Origin: Lunatimonas salinarum
GTDB taxonomy: Bacteria > Bacteroidota > Bacteroidia > Cytophagales > Cyclobacteriaceae
NCBI RefSeq assembly: GCF_017811155.1
Contig: NZ_JACVCV010000015.1
Coordinates: 62,001 to 126,000, forward strand
Reading direction: 5' to 3'
DNA: 64,000 nucleotides
Made by a program: the position numbers and the translations under genes. The notes under the pieces are model-generated. The model saw only the letters and a list, made by a program, of their open reading frames with translations, did not search any database and was not told where the DNA came from. Positions 1 to 64,000 of the stretch are shown piece after piece; the first letter of the stretch is position 1; the number at the start of each line of letters is the position of its first letter.

Positions 1-160
1 CCACGTGACGAAAAAAAAATGAATTTATTTATTGTAACCAACTCGCATTCTATCGATTAAAAAATGTATTGTATTAAATCCGAACACATTACTGTATCAA
101 TCCGACACATTTCCAGTCCGAGAAAATAATTGAAGGGATGCCGCAAGCCGACACCAAAGC

Positions 161-215
161 ATAAAAAAACCTCCGTGTTTGGTGACCGATCGAATCCGGC
201 CAACTCACACGGAGG
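161..215 (-). terminator. Rho-independent terminator after the ThuA gene
   Basis: On the minus strand a 9-bp perfect stem (CCTCCGTGT at 170-178 with ACACGGAGG at 207-215, extended by TTGG/CCAA inside) is followed by a run of seven T (plus-strand A at 163-169). It lies 23 nt past the stop of the ThuA gene and would end the SDR-vanX-thuA transcript. The left 160 bases of the window show no gene. Confidence 0.8.
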
Positions 216-238
216 TAAACCACAAAGAGGCCTACTGA

Positions 239-1009
239 TTAAAACGGTCGTCCTAATGCCGCATACCAAATCCCTCCTAAAATATGTGTAAGGAAAGATT
301 CATCCTGAAAGGCCTCGTCCGTATGTCCGAGCCCTGTATAAAATATCCTCCCCCCGTCAAATACGTGGTACCAAGAAATCGGATGATCCACCATTCCCAT
401 AGACTGTCCATTTCGCTGACCTACATCATAGGATGTTTCGTCCAGCTTTACCAATACATTGACATTTTTATTGAAGTTTTTGAACGCATACCATTCATCG
501 GTCATCAACCAGTTTTCTTGTAAATGGTAGGTAGACGGATGGTTTCTGTTTACTACTTTCAATCTAGCGGTCTGCTGATGGGGATGGTGTGCAAACTGGG
601 CACCGATCATGTCATTATACCATTTCCAGTCATATTCCGTGTCCGTGGCACTGTGGATACCAACTACCCCTTTTCCACTTTGGACAAACTCCTGAAATGC
701 GGCCTTCTGCGCATCATTAAAAATGGTCCCGGTCGTACTCATCAAAATGATCACATCGTATTTCTCCAGCTTCTCCTTAGTAAACTCCGCCTCATCCTCT
801 GTGGTATACACCTGAAAGCGGTGCTTGGACGCTAATTTTTTGATGGCCATCACGCCATCCGGGATAGACTGATGACGGAATCCCTTGGTTTTGCTAAAGA
901 CCAGTGCCCTAAATTGCCCTTGAGCCTGACTTTCATTGGTATGAAAAGCCAGTATCGACAGCATGAAGATTACAAAGGACAGCGCCTTCATTCGAAATTT
1001 TTTGTTCAT
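239..1009 (-). CDS. Secreted ThuA-like domain protein
   Basis: A 256-aa exported protein with one ThuA-like domain (glutamine-amidotransferase fold), a family of unknown exact role often found near sugar-degradation genes in Bacteroidota. The start at 1009 puts a charged N-terminus (MNKKFRMK) before a hydrophobic stretch ending in SQAQ, a good signal peptide; an upstream in-frame start at 1045 would spoil it. Visible family features are the N-terminal LVFSKTKGFRH segment, the VVGIHSATDTEYDW block in the middle, and GGRIFYTGLGHTDEAF near the end. It is the last gene of a three-gene operon after the SDR and VanX-like genes (39-nt gap) and is followed by a strong terminator. The family call is firm; substrate and reaction are not known from the sequence. 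Confidence 0.85.
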   Translation of the reverse strand: MNKKFRMKALSFVIFMLSILAFHTNESQAQGQFRALVFSKTKGFRHQSIPDGVMAIKKLASKHRFQVYTTEDEAEFTKEKLEKYDVIILMSTTGTIFNDAQKAAFQEFVQSGKGVVGIHSATDTEYDWKWYNDMIGAQFAHHPHQQTARLKVVNRNHPSTYHLQENWLMTDEWYAFKNFNKNVNVLVKLDETSYDVGQRNGQSMGMVDHPISWYHVFDGGRIFYTGLGHTDEAFQDESFLTHILGGIWYAALGRPF

Positions 1010-1048
1010 GGGTATTGTTTTTAGAAACTGAGGTCGATTATACAATTA

Positions 1049-1819
1049 TTATTCTACAATTTCGAATTTTTCTGCGGCAACTTTTCGGGTAAATGCGTCA
1101 AAATGCCACCACTCCGAGCCTATTCCGCTAAATCCAGCACCGCTCATCACTTCACGCAGTAATTCACGGTTTTGGATATGCGCCTGTGTAATCTTGCCCT
1201 CCCGAAGCATCTGATCCTCTCTGTCCGGGTACGCCGGATACCCAAAAAAATCATAATGTGTACCCAGGTCCAAAGCTTCGCCCGTTTGCTTGTTGGCAAG
1301 CGTGAGGTCTACCGCTACCCCATAGTTATGCAAACTCCCCCGCCTCGGATCCGCTACGTAGAGAGGCTTTAGGCTATCAGGTTTATCTAAATTATCCCAA
1401 AGAATCCACTGAACCGATCGTGGCCGTACGCCATCATAAACCAAAAGGGTCAATTCAGCATTTTGCTGCTGTAGTAGGTCGTAAGCAGTCTTTAGCATCT
1501 GCGCCACCTCAGGCTGCAGGTAGGCATTTTCCAAATCGCCATATACATCCATTCCGAAAAAATTATCGGTGGTGGAATATTTCAATTCTACCAAAGCCTC
1601 TGGAATGACCTCTTGAACATTGGCTAAACCCGCATCAAGGAGCCGCTGCTCCAACTCTCCCACTACTGCCACGGTAGCCGGAACATTTTGTACTCCCCGA
1701 TCCAGACTTGGCGACACCTCTTCCACCGAGGGAGACCCATTTACACTGGCTCCCCCCGGGCTGGATGGCCCACAACTTACTGCCAATAAACCGATGAACA
1801 ATAGCTTAACCTGCTTCAC
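1049..1819 (-). CDS. D-alanyl-D-alanine dipeptidase, VanX-like lipoprotein
   Basis: A 256-aa zinc dipeptidase of peptidase family M15D, which hydrolyses D-Ala-D-Ala. Both zinc/catalytic motifs are present: SLHNYGVAVD (SxHxxGxAxD; His164, Asp171) and EWWHF (Glu236, His239). The N-terminus is a lipoprotein signal with lipobox LAVSC (Cys16), followed by a Ser/Pro/Gly-rich linker to about residue 50, so the enzyme is probably anchored outside the cytoplasm, unlike cytoplasmic VanX of enterococci. Its start overlaps the SDR stop by 4 bp, so translation is coupled. No vanA/vanH relatives are nearby, so a role in peptidoglycan dipeptide salvage is more likely than glycopeptide resistance; that is inference. 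Confidence 0.88.
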   Translation of the reverse strand: MKQVKLLFIGLLAVSCGPSSPGGASVNGSPSVEEVSPSLDRGVQNVPATVAVVGELEQRLLDAGLANVQEVIPEALVELKYSTTDNFFGMDVYGDLENAYLQPEVAQMLKTAYDLLQQQNAELTLLVYDGVRPRSVQWILWDNLDKPDSLKPLYVADPRRGSLHNYGVAVDLTLANKQTGEALDLGTHYDFFGYPAYPDREDQMLREGKITQAHIQNRELLREVMSGAGFSGIGSEWWHFDAFTRKVAAEKFEIVE

Positions 1820-2577
1820 GACGGATTCCGGTTAAAGACAGTGGCACTTGCTTGCGCCAGTGGCAGGAGCAACACGTCTGCCATGACCACATGCCTGGGC
1901 CGGGTGACTGCGAAGGCAATGATCTCTGCTACATCATCGGCTGTAAGCGGATCGAAGCCATCGTACACGCCCGATGCCCTATCCGCATCTCCCTTGAATC
2001 GCACCAGCGAAAACTCGGTCTCCACTGCTCCAGGGTGTATGCCCATCACTTTGATACCATGGGGATTCAGGTCCACCCGCATGCTCTTGGTGAGGGCATC
2101 TACTGCATACTTCGAAGCGCAGTACACGTTACCTTTTGGGTAAATTTCCTTTCCGGCTATGGAACCGATATTGATAACCTGCCCACTCTTACGTGTTACC
2201 ATTCCGGGTATGACGGTCTTGGAAACATAAAGCAACCCTTTTACATTGATATCCATCATGGCATCCCAATCTTCTACCTTCCCTTCGTCTATGGTATCAA
2301 GTCCGTGGGCATTTCCCGCATTGTTTATCAGGACTTCGATTTCTTGCCACTCCGTGGGAAGGGAACTAAATGCGCGGGTTACTTCCGACTGATCCCGCAC
2401 GTCAAACGATAAAGACCAGTAAGGAGTGCCGGTGGGAAGGGCCTCTGCCAGCTCACGCAACCGTTCCAGCCGCCGGCCACAAGCCAGGATCGCATATCCC
2501 GCCTTTGCCAAATGGATGGCTGTCGCCCATCCAATACCGGAAGTCGCACCGGTAATACAAGCTATCTTTTTTTCCAT
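1816..2577 (-). CDS. Short-chain dehydrogenase/reductase (YdfG-like)
   Basis: A 253-aa classical SDR oxidoreductase. The NAD(P)-binding TGATSGIG motif is at residues 9-16, NNAG at 85-88, and the catalytic Ser139, Tyr152 and Lys156 (YCASK) are all present; an Arg pair after strand 2 (CGRR) suggests NADP preference. The closest described group by overall pattern is the YdfG/serine-3-dehydrogenase type acting on 3-hydroxy acids, but the substrate cannot be read from the sequence. It is first in the operon, overlapping the VanX-like gene by 4 bp. Nothing in it appears broken. Confidence 0.88.
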   Translation of the reverse strand: MEKKIACITGATSGIGWATAIHLAKAGYAILACGRRLERLRELAEALPTGTPYWSLSFDVRDQSEVTRAFSSLPTEWQEIEVLINNAGNAHGLDTIDEGKVEDWDAMMDINVKGLLYVSKTVIPGMVTRKSGQVINIGSIAGKEIYPKGNVYCASKYAVDALTKSMRVDLNPHGIKVMGIHPGAVETEFSLVRFKGDADRASGVYDGFDPLTADDVAEIIAFAVTRPRHVVMADVLLLPLAQASATVFNRNPS

Positions 2578-2644
2578 GCTTGAATTTAAAAATTTCTCCG
2601 AAGGGATAAAATTCTAGCATGCCTAAAAACCGAACTGGGAGAAA

Positions 2645-3421
2645 TTATTGAAAATTTAAGTATAGCGTAATGCTCTTTCGGCGTATGTCACTGATCGAAT
2701 CGGTAACCCTTGGGTCACCAAATCCAGGTCGGTAAAGATTTGTCAAGCCATGTGAAAAGCGGATTTCGGGAGAGAATTTGAAGTACTTAAAATAAAGGTC
2801 AAACCCCATTCCCATCTCCAAGGCTACATCCCTACCCCTTAGAACTACCGGATCCTCATCTGCTTCCTCCTGATTTTTGGTGCGCAGCTGCCCGTTTACG
2901 CCACCGATAAAAAACATGCGGGTATTGTTAAACCGCTCGGATTTATACTTGAAAAGTAAGGGCAATTCTACCAAGGTCTCCTCGGTCATCAGCGGAACGG
3001 TATTGATCCCAACTCCTCCGGCTACGTTGGAAGCATCCGTAAAAACCTGCACATCGGTCTTATGCTCATAAAAGCCTACCTTCGGGGTTAGCATAATATT
3101 CACCTGATCGTGCAGCCGGGTGGTCACCAAAAAACCCAAGGCAAAGCCTGGGGAAAAGGAAGTCATCACCGCCCGGACATTAGACAATCCGGCATTTGCA
3201 GGATCCATAAAGGCATCGGAATATTTTACCCGCAGGCTGCTGCTATGGGCGGCCAAAAAGAACCCATAGGATATAAACTGGTCATCGTTTCCTGAATGGT
3301 GAATGGCAATATGCCTTTGCTGCGCGTAAAGGCCGTTGGATACTATTGAGAATAGGAAGATTAAGAAAACTATTTTTCCCCTACATAGATGGAGCTTATT
3401 CCGAACGTGAGTGGTGTGCAT
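2645..3421 (-). CDS. porT: PorT/SprT-type outer-membrane protein of the type IX secretion system
   Basis: A 258-aa protein with an N-terminal signal segment (hydrophobic residues about 17-33, ending GLYAQ) and then alternating beta-strand sequence ending in LYLNFQ, as in small outer-membrane beta-barrels. PorT/SprT is required for type IX secretion in Porphyromonas and Flavobacterium, and the gene next to ubiE is commonly porT in Bacteroidota, which matches here. The chosen ATG at 3421 lies 52 nt inside ubiE; no later Met precedes the signal segment, so either this long overlap is real or a GTG/TTG start is used. The family call rests on barrel features plus gene order; without the neighbour it would be only a porin-family protein. 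Confidence 0.72.
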   Translation of the reverse strand: MHTTHVRNKLHLCRGKIVFLIFLFSIVSNGLYAQQRHIAIHHSGNDDQFISYGFFLAAHSSSLRVKYSDAFMDPANAGLSNVRAVMTSFSPGFALGFLVTTRLHDQVNIMLTPKVGFYEHKTDVQVFTDASNVAGGVGINTVPLMTEETLVELPLLFKYKSERFNNTRMFFIGGVNGQLRTKNQEEADEDPVVLRGRDVALEMGMGFDLYFKYFKFSPEIRFSHGLTNLYRPGFGDPRVTDSISDIRRKSITLYLNFQ

Positions 3422-4092
3422 GTTGTGTTTTTGAAGCCTACCCTTTCCAGTATATCCAGAAAGTCCTTGCCGTCCGGAAAAACCTGTACAGATTCCGGAA
3501 GATAGGTATAAGCGGCATTGTCTTTTGAAACAACCTTTCCAATTTTTGGTAAAATATATTTAAAATAAAAATTATATGCTTGCTTCATCGGGAATTTTTT
3601 GGGTTTGGAGAATTCCACGATGACCGTTTTGCCCCCGGGCTTTAAGACCCGACGCATATCCGCCAATCCTTTTTCCAGATTTTCGAAGTTCCTGACACCA
3701 AAAGAAACGATGACAGCGTCGAATTTATTTTCTTTGAACAGCAACTTTTCCGAATCCCCCAATTGCAGCTCGATGCGATCATCCAACTTTCGCTTCTTGA
3801 GCTTCTTTCTCCCCTCAGAAAGCATTCCTTCAGAAATATCCACTCCGATTACCTTATCGGGGTTGAGGGCCAATGCCTCAATGGCAAAATCCCCCGTCCC
3901 GGTGGCAATATCCAAAATCAACTTCGGTTGGTCTTTCTTTAGTAGGCTAACAGCCTTTTTTCGCCAGATAATATCTATACCTAAGCTTAACACGTGGTTT
4001 AGCAAATCGTACTTCTTGCTGATGTTATTAAACATGTCAGCCACCTGCTCCTTTTTACCACCTTCTTTATCTTTGTAGGGAACTACTGTCAT
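3370..4092 (-). CDS. ubiE: Demethylmenaquinone methyltransferase
   Basis: A 240-aa SAM-dependent methyltransferase that makes menaquinone from demethylmenaquinone, the respiratory quinone expected in Bacteroidota. SAM-binding motif I reads DIATGTGDFA (about residues 61-70), followed by GVDISEGML; VSFGVRNFEN and LKPGGK are the usual later UbiE motifs. Length is typical. The gene has its own promoter (TAACTTTG on the minus strand, plus-strand 4110-4117) giving a leader of only about 12 nt, and its 3' end overlaps porT. Confidence 0.95.
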   Translation of the reverse strand: MTVVPYKDKEGGKKEQVADMFNNISKKYDLLNHVLSLGIDIIWRKKAVSLLKKDQPKLILDIATGTGDFAIEALALNPDKVIGVDISEGMLSEGRKKLKKRKLDDRIELQLGDSEKLLFKENKFDAVIVSFGVRNFENLEKGLADMRRVLKPGGKTVIVEFSKPKKFPMKQAYNFYFKYILPKIGKVVSKDNAAYTYLPESVQVFPDGKDFLDILERVGFKNTTCTPLTFGISSIYVGEK

Positions 4093-4109
4093 ATCGCTTA
4101 TTTGGACGT

Positions 4110-4117
4110 CAAAGTTA
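4110..4117 (-). promoter_or_regulatory. Bacteroidota -7 box for ubiE-porT
   Basis: TAACTTTG on the minus strand fits TAnnTTTG and sits 18 nt before the ubiE ATG. I see no clear -33 TTG, so this is a partial match. Confidence 0.45.
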
Positions 4118-4166
4118 CTAACTAAACCCTAGCTACGGAAAAATGTTAAAGATTAATTGGTAGGCC

Positions 4167-4193
4167 TTGTTTAATTAGAAAAGCTTACCTTTG
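4167..4193 (+). promoter_or_regulatory. Bacteroidota promoter for engB
   Basis: TTG (4167-4169), 16 nt, TACCTTTG (4186-4193) matches the Bacteroidota sigma factor pattern. Transcription would begin near 4199, which rules out a GTG start at 4193 and supports the ATG at 4211. Confidence 0.6.
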
Positions 4194-4210
4194 TGCAAAA
4201 ATCCAGTACG

Positions 4211-4813
4211 ATGATCAAGCAAGCGAAATTTTTAATCAGCAACACGGACTATAAAAAGTGTCCTTCTCCCGACAAGCCGGAGTTTGCCTTTATCGGTAGA
4301 TCCAATGTTGGCAAAAGCTCGCTCATCAACATGCTTTCCAACCAAAAGAATCTGGCAAAGACCTCTGGAACTCCAGGTAAAACCCAGTTAATCAATCACT
4401 TTATCATAGATAACAACTGGTATCTGGTCGACTTACCTGGCTATGGATTTGCCAAGGTAAGCAAAGTCCTGAAAGCAGAATGGGATAAAATGATCCGAGA
4501 ATACCTTACCCAAAGGGATAATCTGGAGGCGGTATTCATCCTGATAGACAGTCGATTGGATCCCCAAAAGATTGACCTGGAGTTTACCTATTGGTGTGCC
4601 GAAAGGGGCATTCCCTTCGCACTCGTGTTTACCAAAGCCGATAAGCAGTCAGTCACCAAAACCAAAGCCAATGTGGACAAATTTCTGGGCGAGATGAAAA
4701 CTCTGTACGGAGACTTGCCTGACCACTTCGTGACCTCGGCAGAGACCGGAATCGGAAAAGAAGACCTGATTGCCTATATTGAAGAAAACGTGGCCGAATT
4801 CTATCAAAAGTAG
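4211..4813 (+). CDS. engB: Ribosome biogenesis GTPase EngB/YsxC
   Basis: A 200-aa essential GTPase involved in large ribosomal subunit assembly. GTPase motifs are complete: G1 GRSNVGKSS (residues 29-37), G3 DLPGYG, G4 TKAD, and a G5-like TSAET near the end. The ATG at 4211 is chosen over a GTG at 4193 because the promoter -7 box covers the GTG. It is divergent from ubiE, with both promoters in a 118-nt gap. Confidence 0.95.
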   Translation: MIKQAKFLISNTDYKKCPSPDKPEFAFIGRSNVGKSSLINMLSNQKNLAKTSGTPGKTQLINHFIIDNNWYLVDLPGYGFAKVSKVLKAEWDKMIREYLTQRDNLEAVFILIDSRLDPQKIDLEFTYWCAERGIPFALVFTKADKQSVTKTKANVDKFLGEMKTLYGDLPDHFVTSAETGIGKEDLIAYIEENVAEFYQK

Positions 4814-4880
4814 TCTCCACAACCCCACTAAGGGACTAGCCAACATACATTAATTATACCGTAATTACATTTATTGCATC

Positions 4881-5324
4881 ATGGAATTTAAAGAATTAGC
4901 TACCGTATCCGGAAAACCGGGCCTTTATAAAGTCCTGAAGCCTAGCCGTAGCGGCGTCATCCTAGAATCACTGGACGAAAAAAAAGCCAAAATGGTCGTA
5001 GGAGCCAGTCAGCGTGTATCCCTGCTTAGCGAAATTTCCATCTACACCCTGACGGAAGAGGGATCTACCCCGCTTCACGAAGTGATGAAAACCATCGAAA
5101 AGGAATTCGCTGGAGACACCGGCGTGCAGGATGCCGATAACGAGGAACTGAAAGCGTTTTTAAAACACGTACTACCCGACTATGACGAGAATAGGGTGTA
5201 TGTTTCGGATATCAAAAAACTGATCAATTGGTACCACCTCATCCGGAATAAGGCACCAGAAATGCTGACGGACACCGAGGAAAGCCCCACCGAAAATCCG
5301 GAGGGAAGTTCCACAGAACCCTAA
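4881..5324 (+). CDS. DUF5606-type conserved Bacteroidota protein
   Basis: A 147-aa cytoplasmic protein of the DUF5606 family, found through Bacteroidota with no known function. The N-terminal half (about residues 1-60, with SGKPGLYKVLKPSRSGVILE and MVVGASQRVSLLSEISIYT) looks like a small beta-barrel of SH3/Tudor type; the second half is helical and ends in an acidic Ser/Glu/Pro tail. It lies 67 nt after engB and 8 nt before a small hypothetical gene. TACATTTA about 12 nt upstream is a poor -7 box. Function not assigned. Confidence 0.8.
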   Translation: MEFKELATVSGKPGLYKVLKPSRSGVILESLDEKKAKMVVGASQRVSLLSEISIYTLTEEGSTPLHEVMKTIEKEFAGDTGVQDADNEELKAFLKHVLPDYDENRVYVSDIKKLINWYHLIRNKAPEMLTDTEESPTENPEGSSTEP

Positions 5325-5332
5325 ACACTGCC

Positions 5333-5650
5333 TTGAATCCTGAGGAAAAGGCGCTCTGGGCTGCCTGTGCAAAAAACCTGCAAAAGCAGCTTTTTCTCCC
5401 GGATACACCTTCAAGTGTGTCACGGGAGGACTTGGCTGCATTTATTTGCCCTGCGATCAGTCGGATGCTAAATCAGGACATGGATAGCCTGCTGCAGCTT
5501 TGCTATCGGGTAGATTTGGGCGAAGAAAAACTCAAGCATATCCTGCACCACTCCCCGGTAGCTTGCCTGGCGATGGACCTGAGTCTCGCACTGGTAGATC
5601 GGCAACTGCTAAAACAACGCCTTCGGGCGACCTACGGGGAGGGGCTTTAA
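5333..5650 (+). CDS. Small helical hypothetical protein
   Basis: A 105-aa protein starting with TTG, 8 nt after the DUF5606 stop, so probably co-translated. It is predicted all-helical, with two Cys in the first half, and I recognise no domain. Codon use and GC match the neighbours, and the antisense strand has no convincing gene, which supports it being real. No signal peptide or membrane segment is visible. No function is proposed. Confidence 0.55.
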   Translation: MNPEEKALWAACAKNLQKQLFLPDTPSSVSREDLAAFICPAISRMLNQDMDSLLQLCYRVDLGEEKLKHILHHSPVACLAMDLSLALVDRQLLKQRLRATYGEGL

Positions 5651-5696
5651 GGAGTGACTGAGGAGCTGAGATTCACCTTTTCCCTCGTCCCAAAGC

Positions 5697-6707
5697 TCAA
5701 AGTTGCCCCATCAGTTCCTCCACCAAGCCTTTGGAACCTATAAATAGGGGCGTTCGTTGGTGCAGCGTTTCAGGTTGTATTTCCAGGATACGTCGGCTGC
5801 CGTCGGTAGCCAAGCCTCCAGCCTGCTCTACTATAAATGCCAACGCATTGGCTTCGTACATTAGTCGGATTTTGCCACTCGGATTCTTTGAGGAAGCAGG
5901 ATACATGTAAATGCCTCCCTTCAGCAGATTCCGATGAAAATCAGCGACCAAGCTGCCGATGTAGCGGGAAGTCCTGCCCTTGCGCTTACAGGTATTCAAA
6001 AACTCCACCACGCCCAGGCCTACGGTCGGAGTAAGGCCGTCGTTGATCGTAAAGATTTCACCGGAAGCCGGTGCCTGAATACTCGGATGCGAAAGAAAAA
6101 ATTCGCCAAGTGAACGTTCATACGTAAACCCATTCACCCCACTGCCGGTGGTATACACCAACATGGTGGATGAACCATAGAGCACATAGCCAGCAGCGAC
6201 TTGCTTCACCCCGCTTTGTAAGACATCTTCGGGCGCAATGGAAGATCCTAGGGGCGTCACACGCCGGTAGACCGAAAAGATAGTGCCTATGGACACATTT
6301 ACATCTATATTGGAAGAGCCATCCAGCGGATCAATCGCTACCACGTATTTCCCGGTCTTGTTTTGCAGATCGATGACCTCATCGTCTTCCTCGGACACAA
6401 TGGCACATACCTCGCCGCCTTTGCTCAATGCCCGAATAAAGCGGATATTGGCCACGACATCCAATTTTTGCTGTTCTTCTCCCTGCACGTTGGTATGTCC
6501 GTAGGCCCCTGTGACGTGCGACAGTCCAGCCCTGCCGATTTCCCGCGAAACGATCTTGGACGCCAAGGCAATGTCCCGCAGTAACTGAGAAAGCTCTCCG
6601 GTGGCATAAGGAAAATCGTCCTGCATGCTCTTGATAAAGCGATCCAGGGTCACTCCCACGAAGTATCCTAACGAGGAGGTGTCTTGTATGTAAGGTTTGG
6701 TCTTCAT
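5697..6707 (-). CDS. fbp: Fructose-1,6-bisphosphatase class I
   Basis: A 336-aa gluconeogenic enzyme that removes the 1-phosphate from fructose 1,6-bisphosphate. The metal/substrate motif [16 protein letters not shown] is intact, with SEEDDEVI upstream supplying acidic metal ligands, and the C-terminal [20 protein letters not shown] substrate-site block is present. Length is that of class I enzymes. It is divergent from aspartate kinase; a possible promoter (minus-strand TTG, 17 nt, TAAATTCG) lies between. Confidence 0.95.
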
Positions 6708-6716
6708 AACTTTGAT

Positions 6717-6744
6717 CGAATTTACGAAAAATTCCCGTAATCAA
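6717..6744 (-). promoter_or_regulatory. Possible fbp promoter
   Basis: Minus-strand TTG (plus 6742-6744), 17 nt, TAAATTCG (plus 6717-6724), one mismatch from TAnnTTTG, 10 nt before the fbp ATG. Confidence 0.35.
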
Positions 6745-6758
6745 CGCATTCCTCCCAC

Positions 6759-8024
6759 ATGGTCCAGCCCTTTGTCTTTAAATTTGGCGGTGCTTCCGTC
6801 AAAGATGCCCCTGCTTTTCAACACGTCGCAAACATCCTTAAATCCAGGTGGAAAAATGGTCTAGTGGTCGTCGTTTCAGCCTCGGGTGACACTACCGACC
6901 ACTTGGAACGGATCATCGAAAAAGCCTATGGGGAAGCTACCTATGACACTGAACTAGCCGATTTGGAAAGCTACCATCAGGCAATCTGCGCATCGCTATT
7001 CCCGGCAGACCATGGCATCTTCAGCCAGGTAGCCAACTCCTTTTCCCAACTCAAACGAAAGCTAGGCAGCGATCTCAGGACGGAAGGGAAGGCCTTTTTA
7101 TACGACCAAACCATCGTCTTTGGCGAACTGATCTCCACCCGCATCCTGCAGGAATATCTGTGCATGAACGGCCTGTTTTGTGTATGGCAAGATGCCCGCG
7201 AACTCATCGCGACCGATTCTACCCACAAGATGGGAAAAGTAGACTGGGTATTGACCATGCAACGATGCCGAAAATACCTGTCTCCAAAATTGGAAGACTA
7301 TCCGGTAATCACGCAAGGATTCATGGGCAGCGATTGGCTCGGAAACACCACCACGCTGGGCCGCGAAGGGTCGGACTTTACCGCAGCCATCCTTGCCGTA
7401 AGCTTGGGAGCCAAATCGGTCTCAATATGGAAAGATGTCGCCGGCATCCTAAACGGAGACCCCGATCTCTTTCCGGACGCCATTAAGTTTGATCACTTGG
7501 ATTTTGAAGAAGCCGCCGAAATGACCTATTTCGGCACCAAGGTGATCCATCCCAAAACGATCAAACCACTGGCGAAACAGAAAATACCGCTTTATGTCAA
7601 ATCTTTTGTGAATCCGGATCTTCCGGGCACCGTGATAGGCAGCTTCGAAGACCATCCTAAAATCCCGATCACCATCATCAAGTCCAAACAAGTTTGGATT
7701 ACCTTCCGGGTTAGGGACCTTTCCAAAGTGGGGGGATTCCACTACGAGGAAATTTTTAAAACCGCCAAGAGTTTCAATTGGAACATCAATTTACTCCAAA
7801 GTAGTGCGGTGACCATACACCTAGTGATCGATCAGCCCGAACAGATGCCTGACCCGCTACCAAAACAGCTATTGGAAACATTCCATGTTCAAAAAACAGA
7901 AAACCTTCGGTTGGTTACCGTGAAAAATTACGATGATACACATGAAGCAACCTATAGAAATGAATCAAAAGAGGTATATCTGACAGAAAAAAGCCCAAAT
8001 ACTTTGCAAATGCTGCTGCGATAG
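6759..8024 (+). CDS. Aspartate kinase
   Basis: A 421-aa monofunctional aspartate kinase, first step to lysine, threonine and methionine. The N-terminal KFGGASV motif (residues 8-14), the GREGSDFTA substrate loop and the TYFGTKVIHPKTI block are all present. The C-terminal third carries an ACT-like regulatory region (about residues 305-370) but is short for two full ACT domains, so feedback control may differ from LysC of Escherichia coli. It stands alone, divergent from fbp, and ends 5 nt before the convergent fructosamine kinase gene. Confidence 0.88.
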   Translation: MVQPFVFKFGGASVKDAPAFQHVANILKSRWKNGLVVVVSASGDTTDHLERIIEKAYGEATYDTELADLESYHQAICASLFPADHGIFSQVANSFSQLKRKLGSDLRTEGKAFLYDQTIVFGELISTRILQEYLCMNGLFCVWQDARELIATDSTHKMGKVDWVLTMQRCRKYLSPKLEDYPVITQGFMGSDWLGNTTTLGREGSDFTAAILAVSLGAKSVSIWKDVAGILNGDPDLFPDAIKFDHLDFEEAAEMTYFGTKVIHPKTIKPLAKQKIPLYVKSFVNPDLPGTVIGSFEDHPKIPITIIKSKQVWITFRVRDLSKVGGFHYEEIFKTAKSFNWNINLLQSSAVTIHLVIDQPEQMPDPLPKQLLETFHVQKTENLRLVTVKNYDDTHEATYRNESKEVYLTEKSPNTLQMLLR

Positions 8025-8029
8025 GGTGC

Positions 8030-8902
8030 TTAGGATAGGCGCTCCACCACCCGAAGGATACCAGGAAGGTAGCCTGTTCCAAATAAATTCAGATGGACCA
8101 ACAAAGGATACAGGTTGTACACATCCTTTCTTTCTTCAAATCCGGGCTCCATGGGGAAAAAATCGTTGTATGCCTCATAAAACTCCTCTGAAAAACCTCC
8201 AAAAAGCCGGGAAAATGCGATATCCATCTCGCGATGACCATAATATACCGCAGGGTCTATCAAGACTGGGTTCCCTTTCGTGGTCCTCATGATATTGCCA
8301 GACCACAGATCCCCGTGCAGCAGAGCGGGCTTCTCACTGGGAAAAAATCCCCAAAGAGCCGGGTAAATAGCCTGTACTTTTTGTACGATTTCAAGAGAAA
8401 TCAACTGATGGTCATGCGCCCGTTGCAGTAAGGGTTCCAACCGTTCATCGATGAAAAAACTAGTCCAGTCTGGGTGTGACTCGTTGCGCTGGGGCAAGAT
8501 GGCTATGTAGTTTGGGTGATCGAGACCGAAACCTGCCTGAGTTGCCATATGCAGCTCTGCCAAGCCTTCGGCCAGCGTTCTCCAGTAATCGGTGGACTGA
8601 GGTCCTTGCCTCACCCATTCCGTCACGAGGTAATTGGTCCCCTCTACCTGTCCAAACCCGTATACCACCGGGACAAATAAAGAGGTATGGCGGGCCATCA
8701 GCTCCAGGCCATGCGCCTCCTCCCGAAAGATATCTCCGTTGGCTTCGTAGTTGAATTTTAGAAAAAAAGCCCCCCAGGAAGTCCTTAAAAGAACCGCCTG
8801 ATTGGCATTACCCGCAGCAATCAAGGCGTATTTTTTTAGGGAAATGTCTTGGCCAAACACTTTGAAAAGAATGGCCTCAAAAGAGTCATTGGGGTTTTCC
8901 AT
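8030..8902 (-). CDS. Fructosamine kinase family protein
   Basis: A 290-aa kinase of the fructosamine-3-kinase/APH fold family, which phosphorylates sugar adducts on protein amino groups so that they fall off. The catalytic loop LLHGDLWSGNIM and the metal-binding IDPAVYYGHREMDIAFS are clear. The start lies inside the phosphatase gene (17-bp overlap), an arrangement seen in many bacteria that suggests joint protein deglycation. Substrate is by family only. Confidence 0.88.
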   Translation of the reverse strand: MENPNDSFEAILFKVFGQDISLKKYALIAAGNANQAVLLRTSWGAFFLKFNYEANGDIFREEAHGLELMARHTSLFVPVVYGFGQVEGTNYLVTEWVRQGPQSTDYWRTLAEGLAELHMATQAGFGLDHPNYIAILPQRNESHPDWTSFFIDERLEPLLQRAHDHQLISLEIVQKVQAIYPALWGFFPSEKPALLHGDLWSGNIMRTTKGNPVLIDPAVYYGHREMDIAFSRLFGGFSEEFYEAYNDFFPMEPGFEERKDVYNLYPLLVHLNLFGTGYLPGILRVVERLS

Positions 8903-9380
8903 GGATACTTGGAAGGTTCTCCAATTTGGCCAAAAACTGATCTAACGACGCGTCCAGTATTCGATATACTTCCTCAAAGCTACCCAAACCACCGTAATAA
9001 GGGTCAGGCACATCCGTAAATGAAGCGTCAGGGGCAAACTCACTCAATAAGTAGATGTGGTCCGTCTTTAGCTTGTACCGTTGACCAAGCTTCACGGTGT
9101 TCTGGTAGTTGGAGGTATCCATGGCTACCAAATAATCAAAATTCCGAAAGTCACTCCGCTGTAGCTGCCTTCCTCGGTGGTTGATCGGAATTCCGTACCT
9201 ATCGGCACAAGCCAATGTCCGCTCATCGGGAAGCTCACCGATGTGAAAATCCGACGTACCACAACTGTCCGAACAAACCAAGCCACTCAATCCACGGGCA
9301 GCTACCTTGGCGTTAAAAATCGCTTCCGCCAAAGGCGAACGACAGATATTTCCCAAACAAATAAATAATACCTTAACCAT
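8886..9380 (-). CDS. Low-molecular-weight protein-tyrosine phosphatase
   Basis: A 164-aa cytoplasmic phosphatase. The P-loop CLGNICRS (CX5R, Cys8-Arg14) begins right after the N-terminal strand, and the general acid is in DVPDPYYGG near residue 127. It heads a two-gene operon with the fructosamine kinase-like gene. Possible substrates are phosphotyrosine proteins or a sugar-phosphate product of the partner kinase; the latter is speculation. Confidence 0.9.
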   Translation of the reverse strand: MVKVLFICLGNICRSPLAEAIFNAKVAARGLSGLVCSDSCGTSDFHIGELPDERTLACADRYGIPINHRGRQLQRSDFRNFDYLVAMDTSNYQNTVKLGQRYKLKTDHIYLLSEFAPDASFTDVPDPYYGGLGSFEEVYRILDASLDQFLAKLENLPSIHGKPQ

Positions 9381-9775
9381 TAAAGGGTGTTTAATAAAAG
9401 CGTGGTTTTCACTAGCGCCAGATCGAGCTTACGAAAGGAATAAAATTACACATTTTATTAATTATCCTCCTTATCGATACGCCATTTCTTGTTCACATTT
9501 TACTTGATTCTCTATTTCTGCACACTATATGCACAAAAAGCGCTCCAATTAACCCCTGGGAACCAGGAATTTTAATCCGAACAACCCCAAAAAACCCGTT
9601 TTAAACCCCGCCAGCTTTGGTTCCCTTCTACTTGCCACAGGGGTGCCGAAGCAAAAAATTTTTCCTTTTGTAACAAAAGTACCTGTTTTACTCCGAAAAC
9701 ATCCCGATTATTGCACTAATCAACGGCCCTTCTTCGAAAGAATGTGGCTTATCCAACACCTAAAATCGATCTGTG
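9381..9775 (+). other. Gene-free stretch with a short palindrome
   Basis: About 395 bases without a convincing gene. It contains the palindrome CTTTTG-TAA-CAAAAG (9665-9679), which overlaps a minus-strand TACTTTTG (-7 type, 9674-9681) that could give the phosphatase operon a long leader. No -33 element is visible. No RNA gene recognised. Confidence 0.4.
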
Positions 9776-9985
9776 ATGCAACAGAATATCGGAAAAATTG
9801 ACAAAGTTATCAGGCTGTCTATCGCACTGTTGATTGCCCTTTTATACTTTACAGGAACCATTTCAGGCACGCTCGCCATCGTACTGGGTGTCGTTGCGGC
9901 ATCTATGGTAGTCACTTCGCTGGTCGGCTTTTGCCCACTGTATTGCCCATTAGGAATCAATTCCTGTAAAATCAGCAAAAAATAA
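9776..9985 (+). CDS. DUF2892 (YgaP-like) inner-membrane protein
   Basis: A 69-aa membrane protein with the DUF2892 pattern: an amphipathic start (QNIGKIDKVIRL), two hydrophobic helices (about residues 13-28 and 31-48), and the motif GFCPLYCPLGINSC near the end with three Cys. In YgaP of E. coli this membrane part is fused to a rhodanese; here the rhodanese lies in the next gene, 13 nt away. The ATG at 9776 is chosen over the GTG one codon earlier. A role in sulfur or thiol chemistry is inferred from context. Confidence 0.8.
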   Translation: MQQNIGKIDKVIRLSIALLIALLYFTGTISGTLAIVLGVVAASMVVTSLVGFCPLYCPLGINSCKISKK

Positions 9986-9998
9986 AACTATTTTTGAC

Positions 9999-10724
9999 AT
10001 GTATAGAATCGCGATAGCCGTCACGTTCTGGATCAGTTTAAGTTGTTCGCCCAGACAGCAACAGGAACAACAAGTCAGCCAAGCGAACGAAAAAACCGAG
10101 TACACCGCGGTTGAATTCAACGAGCTCATACAAAAGACCGCCAACCTGCAACTGGTGGATGTCCGCACACCGGAGGAGTTCCGAAAAGGACACATTGAAC
10201 ATGCCGCTAATGTAAACATCAACGGGGAGGAGTTTCAGGATCAAATACGTGCCCTGGACAAATCAAAACCAGTATATATCTACTGCCTGAGTGGCGCAAG
10301 AAGTAAAGCTGCCGCCAACTACCTGAGGAAAGAGGGGTACCAAGAAGTCTATGAAATGCCGGGAGGAATCCTCGAATGGAGGAATGCCGGCCTTCCCGAA
10401 ATTGTATTGGAAAAACGGGAAAGCGGTGGGATGACCTTGGCCGAGTACCAAAAACTACTCCAAACCGACAAACTAGCCTTGGTGGATTTCTATGCAGTCT
10501 GGTGTGCTCCCTGCAAAAAGATGGAGCCGTATTTGGAAAAAATTTCCACGGAAATGGCAGATAAAGTGACTGTGATCCGAATAGATGCCGATGACAATCC
10601 AGATTTATGCAAGGAACTGGGTGTTTCCGCCCTGCCTGTACTGAAGCTGTACAAAAACGAAGACTTGGTCTGGGAACACGCAGGGTTTATCGAAGAAGAA
10701 GGGGTTCGGAGCCAGTTAAATTAG
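9999..10724 (+). CDS. Rhodanese-thioredoxin fusion lipoprotein
   Basis: A 241-aa exported protein. It begins with a lipoprotein signal (lipobox SLSC, Cys16), then a rhodanese domain (about residues 34-133) with active-site Cys96 in YCLSGARS, then a thioredoxin domain (about 145-241) with WCAPC at 168-172 and a cis-Pro segment SALPVLKLY. Rhodaneses carry a persulfide sulfur; thioredoxins reduce disulfides; together outside the cytoplasm they could pass sulfur or reducing power between thiols. It is paired with the DUF2892 gene just upstream. All key residues are intact. The exact reaction is unknown. Confidence 0.88.
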   Translation: MYRIAIAVTFWISLSCSPRQQQEQQVSQANEKTEYTAVEFNELIQKTANLQLVDVRTPEEFRKGHIEHAANVNINGEEFQDQIRALDKSKPVYIYCLSGARSKAAANYLRKEGYQEVYEMPGGILEWRNAGLPEIVLEKRESGGMTLAEYQKLLQTDKLALVDFYAVWCAPCKKMEPYLEKISTEMADKVTVIRIDADDNPDLCKELGVSALPVLKLYKNEDLVWEHAGFIEEEGVRSQLN

Positions 10725-10780
10725 ACCGGCCACCGAATAGTCCCGTTGACCTTGTTCGCCGAAGCGCCTATTCCTTTCGG

Positions 10781-11824
10781 TTAGCCGTAGAAATTCGGTG
10801 TGGGATTTAGCGTTTTGTTCTTCCATTGGTGCCAATAGGGATAAGCTGGTGGAACCTCGCTTGCTTCGTCTAGCCGCTTGATTTGATCGACTGACAACGC
10901 CCAACCTACCGCGCCCAGATTCTGCCGGAGTTGCGCTTCATTTCTCGCACCAATCACCACCGACGAGACCGTAGGTCTGCGAAGCAGCCAATTGATGGCG
11001 ACCTGCGCGATGCTTTTTTCGCACTCCTCCGCAATTTCACCTAGCACGTCCACCGTACGGTAAAAAACTTCCTCATTTACCACCATCTCGGGAATAGGAC
11101 TACCACCCTGGGCAATTCTTCCTTCCTCAGGTATGGGGCGGTTACGGCCATATCGGCCTCCCAACCTACCCGCAGACAAGGGAGACCACACCAATGCGCC
11201 CACTCCCTGATCCAATGCCAGCGGCATAAGCTCCCATTCATAATCCCGATTGGCCAGCGAATAGTACACCTGATGCCCCACGTAGCGGTTCCAAGCATAC
11301 CGATCCGATAAAGCAAGGGACTTCATCAGGTGCCAACCGGAAAAGTTGGATGCCGCAAGGTACCGGACTTTCCCACTTTGTACCAAGTCATCCAACGTCC
11401 GAAGCGTTTCCTCCACCGGCGTGACCCCGTCAAAGCCGTGCATGTGGTAAATATCGATGTAATCTGTGCCTAAACGCTTCAAACTTCCTTCAATTTGCCG
11501 CAGAATGTGAAACCGGGACGAACCTTGGTTATTGGGACCCTCGCCAAAGGGAAACGTAGCCTTGGTAGAAAGCAGCAGCGACTCGCGGCCCCTGCCGGCA
11601 ATCGCCTTTCCAAGAACTTCCTCTGCAAGGCCACCGGAGTACACATCCGCCGTGTCAAACAAATTAACGCCTGCTTCCAAGCAGATATCGATCAACCTCT
11701 TGGCCTCGTCTACTTGGGTTTCACCCCAGGCTTTAAAGAAGGCATTGCCGCCGCCAAAGGTGGCAGTTCCAAAACTTAAAACGGGCACCTTGAGGCCCGA
11801 TGCTCCCAGAAATCGGTATTCCAT
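10781..11824 (-). CDS. Aldo/keto reductase
   Basis: A 347-aa NADPH-dependent oxidoreductase of the aldo/keto reductase superfamily (YghZ/Kv-beta-like group). The chosen ATG at 11824 begins with MEYRFLGASGLKVPVLSFG, the usual family start; earlier in-frame Met codons add a non-homologous tail. Catalytic Asp, Tyr, Lys and His are found in FDTADVYSGG, LLLSTK and YHMHGFD. The substrate is not known. It is convergent with the rhodanese-thioredoxin gene. Confidence 0.9.
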   Translation of the reverse strand: MEYRFLGASGLKVPVLSFGTATFGGGNAFFKAWGETQVDEAKRLIDICLEAGVNLFDTADVYSGGLAEEVLGKAIAGRGRESLLLSTKATFPFGEGPNNQGSSRFHILRQIEGSLKRLGTDYIDIYHMHGFDGVTPVEETLRTLDDLVQSGKVRYLAASNFSGWHLMKSLALSDRYAWNRYVGHQVYYSLANRDYEWELMPLALDQGVGALVWSPLSAGRLGGRYGRNRPIPEEGRIAQGGSPIPEMVVNEEVFYRTVDVLGEIAEECEKSIAQVAINWLLRRPTVSSVVIGARNEAQLRQNLGAVGWALSVDQIKRLDEASEVPPAYPYWHQWKNKTLNPTPNFYG

Positions 11825-12097
11825 GGTAATAAATGGTTTACATATGATCAAATAATACATCCTATGGCTTGCCAGTGAGTCCATTGCGCCAAGGTGGGCA
11901 GCCAACCCGTACCAATCGCTATGGAAATGGCGAAACAACGCACTGACTTGCCAATTTACGGCATACCTCCGAAAAAACCGGAATAAGGCGGTTTAATTTG
12001 CGAAGAATGACTGAGGGGTCAACACCACCTAGGCAAAAAAGTTTCGGCCCGTACCCTTCTTGGAATTTCAATCTGAGTAAATGGGCTGGTAAGCTCG
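11825..12097. other. Gap at the edge of the restriction island
   Basis: No gene seen. A weak hairpin AAACCG-8 nt-CGGTTT lies at 11975-11994. This is the left boundary between native metabolic genes and the AT-richer island; I see no attachment-site repeat. Confidence 0.35.
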
Positions 12098-12379
12098 CTA
12101 TTGACTGCCGATATTACCGGAGCGGGCCGTCCGACTAAACCGTCGAAGTGTGAACTTAGCCGGTAATTCGGCCGCACGCTGCTTCGGGTTAGCTTTTGTA
12201 GTTGCTTTTAGCTTCTCCACCCAATAAGTTCTTTCGTTTATTTCCTTTTGAGCAATAGCCATTTTGTAAACGAGACCATTTTTGGTTTCCGACTTTTTCT
12301 GTTTTCTTACCTTCGCTACCTCACTTGTACCAGCGCGAAGAAATTGCTTGCTGATCACAAATTCCCTCTCTTCCACCAT
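12098..12379 (-). pseudogene. Fragment of a four-helix-bundle (S23-type) protein
   Basis: A 93-codon reading frame. Residues about 5-62 resemble the middle of the small four-helix-bundle proteins related to the 23S rRNA intervening-sequence protein: EFVISKQFLRAGTS, then ESxxDFxxKMxIAxKExNExxYWxExLK-like spacing. About 25 residues normally before this are missing, and the part after residue 62 (KANPKQRAA onward) no longer looks like the family. The Gly of the usual GTSxGAN motif is lost. It starts 6 nt after, and in the same frame as, the restriction gene stop, so it looks like a leftover joined there by deletion. A working short protein cannot be ruled out. Confidence 0.55.
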
Positions 12380-12385
12380 TAATGA

Positions 12386-12970
12386 TTAACTCATCGGCTT
12401 GATCATACTTTCTATAAACGCTACTTCCTCCGCACTCAATTGGTACTTTTTGTACAACTGCCGGTCTATTTCGGGAATGGATTTGGTCCAATCGATGTCT
12501 GAGTTGGGGGTAAAGTCTTGGAGGGGAATATTTTGCCAGACACTTTTAGGATTATCCTGTGTAACTTTTAAAGTCCCAAGCAGTGCACGGCACAGTTTAG
12601 TTTTGATATATTTTAAACAGTTTTGTGCCTCCGTTTGACTTTCAAAAGCCCCAATCTGAATAAAAGATTCCGTACATCCTGTTAGTGGCTCACCTAACAT
12701 TGGTGTACTTAAAGTTTCTCCAAATGCCCCCGTTCCATTCGATTTTGGAATAAACAATTTCCACTTTTTTAAATTAATATCAGATATCAAGTCCTCATTT
12801 ACATACCGTTCTATTCTTCTGTTATCAATTAATCCTATAATTTTTACCTGATGTGTATTGTCTTTTTTTTCTGAAAATTTCTCTTGATTAGTTGTAAATA
12901 TACTAGATGGAAAATACGATCGCTGCCTATTGTGACTATCGAGAAATCGCTTTGTACGTGTTCCACCTCT
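12386..12970 (-). pseudogene. C-terminal part of the restriction-modification gene, cut off by an in-frame stop
   Basis: These 194 codons continue the upstream gene in the same frame directly after its TAA at 12971-12973. They read RGGTRTKRFLDSHNR and on to a block (CTESFIQIGAFESQTEAQN, then FTPNSDIDWTKSIPEIDRQL) and a final IESMIKPMS that I recognise as the end of Eco57I-type methylase/endonuclease proteins, normally involved in target recognition and fold completion. No ATG precedes the conserved part; a TTG at 12790 could restart translation to a 134-aa piece. Either the system is damaged, the stop is read through, or the two parts are made separately; the sequence does not decide. Confidence 0.75.
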
Positions 12971-15900
12971 TTAACCAATAATTATTTCGAAACCACCGGA
13001 TTTAACTTTTTTGAGAATCCCCCGTAGTACATTATTTCCAACAAATTTACCACCAAGTCCACCACTGGGATTTTTTTTGCTCCAAAATGTAACACAAACG
13101 CCCCCCTTTATGTCTACACTCGGGAATATATTTTGTGAGTCTGGCTCATAGAGGGGGATGCTTAGGTGAGGGTCATTCAACATCATTTCATTCCACTCTT
13201 TTGGGGTTGCACCCGCATTAAAAAGAAATCGAGCCGGGTGAATTAAACTTAAATAATCTGGTTTTAAGGATTTTGAAACCTCAAAAAACAAATGATAAAG
13301 AGGCTTGGAAAAATTCGTACCAGTTGTTTCCTGATAAGGCGGATTGCCTACGATTGCGTTAAATTTCATGTCGTTGTTGCTATTTGCTTTCCAGTAAGAT
13401 TGTCCCTTTTTGATTTTTGCTATAAACTTTTCTGGACGTTGGGTAATTTGTCGCACCATGTCTTCAAAATAGTGCGTGTTTACTTGTGCAGTTCTAAAAC
13501 CTACCAAGGTGCGTTTGGTAATGCTTTTCGCCATGGGGGTTTTGCAGAGTACAAACACATTTTCCGCTACGGTCTTATCCCACAATTCCTGCTGTTGTTC
13601 CACCGTGAGCGTATTGGGTGCTGCCGTTGGGTATTTTTCCTTGATTCGCTTTCTAAAAATGGAATAGGCTACATACAAAGGGTACAGACCCGATTTGGAA
13701 TTGATTTCTAAAATTCGGGAATCTGTGGCAAAAACCTCATCGGTTACTTCGCCTTGGGTAACATATTTGGGTTGAGAGATGGTTTTTTCACGGTTTTCAT
13801 CCAAAAAGACATAACCGCCCAAACAGTCGCCCAAGTGCATGTTCACCACACGCCAAGGCGTCAATACGGTTTCTTTATCGGGGTTTCTAAAGGTGCCGAA
13901 AATGTGGGTGATGCGCTCAATGCGTTCTTCTATGGTCACATGGTCGGTGGCACGAGCCAAAGCTCGGATGCGTTTGCCTGCTGCACGGAAGACATCCGGC
14001 TCGTAGTACTTTTTGAACTTTTTGAAAGTGGCTTTATCTACGTCTTTGGGCATAAACTCTTCCCAAGATTGGTCGTCCACCAAATCCGTAAAGTTGTCTA
14101 TGGTCAATTCGTTTTCTTCATTTTTAACATCCGCTCCATAAATCAACAAAGGCATACGAATAGAAATGCCACGAAGAATAGAAACTGCGGTATCTCGCAT
14201 TTTTTTCTGTTCTTTGTAGCGTTCTAAAAGTTCGTTTTCTTCGGGGCTGAGTTCTTTTTTCTTCTTCTTTTGAGCTTGTTCTATTTGCTCGTAATCTTCT
14301 TCTGTAAAGCCTTGCTTGTTTATTTCTATGTCCTTGCTTTTGGGCATGGCTTTGGTGCTGCCGATTATTTTTTTCAATCCATTGAATTCCTCTACTTCCA
14401 CATCATCCAATTGCATCAATTGGTCTCTGTTGTACAGATGCTGGTCTTCAAATCCATTGTTTACCACCCACTCGATATACACCTTTTTGAGCTGTTCGAG
14501 CATTCCGTTCACGTCATAATCCCTCATGCGAGAACCGTCAAAAGCGATGATGGGGCAGAAGTTCAGGAACTCACCCATGATTTTGCGGTCTTCGCCTGTG
14601 GTCTTACCTGCCTTGGCAGAAACTTTAGCCGTTTCGGCAATCACTTTCAGCGTTCGGTCAGGAGCAAAGTCAAAAACAAAGCACTCTTCCTTTACTTTAC
14701 CATTGATAGTAGCAGGCGTTTGTACTCTGAAAATGGTTTGCATATAGGCAGAAGCCGAAGTATTGTGTGAGCCTGAAAGCATAAAAACAGCCGTCCATGC
14801 TTTTACCGAAACCCCCGTGGTTAGCCGTCCGCACGAAAGCGTAATGGTGTAAGTTTCATGTGGATTGTCGCCAATGGCTTTTTCTACTTTTTTAAGAGCT
14901 TCTTCATTGGCTTCTTCTTCATCACCATCACCTGCCACATTTACAATGTCAAATTGACCAAAAACAGGGTGGGTTTTTAGCATGGAACTTAATGCTTTGG
15001 CTTCCTTTACGCCAGGCACCATCCAAAGCGAATGCCTGAAATTATCCCGATATGCTTCTGTTGAATAGGGGTAATTGCTTTCAGCATCAGATTTACAAAT
15101 GAGGTTTAGGAATGAAAACACGTCTTTCTCATGGAGAAAACTTCCTATTTCGTTCACTCTAAAAAACTCACGGAAATTGAACGCTACTTCTTCGTCAATG
15201 TAGCCGTGTAACAGTTTGCCAAGGTCGTACGTAAAAATATTGAGTTTTGGAAGAGATGCATAAGGGTTTGGGTCGCCAAAGTGAATTTTATCCCAATCGG
15301 CTTTGGCTTTTTGCTCCATCACATAATCCCAAGTATAGATCTCTTCCTCTTGGTAATTGTCCAGTAAATTGAAGGGAGTTCCTGAAAGGTGAAGCACCTT
15401 TGTATTTTCTTTCTTAAGCTCTCTAAGTACGTTTGTTCCTAGTTCAGTTTGTGTGCCTTCATGCGCTTCATCTACAATCACAAAATCCCAAGTTGTTCCA
15501 AAGATTTCATCATTTTTATTGAAGTTGCCACCTACCAATTCCGAACCTCTTAGGTCTTGCATAGATGCAAAATAGATGTACTTGGAATTTCCTTTTTTAC
15601 ATTCACGTTCGAGGGTTGTAAATTGGTCTCCTTTATTCTTAGAACCATATCTGAATGGATATCCCGGCTCATAAAAAACCTTTCCAAAATCATCAAACCA
15701 ACCCTTATCAACAACAGGGCGGTGAGTTAGAATAAGGGTTCTGGTGAATTCATGTTCCTTTACAACTTGAAGAGCAGAAAGAGTTTTTCCAAAACGCATT
15801 TTTGCAAACCATAGCATTTCGTTTCCTTTTTTGAACTGCTTTGCGGTTTTTTCAATCGCTTCTTTTTGTTCAGGTCGGAATGCAATAGGGTTTTGGGTTT

Positions 15901-16327
15901 CTGAAATTTCACTGGCATGCAGGGAATCGCGTCCTTCTTTTACGGCTGCAATGGCTTTTTTTACCGTTTCAAGGTCAGTGATGAACCACTCATTGGCTTT
16001 GTTTTTAGCATCAAATACTTTCTTTTCTATACCTGAACGCGTAAGCACATTATGCACTTCATGGTCAGAAAAAGCCTTGAGTCCATTTTTGCCATTGTAA
16101 ATGGTTAGTTCTGTATAAAGCAAGTCATAGGCAATTCCTGCCGTTTGGGTGTATTGGTCTATACGCTGTTTGGCAGCTTTGTTAAGTGCTTTACTGTTCG
16201 GTTCTAGGCCCCAAATATTTTCATTGTCGGAAGTGGCTTCTCCAATTTTCAAACATCCACTATGCGCAGCATCGTTTATGCGAAAAACATAGATCAACTT
16301 GAGCTTTAAAGAGGATGTAAACTTCAT
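12971..16327 (-). CDS. GIY-YIG / DEAD-like helicase / adenine-methylase restriction protein (truncated by TAA)
   Basis: A 1118-aa protein with three parts. Residues 1-75 resemble a GIY-YIG nuclease (LIYVFRI and LKIGE). Residues about 145-620 are a superfamily 2 helicase/translocase: Walker A-like MRFGKT (Lys181), DEAH at 286-289, and SGTPFNLL. Residues about 950-1118 carry methylase motif IV, NPPYQ, at 995-999 with following Eco57I-type blocks. It lacks methylase motif I, which is in the upstream subunit, so one methylase seems divided over two proteins. The gene overlaps the upstream one by 4 bp. Compared with an intact gene of about 1313 codons it ends early at TAA 12971, just after GGFEIIIG. 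It would methylate and cut foreign DNA; cleavage pattern and target are unknown. Confidence 0.82.
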   Translation of the reverse strand: MKFTSSLKLKLIYVFRINDAAHSGCLKIGEATSDNENIWGLEPNSKALNKAAKQRIDQYTQTAGIAYDLLYTELTIYNGKNGLKAFSDHEVHNVLTRSGIEKKVFDAKNKANEWFITDLETVKKAIAAVKEGRDSLHASEISETQNPIAFRPEQKEAIEKTAKQFKKGNEMLWFAKMRFGKTLSALQVVKEHEFTRTLILTHRPVVDKGWFDDFGKVFYEPGYPFRYGSKNKGDQFTTLERECKKGNSKYIYFASMQDLRGSELVGGNFNKNDEIFGTTWDFVIVDEAHEGTQTELGTNVLRELKKENTKVLHLSGTPFNLLDNYQEEEIYTWDYVMEQKAKADWDKIHFGDPNPYASLPKLNIFTYDLGKLLHGYIDEEVAFNFREFFRVNEIGSFLHEKDVFSFLNLICKSDAESNYPYSTEAYRDNFRHSLWMVPGVKEAKALSSMLKTHPVFGQFDIVNVAGDGDEEEANEEALKKVEKAIGDNPHETYTITLSCGRLTTGVSVKAWTAVFMLSGSHNTSASAYMQTIFRVQTPATINGKVKEECFVFDFAPDRTLKVIAETAKVSAKAGKTTGEDRKIMGEFLNFCPIIAFDGSRMRDYDVNGMLEQLKKVYIEWVVNNGFEDQHLYNRDQLMQLDDVEVEEFNGLKKIIGSTKAMPKSKDIEINKQGFTEEDYEQIEQAQKKKKKELSPEENELLERYKEQKKMRDTAVSILRGISIRMPLLIYGADVKNEENELTIDNFTDLVDDQSWEEFMPKDVDKATFKKFKKYYEPDVFRAAGKRIRALARATDHVTIEERIERITHIFGTFRNPDKETVLTPWRVVNMHLGDCLGGYVFLDENREKTISQPKYVTQGEVTDEVFATDSRILEINSKSGLYPLYVAYSIFRKRIKEKYPTAAPNTLTVEQQQELWDKTVAENVFVLCKTPMAKSITKRTLVGFRTAQVNTHYFEDMVRQITQRPEKFIAKIKKGQSYWKANSNNDMKFNAIVGNPPYQETTGTNFSKPLYHLFFEVSKSLKPDYLSLIHPARFLFNAGATPKEWNEMMLNDPHLSIPLYEPDSQNIFPSVDIKGGVCVTFWSKKNPSGGLGGKFVGNNVLRGILKKVKSGGFEIIIG

Positions 16328-17340
16328 TTTCCACGATAGTTTAGAAGGTCAACGAACCTGATTTTTTTACCCATCCTGCCTGTTTTAGAGTCTCTATTTG
16401 ACCAGTCTTTTATCCAGCAATATGTTCCATTATGTCTTAACATATTGCTATCCATACACCCTTTACAAAAACCATTTTCAGTTTTAACATTACCAAAGAG
16501 GTCAATGTCTGTTATATTTATAGTGCCGCAAGAGTTAGGAATCACTCCCTTTAATCCATCCATCTGCCAGACATTCCAAGAAATAATGTAAGCTATATAT
16601 TTAATTGATTTTAGTAATGTCTCTTTACCAAATTTGAAACTATAATTTTCTATAAATGTCATAAGCATGGCTTCTCTTGCGAGTAGTAAGCTATCGCCTT
16701 GCCATTCAAAAGCATAGGTGCTTTTATACGCTGTTTGTGCTGCCTTTAACCACTCTCCTGAGCTATGAACATTTTCGTTTATTACCCTTAGTTTCCGGTC
16801 TAAAATCCCAATTCTGTTTTGAATAGGAATGAATTCTCCCGTTGTACTGTCATATCGACTAGTGATGTAAGGAGCTTCTCCACAAGCAATTTCTAACCGT
16901 GTATCTCTCACATAGCTAATCCAAGTTTTGCCTTTCGGGAAAGTAATTTTATCTGTATTTACCTCCCAACCTTTTGTTCCGTCAGACAAGGTTTTTTCAT
17001 GATTAAAAACTCCTTCCCTTTCAAACCAAGCATTATCAATTAGATTGTTTTGAGCGTTGCATATCCACAAAGGGGTAAACACTTCGGCCATTTCCTTGGA
17101 TCTGGACTGTTGCAAAACCTTGTCTTTATGCACTCTCGGCATAATGATATTGCCGTTTTCTCCTGTAATTAACTCTGGAAGTATGTAGGCATTAGAATTG
17201 TAGGGCGCTCCAAGATGTTCGTAGTTTTTGGTAGCCCAAAAAATATTGTTTTGAGTCGTGTGGTCACGAAGTAATATTTCGAGTATGTCAGGGTACTGAG
17301 CAACTAATTCGTTTTCTAATATGTCGATTCCTGTTCGCAC
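16324..17340 (-). CDS. Methylase-like subunit of the restriction system (motifs X and I)
   Basis: A 338-aa protein typically labelled restriction endonuclease subunit M. It contains methylase motif X as EVFTP (86-90), a motif I-like SAM site IACGEAPY (151-158), and a motif II-like GILDRKLRVI (178-187), but no NPPY catalytic motif. That motif is found only in the next protein, suggesting that the two halves form one N6-adenine methylase. The C-terminal third has a Cys-rich patch (FCKGCMD) that might bind zinc. It starts 4 nt after the HTH gene stop and overlaps the helicase gene by 4 bp, so the three genes form one operon. Confidence 0.72.
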   Translation of the reverse strand: MRTGIDILENELVAQYPDILEILLRDHTTQNNIFWATKNYEHLGAPYNSNAYILPELITGENGNIIMPRVHKDKVLQQSRSKEMAEVFTPLWICNAQNNLIDNAWFEREGVFNHEKTLSDGTKGWEVNTDKITFPKGKTWISYVRDTRLEIACGEAPYITSRYDSTTGEFIPIQNRIGILDRKLRVINENVHSSGEWLKAAQTAYKSTYAFEWQGDSLLLAREAMLMTFIENYSFKFGKETLLKSIKYIAYIISWNVWQMDGLKGVIPNSCGTINITDIDLFGNVKTENGFCKGCMDSNMLRHNGTYCWIKDWSNRDSKTGRMGKKIRFVDLLNYRGK

Positions 17341-17344
17341 TCGT

Positions 17345-17542
17345 CTATTTTTTTTTATTGGACTTTAAAAGTTCCTTTACATCAATTTCAAGGATATTTG
17401 CTATTTCAAAAAGGATTTCAAGTCTTGGCTGTTGTCGGTTTTGCACATAGCCGTTCACCATGTTATAACTCTTTCCGAGCTTGTCAGCCAACCAAGTTTG
17501 TTTAATTCTTTTTTCTTCTAGCACTTCCTTTATTCTGTTCAT
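17345..17542 (-). CDS. XRE-family HTH regulator of the restriction operon
   Basis: A 65-aa DNA-binding protein that is almost only an XRE/Cro-type helix-turn-helix (helices about residues 11-37: KQTWLADKLGKSYNMVNGYV). It ends in a lysine tail. First in the operon, it is placed as a controller (C) protein that would time expression of the restriction genes. A TAAATTTA palindrome just upstream (around 17551) is a possible operator, but I see no good promoter box. Confidence 0.85.
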   Translation of the reverse strand: MNRIKEVLEEKRIKQTWLADKLGKSYNMVNGYVQNRQQPRLEILFEIANILEIDVKELLKSNKKK

Positions 17543-17821
17543 TTCCGTATAAATTTAAATCACTAAAATAGCCGAAATTTTGCTTTTTATCTCATTTTTC
17601 AATATACTTTTGATTCGCTTACTTGTCAATCTGTCCGAGAACCGGCAAAAAAATAAGGCTTTTCGGTTTTTTAGTTTGGACTATGCGTGTCAGCACCAAC
17701 CAATTGTGTCTATTTACGCGTTGGCTAAAACTAACCTGCTCCACCAGAACAAAATACCCCGAGTGGGGTATTTCATAAGGTGCTTTTTCTACCGAAACGC
17801 TCCTGCAACGTCCTCAGTCGC
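17543..17821. other. Gap upstream of the restriction operon
   Basis: About 280 AT-rich bases. The left part holds the restriction operon promoter region. TACTTTTG on the plus strand (17604-17611) fits a -7 box but has no gene to serve; an 81-codon plus frame here has no family features. The right part holds the corA terminator. Confidence 0.4.
17752..17773 (-). terminator. Terminator after corA
   Basis: Perfect 9-bp stem AAATACCCC / GGGGTATTT with loop GAGT, followed on the minus strand by TTTTGTTC. It lies 49 nt past the corA stop; the AT-rich arms mean it may work in both directions. Confidence 0.6.
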
Positions 17822-18889
17822 CTAAAGCCACCTCCTACCCTTAAAAAAGTACAACATGCCTAGCACCGCCACAAACATCAGCCCCATCACGATAAAGTAC
17901 CCGTAACGCCACCGCAACTCCGGCATATAGTCAAAATTCATCCCATATACCCCCACGATAAAGGTCAGCGGGATAAACAGCGTCGCGATGATCGTAAGCA
18001 CCTTCATCACTTCGTTCATCTTGTTTGAAACGCTGTTCATATACAGGTCCAGCAAGCTGGCAGAAATATCCCGCAGCACTTCCACATTTTCGATCACCTG
18101 CACCGTATGGTCGTACAAATCCCGGATGAAAACATGGGCACTCACCGGAAGAATCGGATGGTCCATCCGCTCGAAGCGACCCATAACCTCCCGCAGCGGA
18201 AAAACAGACCTTCGCAGGTGTATCGTCTCTCTCCTCAGCACATGCAGCCTTCCCAAGGAAGCCCGGGTAGGCCGTAACAACAGCTCCTCCTCCAACTCCT
18301 CAAAGCGCTCCCCAAGGTTTTCCAAAATAACAAAATAATTATCCACCACCGAATCCAGCATCGCATACAGCAGATAGCCTGCACCACGACGACGGATTTG
18401 GCCCTTTCCTTCCCGAAGCCGCTTTCGAAGACCATCGAATACATCTCCACTGCGCTCCTGAAAGGAAATCAGCACATTGTCCTTTAACAAAAAGCTAAGC
18501 TGCTCATCGATCACCTCCACACCACCACCGCCTACCATAAACATCCGCACGACCGCATGAAGGTATTGATCATGCTCTTCGATCTTTGGGCGCTGCCCCA
18601 CACTCAGTATATCCTCCGTCGTCAGCCGGTGTACCTGCAGGTAGTCGCACAGCGCTTCTATCACGCCTATTTCATGCAGCCCATCCACGTTGATCCAGGT
18701 AACCCCCGCGGTTGAAGCAAGCTCCTGTATTGCCTCCTGCACGGAACTGAGCGATTTTTCTTCGTAATAATCCCCCTCAAAACGAATAAGCGAAATCAAA
18801 ACATCCTCCATTTTCCGCTCACCGGTAAACAGCAACGTCCCAGGCGCCATCCCTGCCTTGGATTTTCGTTTGTGTTTCATCTTGGCCAT
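17822..18889 (-). CDS. corA: CorA-type magnesium/cobalt channel
   Basis: A 355-aa divalent-metal channel of the inner membrane. The large cytoplasmic part (about 1-290) is followed by two transmembrane helices (about 293-315 and 328-350) with the signature YGMNF between them, the loop that selects hydrated magnesium. Length and order are standard. It stands alone, with its own terminator, at the right edge of the restriction island. Confidence 0.93.
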   Translation of the reverse strand: MAKMKHKRKSKAGMAPGTLLFTGERKMEDVLISLIRFEGDYYEEKSLSSVQEAIQELASTAGVTWINVDGLHEIGVIEALCDYLQVHRLTTEDILSVGQRPKIEEHDQYLHAVVRMFMVGGGGVEVIDEQLSFLLKDNVLISFQERSGDVFDGLRKRLREGKGQIRRRGAGYLLYAMLDSVVDNYFVILENLGERFEELEEELLLRPTRASLGRLHVLRRETIHLRRSVFPLREVMGRFERMDHPILPVSAHVFIRDLYDHTVQVIENVEVLRDISASLLDLYMNSVSNKMNEVMKVLTIIATLFIPLTFIVGVYGMNFDYMPELRWRYGYFIVMGLMFVAVLGMLYFFKGRRWL

Positions 18890-18945
18890 CGGATAAAAAT
18901 CTAGTTTCGCATCTATTTTGGAGCCGGACTATCTTCGAAACCGCA

Positions 18946-19413
18946 TCACGGCTTCTCCTTCCACAGTTTGTCCGCCAGCTCTAAATAGGAAGGCAGTGCG
19001 GCAGAACCATACCAGGGATACAGCGAAGCTTTCAGTATCCCCTCCGCAATCGCGGGATCGTCGGCCAGCCACTCCTGTACCTGATCCACATCGCCGCTGT
19101 CAAAAATAAACAACCCTCGCATGGCATCTCCGTTTGGTCCAAAAGGACCGGCTACTAGTAGCTTACCCTCCCTAGCCAAGCGATCTATATTGGCCATGTG
19201 TCCGGCAAAGGCCGCCGCCACCAAGGCCTGATCGTCCGGACTCCGGTCTCCAGTGGTCAAGAGTACAAAGGTGTACATCTTCATGCCATAATCATCCGCG
19301 CCCAACTCCCGGGCCAAGGCCTCATCGTACTGAGGGTTTTGATCCTGCGCCATGCTGCCAATAGGAATTAGCAGTCCTGCCAGAAGAATATAAAGATAGC
19401 ACCTCACTTGCAT
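18946..19413 (-). CDS. Secreted YCII-family protein
   Basis: A 155-aa protein with a signal peptide (MQVRCYLYILLAGLLIPIGSMAQ) and a YCII-related domain (about 45-130: MKMYTFVLLTTGDR, HMANIDRLAREGKLLVAGPF, RGLFIFD, VQEWLADDPA). The domain has a dimeric alpha/beta-barrel fold; His and Asp residues are conserved but no reaction is established for this group. The start at 19413 is chosen for the signal peptide; a longer frame would run into the esterase gene. It lies 29 nt after the esterase, probably co-transcribed. Confidence 0.8.
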   Translation of the reverse strand: MQVRCYLYILLAGLLIPIGSMAQDQNPQYDEALARELGADDYGMKMYTFVLLTTGDRSPDDQALVAAAFAGHMANIDRLAREGKLLVAGPFGPNGDAMRGLFIFDSGDVDQVQEWLADDPAIAEGILKASLYPWYGSAALPSYLELADKLWKEKP

Positions 19414-19442
19414 ATGGAATGGTTCTGCGTTTTCAGTATTCG

Positions 19443-20312
19443 TTAGCGTTGGTGAAAAGCCTCGGACACAAATGCCAATACATCCGGCAGGGCACTGCGC
19501 CAATAGCCCCAGGTATGTCCTCCATCACGTATCCGGAACTCATGGGGAACTTCCTTTTTGCGCAGGGCGATGTGAACCAAGCTGTTTCCTTCGTATAGGA
19601 AGTCGTCATCGCCACAGTCAAAATACCACCTGACGGACTTCATTTGATCCAAAGAATTCAATTCAATCTGCCTCAGTGCCTGATGCCGGTCATAATAGGC
19701 ATCCAAAGAGGCGGCACTGTTTATCTTCGCGCCACTGTTTTCCAAGGCCTGGCGGAATTCCTCTTTTGGCTGACTGCGCAGGGCCGCGCTCAGGGGGGCA
19801 GCAGAGGAAAACATATCCGGGCGGTGCATGGCATAAAAAAACGAGCCGCCTCCACCCATGGACAGTCCGGCTACCGCTCGGTATCGCTTCGCTGCCTTGA
19901 TGCGGTACGTCGACTCAATAAAGGGAATAAACTCCTCAAAGAAAAAATCCTCGTAGCGCCATTCCCCATTCACATCGTTGAAATAGCCCCTTCTCCCGGT
20001 ATTGGCGTCCGGCATGACGATGATCATCGGAGTTGCTGTCCCCTCGTTGATCGCCTTGTCGGTGATGTGCTGCACCTCCCCAAACTGCACCCAACCGGTT
20101 TGATCGTCTCCTCCACCGTGCAGCAGGTACAGGACCGGATAACTACGCTCTGAGTGATCGTAGCCGGGAGGCAGGTAAATGGCGTATCGGCGCTCCATCT
20201 TCAGAAGGTCACTCTGAAGGGTGAGGTTATCGTATACCCTGCTTTCTTGTGCTAGCACGGACAATAGCGGGAGAAACGCAAAAATCAACGTGGAGACGTG
20301 TAGGTTCTTCAT
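19443..20312 (-). CDS. Secreted esterase, alpha/beta hydrolase (esterase D/enterochelin esterase type)
   Basis: A 289-aa exported hydrolase. Signal peptide MKNLHVSTLIFAFLPLLSVLAQ; oxyanion HG in LYLLHGGGDD; nucleophile Ser in GLSMGGGG; acid Asp in DCGDDDFLYEGN; His in RDGGHTWGYW. This is the putative esterase family that includes feruloyl/acetyl-xylan esterases of Bacteroidota, so plant-polysaccharide de-esterification is possible, but no glycan genes lie nearby. The start at 20312 is chosen for the signal peptide. Confidence 0.87.
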   Translation of the reverse strand: MKNLHVSTLIFAFLPLLSVLAQESRVYDNLTLQSDLLKMERRYAIYLPPGYDHSERSYPVLYLLHGGGDDQTGWVQFGEVQHITDKAINEGTATPMIIVMPDANTGRRGYFNDVNGEWRYEDFFFEEFIPFIESTYRIKAAKRYRAVAGLSMGGGGSFFYAMHRPDMFSSAAPLSAALRSQPKEEFRQALENSGAKINSAASLDAYYDRHQALRQIELNSLDQMKSVRWYFDCGDDDFLYEGNSLVHIALRKKEVPHEFRIRDGGHTWGYWRSALPDVLAFVSEAFHQR

Positions 20313-20474
20313 GGGGTTATCTGATAGGGGTTTATTGGAACAAAAGGACATTTCCTAAAACCCCAATATAAGGATATTTTCTTGCCCGAACCACCTGATC
20401 AAAAAATATTACCTGCCAACGAGTCCCTGCCGACCTCCTTTTTGGAGCGCCTATGAGAAAAAGAACCTCCCTCG

Positions 20475-20505
20475 AAAAAAAAACCGGCCGATTGCTCGGC
20501 CGGTT
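20475..20505 (-). terminator. Strong terminator after glnN
   Basis: Perfect 10-bp stem AACCGGCCGA / TCGGCCGGTT with loop TTGC (20482-20505), followed on the minus strand by about nine T (plus 20475-20483). It is 10 nt past the glnN stop. Confidence 0.92.
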
Positions 20506-20515
20506 GAATAATCCA

Positions 20516-22678
20516 TTACTTTATAAACAGCATCTCGCGGTATTTCACGAGCGGCCAAGATTCGTTGTCTACCAACAACTCCAGCTTATCCACCGCGTAC
20601 CGGATTTTGTCAAAGTAAGCTTCTTTCACATCCGTGCTGTACAGCTTCGCCTTTTTAGCGATATCTTCCTCTTTGTTGATTCGCTTTCTGGCCTCGATCA
20701 TCTGCCCTACGTTCAGTTTCAAAGACTCGATGTGTTTGCTCACCTGCTCAATGGTTTCTATCGCCGCGCGGTGGTCCAATCCGAGACCTTTGAGGCCGTT
20801 GGCATTTTCGATCAGCTTGTTCTGATACTGAATCGCGGTAGGAATGATATGGTTAAGCGCTAGGTCACCCATTACCCTGGATTCGATCTGTACCCGCATG
20901 ATGTAGTTTTCCAAGCGGATCTCGTGCCTTGCGTGAAGCTCCTTCTCGTTGAGAACCTTATGGCGCTTGTAGAGATCAGCGGTCTTCTTGGTCACCAAGG
21001 TATCCAAGGCAAAAGGTGTGCTCTTCAGGTTGGATAGACCTCTTCGAGCAGCTTCTTCGGCCCACTCATCGGAGTATCCGTCTGCTTCAAAGCGTATATC
21101 CTTGCTCTCTTTGATGTATCTGCGCAATACATCTACAATGGCAATCTTTTTCTCCTTACCTGCCTCCATCTCCTTGTCGATGTCAACTTTCATTTCCTTC
21201 AGTATATCTGCAACGATCACGTTCAGCGCTGTCATAGGGCCTGCAGAGTTGGCACTGGATCCTACTGCACGGAATTCGAATTTATTACCAGTGAAGGCAA
21301 AGGGCGAGGTACGGTTACGATCGGTGTTGTCCAGTATGATTTCCGGGATTTTGGTAAGACCGAGCTTCATGTACATGTTGTCACCTTTCTCGATTTTCAC
21401 GTTTCCGTTATGCTCCAACTCGTCCAAGACGGAGCTAAGGGTAGATCCGAGGAACACGGAAATAATCGCCGGAGGTGCTTCGTTGGCACCTAATCGGTAA
21501 TCGTTGCTCGCAGATGCAATGCTGGCCCTTAGCAGGTCGGCATAGACATATACCGCTTTGATCGTTCCTACCAAGAAACACAGAAACTGCAGATTTTCCC
21601 TGGCTGAGTTGCTAGGCTGGAACAGGTTGACACCCGTATCGGTAATCAGTGACCAGTTGTTATGCTTGCCACTACCGTTAAGTCCGGCGAAGGGCTTTTC
21701 GTGAAACAACACTTTGAAACCATGTCGGTCGGCCACCTTTTCCATCAAGTCCATCAACAACAGGTTGTGGTCACAGGCCTTGTTGATTTCCTCAAACAAA
21801 GGAGCCACTTCGTACTGACCGGGAGCCACTTCATTGTGACGGGTTGAAACAGGGATACCCAATTTCCACGCCTCGATCTCGAAGTCCTTCATGTATTCCT
21901 TCACGCGCTGCGCAATGGATCCAAAGTAGTGGTCGTCCAATTGCTGTCCACGGGCGGGATTGTGTCCAAACACCGACCGGCCAGACATCACGATATCAGG
22001 ACGGGTAGAATAAAGTGCTTTATCGATTAGGAAGTATTCTTGTTCCACTCCCAGTGAAGGGGTTACCTTTTTCACGTTTCGGTCGAAATACTGACAAATG
22101 TCCACCGCTGCGTGGTTGATCGCATCCGAAGAACGGATCAACGGGGTTTTAAAATCCAACGCCTCCCCGGTGTAAGACACGAAGATGGTTGGGATACAAA
22201 GGGTTTTGTCGTAGATAAATATGGGGGAACTTGGATCCCACGCGGTATATCCCCGCGCTTCAAAGGTCGTTCGGATACCGCCACTAGGAAAAGAGGAGGC
22301 ATCCGGCTCCTGCTGTACCAACGCAGAACCCTTGAATTTCTCCATTCCGGAGAGGGCATCAAAAAACGTATCGTGCTTTTCAGCTGTGGAGCCTGTCAAC
22401 GGTTGGAACCAGTGGGTGTAGTGCGTGGCACCCTTGGCCATTGCCCAACTCTTCACCGCGGTAGCTACCTCTTCCGCAGTGGACATGTCAATTTTTGCTC
22501 CCTTTTCTATCGCACCGGCAACTCGCTGGTAAACGGAAGGAGCCAATGCTTCCCGCATTTCCTTCAGACCAAATACCTGAGATCCGAAGTAATCAGAAAT
22601 CTTTAGAGAGGGTGCTTCAGAGGTCACGTAGGACCGCTCCTGCACCTTCATAAGCGCTAATTGTCTTAATGTTGCCAT
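20516..22678 (-). CDS. glnN: Glutamine synthetase type III
   Basis: A 720-aa GSIII enzyme, which joins ammonia to glutamate with ATP. The length is that of GSIII, far above the roughly 450-470 aa of GSI. Family blocks seen include SLGVEQEYFLID, EVAPGQYEVAPLFEE, NGSGKHNNWS, LGANEAPPAIISVFLG and NRTSPFAFTGNKFEFRAVGS. The ATG at 22678 is preferred, because the promoter just upstream would not transcribe the longer frame's start. It has a full Bacteroidota promoter and a strong terminator, so it is a single-gene unit. Confidence 0.95.
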   Translation of the reverse strand: MATLRQLALMKVQERSYVTSEAPSLKISDYFGSQVFGLKEMREALAPSVYQRVAGAIEKGAKIDMSTAEEVATAVKSWAMAKGATHYTHWFQPLTGSTAEKHDTFFDALSGMEKFKGSALVQQEPDASSFPSGGIRTTFEARGYTAWDPSSPIFIYDKTLCIPTIFVSYTGEALDFKTPLIRSSDAINHAAVDICQYFDRNVKKVTPSLGVEQEYFLIDKALYSTRPDIVMSGRSVFGHNPARGQQLDDHYFGSIAQRVKEYMKDFEIEAWKLGIPVSTRHNEVAPGQYEVAPLFEEINKACDHNLLLMDLMEKVADRHGFKVLFHEKPFAGLNGSGKHNNWSLITDTGVNLFQPSNSARENLQFLCFLVGTIKAVYVYADLLRASIASASNDYRLGANEAPPAIISVFLGSTLSSVLDELEHNGNVKIEKGDNMYMKLGLTKIPEIILDNTDRNRTSPFAFTGNKFEFRAVGSSANSAGPMTALNVIVADILKEMKVDIDKEMEAGKEKKIAIVDVLRRYIKESKDIRFEADGYSDEWAEEAARRGLSNLKSTPFALDTLVTKKTADLYKRHKVLNEKELHARHEIRLENYIMRVQIESRVMGDLALNHIIPTAIQYQNKLIENANGLKGLGLDHRAAIETIEQVSKHIESLKLNVGQMIEARKRINKEEDIAKKAKLYSTDVKEAYFDKIRYAVDKLELLVDNESWPLVKYREMLFIK

Positions 22679-22708
22679 CGTTGAAATTTGTGGTTTAAAA
22701 TTGATACA

Positions 22709-22737
22709 CAAAAGTAGAAAAATATCTCATAAAACAA
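22709..22737 (-). promoter_or_regulatory. Bacteroidota promoter for glnN
   Basis: Minus-strand TTG (plus 22735-22737), 18 nt, TACTTTTG (plus 22709-22716). Transcription would start near 22703, 25 nt before the glnN ATG. Confidence 0.7.
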
Positions 22738-22855
22738 GTAAATGAGTGGAAATTCGAGCTGATTTTCTCCAAAATTACACTTTTTGTAAAAAAATAGCGC
22801 CCAAAATCAAACCAAGCCCTGTTTTTCGAGGGGGTTTTCGGAAAAATTGCGAAAA

Positions 22856-22885
22856 TTGAAAACTTCGGCAGAATGCGTACCTTTG
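22856..22885 (+). promoter_or_regulatory. Bacteroidota promoter for mtaB
   Basis: TTG (22856-22858), exactly 19 nt, TACCTTTG (22878-22885), a very good match. The start would be near 22892, leaving a leader of about 145 nt before mtaB in which I see no known riboswitch. Confidence 0.7.
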
Positions 22886-23037
22886 CAGCCGGTTTATGAA
22901 TCAAGCCGCTTTGAAATCGCGCATGAAGCAAGCGACACACAATTTGATGACTATCCACCATGCGACCTGCCTGCCGCAGGGATTCCATCCCGATAAACCG
23001 GAACATGTTGTGACCGCTGAAAAACAATTATAAACAG

Positions 23038-24357
23038 ATGAAACGAGTCGCCTTCTACACACTGGGTTGCAAATTGAATTATTCCGAAACCTCCACCATC
23101 AGCCGTATGTTTGAGCAAAAGGGCTATGAGAAGGTCGGTTTCGAGGAAAACCCCGACATTTTTATCATCAACACCTGCTCGGTGACGGAAAATGCCGACA
23201 AGAAGTGCAAGAAGATCGTAAAGGAGGCAAAAAAGATCTCCCCCCACGCTTACGTGACCATCATCGGCTGCTATGCCCAGCTAAAACCGCAGGAAATAGC
23301 GGAAATAAAGGGCGTAGATGCGGTATTGGGTGCTGCCGAGAAGTTTAGGCTGATCGAGCTGCTCGACGATTTTGCGCATGCCCAAGAAACCAAGGTCCTG
23401 GCCTCCGAAATCCAAGATGCCGACACCTTCCACGCCTCCCACAGCATGCACGACCGCACCCGCACATTCCTAAAGGTACAGGATGGGTGTAATTATGGCT
23501 GTGCCTTTTGCACCATCCCTCTTGCCAGGGGAAAAAGCCGTAGCGACAGCGTGGCCCAAGTCGTAGCCACGGCACAGGGCATCGCGGACTCCACTGTAAA
23601 AGAAGTCGTACTCACCGGTGTAAACATTGGCGACTTCGGGATTCAGGAAGGGAAGCGCAAAGAACGGCTCTTCGATCTGGTCAAAGCGCTCGACGAGGTA
23701 GATGGTATCCCACGTTTCCGGATTTCCTCAATCGAACCAAACCTGCTGACGAATCAGATCATCGAATTCGTGGCCGGTTCAAAGCGCTTTGTGCCGCATT
23801 TTCATATCCCCCTGCAATCCGGCAGCAATACCATCCTGCGAAAAATGGGGCGGCGCTACCTACGGGAACTGTACGAGGATCGTGTAGCCAAGATCAAACA
23901 GTTGATGCCGCACTGCTGCATCGGCGTGGACGTGATAGTGGGATTTCCGGGAGAAAGCGACGAACTGTTTCTGGAGACCTATCAATTTTTAAATGAACTG
24001 CCCATCTCCTACCTCCATGTCTTTACCTACTCCGAAAGGGCCAATACGCGCGCCGCGGAGATGGAGGACGTGGTGCCCATGAAAAAACGAAACGAGCGCT
24101 CTAAGATGCTGCGCATTCTTTCGGAGAAGAAAAAGCGGAAGTTTTACGAAGAGAACTTGGGCAAAACCTGGAAAGTACTCTTTGAAGAGGACATCGAAAA
24201 CGGCATGATGCACGGGTTCACCGAAAACTACGTACGGGTAAGCGCCAAATACGACCCCTTGCTGATCAATGAAATCAAAACCGTCACCCTGACAGAAATC
24301 AACGAGCAAGGCGTGGTGAATGTAGTCGAACCTGAGGTCGTATTCGAAAAGCACTGA
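23038..24357 (+). CDS. mtaB: tRNA t6A37 methylthiotransferase MtaB
   Basis: A 439-aa radical-SAM enzyme that adds a methylthio group to t6A at position 37 of tRNAs reading A-starting codons. N-terminal UPF0004 domain (about 1-125) begins AFYTLGCKLNYSET with three Cys that bind one iron-sulfur cluster; the radical-SAM motif CNYGCAFC (CxxxCxxC) binds the other; a TRAM-like end (about 375-439) follows. CKLNYSE at the start marks MtaB rather than MiaB. Single gene with its own promoter. Confidence 0.92.
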   Translation: MKRVAFYTLGCKLNYSETSTISRMFEQKGYEKVGFEENPDIFIINTCSVTENADKKCKKIVKEAKKISPHAYVTIIGCYAQLKPQEIAEIKGVDAVLGAAEKFRLIELLDDFAHAQETKVLASEIQDADTFHASHSMHDRTRTFLKVQDGCNYGCAFCTIPLARGKSRSDSVAQVVATAQGIADSTVKEVVLTGVNIGDFGIQEGKRKERLFDLVKALDEVDGIPRFRISSIEPNLLTNQIIEFVAGSKRFVPHFHIPLQSGSNTILRKMGRRYLRELYEDRVAKIKQLMPHCCIGVDVIVGFPGESDELFLETYQFLNELPISYLHVFTYSERANTRAAEMEDVVPMKKRNERSKMLRILSEKKKRKFYEENLGKTWKVLFEEDIENGMMHGFTENYVRVSAKYDPLLINEIKTVTLTEINEQGVVNVVEPEVVFEKH

Positions 24358-24426
24358 TCGATTATTTCCTGCTATTTATTAGTCATTTAATCGTTAGATA
24401 GAGTCCTTTGGGCTTACCTTTCCAGA

Positions 24427-25746
24427 TCAAATTCCGCTTTGCAGGAAATCAACGGCAAGGTGGCTCAAGGCCCTCACCCCGAGTATCAACCCACTTTCAT
24501 CGAGGAAAAAGTCCGGCGTGTGGTGGGCCGGGGCCTTTAAAGGATCTCCATCGGCCGGCATCCCGCCCAAAAACACAAACAGTCCTGGCTTGGCCTGCTG
24601 GTAAAAGCTAAAATCCTCTGCACCCGTGATCAACTCATGCTCTACCAATCTTCCCGGTCCTGTCACGCGCTCCAGGGTGGGCAACATTTTGGCCGTCAGA
24701 CTGGGGTCGTTGTAGGTAACGGGGTACATTTTCCGAATGTTGACTTCCGCCTGCGCTCCGGCACTTTGGGCAATGCCTGCGGCTATCTCAAAAATCCTTC
24801 GGTGAACCAACTCCTGCTGGGCTGCACTGTAAGTGCGGATGGTGCCGATCATCTCTACATCCTCCGGAATGATGTTGTGCCGGACTCCCCCGTGCATGGA
24901 CCCAATGGTGACAATCGCCGGGATCTCGGTCACATTGACGCTACGGCTTACGACCGTTTGTAGTCCAAGGACGATCTGCGAGGCGGTTACGATGGGATCT
25001 ACCGAAGACCAGGGGTAGGCTCCGTGTGCTTGCTTGCCAATTACCTTTATTTCCAAGTTGTCCACGGCTGCCATGGCAGGACCGGATCGGTACTTGATGG
25101 TACCTACGGGTGTCTGGGAATTGATATGCAAACCAAAGATAGCGTCTACGTCCTTCATGACGCCCTCCTCCACCATTTGCTTGGCTCCCCAGGTGTCCAG
25201 GTCATCCATTCCTTCTTCTGCCGGCTGAAATATAAACTTGACGGTGCCGGAGAGCTCGCCGCGAATAGAAGCCAAGGTCTCCGCAACGCCCATCAATATC
25301 GCCACATGGGAATCGTGCCCACAGGCATGGGACACCCCCACTTCCTGCCCGTTATACATGGCCGTCTGGGTAGACCTAAAGGGTACATCCACCCGCTCGG
25401 TCACCGGAAGGGCATCCATGTCCGCCCGCAGGGCGACCGTAGGCCCAGGTTTCCCACCTTTTAATATCCCAACCACCCCCGTGACGGCAACTTTTTCGGT
25501 TACTTCCATTCCCAACGACCGCAGGTGCCCTGCCACAATGGCCGCTGTACGGACCTCCTGGTTCCCCAGCTCCGGATGCTGGTGAAAATCCCTTCTCCAG
25601 GCAACCACCTGCCCTTCCAGCGTTTCGGCTTTTTGGTCGATGGCTAGGGATAAGCTGGACTGGGCAAGAGCCGGAGATACCCCGGCTAATCCGAGCGTGA
25701 TGAAAAGTAAACATACACAACTGGCAGAGAAAAGAAAATGCTTCAT
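24427..25746 (-). CDS. Secreted M20 metallo-amidohydrolase
   Basis: A 439-aa exported hydrolase of the M20D group (hippurate / N-acyl-amino-acid amidohydrolase type). Signal peptide to about residue 29 (ends SPALAQ). Metal site residues are seen in LRADMDALPV, SHACGHDSHVAIL, FIFQPAEEG and GLHINSQTPVG, with the last His in ITGAEDFSFYQQ nearby. The family removes acyl groups from amino acids. It stands alone, convergent with mtaB. Substrate unknown. Confidence 0.9.
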   Translation of the reverse strand: MKHFLFSASCVCLLFITLGLAGVSPALAQSSLSLAIDQKAETLEGQVVAWRRDFHQHPELGNQEVRTAAIVAGHLRSLGMEVTEKVAVTGVVGILKGGKPGPTVALRADMDALPVTERVDVPFRSTQTAMYNGQEVGVSHACGHDSHVAILMGVAETLASIRGELSGTVKFIFQPAEEGMDDLDTWGAKQMVEEGVMKDVDAIFGLHINSQTPVGTIKYRSGPAMAAVDNLEIKVIGKQAHGAYPWSSVDPIVTASQIVLGLQTVVSRSVNVTEIPAIVTIGSMHGGVRHNIIPEDVEMIGTIRTYSAAQQELVHRRIFEIAAGIAQSAGAQAEVNIRKMYPVTYNDPSLTAKMLPTLERVTGPGRLVEHELITGAEDFSFYQQAKPGLFVFLGGMPADGDPLKAPAHHTPDFFLDESGLILGVRALSHLAVDFLQSGI

Positions 25747-25845
25747 AGGAATACGGAATTCATTGAAAAGGAAAGTTACGGATTGGGCACTAGTTTTCCA
25801 GCATCTTTTTGGGATTTAATAAAGGATGTTTTAATCTTTTTATGT

Positions 25846-25853
25846 TAGATTTG
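25846..25853 (+). promoter_or_regulatory. -7 box for the cytochrome gene
   Basis: TAGATTTG matches TAnnTTTG 17 nt before the ATG at 25871; no -33 TTG at proper spacing. Confidence 0.4.
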
Positions 25854-25870
25854 CGTAATATCAAATTAAA

Positions 25871-26308
25871 ATGCTTCTTACTACCATGAACTGTTTTTGT
25901 CGGACTTCCTTTTTGATACTGCTTTTTGCCTTTATTGGCTTCGGGTGCGGGGATTCGAACGGCAATGAAGTGGAACAAGCGGCCAATATACCAAAAGATT
26001 ATATCCGGGCGATAGCAGGAGAAGATGAGGAGGTGCCGCAGGAACTGATCCAACGGGGGGAAGTCCTTATCGCTTACTCGGATTGCTTCGAATGCCACAA
26101 GCGGGAAAGCCGATCAAAGGGCCCTTCCTTTTCCGACATTGCCAAACGGTATCCCCGCCGGCAGGTCTATATAGACCTTTTGGCACGCAAAATTATATCA
26201 GGCGGTACGGGTTCCTGGGGCTACCCGGTCATGTCGCCCCATCCGCAGATCGAATTTGAAGATGCCCAAGCCATGGCCACCTATGTGCTGTCCATAGGCA
26301 ATAGATAA
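25871..26308 (+). CDS. Small c-type cytochrome lipoprotein
   Basis: A 145-aa exported electron carrier. Lipobox GFGC (Cys26) anchors it; one haem site CFECH (Cys72, Cys75, His76) and a probable axial Met121 in GYPVMSPHP define a class I monohaem cytochrome. A second ATG at 25886 would also leave a good signal. Its partner is not in the window. Confidence 0.88.
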   Translation: MLLTTMNCFCRTSFLILLFAFIGFGCGDSNGNEVEQAANIPKDYIRAIAGEDEEVPQELIQRGEVLIAYSDCFECHKRESRSKGPSFSDIAKRYPRRQVYIDLLARKIISGGTGSWGYPVMSPHPQIEFEDAQAMATYVLSIGNR

Positions 26309-26403
26309 AAACCGTTGCCGGATCCATGAAATAATGGCCTCCTGCCCGTTTTCTACATGACTATACTCAAAAAATATTGTTTAAAGACGAAATGATGGTA
26401 CAG

Positions 26404-27276
26404 CTAGCCATCACTGCTGAACCTACCTTTGTTTTTTACCAAAATCCGCTCTACCCCTTGGTTGATCACGAAATGGGTTCTCAGGTATTGCCTGGGAGTT
26501 AGGCCGGAGAAATCCTTGAAATCCTTGTGCAGGTGGGAGCCATCCGTATAGCCGTGGGCCACCACCAACTCTAATAGGTCAAACTTTTCTGCGGCATGCA
26601 TGGCGTCTATCAGCGCATTAAAGCGTACGATGCGGCAGAAAAGTTTTGGCGAGATGCCCACTTGCTGTTTGAAATGGATCTGAAAGGTACGCTTTGACAC
26701 GCGAACTCCACAACCCTTCGCATCGAGGGCAAGATCCCCTTTTCGGCGGATTATTTCATCGCATATCGAAGAGACATCCAAGCATTGCTTTTGTGCACCT
26801 CTCCGCAAAAACCAAGCTGACAACAGGGCATCAAGTCCCGTTACCCAGCCATTAGGGCACTGGGAAGAGGCAAACAGGGTCCGAAGTTGCTCCTTCAACC
26901 CGGACAACCCAAGCTGCTCCAGATCCACGATTTTATCCGTCAGCTTGTCGACCGGCCCTCCTAAGAAATAAAAAAGACCGGTAGGTGTAAACACAATAAT
27001 AAATGACTTAAACCGACCCACGTTATAAGCATAGCCCACACGGCTCATCTGCCCAAACAGGAGGGGAACACCCGCTTCAAAATAATGCCTATCCAGTGGT
27101 GTGGGATAGGCAAGGAAGTTACCTTCGGATACTTCGATGGGAATCGTCAAGGCTGCCGTACCCTTTGGAGAAAAAATCGGAGAATCAGGTACAACGTAAT
27201 CGTATTCGAAGAGCATATACCCGCTGACGTAGGGGCGAAGGGAGGAGTGTACGGGAAAAAAGGTAAGGTTATGCAT
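26404..27276 (-). CDS. AraC-family transcriptional regulator
   Basis: A 290-aa regulator. The N-terminal part (about 1-150) fits the DUF6597-type sensor found in Bacteroidota AraC proteins (YVSGYMLFEYDYVVPD; FIIVFTPTGLFYFLGGPVD); the C-terminal AraC DNA-binding domain (about 180-275) has RVSKRTFQIHFKQQVGISPKLFCRI and the second-helix block YTDGSHLHKDFKDFSGLTPRQYL. It has no obvious target beside it; the upstream 340-base gap and outer-membrane remnant may be linked. Confidence 0.88.
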   Translation of the reverse strand: MHNLTFFPVHSSLRPYVSGYMLFEYDYVVPDSPIFSPKGTAALTIPIEVSEGNFLAYPTPLDRHYFEAGVPLLFGQMSRVGYAYNVGRFKSFIIVFTPTGLFYFLGGPVDKLTDKIVDLEQLGLSGLKEQLRTLFASSQCPNGWVTGLDALLSAWFLRRGAQKQCLDVSSICDEIIRRKGDLALDAKGCGVRVSKRTFQIHFKQQVGISPKLFCRIVRFNALIDAMHAAEKFDLLELVVAHGYTDGSHLHKDFKDFSGLTPRQYLRTHFVINQGVERILVKNKGRFSSDG

Positions 27277-27618
27277 CGTTAGTGGGTGTTCAATTATTTA
27301 TCGATAAAACCAAAATACGCAAACAACGAAGTAAATACAAGCAAAAAAATAACCGATCCCTATAACTGATCCGATTTTAGCTAATCTAGCAGCCTTTAAA
27401 AACTGCGTTTACCCTGATCTTTCAAAGGGCCGTTAGCCTGTCCCACCAATACAACTGGCCTAAAAATTGATAACCATCCAACCAAAAACAATGACAAACC
27501 TATTGATTAATGTAAATCAGCACCAATCTAACCCATTGCCACAATTCGGTGCATTTCCTACTTTTCGTCATTTAAGTGTTTGAGCACCTATGCTTTATAA
27601 AAATTATTTTTACTTACC
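27277..27618. other. AT-rich gap between the AraC gene and an OMP remnant
   Basis: About 340 bases with no gene, no perfect TAnnTTTG box on either strand and no hairpin of note. A TACTTTTC close to a -7 box lies near 27559. Confidence 0.4.
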
Positions 27619-27812
27619 ATGAAGGGCTGGCTTGGAACCTTGTTGTTTGCCCTGCTGCTCGGCGATGGACTGGCGCAGACCATGGATACGGTGTTTTTGG
27701 CCAGGCAGGCCCCTATTGTCGGGAAGCTAAAAAGAATCCGATACGGAACCTCCATTTCAAGGGCGAAAACATTGATTATGGCATCGTGATCCATATCGGC
27801 TACACCTTCTAG
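27619..27812 (+). pseudogene. Remnant of an outer-membrane protein gene
   Basis: An ATG at 27619 opens a signal peptide (MKGWLGTLLFALLLGDGLAQ) and runs 56 codons to a TGA at 27787. In another frame the last 80 bases read NLHFKGENIDYGIVIHIGYTF and then stop at 27810, a typical final beta-strand of an outer-membrane protein ending in Phe. Start and end of one exported barrel gene thus seem joined out of frame after loss of the middle. The parent family cannot be told. Confidence 0.45.
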
Positions 27813-27813
27813 C

Positions 27814-30507
27814 CTACTTGACCACTATCAGAGATCGCTTTAACACCTCGTCCAATCCTAAACTGGCACTGCGATATCGTACCACCACTGGATAGGTCCC
27901 AACGGAAACGGGGCTACCATTCAGTATGCCGTCCCAAGTACATACCGGCGTTAGGGATCCTGAAACCGAATTTTTGCTGTAATAGATGAGCTCCCCGGTC
28001 CGTTGAAAGATAAACACTTCTACTTCATCGATCCCCTCATTGGCATACACCCTGAAATCTCTACTTGGTTCACCCGCCGCCATCGCATCGGTCATCCGGA
28101 TCATTACCACGCACCCTTCAGTGACTTCAAAAGCCTTGGTTTGCTCACATCCTTCCTCCGTGAATACACGTACCTCATAGGCTCCCGGGGCAGGGACTGT
28201 CAGAGCCAATTGATCGCTAATCAGCTCTCCGTCTAAATACCACTCCGCGGTAGAATACCCTTCTACCGTTAAGGTAGGAAAAATGCCCTCGTCACTGCAT
28301 ATTTCATAGCTGTCATCCAGAGATATGGGAGCTGGGGTAACCCTTTCCAGTACAAACTCTGCCGTACCCAACCTGCAGCCTATTTCATTTCGCACCACTG
28401 CTTGGTACAAGCCTACCTCTGTCACATCGATGGATTCCAGGTCGTTATACTCCAGCAACCAAACCCATTCTCCCTGATCATCCTGCCTAAACCACTCGAT
28501 CGCTCTGACCACCTCGGGATCCCCAATGCTCAAGGACAGGGTGCTGAACACATCCTCCCCGCAGAAAGGAGTAGCTTCTATGGCTACCTCGGTAGAACGC
28601 AACGGCACCACTACCTCAAACGGCACCGGGGTCACTTCACAGGAACTACTGGCACGTGGTTGCACCTCCAGGGAATAGTTTCCCGGCGAAGGAGGAAAAA
28701 ACTGGGTACTCCGCCCAACGATGGTACCGTCCTCTGAATACCAGCGAATAAAAACCTCATTCACGTTTCTGTCATATAGCTCAGCAGTATACATTTGCCG
28801 ACCCGAACAATCCACCTGTCTGAAGACGGGCTCAAACTCCACGGGTTGACTTACCACCACTTCGAAGGTGCGGGTTCGTGGACAAGTTGTAGCGTTGGCG
28901 TCAGAAGCGGAGCCGGTTAAACGATAGGTACCGCTTTGATCGATGGTGAAGCCATCACCGGTCACTCCTCCTACTTGGGTCCCATCGGGTCGCGTCAGGG
29001 TGTAGCGTAGCGGCTGTGTACTCTCTGGCACCAGTTCATACGAAACACATACACGAAGGTCTGCCGGAACCGAAAAATCGACCTGTCCGGTTCCCTCCAC
29101 CTCATACACCGTTGCACCGGTACTGTTGCAATTGGATCCATCGCTGATTTCCACCTCATACGATCCGGCCGGCACTGGAACGGTCAGCTCCGTGGTATTG
29201 GTAAATGCGCCGGCATAATCCCGGCCTTGCGCACTGATGACCCTATACCTTCCAGATTGGGGAGTACCCATAAAATCAATCAATAACGCCCCCAAGTTAA
29301 TATCCGAAGCCGAACAGGTTTGATCAACGGCCGTTACGGTAAACGGAATTGCCTCGTCCAAGTCGGAGTTCCCTATCTGAATATTCCTGGAAAAGGTACA
29401 GTTTCCTACCCTTCCTGTGACGAAATAAATCCCGGGTTCCAGATTTTGAATAATGCGGGTAACCCCCGCTCCCAAGTTGTTAATCGTTCCCTGCCCCCCC
29501 GAAACAGTTATGGCATCCAATGGCGTAGTGACAGCTATTTGAAAAGATCCGTTGGCCACCCCACACCCGTCGGAATCCTGTAACTTGGTGAGTGAAAAAC
29601 CACCCGCACCCTCCACAACCTCTAGGTTAAACCGTTGCTCAACGGAGCACCCGGGTCGATCAGGGTCGTCCACGTTGAAAAAAATCGTATATTGGCCTAC
29701 TCCATCCAAACGATCGGTATTTAAGTCCAAGGCAAAGGCATTTCCAAGGGATGTAATTCCGCTTTCCCCCTGCTTTTGATAGGCCCATCGAGCCAGCACC
29801 GGGATATCCGGCGTATAAAACACCGATTGTCCCAGGCAAGCTCTGACCGCTGACGCTTGCACCTGCACTTCAATGGAAGGCCCCACAAATGTACTAGCCG
29901 TCACCTCACAGGCCTGCGAGACCACCCGTACATAATACCTGCCCGGCTCGGTGGCCAAAAAACTGTTTTCAGTTCCCAAAACCTGTCCCTGAGTCCGATA
30001 CCACTCAAACGAAAAGCTGTTGAAATTCGGTTCATTGGGATCAATGGCAAACATGCGGACAGGGTCATTTCCGCAAAAAACGTAATCTGGCCTAAGGACA
30101 AAACGGGGGCCACGCTCCACCACCACCTGTTGAGAAGAACGGAAAAAATTTTGGTCATCGCCTCTTATCACCTGTAAACTAACGGTATACACGCCTTCCG
30201 AAGTAAAGGGAAATTCAATTTCTTGAAAATCCGCTCCACCGGTCTGATAATAGACCTCCTCTCCCGCAGCATCGGTAATGCTCCACACATAACGATCGGT
30301 ACCAGGATCTCCAGCCCCAAAAAACGTGGCAAAAAACGCCGAACCGGTCAAACAGATTGCAGTTGGCCCCACCAGCTCCGGATCTTGCTCGGGCCGTGCC
30401 TGAAACGTCCCTGAAATCTGCGAAGGAAACTCCCAAACAGTGACTAAACTGGCGAAACCTACCGAGAGAAGGATCGTGAAGAGGCTCAGACTAAACCCTA
30501 GTTTCAT
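27814..30507 (-). CDS. T9SS-exported surface protein with gliding-motility C-terminal domain
   Basis: An 897-aa secreted protein: signal segment (about 1-35), a PKD-like domain (about 40-130), then a chain of Ig/PKD-like beta domains rich in paired Cys, and a final CHU_C/gliding-motility-associated C-terminal domain (about 810-897; ILNGSPVSVGTYPVVVRY ... LIVVK) used as type IX secretion signal. Most of it is similar in order and sequence to the C-terminal half of the 1731-aa protein upstream, so the two are paralogues. It likely acts at the cell surface in adhesion or motility; ligand unknown. Confidence 0.82.
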   Translation of the reverse strand: MKLGFSLSLFTILLSVGFASLVTVWEFPSQISGTFQARPEQDPELVGPTAICLTGSAFFATFFGAGDPGTDRYVWSITDAAGEEVYYQTGGADFQEIEFPFTSEGVYTVSLQVIRGDDQNFFRSSQQVVVERGPRFVLRPDYVFCGNDPVRMFAIDPNEPNFNSFSFEWYRTQGQVLGTENSFLATEPGRYYVRVVSQACEVTASTFVGPSIEVQVQASAVRACLGQSVFYTPDIPVLARWAYQKQGESGITSLGNAFALDLNTDRLDGVGQYTIFFNVDDPDRPGCSVEQRFNLEVVEGAGGFSLTKLQDSDGCGVANGSFQIAVTTPLDAITVSGGQGTINNLGAGVTRIIQNLEPGIYFVTGRVGNCTFSRNIQIGNSDLDEAIPFTVTAVDQTCSASDINLGALLIDFMGTPQSGRYRVISAQGRDYAGAFTNTTELTVPVPAGSYEVEISDGSNCNSTGATVYEVEGTGQVDFSVPADLRVCVSYELVPESTQPLRYTLTRPDGTQVGGVTGDGFTIDQSGTYRLTGSASDANATTCPRTRTFEVVVSQPVEFEPVFRQVDCSGRQMYTAELYDRNVNEVFIRWYSEDGTIVGRSTQFFPPSPGNYSLEVQPRASSSCEVTPVPFEVVVPLRSTEVAIEATPFCGEDVFSTLSLSIGDPEVVRAIEWFRQDDQGEWVWLLEYNDLESIDVTEVGLYQAVVRNEIGCRLGTAEFVLERVTPAPISLDDSYEICSDEGIFPTLTVEGYSTAEWYLDGELISDQLALTVPAPGAYEVRVFTEEGCEQTKAFEVTEGCVVMIRMTDAMAAGEPSRDFRVYANEGIDEVEVFIFQRTGELIYYSKNSVSGSLTPVCTWDGILNGSPVSVGTYPVVVRYRSASLGLDEVLKRSLIVVK

Positions 30508-30871
30508 GTACTAATCAGTATATTATGTTCTACATGTGCCACTACTTTTCCCGATTCAGGCGGATGGATGAGACGCTCCAGATGCCGATCTCCATTTACA
30601 CTGCCTGGTATGCATTCGGTAGGATTTCCGGAAGGTCGCGGAACAGCAATAACAAAATCCGTACCCAAAGATAAATCCATACAGGGCTTAATAAAAAGTC
30701 AAAGCTGTAATTTCAACCAACTTCCATCCTTTATTTAGGTGGCATGCAGCCCAAGTGAATCAAGACATTGCTTTCCTACAGAACTTCGTAAAAAATTGCA
30801 ACTGCCATTCAAACCTATCCTTTAACGCGTACATTTTATTTAAATGTAATAGAAAACCTGACCAAACTACG
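30508..30871. other. Gene-free stretch between the 897-aa gene and yaaA
   Basis: About 364 bases. A short imperfect palindrome (ACATTT...AAATGT, 30831-30847) is the only structure seen; no promoter box, RNA or gene found. Confidence 0.4.
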
Positions 30872-31624
30872 TCACCGTACGAAGACCCATTCCTCTTCGC
30901 TGCTCAAGGTATCGGCATATTCGTACCCCTCTTCCTGAAAGGTCTTCAAGGCCTCCGGATTGGTCAGACGGTTTTTGATCGCAAAATCCGTCATCATCCC
31001 TCGTGCCTGCTTGGCAAAAAGTCCGATCACCTTGTAAGTGCCATCTCTATATTCCTTAAACGTTGGGGTGATGACCTGTGCCTGTAGGCTGCTACGGTCT
31101 ACGGCCTTAAAATACTCCTGAGAGGCCAGATTGACCACTATTCCCGCCTCTGCAGCTTCGTCTAGGGCCTTGGCAATCTTACTTCCCCAAAAGCTGTATA
31201 GGTCTTTGCCCTTCTTATTTTTCAGCTTCACCCCCATCTCCAATCGATAGGGCTGTATCAGATCCAAAGGCTTTAACAAGCCATAAAGCCCGGAAAGAAT
31301 ACGCACATGCTGTTGTGCAAATTCAAAATCAGCTGCTGTGAAATTAGCCACATCGATCTTGGTATAAACATCTCCCTTAAAAGCCAATAAGGCTTGTTTG
31401 GCATTTTCTGCTGAAAAATCATCTTCAAAGCGCTGATAACGCTCGTGGTTCAATTCAGCCAAATTATCACTCACGTGCATTAATTCCTTGATGTCCTTTG
31501 GCTTCTTTCTTTTCATAATGGCCACCAGTTCCTTTATTTCTCTTTTGAAATCCGGACTGGTGCGTAGTTCTATCGGGCTTTCACTTAAGTCCAGCGTTTT
31601 GGCTGGCGAAATTAAAATCAACAT
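30872..31624 (-). CDS. yaaA: Peroxide stress protein YaaA
   Basis: A 250-aa cytoplasmic protein of the YaaA (DUF328/UPF0246) family, which lowers free iron and limits DNA damage during peroxide stress. Starts MLILISPAKTLD as usual and has LSGLYGLLKPLDLIQPYRLEM and the C-terminal FAKQARGMMTDF block. It begins 3 nt after the stop of the 1731-aa gene, so they share a transcript although the roles look unrelated. Confidence 0.93.
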   Translation of the reverse strand: MLILISPAKTLDLSESPIELRTSPDFKREIKELVAIMKRKKPKDIKELMHVSDNLAELNHERYQRFEDDFSAENAKQALLAFKGDVYTKIDVANFTAADFEFAQQHVRILSGLYGLLKPLDLIQPYRLEMGVKLKNKKGKDLYSFWGSKIAKALDEAAEAGIVVNLASQEYFKAVDRSSLQAQVITPTFKEYRDGTYKVIGLFAKQARGMMTDFAIKNRLTNPEALKTFQEEGYEYADTLSSEEEWVFVR

Positions 31625-31627
31625 AAT

Positions 31628-34600
31628 TTACTCAATTACAACTATTGCTTTTCGTATGGTTTGATTGATTTGTTGCTGCTCATTACTAAACCTTACAACC
31701 ACGGGATATGTTCCCACGGGAACCTTTTGCCCATTTACGTATCCGTCCCAAGCGCACCATGCCACCTCCTGCGAGGGATTGGATTCCTCACAGTAAAAGA
31801 TCAACTCTCCCCACCGGTTATATATAAAAACTCCCAGCAAATCAATGGGACCCTTTGTGTAAACCACAAAGTTTCGGGTTGGGCTACCCGGAATGATCGC
31901 ATTCGGAAAAGTCACGTTGATTTCGCAGTCCTCTTCCACTTCAAACGGAGCCACAAATTCACATCCAGCCTCATCCAAGACCCGCAACTCATAAGAACCT
32001 GGCAACGTGGGAGTAAACTGTGGCTCGGTGCTCAGTTCCTCTCCGTCCAATACCCAGGAATAGGAGGCAAACGCACCACCTATCAGCTCGGTAAGATTCC
32101 CATCCAACGGACAAATAACGTATCTGGGATCCAAAATCGGCGCCGTACTGTTTGACTGCAAAATCTCGATCGTCTCACTACCCAAGATACAATCAAACTC
32201 GTTGTAAAGCCGGACCTCGTACCTGCCTGCCTCGGCGACGGTAATCACCAAATCCTCTTCTCCTACAATCTCCGTTAGCTCGCCATCCACTTCCCTAAAC
32301 CAAGCAAATCTGTCTACGGAAAGAAAATCACCGGACGCGGTAATGCTGGTAGAAAGTACCTCACCGCACAGATTGGGGCTAAATAATTCCACCTCTACGG
32401 TATCCGAAAACTCGCCCACCACCACTTCGCTAGGAGCCGGCACCACACAGCCCCCCACATCGCTGACCGCTACCGTGTACCGGCCGGCAGGCAAATCGAT
32501 GGACAAGGCGACCTGTGAATCCAACGTACCAGTATACACCTCACCGTCATCCAGACCCACCACTTCGTATGACCCGGAGGCCGGGCCATTGGGAAATACC
32601 AAGTCTATACCACCCGGCAGCGACCCCTCCGGCCCACATCCCTCGTCCCTCACTTCAACCTCAAAGGTAACATCCGAAGGGGGGTTGGCATTTTCGATAA
32701 TGGCTGCCTGAGAAGTAGCGCAACCATTGGCATACCCAATCAACGTGTAAACACCGGGCTGCAATCCGTCCAATACCTGTATGTCGTTTGCCAGCACATC
32801 GAAGAACACGAGATCGAGCTCGGGCACAAGCAAGCTGTCCAGTAAAACCTGAGGCTGGACTTCTAACGAGCCATCCCCTATCTCGCAGCTTTCGGCCGGT
32901 GAGACAGCGATGACGTCAAAGGCCGGACCGGCATTTACCCGCAAAAACGCAGATCGCTCAAAAACGCAGGTACTGTCCAAAGGATCGGCAGTAAGAAAGA
33001 ACAACTCGTAATCTCCGGCTTCTTCAAGGATGCTGGTTTCCAACGTCAGGGCCAGTGTATCGGAAAGTGCGATGCGATCCGATGATCCCTGTAGTTGAAT
33101 AGACCAGGATCCGGCCACCGGCGTATTCGGCGTAAAATTGACCGTCTCGCCCAAGCAAACCTCCTCTGCTGACTGATCAATTTCAAATTCAAATGGAGGT
33201 CCCACAAAGACGGACCTGGAAACAGGGCAGGCCTGAAACAGCTCCGGATCAACATCCTCGGGCACGCGATAGGCTACAGTAACCGTATAGATGCTTTCCT
33301 CGGTAACTTCCAAGATATTCTGGTCACCCAAAATGTCTCCTGCCGCATTGACCCATTGAAACACATACTCGTCTATTCGTGGATCTTCGGGATCCACTGC
33401 CAGCAGTTCCAATACCGAGTCACCGCAGAGTGCGATGTCGCTGGGAAGAATCAGGTCCGGGGAATCAACCACCTCCACTTCCAATCGAAATAGCTCATCC
33501 CAGGGTTCTCCACAACGGTTTACCTCCAATTCTACCGTAAATATACCCGCAGTCTGGAATTGGTATTCCAGATTTTGCAGATCTTCGCCACCGTTTAGAA
33601 ACTCATCCACGACGGTTCCCTGTTCATCGTAGATCCTCCAATTGTACAAATCAATATCCGGCTCTCCCCCACCTTCAAACAGCCCCACGGCCCCTTCTTC
33701 GGCACCAAGGCATAGCCTGTCCGGACCCGACAACCCTGGGTCAGGAATACTGGAACCCGATTGCTGCACAAAAGCCGGTAGCCCTAAGTTGGTGGTTCCG
33801 GGCATCGGCTCCACCCCATCTTGATTAAAGGTACTCGGGTTACAGGCATTGCCCGGTAAAATCTGACCAATGCGGTTGGACCCAACCACGGCTGCGTAGA
33901 TTTGTCCATCCGGCCCTACCTGCAAGGCACCGAGATCCAACCCCGCAGTCTGATCCACCACCGCTCGGCTGTCTAGTATACACTGCTCGATCGCCGCCCG
34001 CCCCTGTGCCGTATCAAAACACTCTTGGCAGCGTGTAGTAACGGGATTGTCCGGATCGGTTTCGTCGGTATCCTCCACGCTTTGCAGGAAGAATTCCTCC
34101 ACGCCGGGGCCTCCATTTCGATAGGAAACATAGACCCTGGAGTTATCCGAAGAAAACTCCAATCCATACACTTCCCCATCGGTGCCCAAATCCAACAGGG
34201 CAAATTCTGTCAATTCCCCGGTATTTTGGTCAAAGTCGAAGATCTGCAGCTTATTTGTGCCCCCATCCACGTAGGTGACGGCCAGCTTGGACCCGTCGCC
34301 GGCAAACTTCATCACCCCGGTACTGCCGCCAAACCCGTGTACCCCACCTACTGAGTTAAAAACCGGCTGACCGATCCCCTGCCCAGATACCGGGTACATT
34401 CGGAAAGTATTGTTCCCTACTTCGTGAAAGGCCACCCACGTGGTATCACCGGCGTTAAGAGCTGCGGAATGTTCAGTGCTGGAACTGAACAGAAAGTTAT
34501 CCTTTGTAACCACATTGCCGATACCCTCCTGGTTATCTCCCTTGATATCGACCATGGAAAACTTCACTTCGCTCGTCCCATTGGCTCCCGTTTGGGTAGT

Positions 34601-36823
34601 AAACAGGTAAAACAACGTTTCATCTGAAGAAACCGGCACCGCCAATACACTTCCCGCAGAGAGATTGTCTCCTCCAATGTCCAGTCCGTTTTGCATAGGG
34701 TCTCCGTTCAGATCCCAAACCGTTTGCCCATCGGTGTAAAAAAGTACCTGCCCTGCCTGATCCGATACCGTCGTGACCCCTGCGGGGATATTCTGCGGAT
34801 GGGGATTTGCAATCGGCCTGGGGGTGGGGGCTTCCGGGTCATCCGGATCCGGATTAAAATCCAAACCAGCCCCATCACCAAAATACCAAATGTTATTGGT
34901 CTGATCTTGTACATCCCACATTTGAATACGAATACCTGCGTACGAATAACAGGTAGACCCTACCTCACGCACCAATACCCAATAATACCCCGGGCGACAC
35001 ACCTCATTGGGCGCTTCAGGCCCCCAACCCTCTTCCCGCTTGTTGGACCAAAAATACTCGTAATTACCCCCCTGCCCTCCCCCACCGGGACCACCAATGC
35101 CTGGGTTTCCGATACCGGGTATTCCGATACCGGGTCCGCCTATACCCGGACCACCTATACCGGGCCCACCAATACCGGGCCCACCAATACCCGGTTGACC
35201 GGGTTGCCCTCCTTGACCGCCCTGACCTTGGCCGCTTTGCACGTCCACGAGTGGCATCAAGTCGATACAAGCCGGATCACAAAGTGTGGTGTCTGCAGGG
35301 TTAAACTGGACTTGTAAGTCGTTCTGCTGAAAATTGATCGTTTGGGTGACTTCACTGGTTTCCCCATTCGCAAAGGTGACGGTCAATCTAACGGTTACTT
35401 GTTGTTCTGCTGTAGCCTCCCGGGGTAACAGTAGGTGTTCCTTCGTCAGGTCCAGCTCGATCTCCTCCCCTTCTTCATCGACCAATGGAGGTAAAATTTC
35501 CCAATCAAAGCTTACGGGACGGTAATTGAGGGGCGTAATTTGGCTGGTAAGCAGCAATGGATTGTTCATACAGGGATCATCTGGTTCCCACGTAAAAGCA
35601 ACCTTAGGTCCCACATCTATGGTAGGTGTAAATACCGTAAACACCGTGCCGCAAAAATCTGCCCCCTCAAAAGGGTCCGGTTCCCCCTCTAGGCCGATCA
35701 GGGCCTCCTCGTCCGGGTTGCTGATCCTACCCACAAACTGCGGCCCGCCCTCTGTCTCCTCGTATATATAGTACAACTGCCCATCGGGCCCCACCCGCAA
35801 GTCATAGATCCTGTAACTGGCGTGACCCAAATCAACGGCCAATGGACCGCTCGGGACAGGGGTCTCTTCCTCATTTTCCCCTTCTTCTGGAAACTCATCG
35901 GCCTGGGTACCGTCCGTACGAATTCTGAAAATCCCGTCACCCCTGGAAAAATAAACCATTTCTCCGTTTGGAGAAAAAGCAGCTCCTTCTATAGGTTCTT
36001 CCCCTCCGGTATCATCTAGCGGCAGGGGATCTCCCAAGGTCCCTGCACTGGCATCGAAATCAAACACCAACAAATCCTCCCCGGTATCCTGCGGAATAAC
36101 GATCAATTTGGCCGTATCCTCGTCAAAAACAAACGCTTTGGGCGTTATGTCCAGGGGAATACTTTGAAGCGAGGTGAATTGACCGGTCGTTTCCTCAATC
36201 CTAGTGAGCATGAGGTTGCCGTTGTTATAGCTGACCAAGTGACTGGCGGAGGTGGGGGTCTTAAGGACTACAATGGCCCCCTGTGCCTCACCCAGACTGC
36301 CTCCAGCGGTAACCGCACCGGCGGGAGGCTGATTTACCGGCGCCCCGCCCTGATTATTCATGTCCACGATGTTGTATTCCAGTTCGCCGGAACGGTTGAT
36401 AAAAAACAGGTAAAAGGTACGGCTATCAGAGATGGTAGGATTAAAATCCTGTACAGCGATAGCTACAGATTGCCTGCCCGTCTCGTCCCCTCCAAGCTCT
36501 CCAATGATTCCCTGCATGGGTTCATTCAGGTAGTTATACACCAAGGCACCGTCCGTATAAAAAAGAATTTCTCCGGAAATAGGGTCTACTGCCATGGCTG
36601 TATTACCTTTGCCAAGGACAATGTTTTGGGACAGGCTCTTTACCCGGGCCGTGCCATCTTTTCCGAAGGACAGGTAGTTGTTATCGCTTCCTTCGCAATA
36701 GCCAAAAATCCATTCATTGTTATTAAATCCCTGACCGTAACCAGCATGGCTCTGAAAAAGTAATAAGATCAATGCCGTGGAAACAAAAACAGCATGATTT
36801 ATGTAGTTAGGAAGAGATTTCAT
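31628..36823 (-). CDS. Giant T9SS-exported adhesin-like protein with collagen-like tract
   Basis: A 1731-aa secreted protein. Signal peptide to about residue 30 (HAGYGQ). Two related blocks with 'NNEWIFGYCEG/NIWYFGDGAGLDF' openings and beta-propeller-like sequence (about 30-400 and 640-1010) flank a PKD-like region and a Gly/Pro-rich tract (about 535-585) of GIGGP units. The rest (about 1030-1640) is Ig/PKD-like, and the end (about 1640-1731) is a CHU_C-type type IX secretion domain. The divergent porP/sprF gene next to it is the classic partner for such proteins, as SprF is for SprB. Probably a surface filament or adhesin for gliding or attachment; no ligand can be named. Confidence 0.85.
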   Translation of the reverse strand: MKSLPNYINHAVFVSTALILLLFQSHAGYGQGFNNNEWIFGYCEGSDNNYLSFGKDGTARVKSLSQNIVLGKGNTAMAVDPISGEILFYTDGALVYNYLNEPMQGIIGELGGDETGRQSVAIAVQDFNPTISDSRTFYLFFINRSGELEYNIVDMNNQGGAPVNQPPAGAVTAGGSLGEAQGAIVVLKTPTSASHLVSYNNGNLMLTRIEETTGQFTSLQSIPLDITPKAFVFDEDTAKLIVIPQDTGEDLLVFDFDASAGTLGDPLPLDDTGGEEPIEGAAFSPNGEMVYFSRGDGIFRIRTDGTQADEFPEEGENEEETPVPSGPLAVDLGHASYRIYDLRVGPDGQLYYIYEETEGGPQFVGRISNPDEEALIGLEGEPDPFEGADFCGTVFTVFTPTIDVGPKVAFTWEPDDPCMNNPLLLTSQITPLNYRPVSFDWEILPPLVDEEGEEIELDLTKEHLLLPREATAEQQVTVRLTVTFANGETSEVTQTINFQQNDLQVQFNPADTTLCDPACIDLMPLVDVQSGQGQGGQGGQPGQPGIGGPGIGGPGIGGPGIGGPGIGIPGIGNPGIGGPGGGGQGGNYEYFWSNKREEGWGPEAPNEVCRPGYYWVLVREVGSTCYSYAGIRIQMWDVQDQTNNIWYFGDGAGLDFNPDPDDPEAPTPRPIANPHPQNIPAGVTTVSDQAGQVLFYTDGQTVWDLNGDPMQNGLDIGGDNLSAGSVLAVPVSSDETLFYLFTTQTGANGTSEVKFSMVDIKGDNQEGIGNVVTKDNFLFSSSTEHSAALNAGDTTWVAFHEVGNNTFRMYPVSGQGIGQPVFNSVGGVHGFGGSTGVMKFAGDGSKLAVTYVDGGTNKLQIFDFDQNTGELTEFALLDLGTDGEVYGLEFSSDNSRVYVSYRNGGPGVEEFFLQSVEDTDETDPDNPVTTRCQECFDTAQGRAAIEQCILDSRAVVDQTAGLDLGALQVGPDGQIYAAVVGSNRIGQILPGNACNPSTFNQDGVEPMPGTTNLGLPAFVQQSGSSIPDPGLSGPDRLCLGAEEGAVGLFEGGGEPDIDLYNWRIYDEQGTVVDEFLNGGEDLQNLEYQFQTAGIFTVELEVNRCGEPWDELFRLEVEVVDSPDLILPSDIALCGDSVLELLAVDPEDPRIDEYVFQWVNAAGDILGDQNILEVTEESIYTVTVAYRVPEDVDPELFQACPVSRSVFVGPPFEFEIDQSAEEVCLGETVNFTPNTPVAGSWSIQLQGSSDRIALSDTLALTLETSILEEAGDYELFFLTADPLDSTCVFERSAFLRVNAGPAFDVIAVSPAESCEIGDGSLEVQPQVLLDSLLVPELDLVFFDVLANDIQVLDGLQPGVYTLIGYANGCATSQAAIIENANPPSDVTFEVEVRDEGCGPEGSLPGGIDLVFPNGPASGSYEVVGLDDGEVYTGTLDSQVALSIDLPAGRYTVAVSDVGGCVVPAPSEVVVGEFSDTVEVELFSPNLCGEVLSTSITASGDFLSVDRFAWFREVDGELTEIVGEEDLVITVAEAGRYEVRLYNEFDCILGSETIEILQSNSTAPILDPRYVICPLDGNLTELIGGAFASYSWVLDGEELSTEPQFTPTLPGSYELRVLDEAGCEFVAPFEVEEDCEINVTFPNAIIPGSPTRNFVVYTKGPIDLLGVFIYNRWGELIFYCEESNPSQEVAWCAWDGYVNGQKVPVGTYPVVVRFSNEQQQINQTIRKAIVVIE
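35077..35213 (-). repeat. 15-bp tandem repeat coding a GIGGP tract
   Basis: About nine 15-bp units encode Gly-Ile-Gly-Gly-Pro and close variants (GIGIP, GIGNP) inside the 1731-aa gene. It is a likely flexible or collagen-like linker and a site where copy number could change. Confidence 0.75.
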
Positions 36824-36833
36824 AATTTAACAG

Positions 36834-36858
36834 CCGCATTAAATACGCTTTAAGGCGG
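36834..36858. promoter_or_regulatory. Dyad between the giant adhesin gene and porP
   Basis: CCGC-A-TTAAA / TTTAA-G-GCGG with a 5-nt centre forms a 10-bp inverted repeat with one mismatch in the 53-nt space between the divergent genes. It may be an operator or leader hairpin shared by both. Confidence 0.4.
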
Positions 36859-36876
36859 CAAACCGTTTATTACCTG

Positions 36877-37953
36877 TTGAGTATTCAATTAACGAATAAA
36901 TCATTGTTTAAGTCGCAATTAAATAGAGTTTTTTTCAGCCTCCTGTTTATGGTATTGGCATCCAAATCCTTTGCCCAAGACCCCCATTATAGTCAATACT
37001 ATGCGGCTCCCTTATTTCTTAATCCCGCTTTTACAGGATCTGAATTGGCTACTCGGGTCGGTGTCAATTACCGAACGCAGTGGCCCGGCTTGGATGCCAA
37101 CTTCAATACCTTCTCCGCATACATCGACACCTACCTGGAGGAATATAACACCGGTGTGGGTTTTCTGGCCACCAACGACGTAGAAGGTGCCGCCGGACTA
37201 CACTCCACTTCGCTCTCGGGCATGGCCTCCTACGAGTTGCGTTTGGCGGAAGGTGCCTACTTCAGACCCGGATTCCAAGCCACCTACATGCGAAGGGATA
37301 TCGGTTTCTATGAAAACCTGGTATTTGCCAATCAAATTAATCCCAACAATCCCTTTGGCCCCATCCTTCCGGGAACGGAATTAGCGGGCTTCGGCGAGCC
37401 GGTAAATCTGTTGTCCCTCTCCTTGGGCGGTCTCTTTTTTACAGAAGACTTTTGGGTGGGATTTACAGGCCATCACATTAACCAACCCAATCAGAGCTTT
37501 GTTCGAGACGGCATCAGCAACTTGCCCTTGAAGTACTCTTTCCACGCCGGATACCGCATCTCTCTCGGGCAAGGGCCTATGAAGCGGGATTTTACGCATA
37601 CCTACCGCGAAAGGTACTTTACCCCAACCGTAAACTTCAAAAAACAAGGCCCCTTTGAACAATTGGATGTAGGAGCCTATTTTTACATGGAGCCGATTTT
37701 GTTTGGGCTTTGGTATAGAGGCCTTCCCTATAAACCTGTGGAGCAACAATCCAACCGGGATGCATTGGTTCTGATGGTAGGTTTTAACCTACCATCCGGA
37801 TTGAATATAGGCTACAGCTTTGACTACACGGTTTCGCAGCTTGGGATTCAATCCGGGGGCGCGCATGAAATCAGCATCTCCTACGTGATCCCTCGGAAAA
37901 ATCCCGGTGCTCCCCTAAAAAGGTCGACCATTCTTCCTTGCCCTAAATTTTAA
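36877..37953 (+). CDS. PorP/SprF-family type IX secretion membrane protein
   Basis: A 358-aa outer-membrane protein of the PorP/SprF family. After a signal segment (to about residue 33) comes the hallmark QDPHYSQYYAAPLFLNPAFTG, then beta-barrel sequence with GVNYRTQWPG, and GYSFDYTVSQL...GAHEISISY near the end. These proteins help secrete or anchor the giant CHU_C protein encoded beside them. A TTG start is used (36877); no ATG lies before the signal. A 16-nt gap leads to the M48 protease gene. Confidence 0.88.
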   Translation: MSIQLTNKSLFKSQLNRVFFSLLFMVLASKSFAQDPHYSQYYAAPLFLNPAFTGSELATRVGVNYRTQWPGLDANFNTFSAYIDTYLEEYNTGVGFLATNDVEGAAGLHSTSLSGMASYELRLAEGAYFRPGFQATYMRRDIGFYENLVFANQINPNNPFGPILPGTELAGFGEPVNLLSLSLGGLFFTEDFWVGFTGHHINQPNQSFVRDGISNLPLKYSFHAGYRISLGQGPMKRDFTHTYRERYFTPTVNFKKQGPFEQLDVGAYFYMEPILFGLWYRGLPYKPVEQQSNRDALVLMVGFNLPSGLNIGYSFDYTVSQLGIQSGGAHEISISYVIPRKNPGAPLKRSTILPCPKF

Positions 37954-37968
37954 CCTAAACGTCCCATC

Positions 37969-39207
37969 ATGGATCCAAGCACGATAACCTACCTATTGAT
38001 AGGTATTATCTCGGTGAATTTCATCTCTTCCAAATGGCTAAGTTGGCTCAACATCCGCCAGAAGGAAGGTGCGATTCCGGAAACCATAAAGGAGTATGTC
38101 ACATCCGAAAAGCTGGCAAAAACCCGCGCCTATCAGCGGGCAAATTTCAATTTTTCGCTGTTTGCCGGTGCTTTTTCATTCGGGATTACACTGGTATTCC
38201 TATTTGTGGGGTTTTTTGGTTGGCTTGATGATTACCTCAGTCAATTCATCGCCCACGACCTTTGGCTTCCCGTTTGCTATTTTGCGGTCCTGTATATTGG
38301 TTCTGACCTATTGGGAATACCCTTTGACTACTACCATACCTTTGTGATCGAACAGCGCTTTGGCTTTAATCAGACCACGGTGAAAACCTTCTTCATGGAC
38401 AAGCTAAAGGGGTATCTGCTTTCCATCCTTATCGGGGGAGTGCTATTGCTCACGTTTCTCCTGCTGGTCCAATACATGGGTGAAGCCTTTTGGTGGCAGT
38501 TTTGGATCGTAATAGGCTCATTCATGATCTTGGTAAACGGCTTCTTTTCCAGCTATATCCTACCCCTATTCAATAAGCTAACTCCCTTAGAAGACGGGGA
38601 TCTTAAGCAGGCCATCCTTTCCTATGCCAGTGGGGCTGGGTTTCCTTTAGACAATGTATTTGTCATAGATGGAAGCAAACGGTCCTCCAAAGCAAATGCC
38701 TTTTTCTCGGGCTTTGGCAAGCGAAAAAAAGTGGTCCTTTACGATACCCTTATCGCGCAGCACACGACGGACGAAGTCGTAGCCGTACTAGCCCACGAGA
38801 TTGGACATTTTAAGAAAAAACACATCCCGCTAAACATGGCGCTAGGAATCCTACAGACCGGACTGATCCTCTATGTGCTGTCGCTTCTTATCTTTAGCGA
38901 ATCCCTAAGCATTGCATTGGGTGGTTCCCACATGGCCGTGCACCTCAACTTGGTCGGCTTTACCATGCTGTTCTCTCCCCTTTCCGGGTTGATCGGCGTG
39001 TTGATGAACCTACTCAGCCGCAAACACGAATTTGAGGCGGATGCCTTTGCCCGGGACACCTTTTCGGGAGCACCTCTCGCCCTGGCTTTGAAAAAACTAT
39101 CCGTCAACAACCTCTCCAACCTAAACCCGCACCCTTGGTATGTCTTTGTGAATTATTCACATCCCCCCCTGTTGCAACGATTGGAACGACTGGAAAGCAA
39201 CGGCTAA
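37969..39207 (+). CDS. M48 (Ste24/CAAX-type) membrane metalloprotease
   Basis: A 412-aa zinc protease with several transmembrane helices. The zinc motif HEIGH (in VLAHEIGHFKKKH) and the downstream third ligand in EFEADAFARD are intact, and the SSKANAFFSGFGKRKKVVLYDTL block is typical of Ste24-type enzymes. In bacteria this group degrades or processes membrane proteins. It follows porP closely, so may share its transcript. Confidence 0.92.
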   Translation: MDPSTITYLLIGIISVNFISSKWLSWLNIRQKEGAIPETIKEYVTSEKLAKTRAYQRANFNFSLFAGAFSFGITLVFLFVGFFGWLDDYLSQFIAHDLWLPVCYFAVLYIGSDLLGIPFDYYHTFVIEQRFGFNQTTVKTFFMDKLKGYLLSILIGGVLLLTFLLLVQYMGEAFWWQFWIVIGSFMILVNGFFSSYILPLFNKLTPLEDGDLKQAILSYASGAGFPLDNVFVIDGSKRSSKANAFFSGFGKRKKVVLYDTLIAQHTTDEVVAVLAHEIGHFKKKHIPLNMALGILQTGLILYVLSLLIFSESLSIALGGSHMAVHLNLVGFTMLFSPLSGLIGVLMNLLSRKHEFEADAFARDTFSGAPLALALKKLSVNNLSNLNPHPWYVFVNYSHPPLLQRLERLESNG

Positions 39208-39220
39208 AAACAGGCCATGC

Positions 39221-39252
39221 TTGCAAGATTGAAGTACTTTCGATTAAATTTG
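39221..39252 (+). promoter_or_regulatory. Promoter for the PhyH-type gene
   Basis: TTG (39221-39223), 21 nt, TAAATTTG (39245-39252). It lies inside the longer reading frame and supports the start at 39292. Confidence 0.5.
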
Positions 39253-39291
39253 ACTACAGCACGAACAACAATAGCCCAACCCGTAAATGCC

Positions 39292-40077
39292 ATGGACAGC
39301 AAATCTGCACTCACCCTACTCGGAGCAACGGAAAGCCTCCTGACCCAAGAAGAAAAAGACTTTCTCGATGAAAACGGCTATCTCAACCTGGGGAAGATCC
39401 TAGATGAAGATCAACTAAACGCCATCCGTGAAAAAATCCATAACCTCTTAGAATCGGAAGGGGAAATGGCGGGAAGTGAACTGGCCGAATCACCCTTTAT
39501 CCGCCATCCCAAAGAAGCCGGAGCGGACAGACTCGGAGATTTGGTCAACAAAGGCGAGGAGTTTGATGTTTTTTACACACATCCTCGGGTGCTGTCTGCC
39601 ATCCAACATGTCTTGGGAACAGACCTAAAACTCTCCTCCTTAAATTACCGTGCGGCAAAACCCGGAGCGGGCCTCCAAAAGCTCCATGCCGACTATCCGG
39701 AAGCGGTACCCGCAGGGGATTTCAGAGTATGCAATTCCATTTGGCTACTGGATGACTTTTCCGTGGCCAATGGAGCCACCCGTCTTGTTCCCGGAACCCA
39801 CCTAAGCCAACACCTCCCCCAAGATGTTATGGACAACCCCATGGATGCCCATCCTGAAGAGCAGGTCATCGAAGCAGAGGCCGGTTCGGTCGTCATTTTC
39901 AATTCACACACTTGGCATGGAGGGACCCAAAACCACACTGCCAATCCAAGGCGCGCCATACACAGCTACTTCTGCCGTAGGGATCAACCACAGCAAAGCG
40001 ACCAACGACGCTACCTGAAGCCGGAGACGTTAAAGCGCATAGGAGAACCAGGTGCTGCCATCTTGGATGTATTGTAA
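39292..40077 (+). CDS. Phytanoyl-CoA dioxygenase family protein
   Basis: A 261-aa Fe(II)/2-oxoglutarate oxygenase. The iron triad is HAD (in LQKLHADYPEA) and a distal His in SHTWHGGTQNHT, with Arg in NPRRAIHSYF binding 2-oxoglutarate. A frame starting 25 codons earlier exists, but the promoter placement favours ATG 39292. Substrate unknown; hydroxylation of a small metabolite is the family role. Confidence 0.85.
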   Translation: MDSKSALTLLGATESLLTQEEKDFLDENGYLNLGKILDEDQLNAIREKIHNLLESEGEMAGSELAESPFIRHPKEAGADRLGDLVNKGEEFDVFYTHPRVLSAIQHVLGTDLKLSSLNYRAAKPGAGLQKLHADYPEAVPAGDFRVCNSIWLLDDFSVANGATRLVPGTHLSQHLPQDVMDNPMDAHPEEQVIEAEAGSVVIFNSHTWHGGTQNHTANPRRAIHSYFCRRDQPQQSDQRRYLKPETLKRIGEPGAAILDVL

Positions 40078-40152
40078 AAACAGTACCGATTGTACAACCC
40101 ACACGTAGGCTTACCAACCAATTCCTCCTGAATCGCTGATTGTCGTTACCGA

Positions 40153-41211
40153 TCAGAGGAAATCAATGTCCACGTTAAACGGATATTTCATAAGGTACTG
40201 AAGCGCCGTTTCCACCTTAAATGATTCAAAAAGCACCTTATATAAATTCTCGGTGATAGGCGCCCGCAGATCGGTGCTCTCCAGAAAAAGTTTGATCAGC
40301 CGCACCGTATTGATGCCTTCGGCCACCTCTTCCATATCTGCCACGATATCGGTGAGTTGTTCACCTTTGGCGAGCCTATACCCCACAGTGAAATTTCTCG
40401 ACAGGGTAGAATTGCAGGTAGTCACCAAATCCCCTATTCCTGCTAGACCAATAAAGGATTGCGTGCTGCCCCCCAGGGCATGGCCCAAATAAATCAATTC
40501 TACCATTCCGCGCGAGACCAGCAGGCCTTTGGCATTTTCCCCCAATCCCAAGCCGGAAAGAGCTCCCGCGGCAATGGCAATGGTGTTTTTTAGCACCCCG
40601 CTGAGTTCTACACCGATGATATCGGAATTGCCGTACACCTGAAAGTTATCCGACCGTAGTAATCGCTGTCCCTCCAAGATCACCTCCTTGTAGCGACTGG
40701 CCACTACCGTGGCGGCAGGCTGCCCGAGCATGAGCTCCTTGGCTAGGTTAGGGCCGGCTAGGCAGCCTACCCTCACTACAACGGTTTCATCCAGGATCAA
40801 TTCACTCATGGTGGAAATATTCTCCCGGCCAATTCGAGTTACCTCTTCAATCGTCTGACCTTCGGGCAGGTTAAGCGACAATCCCTTGGTGCCATGGATC
40901 AAAAAATGGTAGGGATGCAGAAAAGGGGCAAAAACGCGCATCACTTCTCGAAAACCACCTGAGGGTATCATGGGAAACAGGATATCGCACCTGTCACAGA
41001 TTAGCTCGGGGTCATTGGTCCCCACCACGGAGGGATCAAGTGCCCTGCCTCTAGCCGTATGGGTGGCGTTAATTTCGGCGACCACTTCGGGATCTCTAGC
41101 ATATACCAACACCCGATTTTTTTCCGCCAGCAAATTGGCAATGGCAACACCAAAGCTACCCACGCCGATCACCCCCACGGGTTTATCCCTTAAAAAGCTT
41201 TTCGAGCTCAT
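40153..41211 (-). CDS. gpsA: Glycerol-3-phosphate dehydrogenase [NAD(P)+]
   Basis: A 352-aa enzyme making sn-glycerol 3-phosphate for phospholipids. NAD(P)-binding GVGSFGVAIANLLA (residues 16-29), GTKGL, and the catalytic-site blocks SGVLKNTIAIAAG and GLAGIGDLVTTC are clear. Its start overlaps the acyltransferase gene by 29 nt, so product and user of glycerol 3-phosphate are co-expressed. Confidence 0.94.
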   Translation of the reverse strand: MSSKSFLRDKPVGVIGVGSFGVAIANLLAEKNRVLVYARDPEVVAEINATHTARGRALDPSVVGTNDPELICDRCDILFPMIPSGGFREVMRVFAPFLHPYHFLIHGTKGLSLNLPEGQTIEEVTRIGRENISTMSELILDETVVVRVGCLAGPNLAKELMLGQPAATVVASRYKEVILEGQRLLRSDNFQVYGNSDIIGVELSGVLKNTIAIAAGALSGLGLGENAKGLLVSRGMVELIYLGHALGGSTQSFIGLAGIGDLVTTCNSTLSRNFTVGYRLAKGEQLTDIVADMEEVAEGINTVRLIKLFLESTDLRAPITENLYKVLFESFKVETALQYLMKYPFNVDIDFL

Positions 41212-42886
41212 AGCCTTGCAGTCTGTTGTGGTAATAATATAACAGGTTCATATCCTCCGTTAGAATCACATTCGATTTGTTTCGAACCAAGGGTCTCTTT
41301 GCGTGATACATGCCCACATTTTCCAACCCATGCTGGATGATGCGTTCAATGTCATCGTTTAGATGGGGTGCCATATGTACCTTTCCCGCCTCCTTCAACT
41401 GTCGAATACCGCTCAATACGCGCTCGCAAGCTGACTTGAAGTCCTCATATGGGATGGCGATATCTTCCTCAGGCAACTTCAATAAGCTGAAGAAGTCCAG
41501 CTTTCGGTTTGCCCGCTTGATCAGGTTAAAGGCAGTGAAGGCGACCAAATGGCTGCTAAAAACCCGGTTGATTTTATGAAACTCTTCCACGATCCGTTCG
41601 CCCAGCGCTTTGGTATATTCCTCTTCCCGTTGTGTATCTACGGTAACTTGTCCACCCGATACAAAATAATCCCTGGAGTCCACTATCCTGCCATGCTTGT
41701 CCATACTTCTTCCTTCGGCATCCACGTAGTTGCCCATGATGTCCATGGCTCTGCCGATGGAAACCGATATATCAGAGCCCTTTGTGAAAAATTTCACCAA
41801 AAACTTGGAGATCTTGTAGGAAGTTGAAAACTCGTCCGACTCCTTGTAATACCGCTCTTGACCGGTGAGGTTTAGGTGCTCATGAATTAGACTGGGAGCT
41901 TCCAGTACAAAGTGGTAGTTGATCGTCACAGGCACGATGAATATTTTTCCGGACACATCGTTTAGGCCTTTTTGAAAATTGATGCGCTGTGCTTCCACGG
42001 CAGTGCTGAGCAATCCAAGTTTCAGCTTCGATTCAATATTGCCGCTTCTGGAGCGCGTACCTCCGGGAAAAAACAAACTATGACACCCAAACTGTATGGC
42101 TTCGCAGGAATAGGTTTTTAGCGTCTCTATATATACCAGGTTCTTCTTCCGTCGGTCTACCTTATAGGCCCCGAGTGCATCCATAAAGTAGGCAAAAATC
42201 TGTATATTAAACAGATTGAGCCCGGCACCATAGATGAACGGCGGCAAGCCCAACGTACTGATCGTCCACCCTATCAGGATGCTGTCCAAATTGGAAAAAT
42301 GGGTAGGCACCATCACGATGGTCCCTTTGGACGCCAAATCACGCAATTGATCCGTCTCGCCGATGATTTGAATCTTATCCTGTAGGCTGTATTGATTGCT
42401 GAAAAAAGACTTTATCCCCTTGACCCTTGCTGCATTGAGCAACCTGGAGAATCCAAAGGTGACCAAACTCCGGGTCATTTTGTAATGGGCATGTTTGAAA
42501 TTTCCGGCAATTTCCTCCACATAGCGTCGCACGATGGTCTCTAAGATCTCCATATATGCGCTCCGCTTATCATCAGGAGTAAGCTGCTGCTCCTTTTCCA
42601 CCGCCAGTAGCGACGACTTGATCTTACTCCAAAACAAGGGCTCATCGTCCGGATCTACCAGCCAGGGATTTTGCTTCAAGCGCATCCGTTCCCGGTAAAG
42701 CACCGTTTCCAGTTCTTCCTTCAGGTGGTGGGGCTGATTACCCGTGGATTCCAAAATCCGGCCTACACTGGCATCGGTCACCTGCTTGATAAACGCCTTC
42801 CGGTCTTTGGCAAGCTTCACCACCGGCCACTCATCCTTGCGGGGAAGAATGGGTTCGTAAGCACGTTTTATATAGTCGTCGGTCAA
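41183..42886 (-). CDS. PlsB-like (1-acyl-)glycerol-3-phosphate acyltransferase
   Basis: A 567-aa membrane-associated acyltransferase. Motif I is HFSNLD (HX4D) in VPTHFSNLDSI; motif III is FFPGGTRSRSG; a VPVTINYH motif IV follows. The length and a helical C-terminal part are PlsB-like rather than the short PlsC type. Adjacent gpsA supports glycerol 3-phosphate as acceptor. Acyl donor not predictable. Confidence 0.85.
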   Translation of the reverse strand: MTDDYIKRAYEPILPRKDEWPVVKLAKDRKAFIKQVTDASVGRILESTGNQPHHLKEELETVLYRERMRLKQNPWLVDPDDEPLFWSKIKSSLLAVEKEQQLTPDDKRSAYMEILETIVRRYVEEIAGNFKHAHYKMTRSLVTFGFSRLLNAARVKGIKSFFSNQYSLQDKIQIIGETDQLRDLASKGTIVMVPTHFSNLDSILIGWTISTLGLPPFIYGAGLNLFNIQIFAYFMDALGAYKVDRRKKNLVYIETLKTYSCEAIQFGCHSLFFPGGTRSRSGNIESKLKLGLLSTAVEAQRINFQKGLNDVSGKIFIVPVTINYHFVLEAPSLIHEHLNLTGQERYYKESDEFSTSYKISKFLVKFFTKGSDISVSIGRAMDIMGNYVDAEGRSMDKHGRIVDSRDYFVSGGQVTVDTQREEEYTKALGERIVEEFHKINRVFSSHLVAFTAFNLIKRANRKLDFFSLLKLPEEDIAIPYEDFKSACERVLSGIRQLKEAGKVHMAPHLNDDIERIIQHGLENVGMYHAKRPLVRNKSNVILTEDMNLLYYYHNRLQGYELEKLFKG

Positions 42887-42907
42887 GTTTCTCGAAGTTT
42901 ATGGACA

Positions 42908-42915
42908 CAAAGATA
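42908..42915 (-). promoter_or_regulatory. -7 box for the acyltransferase-gpsA operon
   Basis: TATCTTTG on the minus strand, 21 nt before the ATG at 42886. No clear -33 TTG. Confidence 0.45.
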
Positions 42916-43041
42916 ACAAAATCCCATCCCCTCCTTGCTAAAATAGCCCCGTTGATGAAGGATTTAAAACACCGCAAAGAAATTTTCCCTTGGTTTTGGA
43001 TTTTTCCGCAGACGCTGAACAGAATATTCAGGAATGCGGTT

Positions 43042-43071
43042 TTGTCAATGACCGAATAGGTCGTATTATTG
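43042..43071 (+). promoter_or_regulatory. Promoter for the polyprenyl synthase gene
   Basis: TTG (43042-43044), 19 nt, TATTATTG (43064-43071, one mismatch), 16 nt before the ATG. Confidence 0.5.
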
Positions 43072-43087
43072 CAGCACCATAGGCCAA

Positions 43088-44062
43088 ATGAAGCAGGATT
43101 TAACACAGATACAAGCGCCGATTGCCACGGAAATGGCTGATTTTGAAAAAAAGTTTCGTGCTTTTATGAAAAGCAAGGTGAAACTTCTGGATCATATCAC
43201 CTCCTATATCGTAAAGCGAAAAGGCAAGCAGATGCGTCCCATGTTTGTGTTTCTGACTGCCGGTGTATCGGGTGGTATCACCGAATCCACCTATAGGGGC
43301 GCTGCCCTGATCGAACTGCTCCATACGGCCACGCTGGTGCACGATGATGTGGTCGATGATGCCAACTACCGCCGCGGATTTTTCTCGGTGAACGCCCTGT
43401 GGAAGAATAAGATCGCCGTATTGGTGGGTGACTACCTGCTGTCCCGTGGGTTACTATTAAGTGTAGACAACGGTGATTTTGAGCTGCTTCGGATCGTTTC
43501 GCACGCTGTGCGGGAGATGAGTGAGGGCGAACTGTTGCAGATCGCCAAATCCAGAAACCTGGACATCACGGAAGAGGTGTATTATACCATTATCCGACAA
43601 AAGACCGCCAGTCTCATTGCCTCCTGCTGCTCTGTAGGTGCTGCTACGGCGCAGGGAGATCAGGCGCTGATCGAAAAAATGCGATTATTTGGCGAAAAGG
43701 TAGGCATGGCCTTCCAAATCAAGGACGACCTCTTTGACTACGGCCAAGATGTGGTGGGCAAGCCGGTGGGCATAGACATCAAGGAAAAAAAGTTGACCCT
43801 ACCCCTGATCTACTCCCTCAATAATGCTTCCTGGCTAGACAAGAAACGGATCATCTACCTGATTCGCAATAAGAACGAAGACAAAAAAGCGGTAAACGAG
43901 GTTATTTCCTTTGTGAAGGAGTCTGGTGGACTTGCCTACTCTGAAACGATCATGAATAATTTTTATCGGGAAGCAATGGATATCCTCCACGAACTTCCCG
44001 CTTCCGACTACAAGTCATCCCTTGCTGCGCTGGTAACCTACACCATCGAGCGAAAAAAATAA
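43088..44062 (+). CDS. Polyprenyl diphosphate synthase
   Basis: A 324-aa trans-isoprenyl transferase, which lengthens prenyl diphosphate for menaquinone side chains. First Asp-rich motif DDVVDD (in LVHDDVVDDANYRRG), second FQIKDDLFDY, plus GKQMRPMFVFLTAG for substrate binding. Chain length (octaprenyl or heptaprenyl) is uncertain. Single gene, divergent from the lipid operon, followed by a hairpin. Confidence 0.9.
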   Translation: MKQDLTQIQAPIATEMADFEKKFRAFMKSKVKLLDHITSYIVKRKGKQMRPMFVFLTAGVSGGITESTYRGAALIELLHTATLVHDDVVDDANYRRGFFSVNALWKNKIAVLVGDYLLSRGLLLSVDNGDFELLRIVSHAVREMSEGELLQIAKSRNLDITEEVYYTIIRQKTASLIASCCSVGAATAQGDQALIEKMRLFGEKVGMAFQIKDDLFDYGQDVVGKPVGIDIKEKKLTLPLIYSLNNASWLDKKRIIYLIRNKNEDKKAVNEVISFVKESGGLAYSETIMNNFYREAMDILHELPASDYKSSLAALVTYTIERKK

Positions 44063-44226
44063 TGCCACTCCGCCCCATCCATTTTAGAGACCTGGAATTT
44101 TATGGGATTTCCCCCCACTTTGACTAAAATACTTGAAATCCAATTTCCTATCTACGAATACCAATTTGCACACTACCAATCCAACTGGGCGATTTTAAGG
44201 GCCTCTATTGGACGGTATTCTCGTCT

Positions 44227-44278
44227 CTACCTGCCACTAACCGCATGAAATTCAGCAGGTAGCAGGATCATTTTTTTT
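44227..44278 (+). terminator. Probable terminator before the dcw cluster
   Basis: Perfect 8-bp stem CTACCTGC / GCAGGTAG with a 20-nt loop, then eight T at 44271-44278 after an 8-nt spacer. The spacer and loop make it weaker than usual. Confidence 0.45.
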
Positions 44279-44325
44279 ACAAAAAGATTGCGTTGAACCA
44301 AACTTTTGGATACTTTTATATGCAA

Positions 44326-44359
44326 GTGGTAAAAAGTGGGGGATTGTGGTAGATAGTGT
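44326..44359 (+). promoter_or_regulatory. MraZ operator: four GTGG-type boxes at 10-bp spacing
   Basis: GTGG occurs at 44326, 44336 and 44346 and GTGT at 44356, exactly 10 bp apart, 46 bp before the mraZ -7 box start and upstream of mraZ. MraZ is known to bind tandem 10-bp TGGGN- or GTGG-type repeats in its own promoter in other bacteria; by position and period this is that site. Confidence 0.75.
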
Positions 44360-44371
44360 TTGAGTATTTAT

Positions 44372-44379
44372 TACTTTTG
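44372..44379 (+). promoter_or_regulatory. -7 box of the dcw cluster promoter
   Basis: TACTTTTG fits TAnnTTTG, 25 nt before the mraZ ATG. A proper -33 is missing where the operator repeats lie, so repeats and promoter overlap. Confidence 0.55.
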
Positions 44380-44404
44380 TCTTTGCGGAAATTTTTGAAA
44401 AGGT

Positions 44405-44854
44405 ATGGGACTCTTCATGGGAGATTATTTATGTAAACTTGACGCCAAAGGGCGGCTGGTTCTCCCTGCCAGATTAAAATCCGCGCTTCCCGAGTCACCC
44501 AACAACGAGCTATACCTACGCAAAGGCCTGGAGAGTTGTCTGATTTTAAGGACGCACTTGGAAGCAAAAAAAGAATACAGCCGATTGGCCAACCTGGACG
44601 ACACCGACGAAGACGTACGAAACTTCAAACGGGCCTATTTCCGGAGAGAAATCATCGTGGAGATGGACAGTGCGGGACGCATACTGATCCCTAAAAACCT
44701 ATTGGCCTATGCCAAGCTGGAAGATTCCGTAAGTGTGGTGGGCATCGGTAATCACATTGAAATATGGAACACCGAGCTATTGGACACCAAGGAAGAAGAG
44801 GTATTGATTGATTATGCCAAATTAAACAAGGCACTGCTAGGAAAAAATGGATAA
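44405..44854 (+). CDS. mraZ: Transcriptional regulator MraZ
   Basis: A 149-aa AbrB-fold DNA-binding protein, first of the dcw cluster, which represses its own operon in other bacteria. Two MraZ repeats: GDYLCKLDAKGRLVLPARLK near the start and IVEMDSAGRILIPKNLLAYA in the second half, each with the DxKGR/DxAGR motif. Repeats matching an MraZ operator lie 46-79 bp upstream. It overlaps rsmH by 8 bp. Confidence 0.95.
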   Translation: MGLFMGDYLCKLDAKGRLVLPARLKSALPESPNNELYLRKGLESCLILRTHLEAKKEYSRLANLDDTDEDVRNFKRAYFRREIIVEMDSAGRILIPKNLLAYAKLEDSVSVVGIGNHIEIWNTELLDTKEEEVLIDYAKLNKALLGKNG

Positions 44855-45752
44855 CACCACCTATCATATCCCCGTCATGCTAGATGCATGTATCCAAGGG
44901 CTCCACATTCAGCCCAATGGAGTTTACGTGGACCTCACTTTTGGTGGAGGGGGACATTCCCGTGCGATTTTGGCGCAGTTGGAGGGTGGACACTTGTATG
45001 GGTTTGACCAAGACAGTGATGCGCTGATCAATGTGCCCGATGACAACCGCTTCACCTTCGTGCAGGCCAACTTCCGCGACTTGAGGCGCTACCTAAAGCT
45101 CTATAATGTCTTAAAAGTGGACGGTATACTAGCCGATTTGGGCATTTCATCCCATCAGATTGACGAGCCGGAACGGGGTTTTTCGACCCGCTTTGATGCC
45201 GATCTGGATATGCGCATGAATCAGTCGGGAGACCTCTCCGCTGCCACCATCCTAAACGGCTACGACGAAACCGAGCTGCACAAAATTTTCGGTCAATACG
45301 GAGAAGTTACGAACGCCAAAAGCCTGGCAAGGGCCATCGTAGCCGAGCGGGCCAATACCCCCATCCAAACGATCGCACACCTAAAAAGGCTACTGGAGAA
45401 GTTTGCTCCCCGTGGCAAGCAGCACAAGTATTTTGCTCAGGTATTTCAGGCACTACGCATCGTTGTGAACGACGAGCTGGGTGCGTTGAAAGAAATGCTG
45501 GAACAAAGCGCAGAACTGCTGAATCCGGGCGGCAGGTTGGTCGTGATGAGCTACCACTCACTGGAAGATCGGCTGGTCAAGAATTTTATTCAAAAAGGGA
45601 AGTTTCAGGGAGAAGTAGAAAAGGATTTCTATGGAAACCTCCAACGCCCGCTAAATCCCGTGAATCGCAAGGCAATCACTGCTGACGAAGCGGAAGTAAA
45701 ACGCAATAGCCGGGCCCGAAGCGCAAAACTCAGAATAGCAGAAAAAATCTAG
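44847..45752 (+). CDS. rsmH: 16S rRNA (cytosine-1402-N4) methyltransferase
   Basis: A 301-aa SAM enzyme (MraW). N-terminal HIPVMLDACI, SAM motif VDLTFGGGGHS, LADLGISSHQID and the C-terminal SYHSLEDRLVK are all characteristic. It modifies the decoding centre of the small ribosomal subunit. Second gene of dcw; 2-nt gap to ftsL. Confidence 0.95.
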   Translation: MDNTTYHIPVMLDACIQGLHIQPNGVYVDLTFGGGGHSRAILAQLEGGHLYGFDQDSDALINVPDDNRFTFVQANFRDLRRYLKLYNVLKVDGILADLGISSHQIDEPERGFSTRFDADLDMRMNQSGDLSAATILNGYDETELHKIFGQYGEVTNAKSLARAIVAERANTPIQTIAHLKRLLEKFAPRGKQHKYFAQVFQALRIVVNDELGALKEMLEQSAELLNPGGRLVVMSYHSLEDRLVKNFIQKGKFQGEVEKDFYGNLQRPLNPVNRKAITADEAEVKRNSRARSAKLRIAEKI

Positions 45753-45754
45753 GT

Positions 45755-46141
45755 ATGGCAGGCAATACGTTCAAACAAAAGATGAAAGGTAACTCCGGTG
45801 CAGCCACGCCACGGGGGAGATACAACCTGTTTGCATTTATCGAGCGCAAACTAGCTCTTACCGGAATATTTGGAGAAGGCATTCCCGTCGGATTGGTCCC
45901 CCCATTTCTCTATGCGGCACTGCTGGCATTGATATACATCTGGAGTAACCACAAAGCAGAAAACACCATTCGGAAAATCGAGGCCCTACAGCAGGAGGTG
46001 GAAGATATCCGGGCGGATGTAACCACGCTGGAGGCCGCCTTCATGTATGCGAGCAAACAATCGGAAGTAGCCAAGAAAATTGCCCCCATGGGCATCGAAG
46101 AAATAGATAAGCCACCCTTTAAAATTATCGTTGAGAAGTGA
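45755..46141 (+). CDS. ftsL: FtsL-like division protein
   Basis: A 128-aa single-pass membrane protein: a basic cytoplasmic part (1-45), one transmembrane helix (about 46-68), then a coiled coil (about 69-105, KAENTIRKIEALQQEVEDIRA). It fits the FtsL-like family of Bacteroidota by topology and place between rsmH and ftsI; sequence conservation is low. It would link FtsQ and FtsI/FtsW at the septum. Confidence 0.82.
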   Translation: MAGNTFKQKMKGNSGAATPRGRYNLFAFIERKLALTGIFGEGIPVGLVPPFLYAALLALIYIWSNHKAENTIRKIEALQQEVEDIRADVTTLEAAFMYASKQSEVAKKIAPMGIEEIDKPPFKIIVEK

Positions 46142-48243
46142 ACATCAAGCGGTCTATATTATTTCGGGTAAGAATTGCGTTTCTCCTCACCACCCTACTC
46201 GGTGGTGCGATCTTTTATCGGATCAGCACCATACAGCTGGTGGACGGGGAAAAATGGCAGGAGATCTCAGAAGATATCCACCTGCAATACCGACCGGTTA
46301 AGGCCACTAGAGGAAATATCTACAGCGGCGACGGCAGCCTATTGGCCACTAGTCTTCCCTTCTACCGGGTAGTGCTGGATCCGTCAATTGCCAAAGAAGA
46401 AAAATTTCGTTCGGGCATAGACTCGCTTTCTTCCCTATTGGCGGGTTTTTACAAAGACAAATCCGCCACTGCCTATAAGCGGTTGATCTTGGATGCCAAA
46501 AACAGCGGTAAAAAATACCTGATACTCAATCGCAAACACATTGGCTACCAGGAAAAACTCGCCATGATGAAATGGCCCATACTCCGCGACGGACGCTTGG
46601 GCGGAGGCGTTATCTTCGAAAAGGTGGATCAGCGGTACCGCCCCTTCAAAAACCTAGCAGGCCGTACCATCGGATTTCTGAACGAGGACCAGTACGGCGT
46701 GGGGATTGAATACAGCTTTAACGAATACCTCCAAGGGCAAAATGGCGAAGCCCTCTTTCAAAAAATAGCCGGAGGAAGCTGGAAACCCCTGCACGATGCC
46801 GAGGACCTAAAACCCGAGGACGGATACGACATCACCACTACCTTGGACATCAACATACAGGATGTGGCCGAATCAGCGCTGCTACGTCAGCTGATGAATA
46901 AAAATGCGGAATTTGGATCCGTCATCGTGATGGAAGTGGCCACCGGGCACATCAAAGCCTTGGCCAATTTGGAAAAAAACAAAAACAGCTACGGGTACGG
47001 AGAATACTATAACTATGCGGTGGGCGAGCAAGGCCTGACAGAACCCGGATCCACCTTTAAGTTGCTATCTATGATCGCCCTACTGGAGGAAGGGAAAATA
47101 AGCCTGAACGACAGCATAGATACCGGAAATGGCGTGTACAAGTTTTATGACCGCTCCATGCGGGATGCAAAAACGGGGGGATTCGGAAAAATCACGGTAA
47201 GGGAGGTTTTTGAAAAATCTTCCAATATCGGCGTGTCCCGTCTGGTCAACGAGCACTTCGGTGCCACTCCCACCAAGTACCTCCAATATGCCTCCAAAAT
47301 GGGCCTGGATCAACCGCTGGGATTTCAGCTAAAGGGAGAAGCCATCCCATTTTTCAAAAAGCCCGGCACCAAGACCTGGTATGGCACCACACTGCCCTGG
47401 ATGTCCATTGGCTATGAAGTGAAAGTAACCCCCCTGCAAACCCTCACCCTTTACAACGCGGTGGCCAACAACGGGCGAATGGTAAAGCCCATGATCGTGC
47501 AGCGCATTTCCCGGGGCAATGCGACCGAAGAGTCATTCGATACCGAGGTGATCAATAAGCAGATTGCCTCTAAAAAAACCATCCAACAGCTTCAGTCGCT
47601 TCTGGAGGGTGTGGTGGAAAATGGCACCGCGCGAAACATCCAAAACGACAACTACAAGATCGCCGGAAAAACCGGTACAGCCCAAAAACTGGTAGGAGGA
47701 AAGTATACGCAGACCTATTACACGTCCTTCGTAGGCTATTTCCCTGCCGACAAGCCAAAATACAGCGCGATCGTGATCATCGATAGCCCAAAGGGATTCC
47801 AAGCGTACGGGGGCGACATTTCTGCACCCGTGTTCAAAGAAATAGCAGATAAAATCCACGCACAGGATCTACAAATGGATCCGGAGAAAAAAGTAGTGAA
47901 AAACGAACAGCCTTATGCAACGGACCTTCCTTACATTCAGGCGGGCTTGACCGAGGAACTTCAGATGCTTTGCAATCGATTCGGCATCTCGAACCACTAC
48001 CAGGAAGAAGAGCGCTGGGTAAAGTCCCGTGTAAGCAATAAATCGATTCAGTGGGTGTCCAATCGAGTGGTCAATCAGCGCGTGCCGGACGTTTCGGGCA
48101 TGACTCTCCGAGATGCATTGCATATCCTAGAAAATGCCGGACTACGGGTACAGTATACGGGCAAGGGACGGGTAAAAAACCAATCCCTTAATGCAGGAGC
48201 GACGATATCCAAAGATCAAATCATAAAACTGACGTTGGGTTGA
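46138..48243 (+). CDS. ftsI: Division penicillin-binding protein (FtsI) with PASTA domain
   Basis: A 701-aa septal transpeptidase: one N-terminal membrane helix (about 10-28), a dimerisation domain, and a transpeptidase domain with STFK (Ser305 nucleophile), SSN (361-363) and KTGT (511-514). A C-terminal PASTA domain (about 637-701, VPDVSGMTLRDALHIL) is common in Bacteroidota FtsI. GTG start at 46138 overlapping the ftsL stop by 4 bp. Confidence 0.93.
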   Translation: MNIKRSILFRVRIAFLLTTLLGGAIFYRISTIQLVDGEKWQEISEDIHLQYRPVKATRGNIYSGDGSLLATSLPFYRVVLDPSIAKEEKFRSGIDSLSSLLAGFYKDKSATAYKRLILDAKNSGKKYLILNRKHIGYQEKLAMMKWPILRDGRLGGGVIFEKVDQRYRPFKNLAGRTIGFLNEDQYGVGIEYSFNEYLQGQNGEALFQKIAGGSWKPLHDAEDLKPEDGYDITTTLDINIQDVAESALLRQLMNKNAEFGSVIVMEVATGHIKALANLEKNKNSYGYGEYYNYAVGEQGLTEPGSTFKLLSMIALLEEGKISLNDSIDTGNGVYKFYDRSMRDAKTGGFGKITVREVFEKSSNIGVSRLVNEHFGATPTKYLQYASKMGLDQPLGFQLKGEAIPFFKKPGTKTWYGTTLPWMSIGYEVKVTPLQTLTLYNAVANNGRMVKPMIVQRISRGNATEESFDTEVINKQIASKKTIQQLQSLLEGVVENGTARNIQNDNYKIAGKTGTAQKLVGGKYTQTYYTSFVGYFPADKPKYSAIVIIDSPKGFQAYGGDISAPVFKEIADKIHAQDLQMDPEKKVVKNEQPYATDLPYIQAGLTEELQMLCNRFGISNHYQEEERWVKSRVSNKSIQWVSNRVVNQRVPDVSGMTLRDALHILENAGLRVQYTGKGRVKNQSLNAGATISKDQIIKLTLG

Positions 48244-49706
48244 TGAAACGCTTAAAAGACATATTGTATAAGGTGTCCCTTATCTCCGCCAAAGGAGACA
48301 TGGAAACACCTATTTCCCAAATCACCTTTGACAGCCGAACCGTTGCCGAAGGTGAGCTGTTCGTGGCCATTCGGGGTACGCAGACCGATGGACACACCTA
48401 CATCGAAAAGGCCATCGAAAAAGGATGCACCGCCATTGTATGTGAGCAGTTTCCTAGCGAACTGGCAGATGCCGTCACCTATGTACAGGTCACGGATTCC
48501 TCCCGCGCCTTGGCTTGGATGGCTGCCAACTTCTATGAGCATCCGTCCAAAAAACTGAAATTGGTCGGCGTGACCGGCACCAACGGCAAGACCACCATGG
48601 TCACCCTGTTACATCAACTCTATCGTGAGCTCGGTTACATGGCGGGGATGCTCTCTACCGTAGAAAACCGGATAAACGACAAGGTCGTAGCTGCCACCCA
48701 CACGACCCCAGATGCCCTATCCATCAATCGGCTGCTCGATCAGATGGTGAAATCAGGCTGCACCCATTGCTTTATGGAGGCCAGTTCCCACGCCATCGTG
48801 CAGGAACGCACCGCAGGTCTCGCCTTCAAAGGCGCAGTGTTCACCAACATCAGCCACGATCACTTGGACTACCATGAAACCTTTGACGCTTACATTAAAG
48901 CGAAGAAAAAGCTCTTTGACGAACTGCCGCAAGGGGCCTTTGCCCTGGTAAATGCAGACGACAAACGCGGCATGGTCATGGTGCAAAATACCCAAGCAAG
49001 CATCTATACCTATGCGCTGAAATATCCGGGAGATTTCAAAGCCAAAATCATCAGCAATACCCTGCACGGCATGGAGCTTGACATCGAAAACCAATCGGTA
49101 TGGTTTCGGATGATCGGTGAATTCAACGCCTATAACCTGCTGGGAGTGCTGGGTACCGCCTCGATTCTGGGCGAAGAGAAAACCGAAGTCCTGATGCAAC
49201 TCTCCCAATTGCGAGGCGCCAAGGGCCGGTTTGAGCAGGTGCTGCATAAAGACATCACGGCCATTATTGACTATGCACATACACCGGATGCGTTGGAGAA
49301 TGTGCTTAAAACCATTCAAAACCTGCGAACAGGCGGCGAAAACCTGATCACGGTGGTAGGCTGTGGTGGCAATCGGGACAAAGGCAAACGACCAATTATG
49401 GCAAAGATCGCCTGTCAGTACAGCGAAAAAGCCATCTTTACCTCTGACAACCCCCGCGACGAGGACCCTGCACAGATCATTAGGGAAATGGAAGCCGGCA
49501 TCAACCCGGTAGATCAGCGGAAGACCCTATCCATTTCCGACCGGCGGGAGGCCATCAAAACCGCCTGCGCCATCGCCCAAAAAGGAGACATCATCCTAAT
49601 TGCCGGAAAAGGTCACGAAGCCTATCAGGAAATCAAAGGCATAAAATACCCCTTTGATGACAAGGAAACCGTGAAGGAATTATTGAATTTAACCCATTCT
49701 GCCTAA
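48243..49706 (+). CDS. murE: UDP-MurNAc-tripeptide synthetase MurE
   Basis: A 487-aa Mur ligase that adds the third amino acid (meso-diaminopimelate in Gram-negatives) to the peptidoglycan precursor. ATP site GTNGKTT, CARBoxylated Lys region, and the third-residue specificity motif DNPRDEDP (DNPR marks diaminopimelate users). ATG 48243 overlaps the ftsI stop, and its stop overlaps mraY, both by one to a few bases. Confidence 0.95.
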
Positions 49707-50917
49707 TGCTATACCATATTTTTGACTATTTGGACCAAGCGTTTGATATACCCGGAGCCGGGGTATTTCGGTACATATCCTTCCGGGCGGGAATGGCTGC
49801 ATTATTTTCGCTGATCATTACCATCACCTTTGGCAAAGGCATCATCAGCTGGATCCGTAAACAGCAAATCGGTGAAACTGTCCGGGAACTGGGTCTTCAG
49901 GGACAGATGGAAAAGCGGGGCACACCGACTATGGGCGGACTCATGATTATAGCTGCCATCATCGTACCCACCCTCTTGTTTGCCAACATATTTAACGTAT
50001 ACATTCTCCTACTTCTGGGCACCACCGTTTGGTTGGGAGGAATCGGTTTTCTGGATGACTACATCAAGGTCTTTCGCAAAAATAAAGAAGGACTTGCCGG
50101 GCGCTTTAAAATCGTAGGTCAGGTGGTCATTGGCATCGTAGTTGGCGCCACTCTCTACTTCCATGAAGATGTCGTCATTCGGGAGTTTAACACAGCGGTA
50201 TCTATTGAGGAAGGCGTGGTGGCCACACCCAGCTTCCAAGATGTCAAGTCACTGAAAACCACCATACCATTTCTAAAAAACAACGAACTGAACTACAACG
50301 TGGTATTCGGGTTTTTGGGAGACTTCTTTACGCCGATTCTGTACATTGCCCTTGTGATCTTTATCGTAACGGCGGTGTCTAACGGTGCCAACATTACAGA
50401 CGGCATCGATGGGCTTGCGGCAGGCACCTCCGCCATCATCGGACTGACCATCGCCATATACGCCTACATCAGCGGAAACGCCATCTTTTCCCAATACCTC
50501 AACGTGATGTTTATCCCCAACTCCGGGGAGCTTGTGATCTTCTGTGCGGCATTTGTGGGTGCCTGTGTGGGATTCCTCTGGTACAACGCCTACCCTGCAC
50601 AGGTATTTATGGGAGACACGGGTAGCTTGATGATCGGAGGGGTGATTGCCGTGCTTTCCCTCACGCTGCGCAAAGAATTGCTGTTGCCTTTGCTATGTGG
50701 CATCTTCCTGATCGAATTGCTTTCGGTGATCTTTCAGGTCAGCTACTTCAAATACACCAAACGCAAATACGGTGAGGGCCGGCGGATATTTCTGATGTCC
50801 CCCCTGCACCACCACTACCAAAAGAAAAACATTCCAGAACCCAAGATCACCGTGCGTTTTTGGATACTGGGAATATTATTTGCCATCATGGCCCTGGCCA
50901 CCTTAAAACTGCGATAA
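49706..50917 (+). CDS. mraY: Phospho-MurNAc-pentapeptide transferase MraY
   Basis: A 403-aa polytopic membrane enzyme that makes lipid I. Typical motifs: [43 protein letters not shown] and SPLHHHYQ. It is about 40 residues longer than in E. coli owing to an insert around residues 150-200, usual for Bacteroidota. Stop-start overlap with murE. Confidence 0.95.
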
Positions 50918-50918
50918 G

Positions 50919-52274
50919 ATGATGGAACGAATAGTCATACTGGGAGCAGGAGAAAGCGGCGTAGGGGCAGCCCTACTAGCTGCACATCGGGGCTATCCCG
51001 TAATGGTCTCCGACGCGGGCACCATTTCCGAACCCCGCAAAAAGCTGTTATCCGAAGCCGGGATCCCCTTCGAGGAAGGCGGGCACAGCGCGGGGCTTTT
51101 TGACCAGGTAGATAGGGTCATCAAGAGCCCGGGAATTCCCTATTCCCTGCCCATGATTCAGGAACTGCAGCGCAAAGATGTCCCCGTGGTAGACGAATTG
51201 GAATTTGCCAGCTCCTTTAGCTGCGGAAAAGTGATCGCCATTACCGGCACCAATGGAAAAACCACCACTACCTTACTGACCTATCACCTGCTGAAGGAGG
51301 CCGGACTGGATGTGGGTTTGGCCGGAAACGTGGGGAAAAGTTGGGCAGGACAATTGGTGCATGGGGACCACGACTGGTGGGTTTTGGAAACGAGCAGTTT
51401 TCAGATCGAGGGCTTTCGTACCCTAAAACCCAAAGTCGCCATCCTACTGAATATCACCCCGGACCACCTGGACCGATACGGTTATCAGCTTGACGCCTAT
51501 GCGGAAGCCAAGTTCAAATTGGTGGACACCATGGGCCGGGAAGATCATTTTATCTACTTCAACGAACAGGACATCATCCGGAATCGGGCAGAAAGCTGGG
51601 AAAGCAGCATACACCGATATCCCATCGCATGGGACCCTACCTATAGCACAAGCCATTTTGTGCAGGACGAGTTGCTGCACATCATCCAAGAAGGCAAAAC
51701 GGTGCACATTGACCTGGCAGAAACCAACCTGCGCGGAAAACACAATCAAATCAATGCCTTGGCAGCTATCCAAGCAGCGTTGATCGCAGGCCTCTCGGAG
51801 GCGCAGATACGCCGCGGGCTAGAGACGTTCGTCAATGCCCCCCACCGAATGGAAGCCGTGGGAACGGTGCAGGGCATCCGGTTTGTCAACGACAGCAAGG
51901 GCACCAACGTAGACGCAACCGCCTACGCCCTGTCGGCTTACTCAGAACCCCTCATATGGATTGCCGGAGGGGTGGACAAGGGCAATGACTACTCGGTGCT
52001 GCTGCCTCTGGTAAAGGACCGGGTAAAACACCTGATATGTCTGGGAAAAGACAGCGAAAAATTGAAAAAAGCCTTTGGCGGGGTGGTTCCCCGCATCAGC
52101 GAAACACAATCCATGGATGAAGCCATCAACTTGGCGGTAGCGCATGGACAACGCGGGGACCTGGCGCTGCTGTCACCCGCCTGTGCGAGCTTTGACCTAT
52201 TTAAAAATTACGAGGACCGCGGTGATCAGTTTAGAACCGCCGTAAAACGCATGGAAGAAAGGAGGCCATTGTGA
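50919..52274 (+). CDS. murD: UDP-MurNAc-alanine:D-glutamate ligase MurD
   Basis: A 451-aa Mur ligase. ILGAGESGVGAALLA at the start binds the UDP substrate; ATP loop GTNGKTTTT; NITPDHLDRYG and NDSKGTNVDAT later. It adds D-Glu. Only 1 nt after mraY; 4-bp overlap with ftsW. Confidence 0.95.
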   Translation: MMERIVILGAGESGVGAALLAAHRGYPVMVSDAGTISEPRKKLLSEAGIPFEEGGHSAGLFDQVDRVIKSPGIPYSLPMIQELQRKDVPVVDELEFASSFSCGKVIAITGTNGKTTTTLLTYHLLKEAGLDVGLAGNVGKSWAGQLVHGDHDWWVLETSSFQIEGFRTLKPKVAILLNITPDHLDRYGYQLDAYAEAKFKLVDTMGREDHFIYFNEQDIIRNRAESWESSIHRYPIAWDPTYSTSHFVQDELLHIIQEGKTVHIDLAETNLRGKHNQINALAAIQAALIAGLSEAQIRRGLETFVNAPHRMEAVGTVQGIRFVNDSKGTNVDATAYALSAYSEPLIWIAGGVDKGNDYSVLLPLVKDRVKHLICLGKDSEKLKKAFGGVVPRISETQSMDEAINLAVAHGQRGDLALLSPACASFDLFKNYEDRGDQFRTAVKRMEERRPL

Positions 52275-53440
52275 CCCGCATCAAAAACTGGATGGAGGAA
52301 AACCTGAAGGGCGATCCCATTATCTGGGGGATTGTGATCCTGCTTTCCCTTATGAGCATTCTGGTGGTGTACTCCGCCACGGGGTCCTTGGCATACCGTA
52401 CTGCCGGTGGCAATACAGAACGGTACCTCTTCAAGCACGGGGCACTGGTAATCGCCAGCCTCATCGTGATGTGGGCGGTACACAATATACCCTATAGGTA
52501 CTTTGCCAAACTCAGCCTGTTGGCCCTTTGGGTAAGCATACCGCTGCTGGCATTCACGTACTTCTTTGGTTCTACTATCAACGAGGCCAACCGCTGGCTG
52601 ACCATTCCCTTGATCAATCAAGCCTTTCAGCCTTCTGATTTGGCAAAACTGGCGTTGATTTCAGCCGTAGCCGGCATGCTGGCCAAGCGGCAGCGCAACA
52701 TCGATGACTGGAAACGTGCCGTAGTTCCCATTCTGATTTGGATAGGTATCATCTGCACGTTGATCGCCTTTGCCAACATGTCTACGGGGGTGATGCTGTT
52801 GGCTACCTGCATGCTGCTGATGTTTATTGGGCGGGTGCCGGTAAAGTTTCTCGCCATGGTCGTGCTGGTAGGCATATTGAGCCTGACCACAGCCATCTTG
52901 CTGGGACAACGGGGGGAAACGTTCTTCCAACGTATTGAGAAGTTTATGAGCGACAGCGACGAGGATCTGCCGTATCAGGCCAAGCATTCCTACATCGCCA
53001 TCGCTACAGGAGGCATTGCGGGCAAGGGTCCGGGAAAAAGCGAACAGCGCAACGTACTGCCCCACCCCTATTCCGATTTTATCTATGCCATCATCATCGA
53101 AGAATACGGCATGATCGGAGGTGCCACGGTATTGTTTCTGTACCTGGCCTTGCTCTATAGGGGCATGCGCGTGGTCGCCATTTCTACCCGCCCCTTTGGA
53201 GGCCTTCTTTCGGCCGGGCTCAGCTTTGCGCTGGTCATACAGGCCATGATCAACATGGCGGTGGCCGTAGGGCTGGTCCCGATTACCGGCCTGCCCCTTC
53301 CCATGGTCAGCATGGGAGGTACTTCCCTGATTTTCACCGGAATCTCCTTGGGCATCATCCTAAGTGTAAGCCGGGGAGATCACGAAGATGGCTTTGTAGC
53401 CGAATCACCAATGGAACGAAAACTGGCAAGAGTAGCCTGA
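52271..53440 (+). CDS. ftsW: Septal glycosyltransferase FtsW
   Basis: A 389-aa SEDS-family protein with about ten transmembrane helices, which polymerises lipid II at the septum with FtsI. Motifs include the ANRWL loop and the conserved KHSYIAIATGGIAGKGPGKS and GLPLPMVSMGGTS segments. GTG start overlapping murD by 4 bp. Confidence 0.94.
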   Translation: MTRIKNWMEENLKGDPIIWGIVILLSLMSILVVYSATGSLAYRTAGGNTERYLFKHGALVIASLIVMWAVHNIPYRYFAKLSLLALWVSIPLLAFTYFFGSTINEANRWLTIPLINQAFQPSDLAKLALISAVAGMLAKRQRNIDDWKRAVVPILIWIGIICTLIAFANMSTGVMLLATCMLLMFIGRVPVKFLAMVVLVGILSLTTAILLGQRGETFFQRIEKFMSDSDEDLPYQAKHSYIAIATGGIAGKGPGKSEQRNVLPHPYSDFIYAIIIEEYGMIGGATVLFLYLALLYRGMRVVAISTRPFGGLLSAGLSFALVIQAMINMAVAVGLVPITGLPLPMVSMGGTSLIFTGISLGIILSVSRGDHEDGFVAESPMERKLARVA

Positions 53441-53441
53441 A

Positions 53442-54554
53442 ATGATAACGGAACGCAGGACATATCGCATCATCATCAGTGGCGGCGGCACAGGCGGACA
53501 CATCTATCCCGCCATCGCTATCGCCAACGCCTGGATGGCTGCCCATCCAGAAAGCGAAATCCTGTTTGTGGGTGCGGAAGGAAAGATGGAAATGCAGAAG
53601 GTTCCCGAGGCTGGCTATGCCATCGAGGGGCTGAAAATTGCCGGATTGCAGCGAAGCCTTTCCCTCAAAAACCTCAGCTTTCCTTTCAAAGTCTGGAATA
53701 GCATCAACCGTGCACAAGGCATTCTCGAACGCTTTAAGCCAGATTTGGCCGTGGGGGTGGGAGGCTATGCCAGCGGACCGGTCCTCTTTGCCGCACAGCG
53801 CCGGGGCATTCCCACCGTTATACAGGAACAAAACTCGTATGCGGGGCTCACCAATAAACTGCTGGCCAAAAATGCCCGGGCAATCTGCGTGGCCTACCCC
53901 GGTATGGAGCGCTTTTTCCCGGCAGAGCGGATTCACTATACCGGAAACCCTGTTAGGAGCGATATACTCGCGCTGGAGGGGAAAGAAGATGCTGCCAAAA
54001 CGGCGTTTGGGTTGGACACCACCAGAAAAGTCATCTTGATACTCGGCGGAAGCTTGGGTGCACGTACCATCAACGAGGCGGTGGCCGCAGCCATGGCCCA
54101 ATGGGAAAGCAATGGCTACCAAGTACTCTGGCAGACCGGGAAGTTTTATTTTGACGAAATGAAGGAACGGGTAGGCCGGTCCGGCCTCAGGCATATTCAT
54201 CCGCAGGAATTTATCCGGGAAATGGACTTGGCTTATGCGGCCGCGGACTTGGTGGTTTCCCGAGCGGGGGCCCTTTCGGTATCGGAACTTAGCCTGGTGG
54301 GAAAGCCGGTCATCTTCATTCCCTCTCCCAACGTGGCGGAGGACCACCAAACCAAAAATGCCCAAACCTATGTCTCCGCGGGAGCGGCACGGATGTTGCC
54401 GGATGGGGAAGCAATCGCCAAGTTGGGCAGCTTGCTGGAGCAGCTGGTAGAGGATGAAGCTGCTTGCCGACAACTCGGCAACAACATCCTGCAACTGGCC
54501 AAGAAAAACGCGGCCGAAGAAATCGTAGCGGTCATGGAAAATTGGATCAAATGA
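53442..54554 (+). CDS. murG: Lipid II synthase MurG
   Basis: A 370-aa GT-B glycosyltransferase that adds GlcNAc to lipid I. ISGGGTGGHIYPAIAIA at the N-terminus, ILGGSLGARTIN in the middle, and SRAGALSVSEL with PSPNVAEDHQTKNA in the donor site. One nt after ftsW; ATGA overlap with murC. The long antisense frame over this gene is not a gene. Confidence 0.95.
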   Translation: MITERRTYRIIISGGGTGGHIYPAIAIANAWMAAHPESEILFVGAEGKMEMQKVPEAGYAIEGLKIAGLQRSLSLKNLSFPFKVWNSINRAQGILERFKPDLAVGVGGYASGPVLFAAQRRGIPTVIQEQNSYAGLTNKLLAKNARAICVAYPGMERFFPAERIHYTGNPVRSDILALEGKEDAAKTAFGLDTTRKVILILGGSLGARTINEAVAAAMAQWESNGYQVLWQTGKFYFDEMKERVGRSGLRHIHPQEFIREMDLAYAAADLVVSRAGALSVSELSLVGKPVIFIPSPNVAEDHQTKNAQTYVSAGAARMLPDGEAIAKLGSLLEQLVEDEAACRQLGNNILQLAKKNAAEEIVAVMENWIK

Positions 54555-55951
54555 ACTTGAAAAACCTACATAGCGTCTATTTTCTGGGTATCGGCGGCAT
54601 CGGCATGAGTGCCATTGCCCGCTGGTTCAACCACATCGGCGTGCCCGTATGGGGGTATGACAAAACACCCTCCCCCCTCACCCAGTCCCTGGAGGAGGAA
54701 GGCATGGTGATCACTTATACCGATAAGGTCGGTGAGTTGCCGACAGCCTTTTTGGAGAGCACCGAAAACCGGCTGGTGATCTGGACCCCTGCCATCCCCA
54801 AGGACTGTGTGTTGAAAAACCACCTGGTGGAAAAGGGATACCTACTGAAGAAACGCTCCGAAGTGCTGGGCATGATTACGAGGGACATGTACTCCGTAGC
54901 GGTGGCAGGGACCCACGGCAAGACCACTACTTCCTCCATGGTGGCCCACCTACTCAAACACGCCGGTAAAAACATTGCAGCCTTTTTGGGCGGCCTGACC
55001 CAAAATTATCAGAGCAACCTGATTTTACACGATGAGGGCAGTGAAGAACAACCCATCGTCGTGGTAGAGGCGGACGAATTTGACCGCTCCTTTTTGCACC
55101 TGCATCCCAATATTAGCATCCTGACCAGTGCAGATCCAGACCACCTCGACATCTATGGCGACGGGTCACAGGTCATGAATGGTTTCCGAAGCTTTCTGGC
55201 ACTTACTGCTGCGGATGGCAAGGTGATTGGCCAATATCGGGCATTGGAAAAGCTAGGAACGCTCCCAGAAATCTCCTCTGAAATAATCCCCTACGGCATC
55301 AATAGCCAAGGCATTTGTGCTGTCAACATCGTGGCAGGCATCCTAGGATTCAGCTTTGACTACGTGGACAAGGACGGCGAGATCAGCGGACTTTACCTGC
55401 CCATGCCGGGATTTCACAACATAGAAAATTCCTTGGCAGCCATTGCCGTGGCCCGGCACTTCGGTGCGAGCGATGAACAGCTCAAAGCCGGCTTGGCAAG
55501 CTACAAAGGGGTGAAACGACGATTTGAACTGGTCTATCAGGACGAAGAGCGGGTATTTATCGACGATTATGCCCACCATCCAGAGGAGATCCGGGCCTTT
55601 CTCGGATCTGTCCGGGCGATTTATCCTTCGAGAAAGCTGACGGCTGTATTTCAACCCCATTTGTTTACGCGAACCCGCGATTTTGCGGAGGGCTTTTCCG
55701 AAAGCCTATCTCTGGCGGATGAAGTCATCCTGCTGGATATTTATCCCGCCAGGGAAATGCCCATTCCGGGAGTGACATCCTCCATGCTGTTGCCGGCGAT
55801 TCATTCCACAGAGAAGAGTCTAAAGAGCAAGGAGGAATTGATTCCCTACCTGCAGGAGTCGAAACCCGAGGTATTGGTCACGATCGGGGCAGGAGACATA
55901 GACCGACTGGTAAAACCTATACATAACTGGCTAAGCGATGGAACAAGGTAG
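54551..55951 (+). CDS. murC: UDP-MurNAc:L-alanine ligase MurC
   Basis: A 466-aa first Mur ligase. Start at 54551 (MNLKNLHSVYFLGIGGIGMS) chosen because it overlaps the murG stop as ATGA and begins with the family motif; an upstream frame start lacks it. ATP loop GTHGKTTT, and later DDYAHHPEEI and FQPHLFTRT are usual. 14-bp overlap with ftsQ. Confidence 0.95.
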   Translation: MNLKNLHSVYFLGIGGIGMSAIARWFNHIGVPVWGYDKTPSPLTQSLEEEGMVITYTDKVGELPTAFLESTENRLVIWTPAIPKDCVLKNHLVEKGYLLKKRSEVLGMITRDMYSVAVAGTHGKTTTSSMVAHLLKHAGKNIAAFLGGLTQNYQSNLILHDEGSEEQPIVVVEADEFDRSFLHLHPNISILTSADPDHLDIYGDGSQVMNGFRSFLALTAADGKVIGQYRALEKLGTLPEISSEIIPYGINSQGICAVNIVAGILGFSFDYVDKDGEISGLYLPMPGFHNIENSLAAIAVARHFGASDEQLKAGLASYKGVKRRFELVYQDEERVFIDDYAHHPEEIRAFLGSVRAIYPSRKLTAVFQPHLFTRTRDFAEGFSESLSLADEVILLDIYPAREMPIPGVTSSMLLPAIHSTEKSLKSKEELIPYLQESKPEVLVTIGAGDIDRLVKPIHNWLSDGTR

Positions 55952-56705
55952 AAAATGGAAACTGAAACGCTGGGTTATCTTCGCCTCGCTGGGCCTGATC
56001 CTGACCCTGTACATTGGCTTTGTGGAGTTTCGGGGAGGCCATAAGACATTTGACGGCATAGAAGTCTACGTAGAGGGCGTCAGCGAACTCTATTTTGTAG
56101 AGGAAAAGGAAATCCTGCGTATGCTGGAAAACGAATTTGAGCAACTGAGGCCAGGCGTAGCATTGAGTGACATCTCTCTCTATGAGCTGGAAAAAAAGGT
56201 GGAGAGCCATCCCTTCGTGAGAGAGGCAGATGTATATGCCGATTTAAAAGGAAAAATCATGGTGAAAGTGGCCCAACATATTCCCTTAGCACGCATCGTG
56301 CGGCCCACGGCGGCCGATGCCTACATCAGCACCGAGGGCAAAATCCTGCCCACCTCCAACAACTTCACCCCGCGGGTGATCACCTTGGAAGGCCGGGGGG
56401 CGGAACGCATCCTGGAGCGCGGGACACTGACCCCGGAACAGGAATCCTTGCTGGAACTGATCCACTATATCCACGAAGATAACGTGTGGCAGGCACAAAT
56501 CAGCGGCATGGAGCTGCTCGCCAACGGCGACGTACTCCTACAGCAGCAGGTGGGCAAGCAGGTCATCGAATTTGGAAAACCGGATCATATAGCCGAAAAA
56601 TTTAAAAAAATCGGCATCTTCTATACCGAGATCGTGCCGCAAAAGGGCTGGAATGCCTACGAGCGGGTCAATGTGAAATTTAAGGATCAGATCATTTGTG
56701 AATAA
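55938..56705 (+). CDS. ftsQ: Division protein FtsQ
   Basis: A 255-aa bitopic protein with one membrane helix (about 13-31), then a POTRA-like segment (about 45-115; FVREADVYADLKGKIMVKVAQHIPLARI) and a beta domain (ISTEGKILPTSN). It links early and late division proteins. Between murC and ftsA as expected. Confidence 0.9.
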   Translation: MEQGRKWKLKRWVIFASLGLILTLYIGFVEFRGGHKTFDGIEVYVEGVSELYFVEEKEILRMLENEFEQLRPGVALSDISLYELEKKVESHPFVREADVYADLKGKIMVKVAQHIPLARIVRPTAADAYISTEGKILPTSNNFTPRVITLEGRGAERILERGTLTPEQESLLELIHYIHEDNVWQAQISGMELLANGDVLLQQQVGKQVIEFGKPDHIAEKFKKIGIFYTEIVPQKGWNAYERVNVKFKDQIICE

Positions 56706-56715
56706 TCAACGCGCT

Positions 56716-58041
56716 ATGGAAAATGAAAAACTAGTCGTGGGCTTGGACATCGGCACCACTAAAATCTGCGCTGTTATCGGGCGCAAAAACGAGTACGGAA
56801 AACTGGAAGTCCTCGGTATGGGCAAAGCCGTATCAGAGGGAGTCACCCGGGGCATCGTCACCAACATCGACAAGACCATCAATGCCATCCAAAAGGCGGT
56901 GAACGAAGCCTCCGAGATGTCCAATGTGGACATCGGCGAGGTGATCGTAGGCATCGCAGGTCAGCATATCCGCAGCTCGGTACACCACGGTGTGATCATC
57001 CGTAGCAGCCAGGACGACGAGATCACCGTGGAAGACGTGCGCCGCCTGGCAAACGACATGGAAAATATCATCGTGCCGCCCGGCAACAAGATCATCCACG
57101 TGATGCCCCAGGACTATACCGTGGACTATGAAGACGGGGTGAAAGACCCGGTAGGCATGTCTGGGGTCAGGCTTGAGGCGGACTTCCACATCATCACCGC
57201 GCAGAGCTCTGCCATTCACAACATCAACAAATGCGTCAAGCGTGCCGACTTGATCTCCAAGGACTTGATCCTGGAGCCCTTGGCCAGTTCCCTCTCCGTG
57301 TTGAGTGAGGAAGACAAAGAAGCCGGCGTCTGCCTGGTGGACATTGGCGGCGGCACCACGGACGTGGCCATCTTTCACGAAAACATCATACGACACACCG
57401 CAGTGATCCCGTTTGGCGGCAATATCATCACCACCGACATCAAGGAAGGGTGCATGGTGATGCAGAATCAGGCCGAGCTGCTGAAAACCAAATTTGGCAA
57501 AGCACTGGCCGAGCGCGCCAACCCCAACGAGATCGTTTCCATACCGGGATTGCGAAACCGTCCCCCCAAGGAGATCTCCGTAAAAAACCTGGCTTCCATC
57601 ATTCAGGCCAGGATGGAGGAAATCATCGAGATGGTACAGTCGGAAATCGTGGCAAGCGGAACCTACAAGAAGCTCGCGGGCGGCATCGTGCTTACCGGCG
57701 GCGGGTCCCTGCTAAATGGCGCTTCCCAGCTCTTTGAGTACGTCACTGGTCTGGATACCCGTATCGGCTATCCCAACGAACACTTGGGCAAATCCAAGAT
57801 AGAAGAAATCAAAAGCCCCATGTATGCCACCACCGTTGGATTGGTCTTGGCAGGATTCAAGGCACTTGACGACCGGGAGGAAACCTACCGCGCCAAGGAA
57901 CTCACCAGTCTACAACCCCAAAATGGCAAAAACAAAATCGGTCGTGCAGAGAATGGGTCCAAGGACATCTTCAGCAGCATTACCAAAAAACTGAAAAATT
58001 TCATCACCGATGATTTGGGAGATGAAACGCCGGGCTACTGA
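56716..58041 (+). CDS. ftsA: Division protein FtsA
   Basis: A 441-aa actin-like ATPase that anchors FtsZ to the membrane. ATP motifs GLDIGTTKICAVIG and VDIGGGTTDVAIF and LTGGGSLLNG are clear; a C-terminal amphipathic helix (IFSSITKKLKNFITDDL) is the membrane anchor. ATG at 56716 preferred over a GTG 18 nt earlier, inside ftsQ. Confidence 0.94.
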   Translation: MENEKLVVGLDIGTTKICAVIGRKNEYGKLEVLGMGKAVSEGVTRGIVTNIDKTINAIQKAVNEASEMSNVDIGEVIVGIAGQHIRSSVHHGVIIRSSQDDEITVEDVRRLANDMENIIVPPGNKIIHVMPQDYTVDYEDGVKDPVGMSGVRLEADFHIITAQSSAIHNINKCVKRADLISKDLILEPLASSLSVLSEEDKEAGVCLVDIGGGTTDVAIFHENIIRHTAVIPFGGNIITTDIKEGCMVMQNQAELLKTKFGKALAERANPNEIVSIPGLRNRPPKEISVKNLASIIQARMEEIIEMVQSEIVASGTYKKLAGGIVLTGGGSLLNGASQLFEYVTGLDTRIGYPNEHLGKSKIEEIKSPMYATTVGLVLAGFKALDDREETYRAKELTSLQPQNGKNKIGRAENGSKDIFSSITKKLKNFITDDLGDETPGY

Positions 58042-58136
58042 TCCCAGTCCGGATAGCATGCGCATTTTCCATTTACGCACAACTTTAGCCAATACCATAC
58101 ATCGTTCACCAAAAAACGAGGAAAACGTCAGAAATT

Positions 58137-59738
58137 ATGAAAGACTATCAATTTGACATCCCAAAAAACCACAAATCAATCATAAAAGTGATTGGCGTGG
58201 GTGGAGGCGGCTCCAATGCCGTAAACCACATGTACAATCAGGGAATTAAAGACGTGGAGTTTGTGGTCGTCAACACAGACGCACAGGCGCTGAAAAGCAG
58301 CCCCGTTCCCCTGAAGATCCAGATCGGCACCCACCTTACGGAGGGATTGGGTGCGGGCGCAAATCCCGAAAAGGGAAAACACGCCGCCATGGAAAGCAAG
58401 GAAGAAATCCGCGAACTGCTCTCCGACAATACCAAGATGATCTTCATCACCGCCGGTATGGGCGGAGGCACCGGCACCGGTGCGGCACCGGTGATCGCCA
58501 AAATCGCCAAGGATATGGACATCCTCACCGTGGGCATCGTCACGGCACCCTTCGTCTTTGAAGGCCGAAAGAAAATGTCCTCGGCCCAACTGGGAATAGA
58601 AACGCTACGTGAAAACTGCGACACGGTCTTGGTCATCCTAAACGACAAGCTGCGGGAGATCTACGGAAACCTCCCCATCCGGCAGGCCTTTGGCAAAGCC
58701 GACAACATCCTGACCACAGCGGCCAAGTCCATCGCAGAGATCATTACCATCCACCAAGATGTAAACGTGGACTTCGAAGACGTCAAGACCGTCATGAAAG
58801 ACGCCGGGGCAGCCGTAATGGGCTCCGCGACGGAAGAAGGCGAAGACCGTTCCATCAAGGCCGCAGAGAAGGCCATATCCTCTCCCCTGCTCAACAACGT
58901 GGACATTCGCGGTGCGCAAAAGGTGCTCCTTTCCATCATGTCCGGCGAGGAGGAGGAACTCTCCATGGACGAACTGAGCGATATCACCGAATTCATCACC
59001 AGCAAGGCCGGTGACAATGCGGAGGTAATCTTCGGTCAGGGAATTGATTCGGATCTGAAAAAAGGCATCCGCGTGACCGTGATCGCTACCGGGTTTGAGC
59101 CCGAGTCCATCACCGAGAAGCATCAGATCATGGGACAAAAGGCGGACGACTCAAAAAAAGTCATCGACCTGGAGTCCGGAAAAACTTCTAAGGTGGAGGA
59201 AGTTGGCGCTCAGACAGGTCAGCAGTTTTCGTTTGTGATCCCCACACCTATACAGCCGGAGCAGCCCAAAATAGCGGAAAAGCCCCAACCGGAACCCAAA
59301 GCGCAATCCGAGCCGCCCATCGTGCACAACCTAAACGACAAGGTGGATCAGGAGGAGGAGTTCATCTTCGAGAAAACCGTGCCTACGCCGGAACCGAAAA
59401 AGGTGCTCACGCTATTTGACAAGGCTGACAACAACTACGTGCCGCCCAAGCCCAAACCGGAACCGGAAACCAATCCGCACCTGTCGTATTACAACGAAAT
59501 GCGGGAATCGGCGGTAAGAAGGGTGTACGAAAAGTTTGAGCGGCTGAAGCAGAAGCGTTCCGTGGACCAGTCACCGGAGGAGTTTAAGGAAAAACTGGAG
59601 GTGCCCGCCTACCTGCGCAAGAATGTGCAGCTGCAGGACGTGGGACACAGTTCCGAGCGGAACCTTTCCAAGTTCAACCTAAACGATGACAACGAAATCA
59701 TCAGCAACAACCGCTTTTTGCACGACAACGTGGACTAA
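58137..59738 (+). CDS. ftsZ: Division GTPase FtsZ
   Basis: A 533-aa tubulin-like ring protein. GTP motif GGGTGTGAAPV and N-terminal GVGGGGSNAVNHM, with T7-loop-type residues NVDFEDV. After the globular part (to about 325) comes a long Glu/Pro/Lys-rich linker, then a C-terminal peptide (VPAYLRKNVQLQ) for FtsA binding, and a further 40-aa tail. The linker explains the length. A 95-nt gap after ftsA may hold an extra promoter, but no good box is seen. Confidence 0.95.
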   Translation: MKDYQFDIPKNHKSIIKVIGVGGGGSNAVNHMYNQGIKDVEFVVVNTDAQALKSSPVPLKIQIGTHLTEGLGAGANPEKGKHAAMESKEEIRELLSDNTKMIFITAGMGGGTGTGAAPVIAKIAKDMDILTVGIVTAPFVFEGRKKMSSAQLGIETLRENCDTVLVILNDKLREIYGNLPIRQAFGKADNILTTAAKSIAEIITIHQDVNVDFEDVKTVMKDAGAAVMGSATEEGEDRSIKAAEKAISSPLLNNVDIRGAQKVLLSIMSGEEEELSMDELSDITEFITSKAGDNAEVIFGQGIDSDLKKGIRVTVIATGFEPESITEKHQIMGQKADDSKKVIDLESGKTSKVEEVGAQTGQQFSFVIPTPIQPEQPKIAEKPQPEPKAQSEPPIVHNLNDKVDQEEEFIFEKTVPTPEPKKVLTLFDKADNNYVPPKPKPEPETNPHLSYYNEMRESAVRRVYEKFERLKQKRSVDQSPEEFKEKLEVPAYLRKNVQLQDVGHSSERNLSKFNLNDDNEIISNNRFLHDNVD

Positions 59739-60259
59739 AAAGCAATCAGTAGCTCTGCCTGTTCTCGCAATAAGTCAAGGTACAATCTGTTGGTGAGCAG
59801 ACGGCCTGACATGTTTTCCTCGATCTTTGCCAATCTTGGCTTAAAGGCGAGCACATGCATTCCCAGGTAATGAAAGACGTCGGTCAGGTGGCTCATGGCT
59901 ATACTGCCACCGCCGACACCTGAGGAAATCCCCACGAGCGCACATTTCTTATGCCGAAAGCTGTTTGGATAGGTCATGCCGTCGATAAACGCTTTCAGGA
60001 TACCTGGAAAAGAATGGTTGTACTCCGGCACGATAAAGACGTACTTGCTGCCGGCTTTTACCTGATCGTGTACTTTGTTGAAGTTCGGGTTCTTCCCGTT
60101 GTTTTCATAAAGCGCCGAAAACAAAAAGTCATCCGGCAGGTCACCGAGATTGACGATCTCGGAAGGTTGGCCCATGCCCCTGAGCAGCTCCTGATATTGA
60201 ATCGCGATCTGTTCGGAAATGGATGGCTTGCGGTTGGTACCTACGATTATTTTTATCAT
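59735..60259 (-). CDS. NAD(P)H-dependent FMN reductase
   Basis: A 174-aa flavodoxin-fold quinone/FMN reductase. FMN-binding loop GTNRKPSIS near the start, VPEYNHSFPGILKAFID and GISSGVGGG in the middle are family motifs. Its end overlaps the ftsZ end by 4 bp on the opposite strand. Confidence 0.9.
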   Translation of the reverse strand: MIKIIVGTNRKPSISEQIAIQYQELLRGMGQPSEIVNLGDLPDDFLFSALYENNGKNPNFNKVHDQVKAGSKYVFIVPEYNHSFPGILKAFIDGMTYPNSFRHKKCALVGISSGVGGGSIAMSHLTDVFHYLGMHVLAFKPRLAKIEENMSGRLLTNRLYLDLLREQAELLIAF

Positions 60260-60406
60260 GCGTGCTTATCGGATTTTTTATAACTTCATTACTACAACCA
60301 ACCGCTGGGTAAAGTTTCTTTAGAAAGCGAATAAATTAGGGGAAGTGGGGGAATAGATCCACCGAATGGGCTAATTTTACCTTTTTCCACCTAAATTGTT
60401 TGACGC

Positions 60407-61246
60407 ATGCCTACGAACCAAATCGCCCAATCCCATATCCAAAAAATCGGTGAGGCCTTTCAATACCTCAGTGACTGCTTTGAATCCTCCCCTGCCATCG
60501 GCATCATCTTGGGTACCGGACTGGGCAGTCTGATGGACGACCTGGAGCTGGACTGTGAGGTAAACTACAAGGATATCCCAAACTTCCCCGTTTCCACCGT
60601 AGAATCCCACGCCGGCAAGCTGCTATTTGGCAAAATCCAGGGAAAGCCCGTGGTGGTGATGAAGGGGCGGTTTCACTATTATGAAGGATACACCATGAAG
60701 GAAGTGACCTTTCCGGTGCGGGTGATGAAACAGATGGGCATCAAACACCTGCTGATCTCCAATGCCTCCGGCGGGCTGAATCCCGATTACCAGGTGGGAG
60801 AATGCATGGTGATCGAGGACCATATCAACCTCTTTCCGGAAAATCCCCTAGTGGGTAAAAACCTCGACAGCATGGGTCCCCGCTTTCCCGATATGAGCGA
60901 ACCCTATGCAAGGGACCTGGTAGCGGTGGCCATGGATTACGCGCAGCAAAACGGGATTCCCCTGCATAAGGGCGTATACGCCGGAGTGACGGGCCCTACG
61001 CTGGAGACGCCTGCCGAATACAAGTACCTCCGCGCCATCGGGGCAGACGCGGTGGGCATGAGTACGGTGCCCGAGGTGATTGTGGCGCGCCACATGGATA
61101 TCCCCGTCTTTGGGATCTCGGCCATCACTGACCTGGGGGTGCCCGGCAAGATCAAAAAGATCGCGTTGGCCGATGTGATCGATGCGGCAAAGACCGCCGA
61201 ACCGGTGATGACCCGAATACTGCACGAGGTGATCAGAGGCTTGTAA
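60407..61246 (+). CDS. Purine-nucleoside phosphorylase
   Basis: A 279-aa trimeric-type enzyme that splits purine nucleosides with phosphate. Motifs: GIILGTGLGSL, GRFHYYEGY, SNASGGLNPDY, and GPTLETPAEYKYLRAIGADAVGMSTVPE. A TACCTTTT box near 60378 is a fair -7 element. Ordinary salvage enzyme; last housekeeping gene before accessory DNA. Confidence 0.94.
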   Translation: MPTNQIAQSHIQKIGEAFQYLSDCFESSPAIGIILGTGLGSLMDDLELDCEVNYKDIPNFPVSTVESHAGKLLFGKIQGKPVVVMKGRFHYYEGYTMKEVTFPVRVMKQMGIKHLLISNASGGLNPDYQVGECMVIEDHINLFPENPLVGKNLDSMGPRFPDMSEPYARDLVAVAMDYAQQNGIPLHKGVYAGVTGPTLETPAEYKYLRAIGADAVGMSTVPEVIVARHMDIPVFGISAITDLGVPGKIKKIALADVIDAAKTAEPVMTRILHEVIRGL

Positions 61247-61259
61247 GCAGGAGGTGGGG

Positions 61260-61664
61260 CTAGATGCCTTCTCCCGGTGGCTCGATTTGGAACCGCTTTA
61301 GGTTGCGGTTCATATACGCCTGCCAGGTAACCACATTAACCTTTTCCTGGTCCGCGTAGGCATAGCCAAAATCGTAGCAAAAATAATAGTAATTGCCTTT
61401 TTGGGTGATGTATTGGTGGGTGTAGAAATCAAAATCGAACCCTTGGCTGTCCAATACCTCCCTGCGAACGCTGGTAAGACCTATTGGGTTGAGACCCTGT
61501 AGGATCCGGCGGTTTTTCCGCAACACTTTGTTGATATCCAAAATCGTCTTTTCGCTCCGGCGCTTATTCCGGTTGTGCCGCTGAAACCTGCATTGGTCCG
61601 AGCAATATACTTTATCTTCCCGGCCGTGTAAGACCGTTCCACATTCTGGACATTTTCGTTCCAT
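61260..61664 (-). CDS. Small zinc-ribbon protein (DUF2116-like)
   Basis: A 134-aa protein starting MERKCPECGTVLHGREDKVYCSDQCRF, with Cys5, Cys8, Cys21, Cys25 forming a zinc ribbon. The rest (IxDINKVLRKNRRIL, then FDFDFYTHQY and YYYFCYDFGYAY) is not a domain I know by function; nucleic-acid binding is possible. Its start codon lies 2 nt from the 48-bp palindrome, so its leader RNA would fold over the ribosome-binding site. Divergent from the tyrosine recombinase and perhaps functionally linked. A longer frame through the palindrome exists but is less likely. Confidence 0.72.
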   Translation of the reverse strand: MERKCPECGTVLHGREDKVYCSDQCRFQRHNRNKRRSEKTILDINKVLRKNRRILQGLNPIGLTSVRREVLDSQGFDFDFYTHQYITQKGNYYYFCYDFGYAYADQEKVNVVTWQAYMNRNLKRFQIEPPGEGI

Positions 61665-61666
61665 AA

Positions 61667-61714
61667 CCGTGTTTTTACACGTGTATAAACGTTTATACAC
61701 GTGTAAAAACACGG
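61667..61714. repeat. Perfect 48-bp palindrome made of three 10-bp palindromes
   Basis: The 24-base left half (begins CCGTGTTTT) is the exact inverse of the right half (ends AAAACACGG). The centre holds TACACGTGTA (61676-61685), TAAACGTTTA (61686-61695) and TACACGTGTA (61696-61705), each a palindrome on its own, with ACGT centres exactly 10 bp apart. It lies between the divergent zinc-ribbon and recombinase starts. Operator, recombinase site or RNA hairpin are all possible. Confidence 0.92.
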
Positions 61715-61757
61715 ATAATATACGATAAAGTTGCTTTTTGGGAAACAAAAAAAAACC

Positions 61758-62870
61758 ATGGAAAAGAAACCGACCGTATACCTGAACTTCTTGGACCCAA
61801 ATCGGACTGAAAACGTGTATTTTAGACTAGGAAAGGGACACCCATTACGGGGGAAGCTGGACGGCCTTACCTGGCTTCATTACTCAACAGTGCATTGTCG
61901 GTGGGAAATGCCCTATTCCGAACAGTGCCTGCAACTACTCCGGCAGATCTGTGGTCCTGGCATCCTGGTAAACACCTATTACCTGAACCGCGTGCAGCCC
62001 ACCTATGCGGCCGAGTGGCAAATCACAAAGGCTACCCTACCCCCATCTACCCCAGATCAGCGGTCAGACCTCCCTACCCTATGGGCTATACCCATCGTAG
62101 AAGCCGGCAAAACGATTATCCGGTACCGCTTTTCGTACAACAAACCCATCTACCAGCTATTGAAATCCCTATCCTTTATCTCCTGGAACACCAAATACCG
62201 CAGCTTTGTGGGTGAAAACCATGCTGAACATTTCAAACAATTGATCGAATCGCTTCGGGGAATAGCCATATTGGCCTTTCGCAACGACTATCAGATCAAA
62301 GACATGGCACTGCTCCAAGCGTATCAAGCCCAATGGCTAAAATCCGATCAGCAAAGGCCTTGCCGGCTGGTCTTTCTCCAATGGATGCAGGCGAACGAAA
62401 AACACTACCTGATCCTGATGCTGCTGTACGGCGGAGGATTGCGTATCGGAGAAGTGCTCAACCTAAAGATTACCGACCTAGAAGTTGACCGCAAAATGAT
62501 CCGTATACGGCAGGCAAAAGGTAAAAAAGACCGATATACCCTATTGCCCGCCGCTATACTGGACCGGTTACAGCAATACCTACGAGCTACAAAGGCAAAG
62601 GAATTTGTATTTGAGGGGCAGTTTGGCGGAAAATACAGTAGCAGCAGCATTCAACAGTTTACCCGAAAGTACGCGGCTATAGCCGGCATCAAAAAGCGCC
62701 TGCACCCCCATATGCTAAGACACAGCTTTGCCACGCACTTGCTGGAAGGCGGTACGGATTTACGGTTTATACAGCAATTGTTGGGGCATAAATCGACCAA
62801 GACGACCGAAATCTACCCCCACGTAGGCCGACGGAACCTGGGTCAGATCACCTCACCCGGTGATTTGTAG
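61758..62870 (+). CDS. Tyrosine recombinase/integrase
   Basis: A 370-aa recombinase. Catalytic residues: Arg229 (GGGLRIGE), Lys254 region (KGKKDR), His318-x-x-Arg321 (HMLRHSFATHLL), His344 (LLGH) and Tyr353 (TTEIYPHV). The C-terminal half is close to Xer/phage-type integrases of Bacteroidota. Residues 1-130 (VYLNFLDPNRTENVYF, LTWLHYSTVHCRWEMPY) are an added N-terminal part, then a SAM-like core-binding domain (about 130-205). The extra helix of integron IntI is absent. It probably cuts a site near its own gene; the 48-bp palindrome lies 43 nt upstream. Confidence 0.88.
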   Translation: MEKKPTVYLNFLDPNRTENVYFRLGKGHPLRGKLDGLTWLHYSTVHCRWEMPYSEQCLQLLRQICGPGILVNTYYLNRVQPTYAAEWQITKATLPPSTPDQRSDLPTLWAIPIVEAGKTIIRYRFSYNKPIYQLLKSLSFISWNTKYRSFVGENHAEHFKQLIESLRGIAILAFRNDYQIKDMALLQAYQAQWLKSDQQRPCRLVFLQWMQANEKHYLILMLLYGGGLRIGEVLNLKITDLEVDRKMIRIRQAKGKKDRYTLLPAAILDRLQQYLRATKAKEFVFEGQFGGKYSSSSIQQFTRKYAAIAGIKKRLHPHMLRHSFATHLLEGGTDLRFIQQLLGHKSTKTTEIYPHVGRRNLGQITSPGDL

Positions 62871-62968
62871 GATAGCTAACAAGTATTGAAATGAAAAAGC
62901 TAGTTGCCTATAATCGGAATTTCGCTAAATTTAGAAGTCTAACCCACTGGGTACATAGGACAGCTAAC
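62868..62968 (+). repeat. Direct repeat TAGGAyAGCTAAC, 88 bp apart
   Basis: TAGGATAGCTAAC at 62868-62880 (its TAG is the recombinase stop) and TAGGACAGCTAAC at 62956-62968, one mismatch. The second copy leads into the hairpin. Confidence 0.55.
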
Positions 62969-62988
62969 CGCAAGGGGTTGCGGTTAGC
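62963..62988 (+). repeat. Strong hairpin after the recombinase gene
   Basis: Perfect 11-bp stem GCTAACCGCAA / TTGCGGTTAGC with loop GGGG. No T-run follows, so it is less likely a terminator; could be a recombination or RNA structure. Confidence 0.65.
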
Positions 62989-63012
62989 CGGTAGTTGTAG
63001 TACATTTTGAAA

Positions 63013-63549
63013 ATGAAGAACTTCTTAACAATATTTCTGATTTCTATTTTAGGAGTCAGTTGTTCAAAAAATGATTTTAAAAACACCAATCTTTATTTGG
63101 AGTTTGACAAAGAAGAATATCAATCAAATGACAACTTTGAATTGACTATTCGAATTGTACCTATTGAAAATGAAAAAACTATCGGAATTTATAAAAACCT
63201 AAATAATATTGAAATTTCATTTTTATCAAAGGGAGAACAATTTGGATTCCACCAGGTATTAAACGAACGTTTCATCGAGGGATCAAGTATGAGTGGAGAT
63301 GATAGAGAATATATTGAGGAATTTACTATATCAAAAGATAAACCATTTGAAAAAAAGCTTTTTGGAAAAATTTCCGAATCTGAAAACGAAATAATATTTG
63401 AAATATCTGAATTGAAATTAACGAAAAAAATAAATAAAAACGATTTAATAGAAGATCAGAATATTTTAGTCAAAGGAATATGCAGAACAGTGTATGGAAT
63501 AGAAGGCAAGTCATTTGAGGTAAAAGAATTAAAAATAAGAGTTGAATAA
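63013..63549 (+). CDS. Orphan AT-rich lipoprotein
   Basis: A 178-aa exported protein: lipobox LGVSC (about Cys18 counted from ATG 63013), then beta-rich sequence (NLYLEFDKEEYQSNDNFELTIRI), suggesting an Ig-like or beta-sandwich domain. No family recognised. It is clearly more AT-rich than the neighbouring housekeeping genes and lies between a recombinase hairpin and an intron fragment, so it is probably recently acquired. Function unknown. Confidence 0.6.
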   Translation: MKNFLTIFLISILGVSCSKNDFKNTNLYLEFDKEEYQSNDNFELTIRIVPIENEKTIGIYKNLNNIEISFLSKGEQFGFHQVLNERFIEGSSMSGDDREYIEEFTISKDKPFEKKLFGKISESENEIIFEISELKLTKKINKNDLIEDQNILVKGICRTVYGIEGKSFEVKELKIRVE

Positions 63550-63552
63550 AAA

Positions 63553-63690
63553 ACGGGCTACAGTCGAGTAGGTAAAGGGGAATCCCACCCCTAAACCTCT
63601 CACAGAACCGTACGTGAATCTCTCGATTGTTCATGATGGATTTGTTTTTAGTTATATTCACGAATGCTTGGGCATTTCATACGGCTCTTA
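63553..63690 (-). ncRNA. 3' end of a group II intron (domains V-VI), domain V interrupted
   Basis: Read on the minus strand, GAGCCGTATGAA (plus 63676-63687) and GATTCACGTACGGTTC (plus 63605-63620, preceded by the GAGA loop) are the two sides of group II intron domain V, followed by a domain VI hairpin (GGGGTGGGATTCCCC) and the end CCTACTCGAC. Joined directly they give the standard 34-nt domain V; here about 49 nt (63627-63675) are inserted in the upper stem. The rest of the intron toward its 5' end is not intact, so it is a dead remnant. Confidence 0.7.
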
Positions 63691-63717
63691 TTATGCAGTC
63701 GGTTATGGTCTGTTATG

Positions 63718-63927
63718 CTAGACTAATTTGTAGCCCAGTTCCCAATGGTAGAACAGGTTTGGATAAGAAACGGTAACTTGTCTAAGCCATTTAACTGCCT
63801 TGACTTTGCTTCTGTAACTGGAAAACAACAATGCCCCAAAATCGGCAACTTGGAATACCCCAAAAATGGCAACAATAATACACCAGTAAGTTTCCCAATG
63901 GGGCATGCCCCATTGGGAAAACTGCAC
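63718..63927 (-). pseudogene. C-terminal fragment of a group II intron maturase
   Basis: The last 35 or so codons (KVKAVKWLRQVTVSYPNLF, then YHWELG) match the usual end of group II intron reverse transcriptase/maturases, and the stop lies 30 nt before domain V, as in intact introns. The codons before this do not resemble a maturase, so only the end survives. Confidence 0.6.
63891..63920. repeat. Perfect 30-bp palindrome
   Basis: TTTCCCAATGGGGCA and its exact inverse with no loop, centred at GCATGC (63905/63906). It would form a stable hairpin on either strand; it lies upstream of the maturase fragment. Confidence 0.8.
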
Positions 63928-64000
63928 TAATTTGCTGGTCTACCAAAACTAGCAGTTTATGAATGTGTATTTGAACTAATTTATGGTTTGTTTCGAGATC

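What the first reader, a model, noticed from the sequence alone, without database searches (positions are those of the whole stretch)
61667..61714. 48-bp perfect palindrome of three abutting 10-bp palindromes between a zinc-ribbon gene and a tyrosine recombinase
TACACGTGTA, TAAACGTTTA, TACACGTGTA with ACGT centres exactly one helical turn apart would place three dimers on one DNA face; flanking arms extend the symmetry to 48 bp. A perfect palindrome this long is rarely kept by chance. It touches the start codon of the zinc-ribbon gene. It could be an operator for the recombinase or zinc-ribbon protein, or the recombination site itself.
Basis: seen in the sequence. Interest (0 to 1): 0.72.

Follow-up and report, generated by a model that had tools for sequence, protein, structure and literature searches.

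The report
Palindromic switch at integron-like arrays
A perfect 48-letter DNA palindrome beside a recombinase gene is one case of a control site conserved in many Bacteroidota, probably the docking place of a small zinc protein that regulates a gene-collecting (integron-like) system.

Summary
The palindrome at 61667-61714 is real, perfect and far beyond chance. It is one case of a conserved cis-element: three TA..CG..TA units centred 10 bp apart with dyad symmetry, in the gap between a divergent zinc-protein (ZR) gene and a tyrosine recombinase. Leave-one-genus-out, 24 of 36 gaps beat all 100 shuffles (17 of 29 when loci first found through the palindrome are left out). Eleven of the other 12 share one ZR clade and have a variant with 11-bp spacing. 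That operator type changes once on the ZR tree but five times on the recombinase tree, where one clade is rejected (p 7e-7): the site follows ZR, not the recombinase. In 80 named loci the site is at 28 of 33 pairs, at 15 of 47 ZR genes without a detected recombinase, and in 3 of 1463 control windows. Recombinases of this kind head cassette-like arrays, some on plasmids; three further palindromes in this genome head gene runs without a detected recombinase. The window's recombinase lacks its core-binding domain and is probably inactive. Best explanation: operator of the ZR protein, controlling its own gene, the recombinase and the array. Binding and direction of control are inferred. Seven searches of held papers listed no description.

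The parts
61667..61714 (.). 48-bp perfect palindrome, proposed operator
   Evidence: Own reverse complement; motif score 26.4, next unrelated place in the window 6.8
61676..61685 (.). unit 1 TACACGTGTA
   Evidence: Sequence
61686..61695 (.). central unit TAAACGTTTA
   Evidence: Sequence
61696..61705 (.). unit 3 TACACGTGTA
   Evidence: Sequence
61260..61664 (-). ZR gene: 134-aa protein with four invariant cysteines (C5, C8, C21, C25), proposed binder of the palindrome
   Evidence: Alignments of 20 and 78 sequences; model pLDDT 89.2
61758..62870 (+). tyrosine recombinase, 370 aa, lacking the core-binding domain present in the closest relatives (478-479 aa); junction near 62390
   Evidence: PF00589 only; relative L105 has PF13495 at 205-280; split alignment
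62868..63006 (+). attI-like stretch that starts at the recombinase stop codon; holds a hairpin CTAACCGCAAGGGGTTGCGGTTAG
   Evidence: 82% identical to segments at two solo palindromes of the same genome
63013..63549 (+). first gene of the cassette-like run (predicted lipoprotein by its start, my reading)
   Evidence: ORF list

Best explanation
The palindrome is an operator in the shared regulatory region of a divergent gene pair. Most likely the ZR protein binds it as dimers on three units one helical turn apart, on one face of the DNA, and so regulates its own gene (start codon 2 bp away) and, on the other side, the recombinase with the cassette array behind it. Copies that head gene runs without a detected recombinase would put those runs under the same protein. 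Shown: the element is conserved, dyad-symmetric with halves that change together, nearly confined to this kind of locus in the DNA examined, and its type follows ZR ancestry rather than recombinase ancestry. Inferred: that ZR touches the DNA, that it represses, and that promoters lie under the element.
For: Leave-one-genus-out motif: 24 of 36 gaps beat all 100 shuffles; 17 of 29 without the window and the six loci (L105-L108, L110, L139) first met through the palindrome search. The 11 gaps with the other operator type are exactly one ZR clade, support 99.9, one change of type on the ZR tree; on the recombinase catalytic-domain tree five changes, one clade rejected at p-AU 6.8e-7. Named set: site at 28 of 33 pairs (22 of 27 without training overlap), at 15 of 47 ZR genes without a detected recombinase, in 3 of 1463 control windows. 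Symmetric pairs 12.42 of 18 against 10.48 (sd 0.26) when halves are exchanged between sites, also with one site per group. Site nearer to the ZR start (median 8 bp) than to the recombinase start (51 bp) in 23 gaps. Two recombinase loci without a neighbouring ZR gene keep the site (L063, L075), and their genomes have a ZR gene elsewhere.
Against: No binding or expression data. Partial Mantel tests within the 10-bp type favour ZR with all 43 pairs (9 of 2000 against 155 of 2000 permutations) but are a tie with one pair per group (0.193 against 0.197). 32 of 47 ZR genes without a detected recombinase have no site at this score. The 11-bp motif was learnt and read on the same 11 gaps, and L125 (9.0) and L135 (2.8) fit it poorly; the 11 were named from the gap test, with L137 (gap 753 bp, no site) set aside. 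Fold searches give no confident DNA-binding fold. The best promoter-like box (recalled consensus) has one mismatch.
Confidence: 0.68

Rival explanations
1. The recombinase itself binds the palindrome, as an accessory or autoregulatory site or as an old recombination site.
For: Recombinase genes are next to many sites; some recombinase loci without a neighbouring ZR gene have the site (2 of 8 in L047-L075: L063 and L075; also L030, which was found through the palindrome). Mantel tie with one pair per group.
Against: Operator type does not follow recombinase ancestry (five changes; one clade rejected). Sites lie upstream of 15 of 47 ZR genes with no recombinase detected in the fetched DNA. Cassette-like genes lie on the far side of the recombinase.
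Confidence: 0.12
2. A third, unlinked host regulator binds the element and controls ZR, recombinase and arrays.
For: Nothing here shows contact by ZR; the solo copies in this genome have no ZR gene beside them.
Against: The match of operator type and ZR clade would need an unlinked regulator to change in step with ZR. The SOS motifs known from Bacteroidetes, CTAA-N5-TTAG and GGA-N5-TCC (PMC8565304, passages), are absent around the palindrome.
Confidence: 0.12
3. The symmetry serves a hairpin or cruciform (in the ZR leader RNA or in the DNA), or is a repeat kept perfect by template switching.
For: Four copies in the genome; one solo copy has different letters yet is fully symmetric over 48 bases (L007); the window site lies 2 bp from the ZR start codon.
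Against: Most relatives keep the unit spacing and CG centres but only partial symmetry (mean 12.4 of 18 pairs). The copies in this genome all sit at recombinase or gene-run heads.
Confidence: 0.08

Closest known systems
LexA control of integron integrase genes (PMC3108266, abstract seen)
   Same: A palindromic operator at the promoter of a cassette-shuffling tyrosine recombinase
   Different: Here the candidate regulator is a divergent neighbour of another protein family and the operator is a three-unit array; the SOS motifs reported for Bacteroidetes are absent
Integrons; Treponema type with the integrase facing the array (PMC3607928, passages)
   Same: Recombinase reading toward a one-way run of small genes, with attC-like repeats between them
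   Different: Recombinases stay below the NCBIfam integron-integrase cut-off; the extra N-terminal part and the ZR partner are not part of the integron definition as I know it
DUF2116 (PF09889, probable treble clef)
   Same: 51 of 78 ZR proteins match it weakly at E <= 0.01; one plasmid homologue is annotated so
   Different: The window protein has E 0.013 and 15.9 bits, below the curated 26.8; the match covers only the N-terminus
MqsA-type antitoxin (recalled: zinc-binding N-terminus, DNA-binding C-terminus, palindromic operator)
   Same: Possible domain order; autoregulation is the model
   Different: Match not significant (E 0.087) and no toxin partner seen

Membership tests
Integron | Integrase of the integron type (TIGR02249 cut-off 265 bits) | tested here: not met
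   Window 133.6 bits; intact relatives L105 190.3 and L236 193.5. L105 does reach NF040815 'site-specific tyrosine recombinase/integron integrase' (237.1, cut-off 220); L236 does not (200.7).
Integron | attC sites between one-way cassettes | tested here: inconclusive
   12 of 13 gaps on two plasmids hold CGTTR, 2.0 expected from shuffles, but the motif was chosen after reading the gaps, and the recalled core GTTRRRY fits only some. No attC covariance model was run.
Integron | attI site and cassette promoter | tested here: inconclusive
   A stretch after the recombinase recurs at two solo palindromes; no recombination or promoter data.
Integron | Recombination of cassettes by the integrase | not testable with these tools
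   Needs excision or integration assays.
SOS (LexA-like) operator of Bacteroidetes | CTAA-N5-TTAG or GGA-N5-TCC | tested here: not met
   No exact match in window 61601-61780.
Multi-unit operator | Symmetric units one helical turn apart | tested here: met
   Centres 10 bp apart in the window and in the motif of the first type; 11 bp in the second.
Multi-unit operator | Bound by a regulator that acts on the adjacent genes | not testable with these tools
   Needs gel shift, footprint and reporters.
Recombination site of the recombinase | Joins the array or changes orientation between relatives | tested here: not met
   In the 36 pairs fetched the order is ZR, gap, recombinase; 35 gaps are at most 162 bp. 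No reads were available.
DUF2116 (PF09889) | Curated score cut-off | tested here: not met
   15.9 bits against 26.8.
Winged-helix DNA-binding fold for ZR residues 43-123 | Confident structural match | tested here: inconclusive
   Best VIA rows RctB domains 2-3 (Z 4.7, rmsd 3.5, 71 aligned) and Stn1 (Z 4.4, rmsd 2.8, 57 aligned); no Foldseek match at E <= 0.001.

The most novel reading that the evidence does not exclude
Across Bacteroidota a dedicated zinc-binding regulator and its three-unit palindromic operator form the control module of an integron-like cassette system. The pair swaps recombinases while keeping operator and regulator matched, travels on mobilizable plasmids, and governs gene runs without a recombinase in trans, in the place that SOS control has in classical integrons.
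Probability: 0.45. Interest if true: 0.78.

Novelty: new variant of a known kind. Interest (0 to 1): 0.62.

Why it matters
IntegronFinder 2.0 reports complete integrons in Bacteroidetes only for Salinibacter (PMC9024848, passages), though intI genes were reported for the Bacteroidetes/Chlorobi group in 2008 (PMC2426708, passages). Recombinases of the kind seen here, with a conserved control module, are common in the genomes searched. If the ZR-operator pair is the switch, it gives a direct handle on when these bacteria shuffle and express captured genes, and a marker for finding such arrays, including those that have lost the recombinase.

Tried and rejected
Recombination site or invertible element: not the first choice, because the palindrome lies away from the array side, occurs at ZR genes without a detected recombinase, and 35 of 36 gaps are short.

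Dispersed repeat: the four genomic copies sit at recombinase or gene-run heads.

Decayed recombinase as source of the 250-bp leader in solo copies L009-L011: no significant protein match. Solo copy L141 does have a remnant (E about 1e-6).

Partial Mantel tests to tell ZR from recombinase: suggestive with all 43 pairs, a tie with one pair per group. The tree test replaced them; it was added when I checked the report, and it raised my confidence in the mechanism from 0.60 to 0.68 and in the novel case from 0.40 to 0.45.

attC-like core of 14 bases in the genome: three exact places and one with a mismatch, against three for the reversed control pattern at up to one mismatch. The core was read from two of the three places, so only C79:2448 is independent evidence. 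A 221-bp attC-like query found only itself.

Promoter scan: only boxes with one mismatch. Fold searches: no confident match. Viral contigs: five partial ZR-like matches, not followed.

Literature: seven searches listed no paper on this ZR protein, this motif or ZR-controlled integrases; they cover only the held open-access library, as listings.

Full report
Observation. The window holds a perfect 48-bp palindrome at 61667-61714, its longest; about 2e-10 are expected by chance. It lies between two divergent genes: ZR (61260-61664, minus strand, ATG 2 bp from the palindrome) and a tyrosine recombinase (61758-62870, plus strand, 43 bp away).

Copies in the same genome. A DNA search with the palindrome found four places in 5.46 Mb: the window copy and three solo copies. 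One solo copy is fully symmetric over 48 bases although several letters differ from the window copy (L007). The three solo copies share a leader of about 250 bp; in two of them it is followed by a segment 82% identical to the stretch that begins at the recombinase stop codon in the window. Genes next to that side run in one direction. No recombinase match was found in the leaders. An attC-like 14-base core read from two of these loci has one further exact place in the genome, about 9.5 kb downstream of the third solo copy in the same orientation; the control caveat is under Tried and rejected.

Conservation at the gene pair. In 295 genomes of the family (own included), 172 have a match to the recombinase at E <= 1e-40 and 255 to ZR at E <= 1e-10; the palindrome itself is found in 11 of 295 by DNA search. 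I fetched 35 further pairs from 33 genomes, picked from the printed hit lists by closeness on one contig, so not a complete set; with the window all 36 are divergent. Six of them (L105-L108, L110, L139) had already been met through the palindrome. The gaps show three CG-centred units with varying letters. A palindromic motif trained without the own genus gave 24 of 36 gaps above all of 100 dinucleotide shuffles; 17 of 29 without the window and those six. In the whole window only the palindrome and its own overlaps score 10 or more.

Two operator types and two trees. Of the 12 gaps that failed, L137 has an odd gap of 753 bp and was set aside. The other 11 share a best palindromic motif with 11-bp spacing (learnt and read on the same gaps, L125 and L135 fit poorly). 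Their ZR proteins are exactly one clade of the 36 (support 99.9): one change of type on the ZR tree. On the tree of recombinase catalytic domains (last 185 residues of each) the type changes five times, and holding the 11 together is rejected (p-AU 6.8e-7). Thus L118 has a recombinase near those of L111 and L113 but the other ZR and the other operator. The quick tree method was used, and the group was named from the gap test, not from the trees. This is the best evidence that ZR, not the recombinase, sets the operator.

Held-out set. A scan of genome contigs kept the best 80 of 447 loci; by title all come from Bacteroidota or unnamed bacteria, with one Chlorobiota MAG. In 33 a recombinase was found, each time divergent and adjacent; 28 of these have the site, 22 of 27 after dropping six loci whose ZR protein is identical to a training one. 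Of 47 ZR genes without a detected recombinase 15 have it; seven of the 47 have under 1.5 kb of upstream DNA, so a recombinase could be missed there. Of 1463 control windows from the same loci 3 have it. The threshold of 10 was set after seeing the window scan. In an earlier set of 29 recombinase loci (L047-L075), 12 of 21 with ZR and 2 of 8 without reach the 10-bp score; one of the eight is a fragment (L051), and the 11-bp model was not run there.

Symmetry. Sites keep more symmetric pairs (12.42 of 18) than when halves are exchanged between sites (10.48, sd 0.26); the same holds with one site per group, 27 groups. Letters change in step on the two halves.

Mantel tests. Within the 10-bp type, partial Mantel tests over 43 pairs favoured ZR; with one pair per group ZR and recombinase are equal.

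ZR protein. Four cysteines are invariant in 78 sequences. AlphaFold2 gives a confident model (pLDDT 89.2): cysteine-bearing N-terminus, helix 23-58, C-terminal alpha/beta domain; the C-terminal part alone gives 92.2. Fold searches give no confident relative; several weak top rows are winged-helix proteins by my own knowledge.

Recombinase and arrays. The closest relatives are 478-479 aa, with an unassigned N-terminus, a SAM-like core-binding domain and the catalytic domain. The window protein (370 aa) lacks the core-binding domain and is probably inactive (inference). Downstream run a lipoprotein-like gene and genes that look like toxin-antitoxin pairs and a Fic protein (my reading of the ORFs). 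On plasmids of Rufibacter tibetensis and Pontibacter kalidii, both typed mobilizable, ZR and recombinase are followed by one-way runs of mostly small genes and the site is present (scores 11.6 and 19.1). 12 of 13 gaps between those genes hold CGTTR, 2.0 expected, motif chosen after reading. I call this integron-like, since the integron-integrase cut-off is not met. An integrase facing its array is known from Treponema (PMC3607928, passages).

Literature. PMC9024848 (passages): complete integrons in Bacteroidetes only in Salinibacter. PMC2426708 (passages): intI genes in the Bacteroidetes/Chlorobi group. PMC3108266 (abstract and outline): LexA controls many integrase genes. PMC8565304 (passages): Bacteroidetes SOS motifs, not found around the palindrome. 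PMC8138268 (passages): recombinase classes. No paper on the ZR-operator pair appeared in the listings.

Verdict. Mechanism confidence 0.68, raised from 0.60 by the tree test.

Noticed in passing
61758-62870 (junction near 62390): The recombinase lacks the core-binding domain that its closest relatives have, by an in-frame difference of about 100 residues; a second, partial copy (83% identical over 120 residues) lies on contig C81 and a 51% relative on C111 of the same genome.
   Followed up: partly
63891-63920: A second perfect palindrome of 30 bp, TTTCCCAATGGGGCATGCCCCATTGGGAAA.
   Followed up: no
63563-63689, minus strand: Rfam match to a group II intron (RF00029, 43.5 bits, gathering score 40) right after the first cassette-like gene.
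   Followed up: no
L010 6573-6620 and 7272-7346: One solo palindrome lies about 650 bp from a tRNA match, with tandem repeats and a run of N between them.
   Followed up: no
L105:538-1971, residues 1-204; L236:7434-8885: Recombinases of this kind carry an N-terminal part of about 200 residues without a Pfam match.
   Followed up: no
L235, L236: ZR-recombinase pairs with one-way runs of small genes lie on plasmids typed as mobilizable (Rufibacter tibetensis, Pontibacter kalidii).
   Followed up: partly
L024 (G000:C122:318267): A second ZR gene of the same genome, 40% identical, has a three-unit site (score 13.4) upstream and no recombinase match beside it.
   Followed up: partly
L142 and L144: Solo sites in two Cyclobacterium-group genomes share 478 bp at 86% identity, a leader unlike that of the window's genome.
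   Followed up: no
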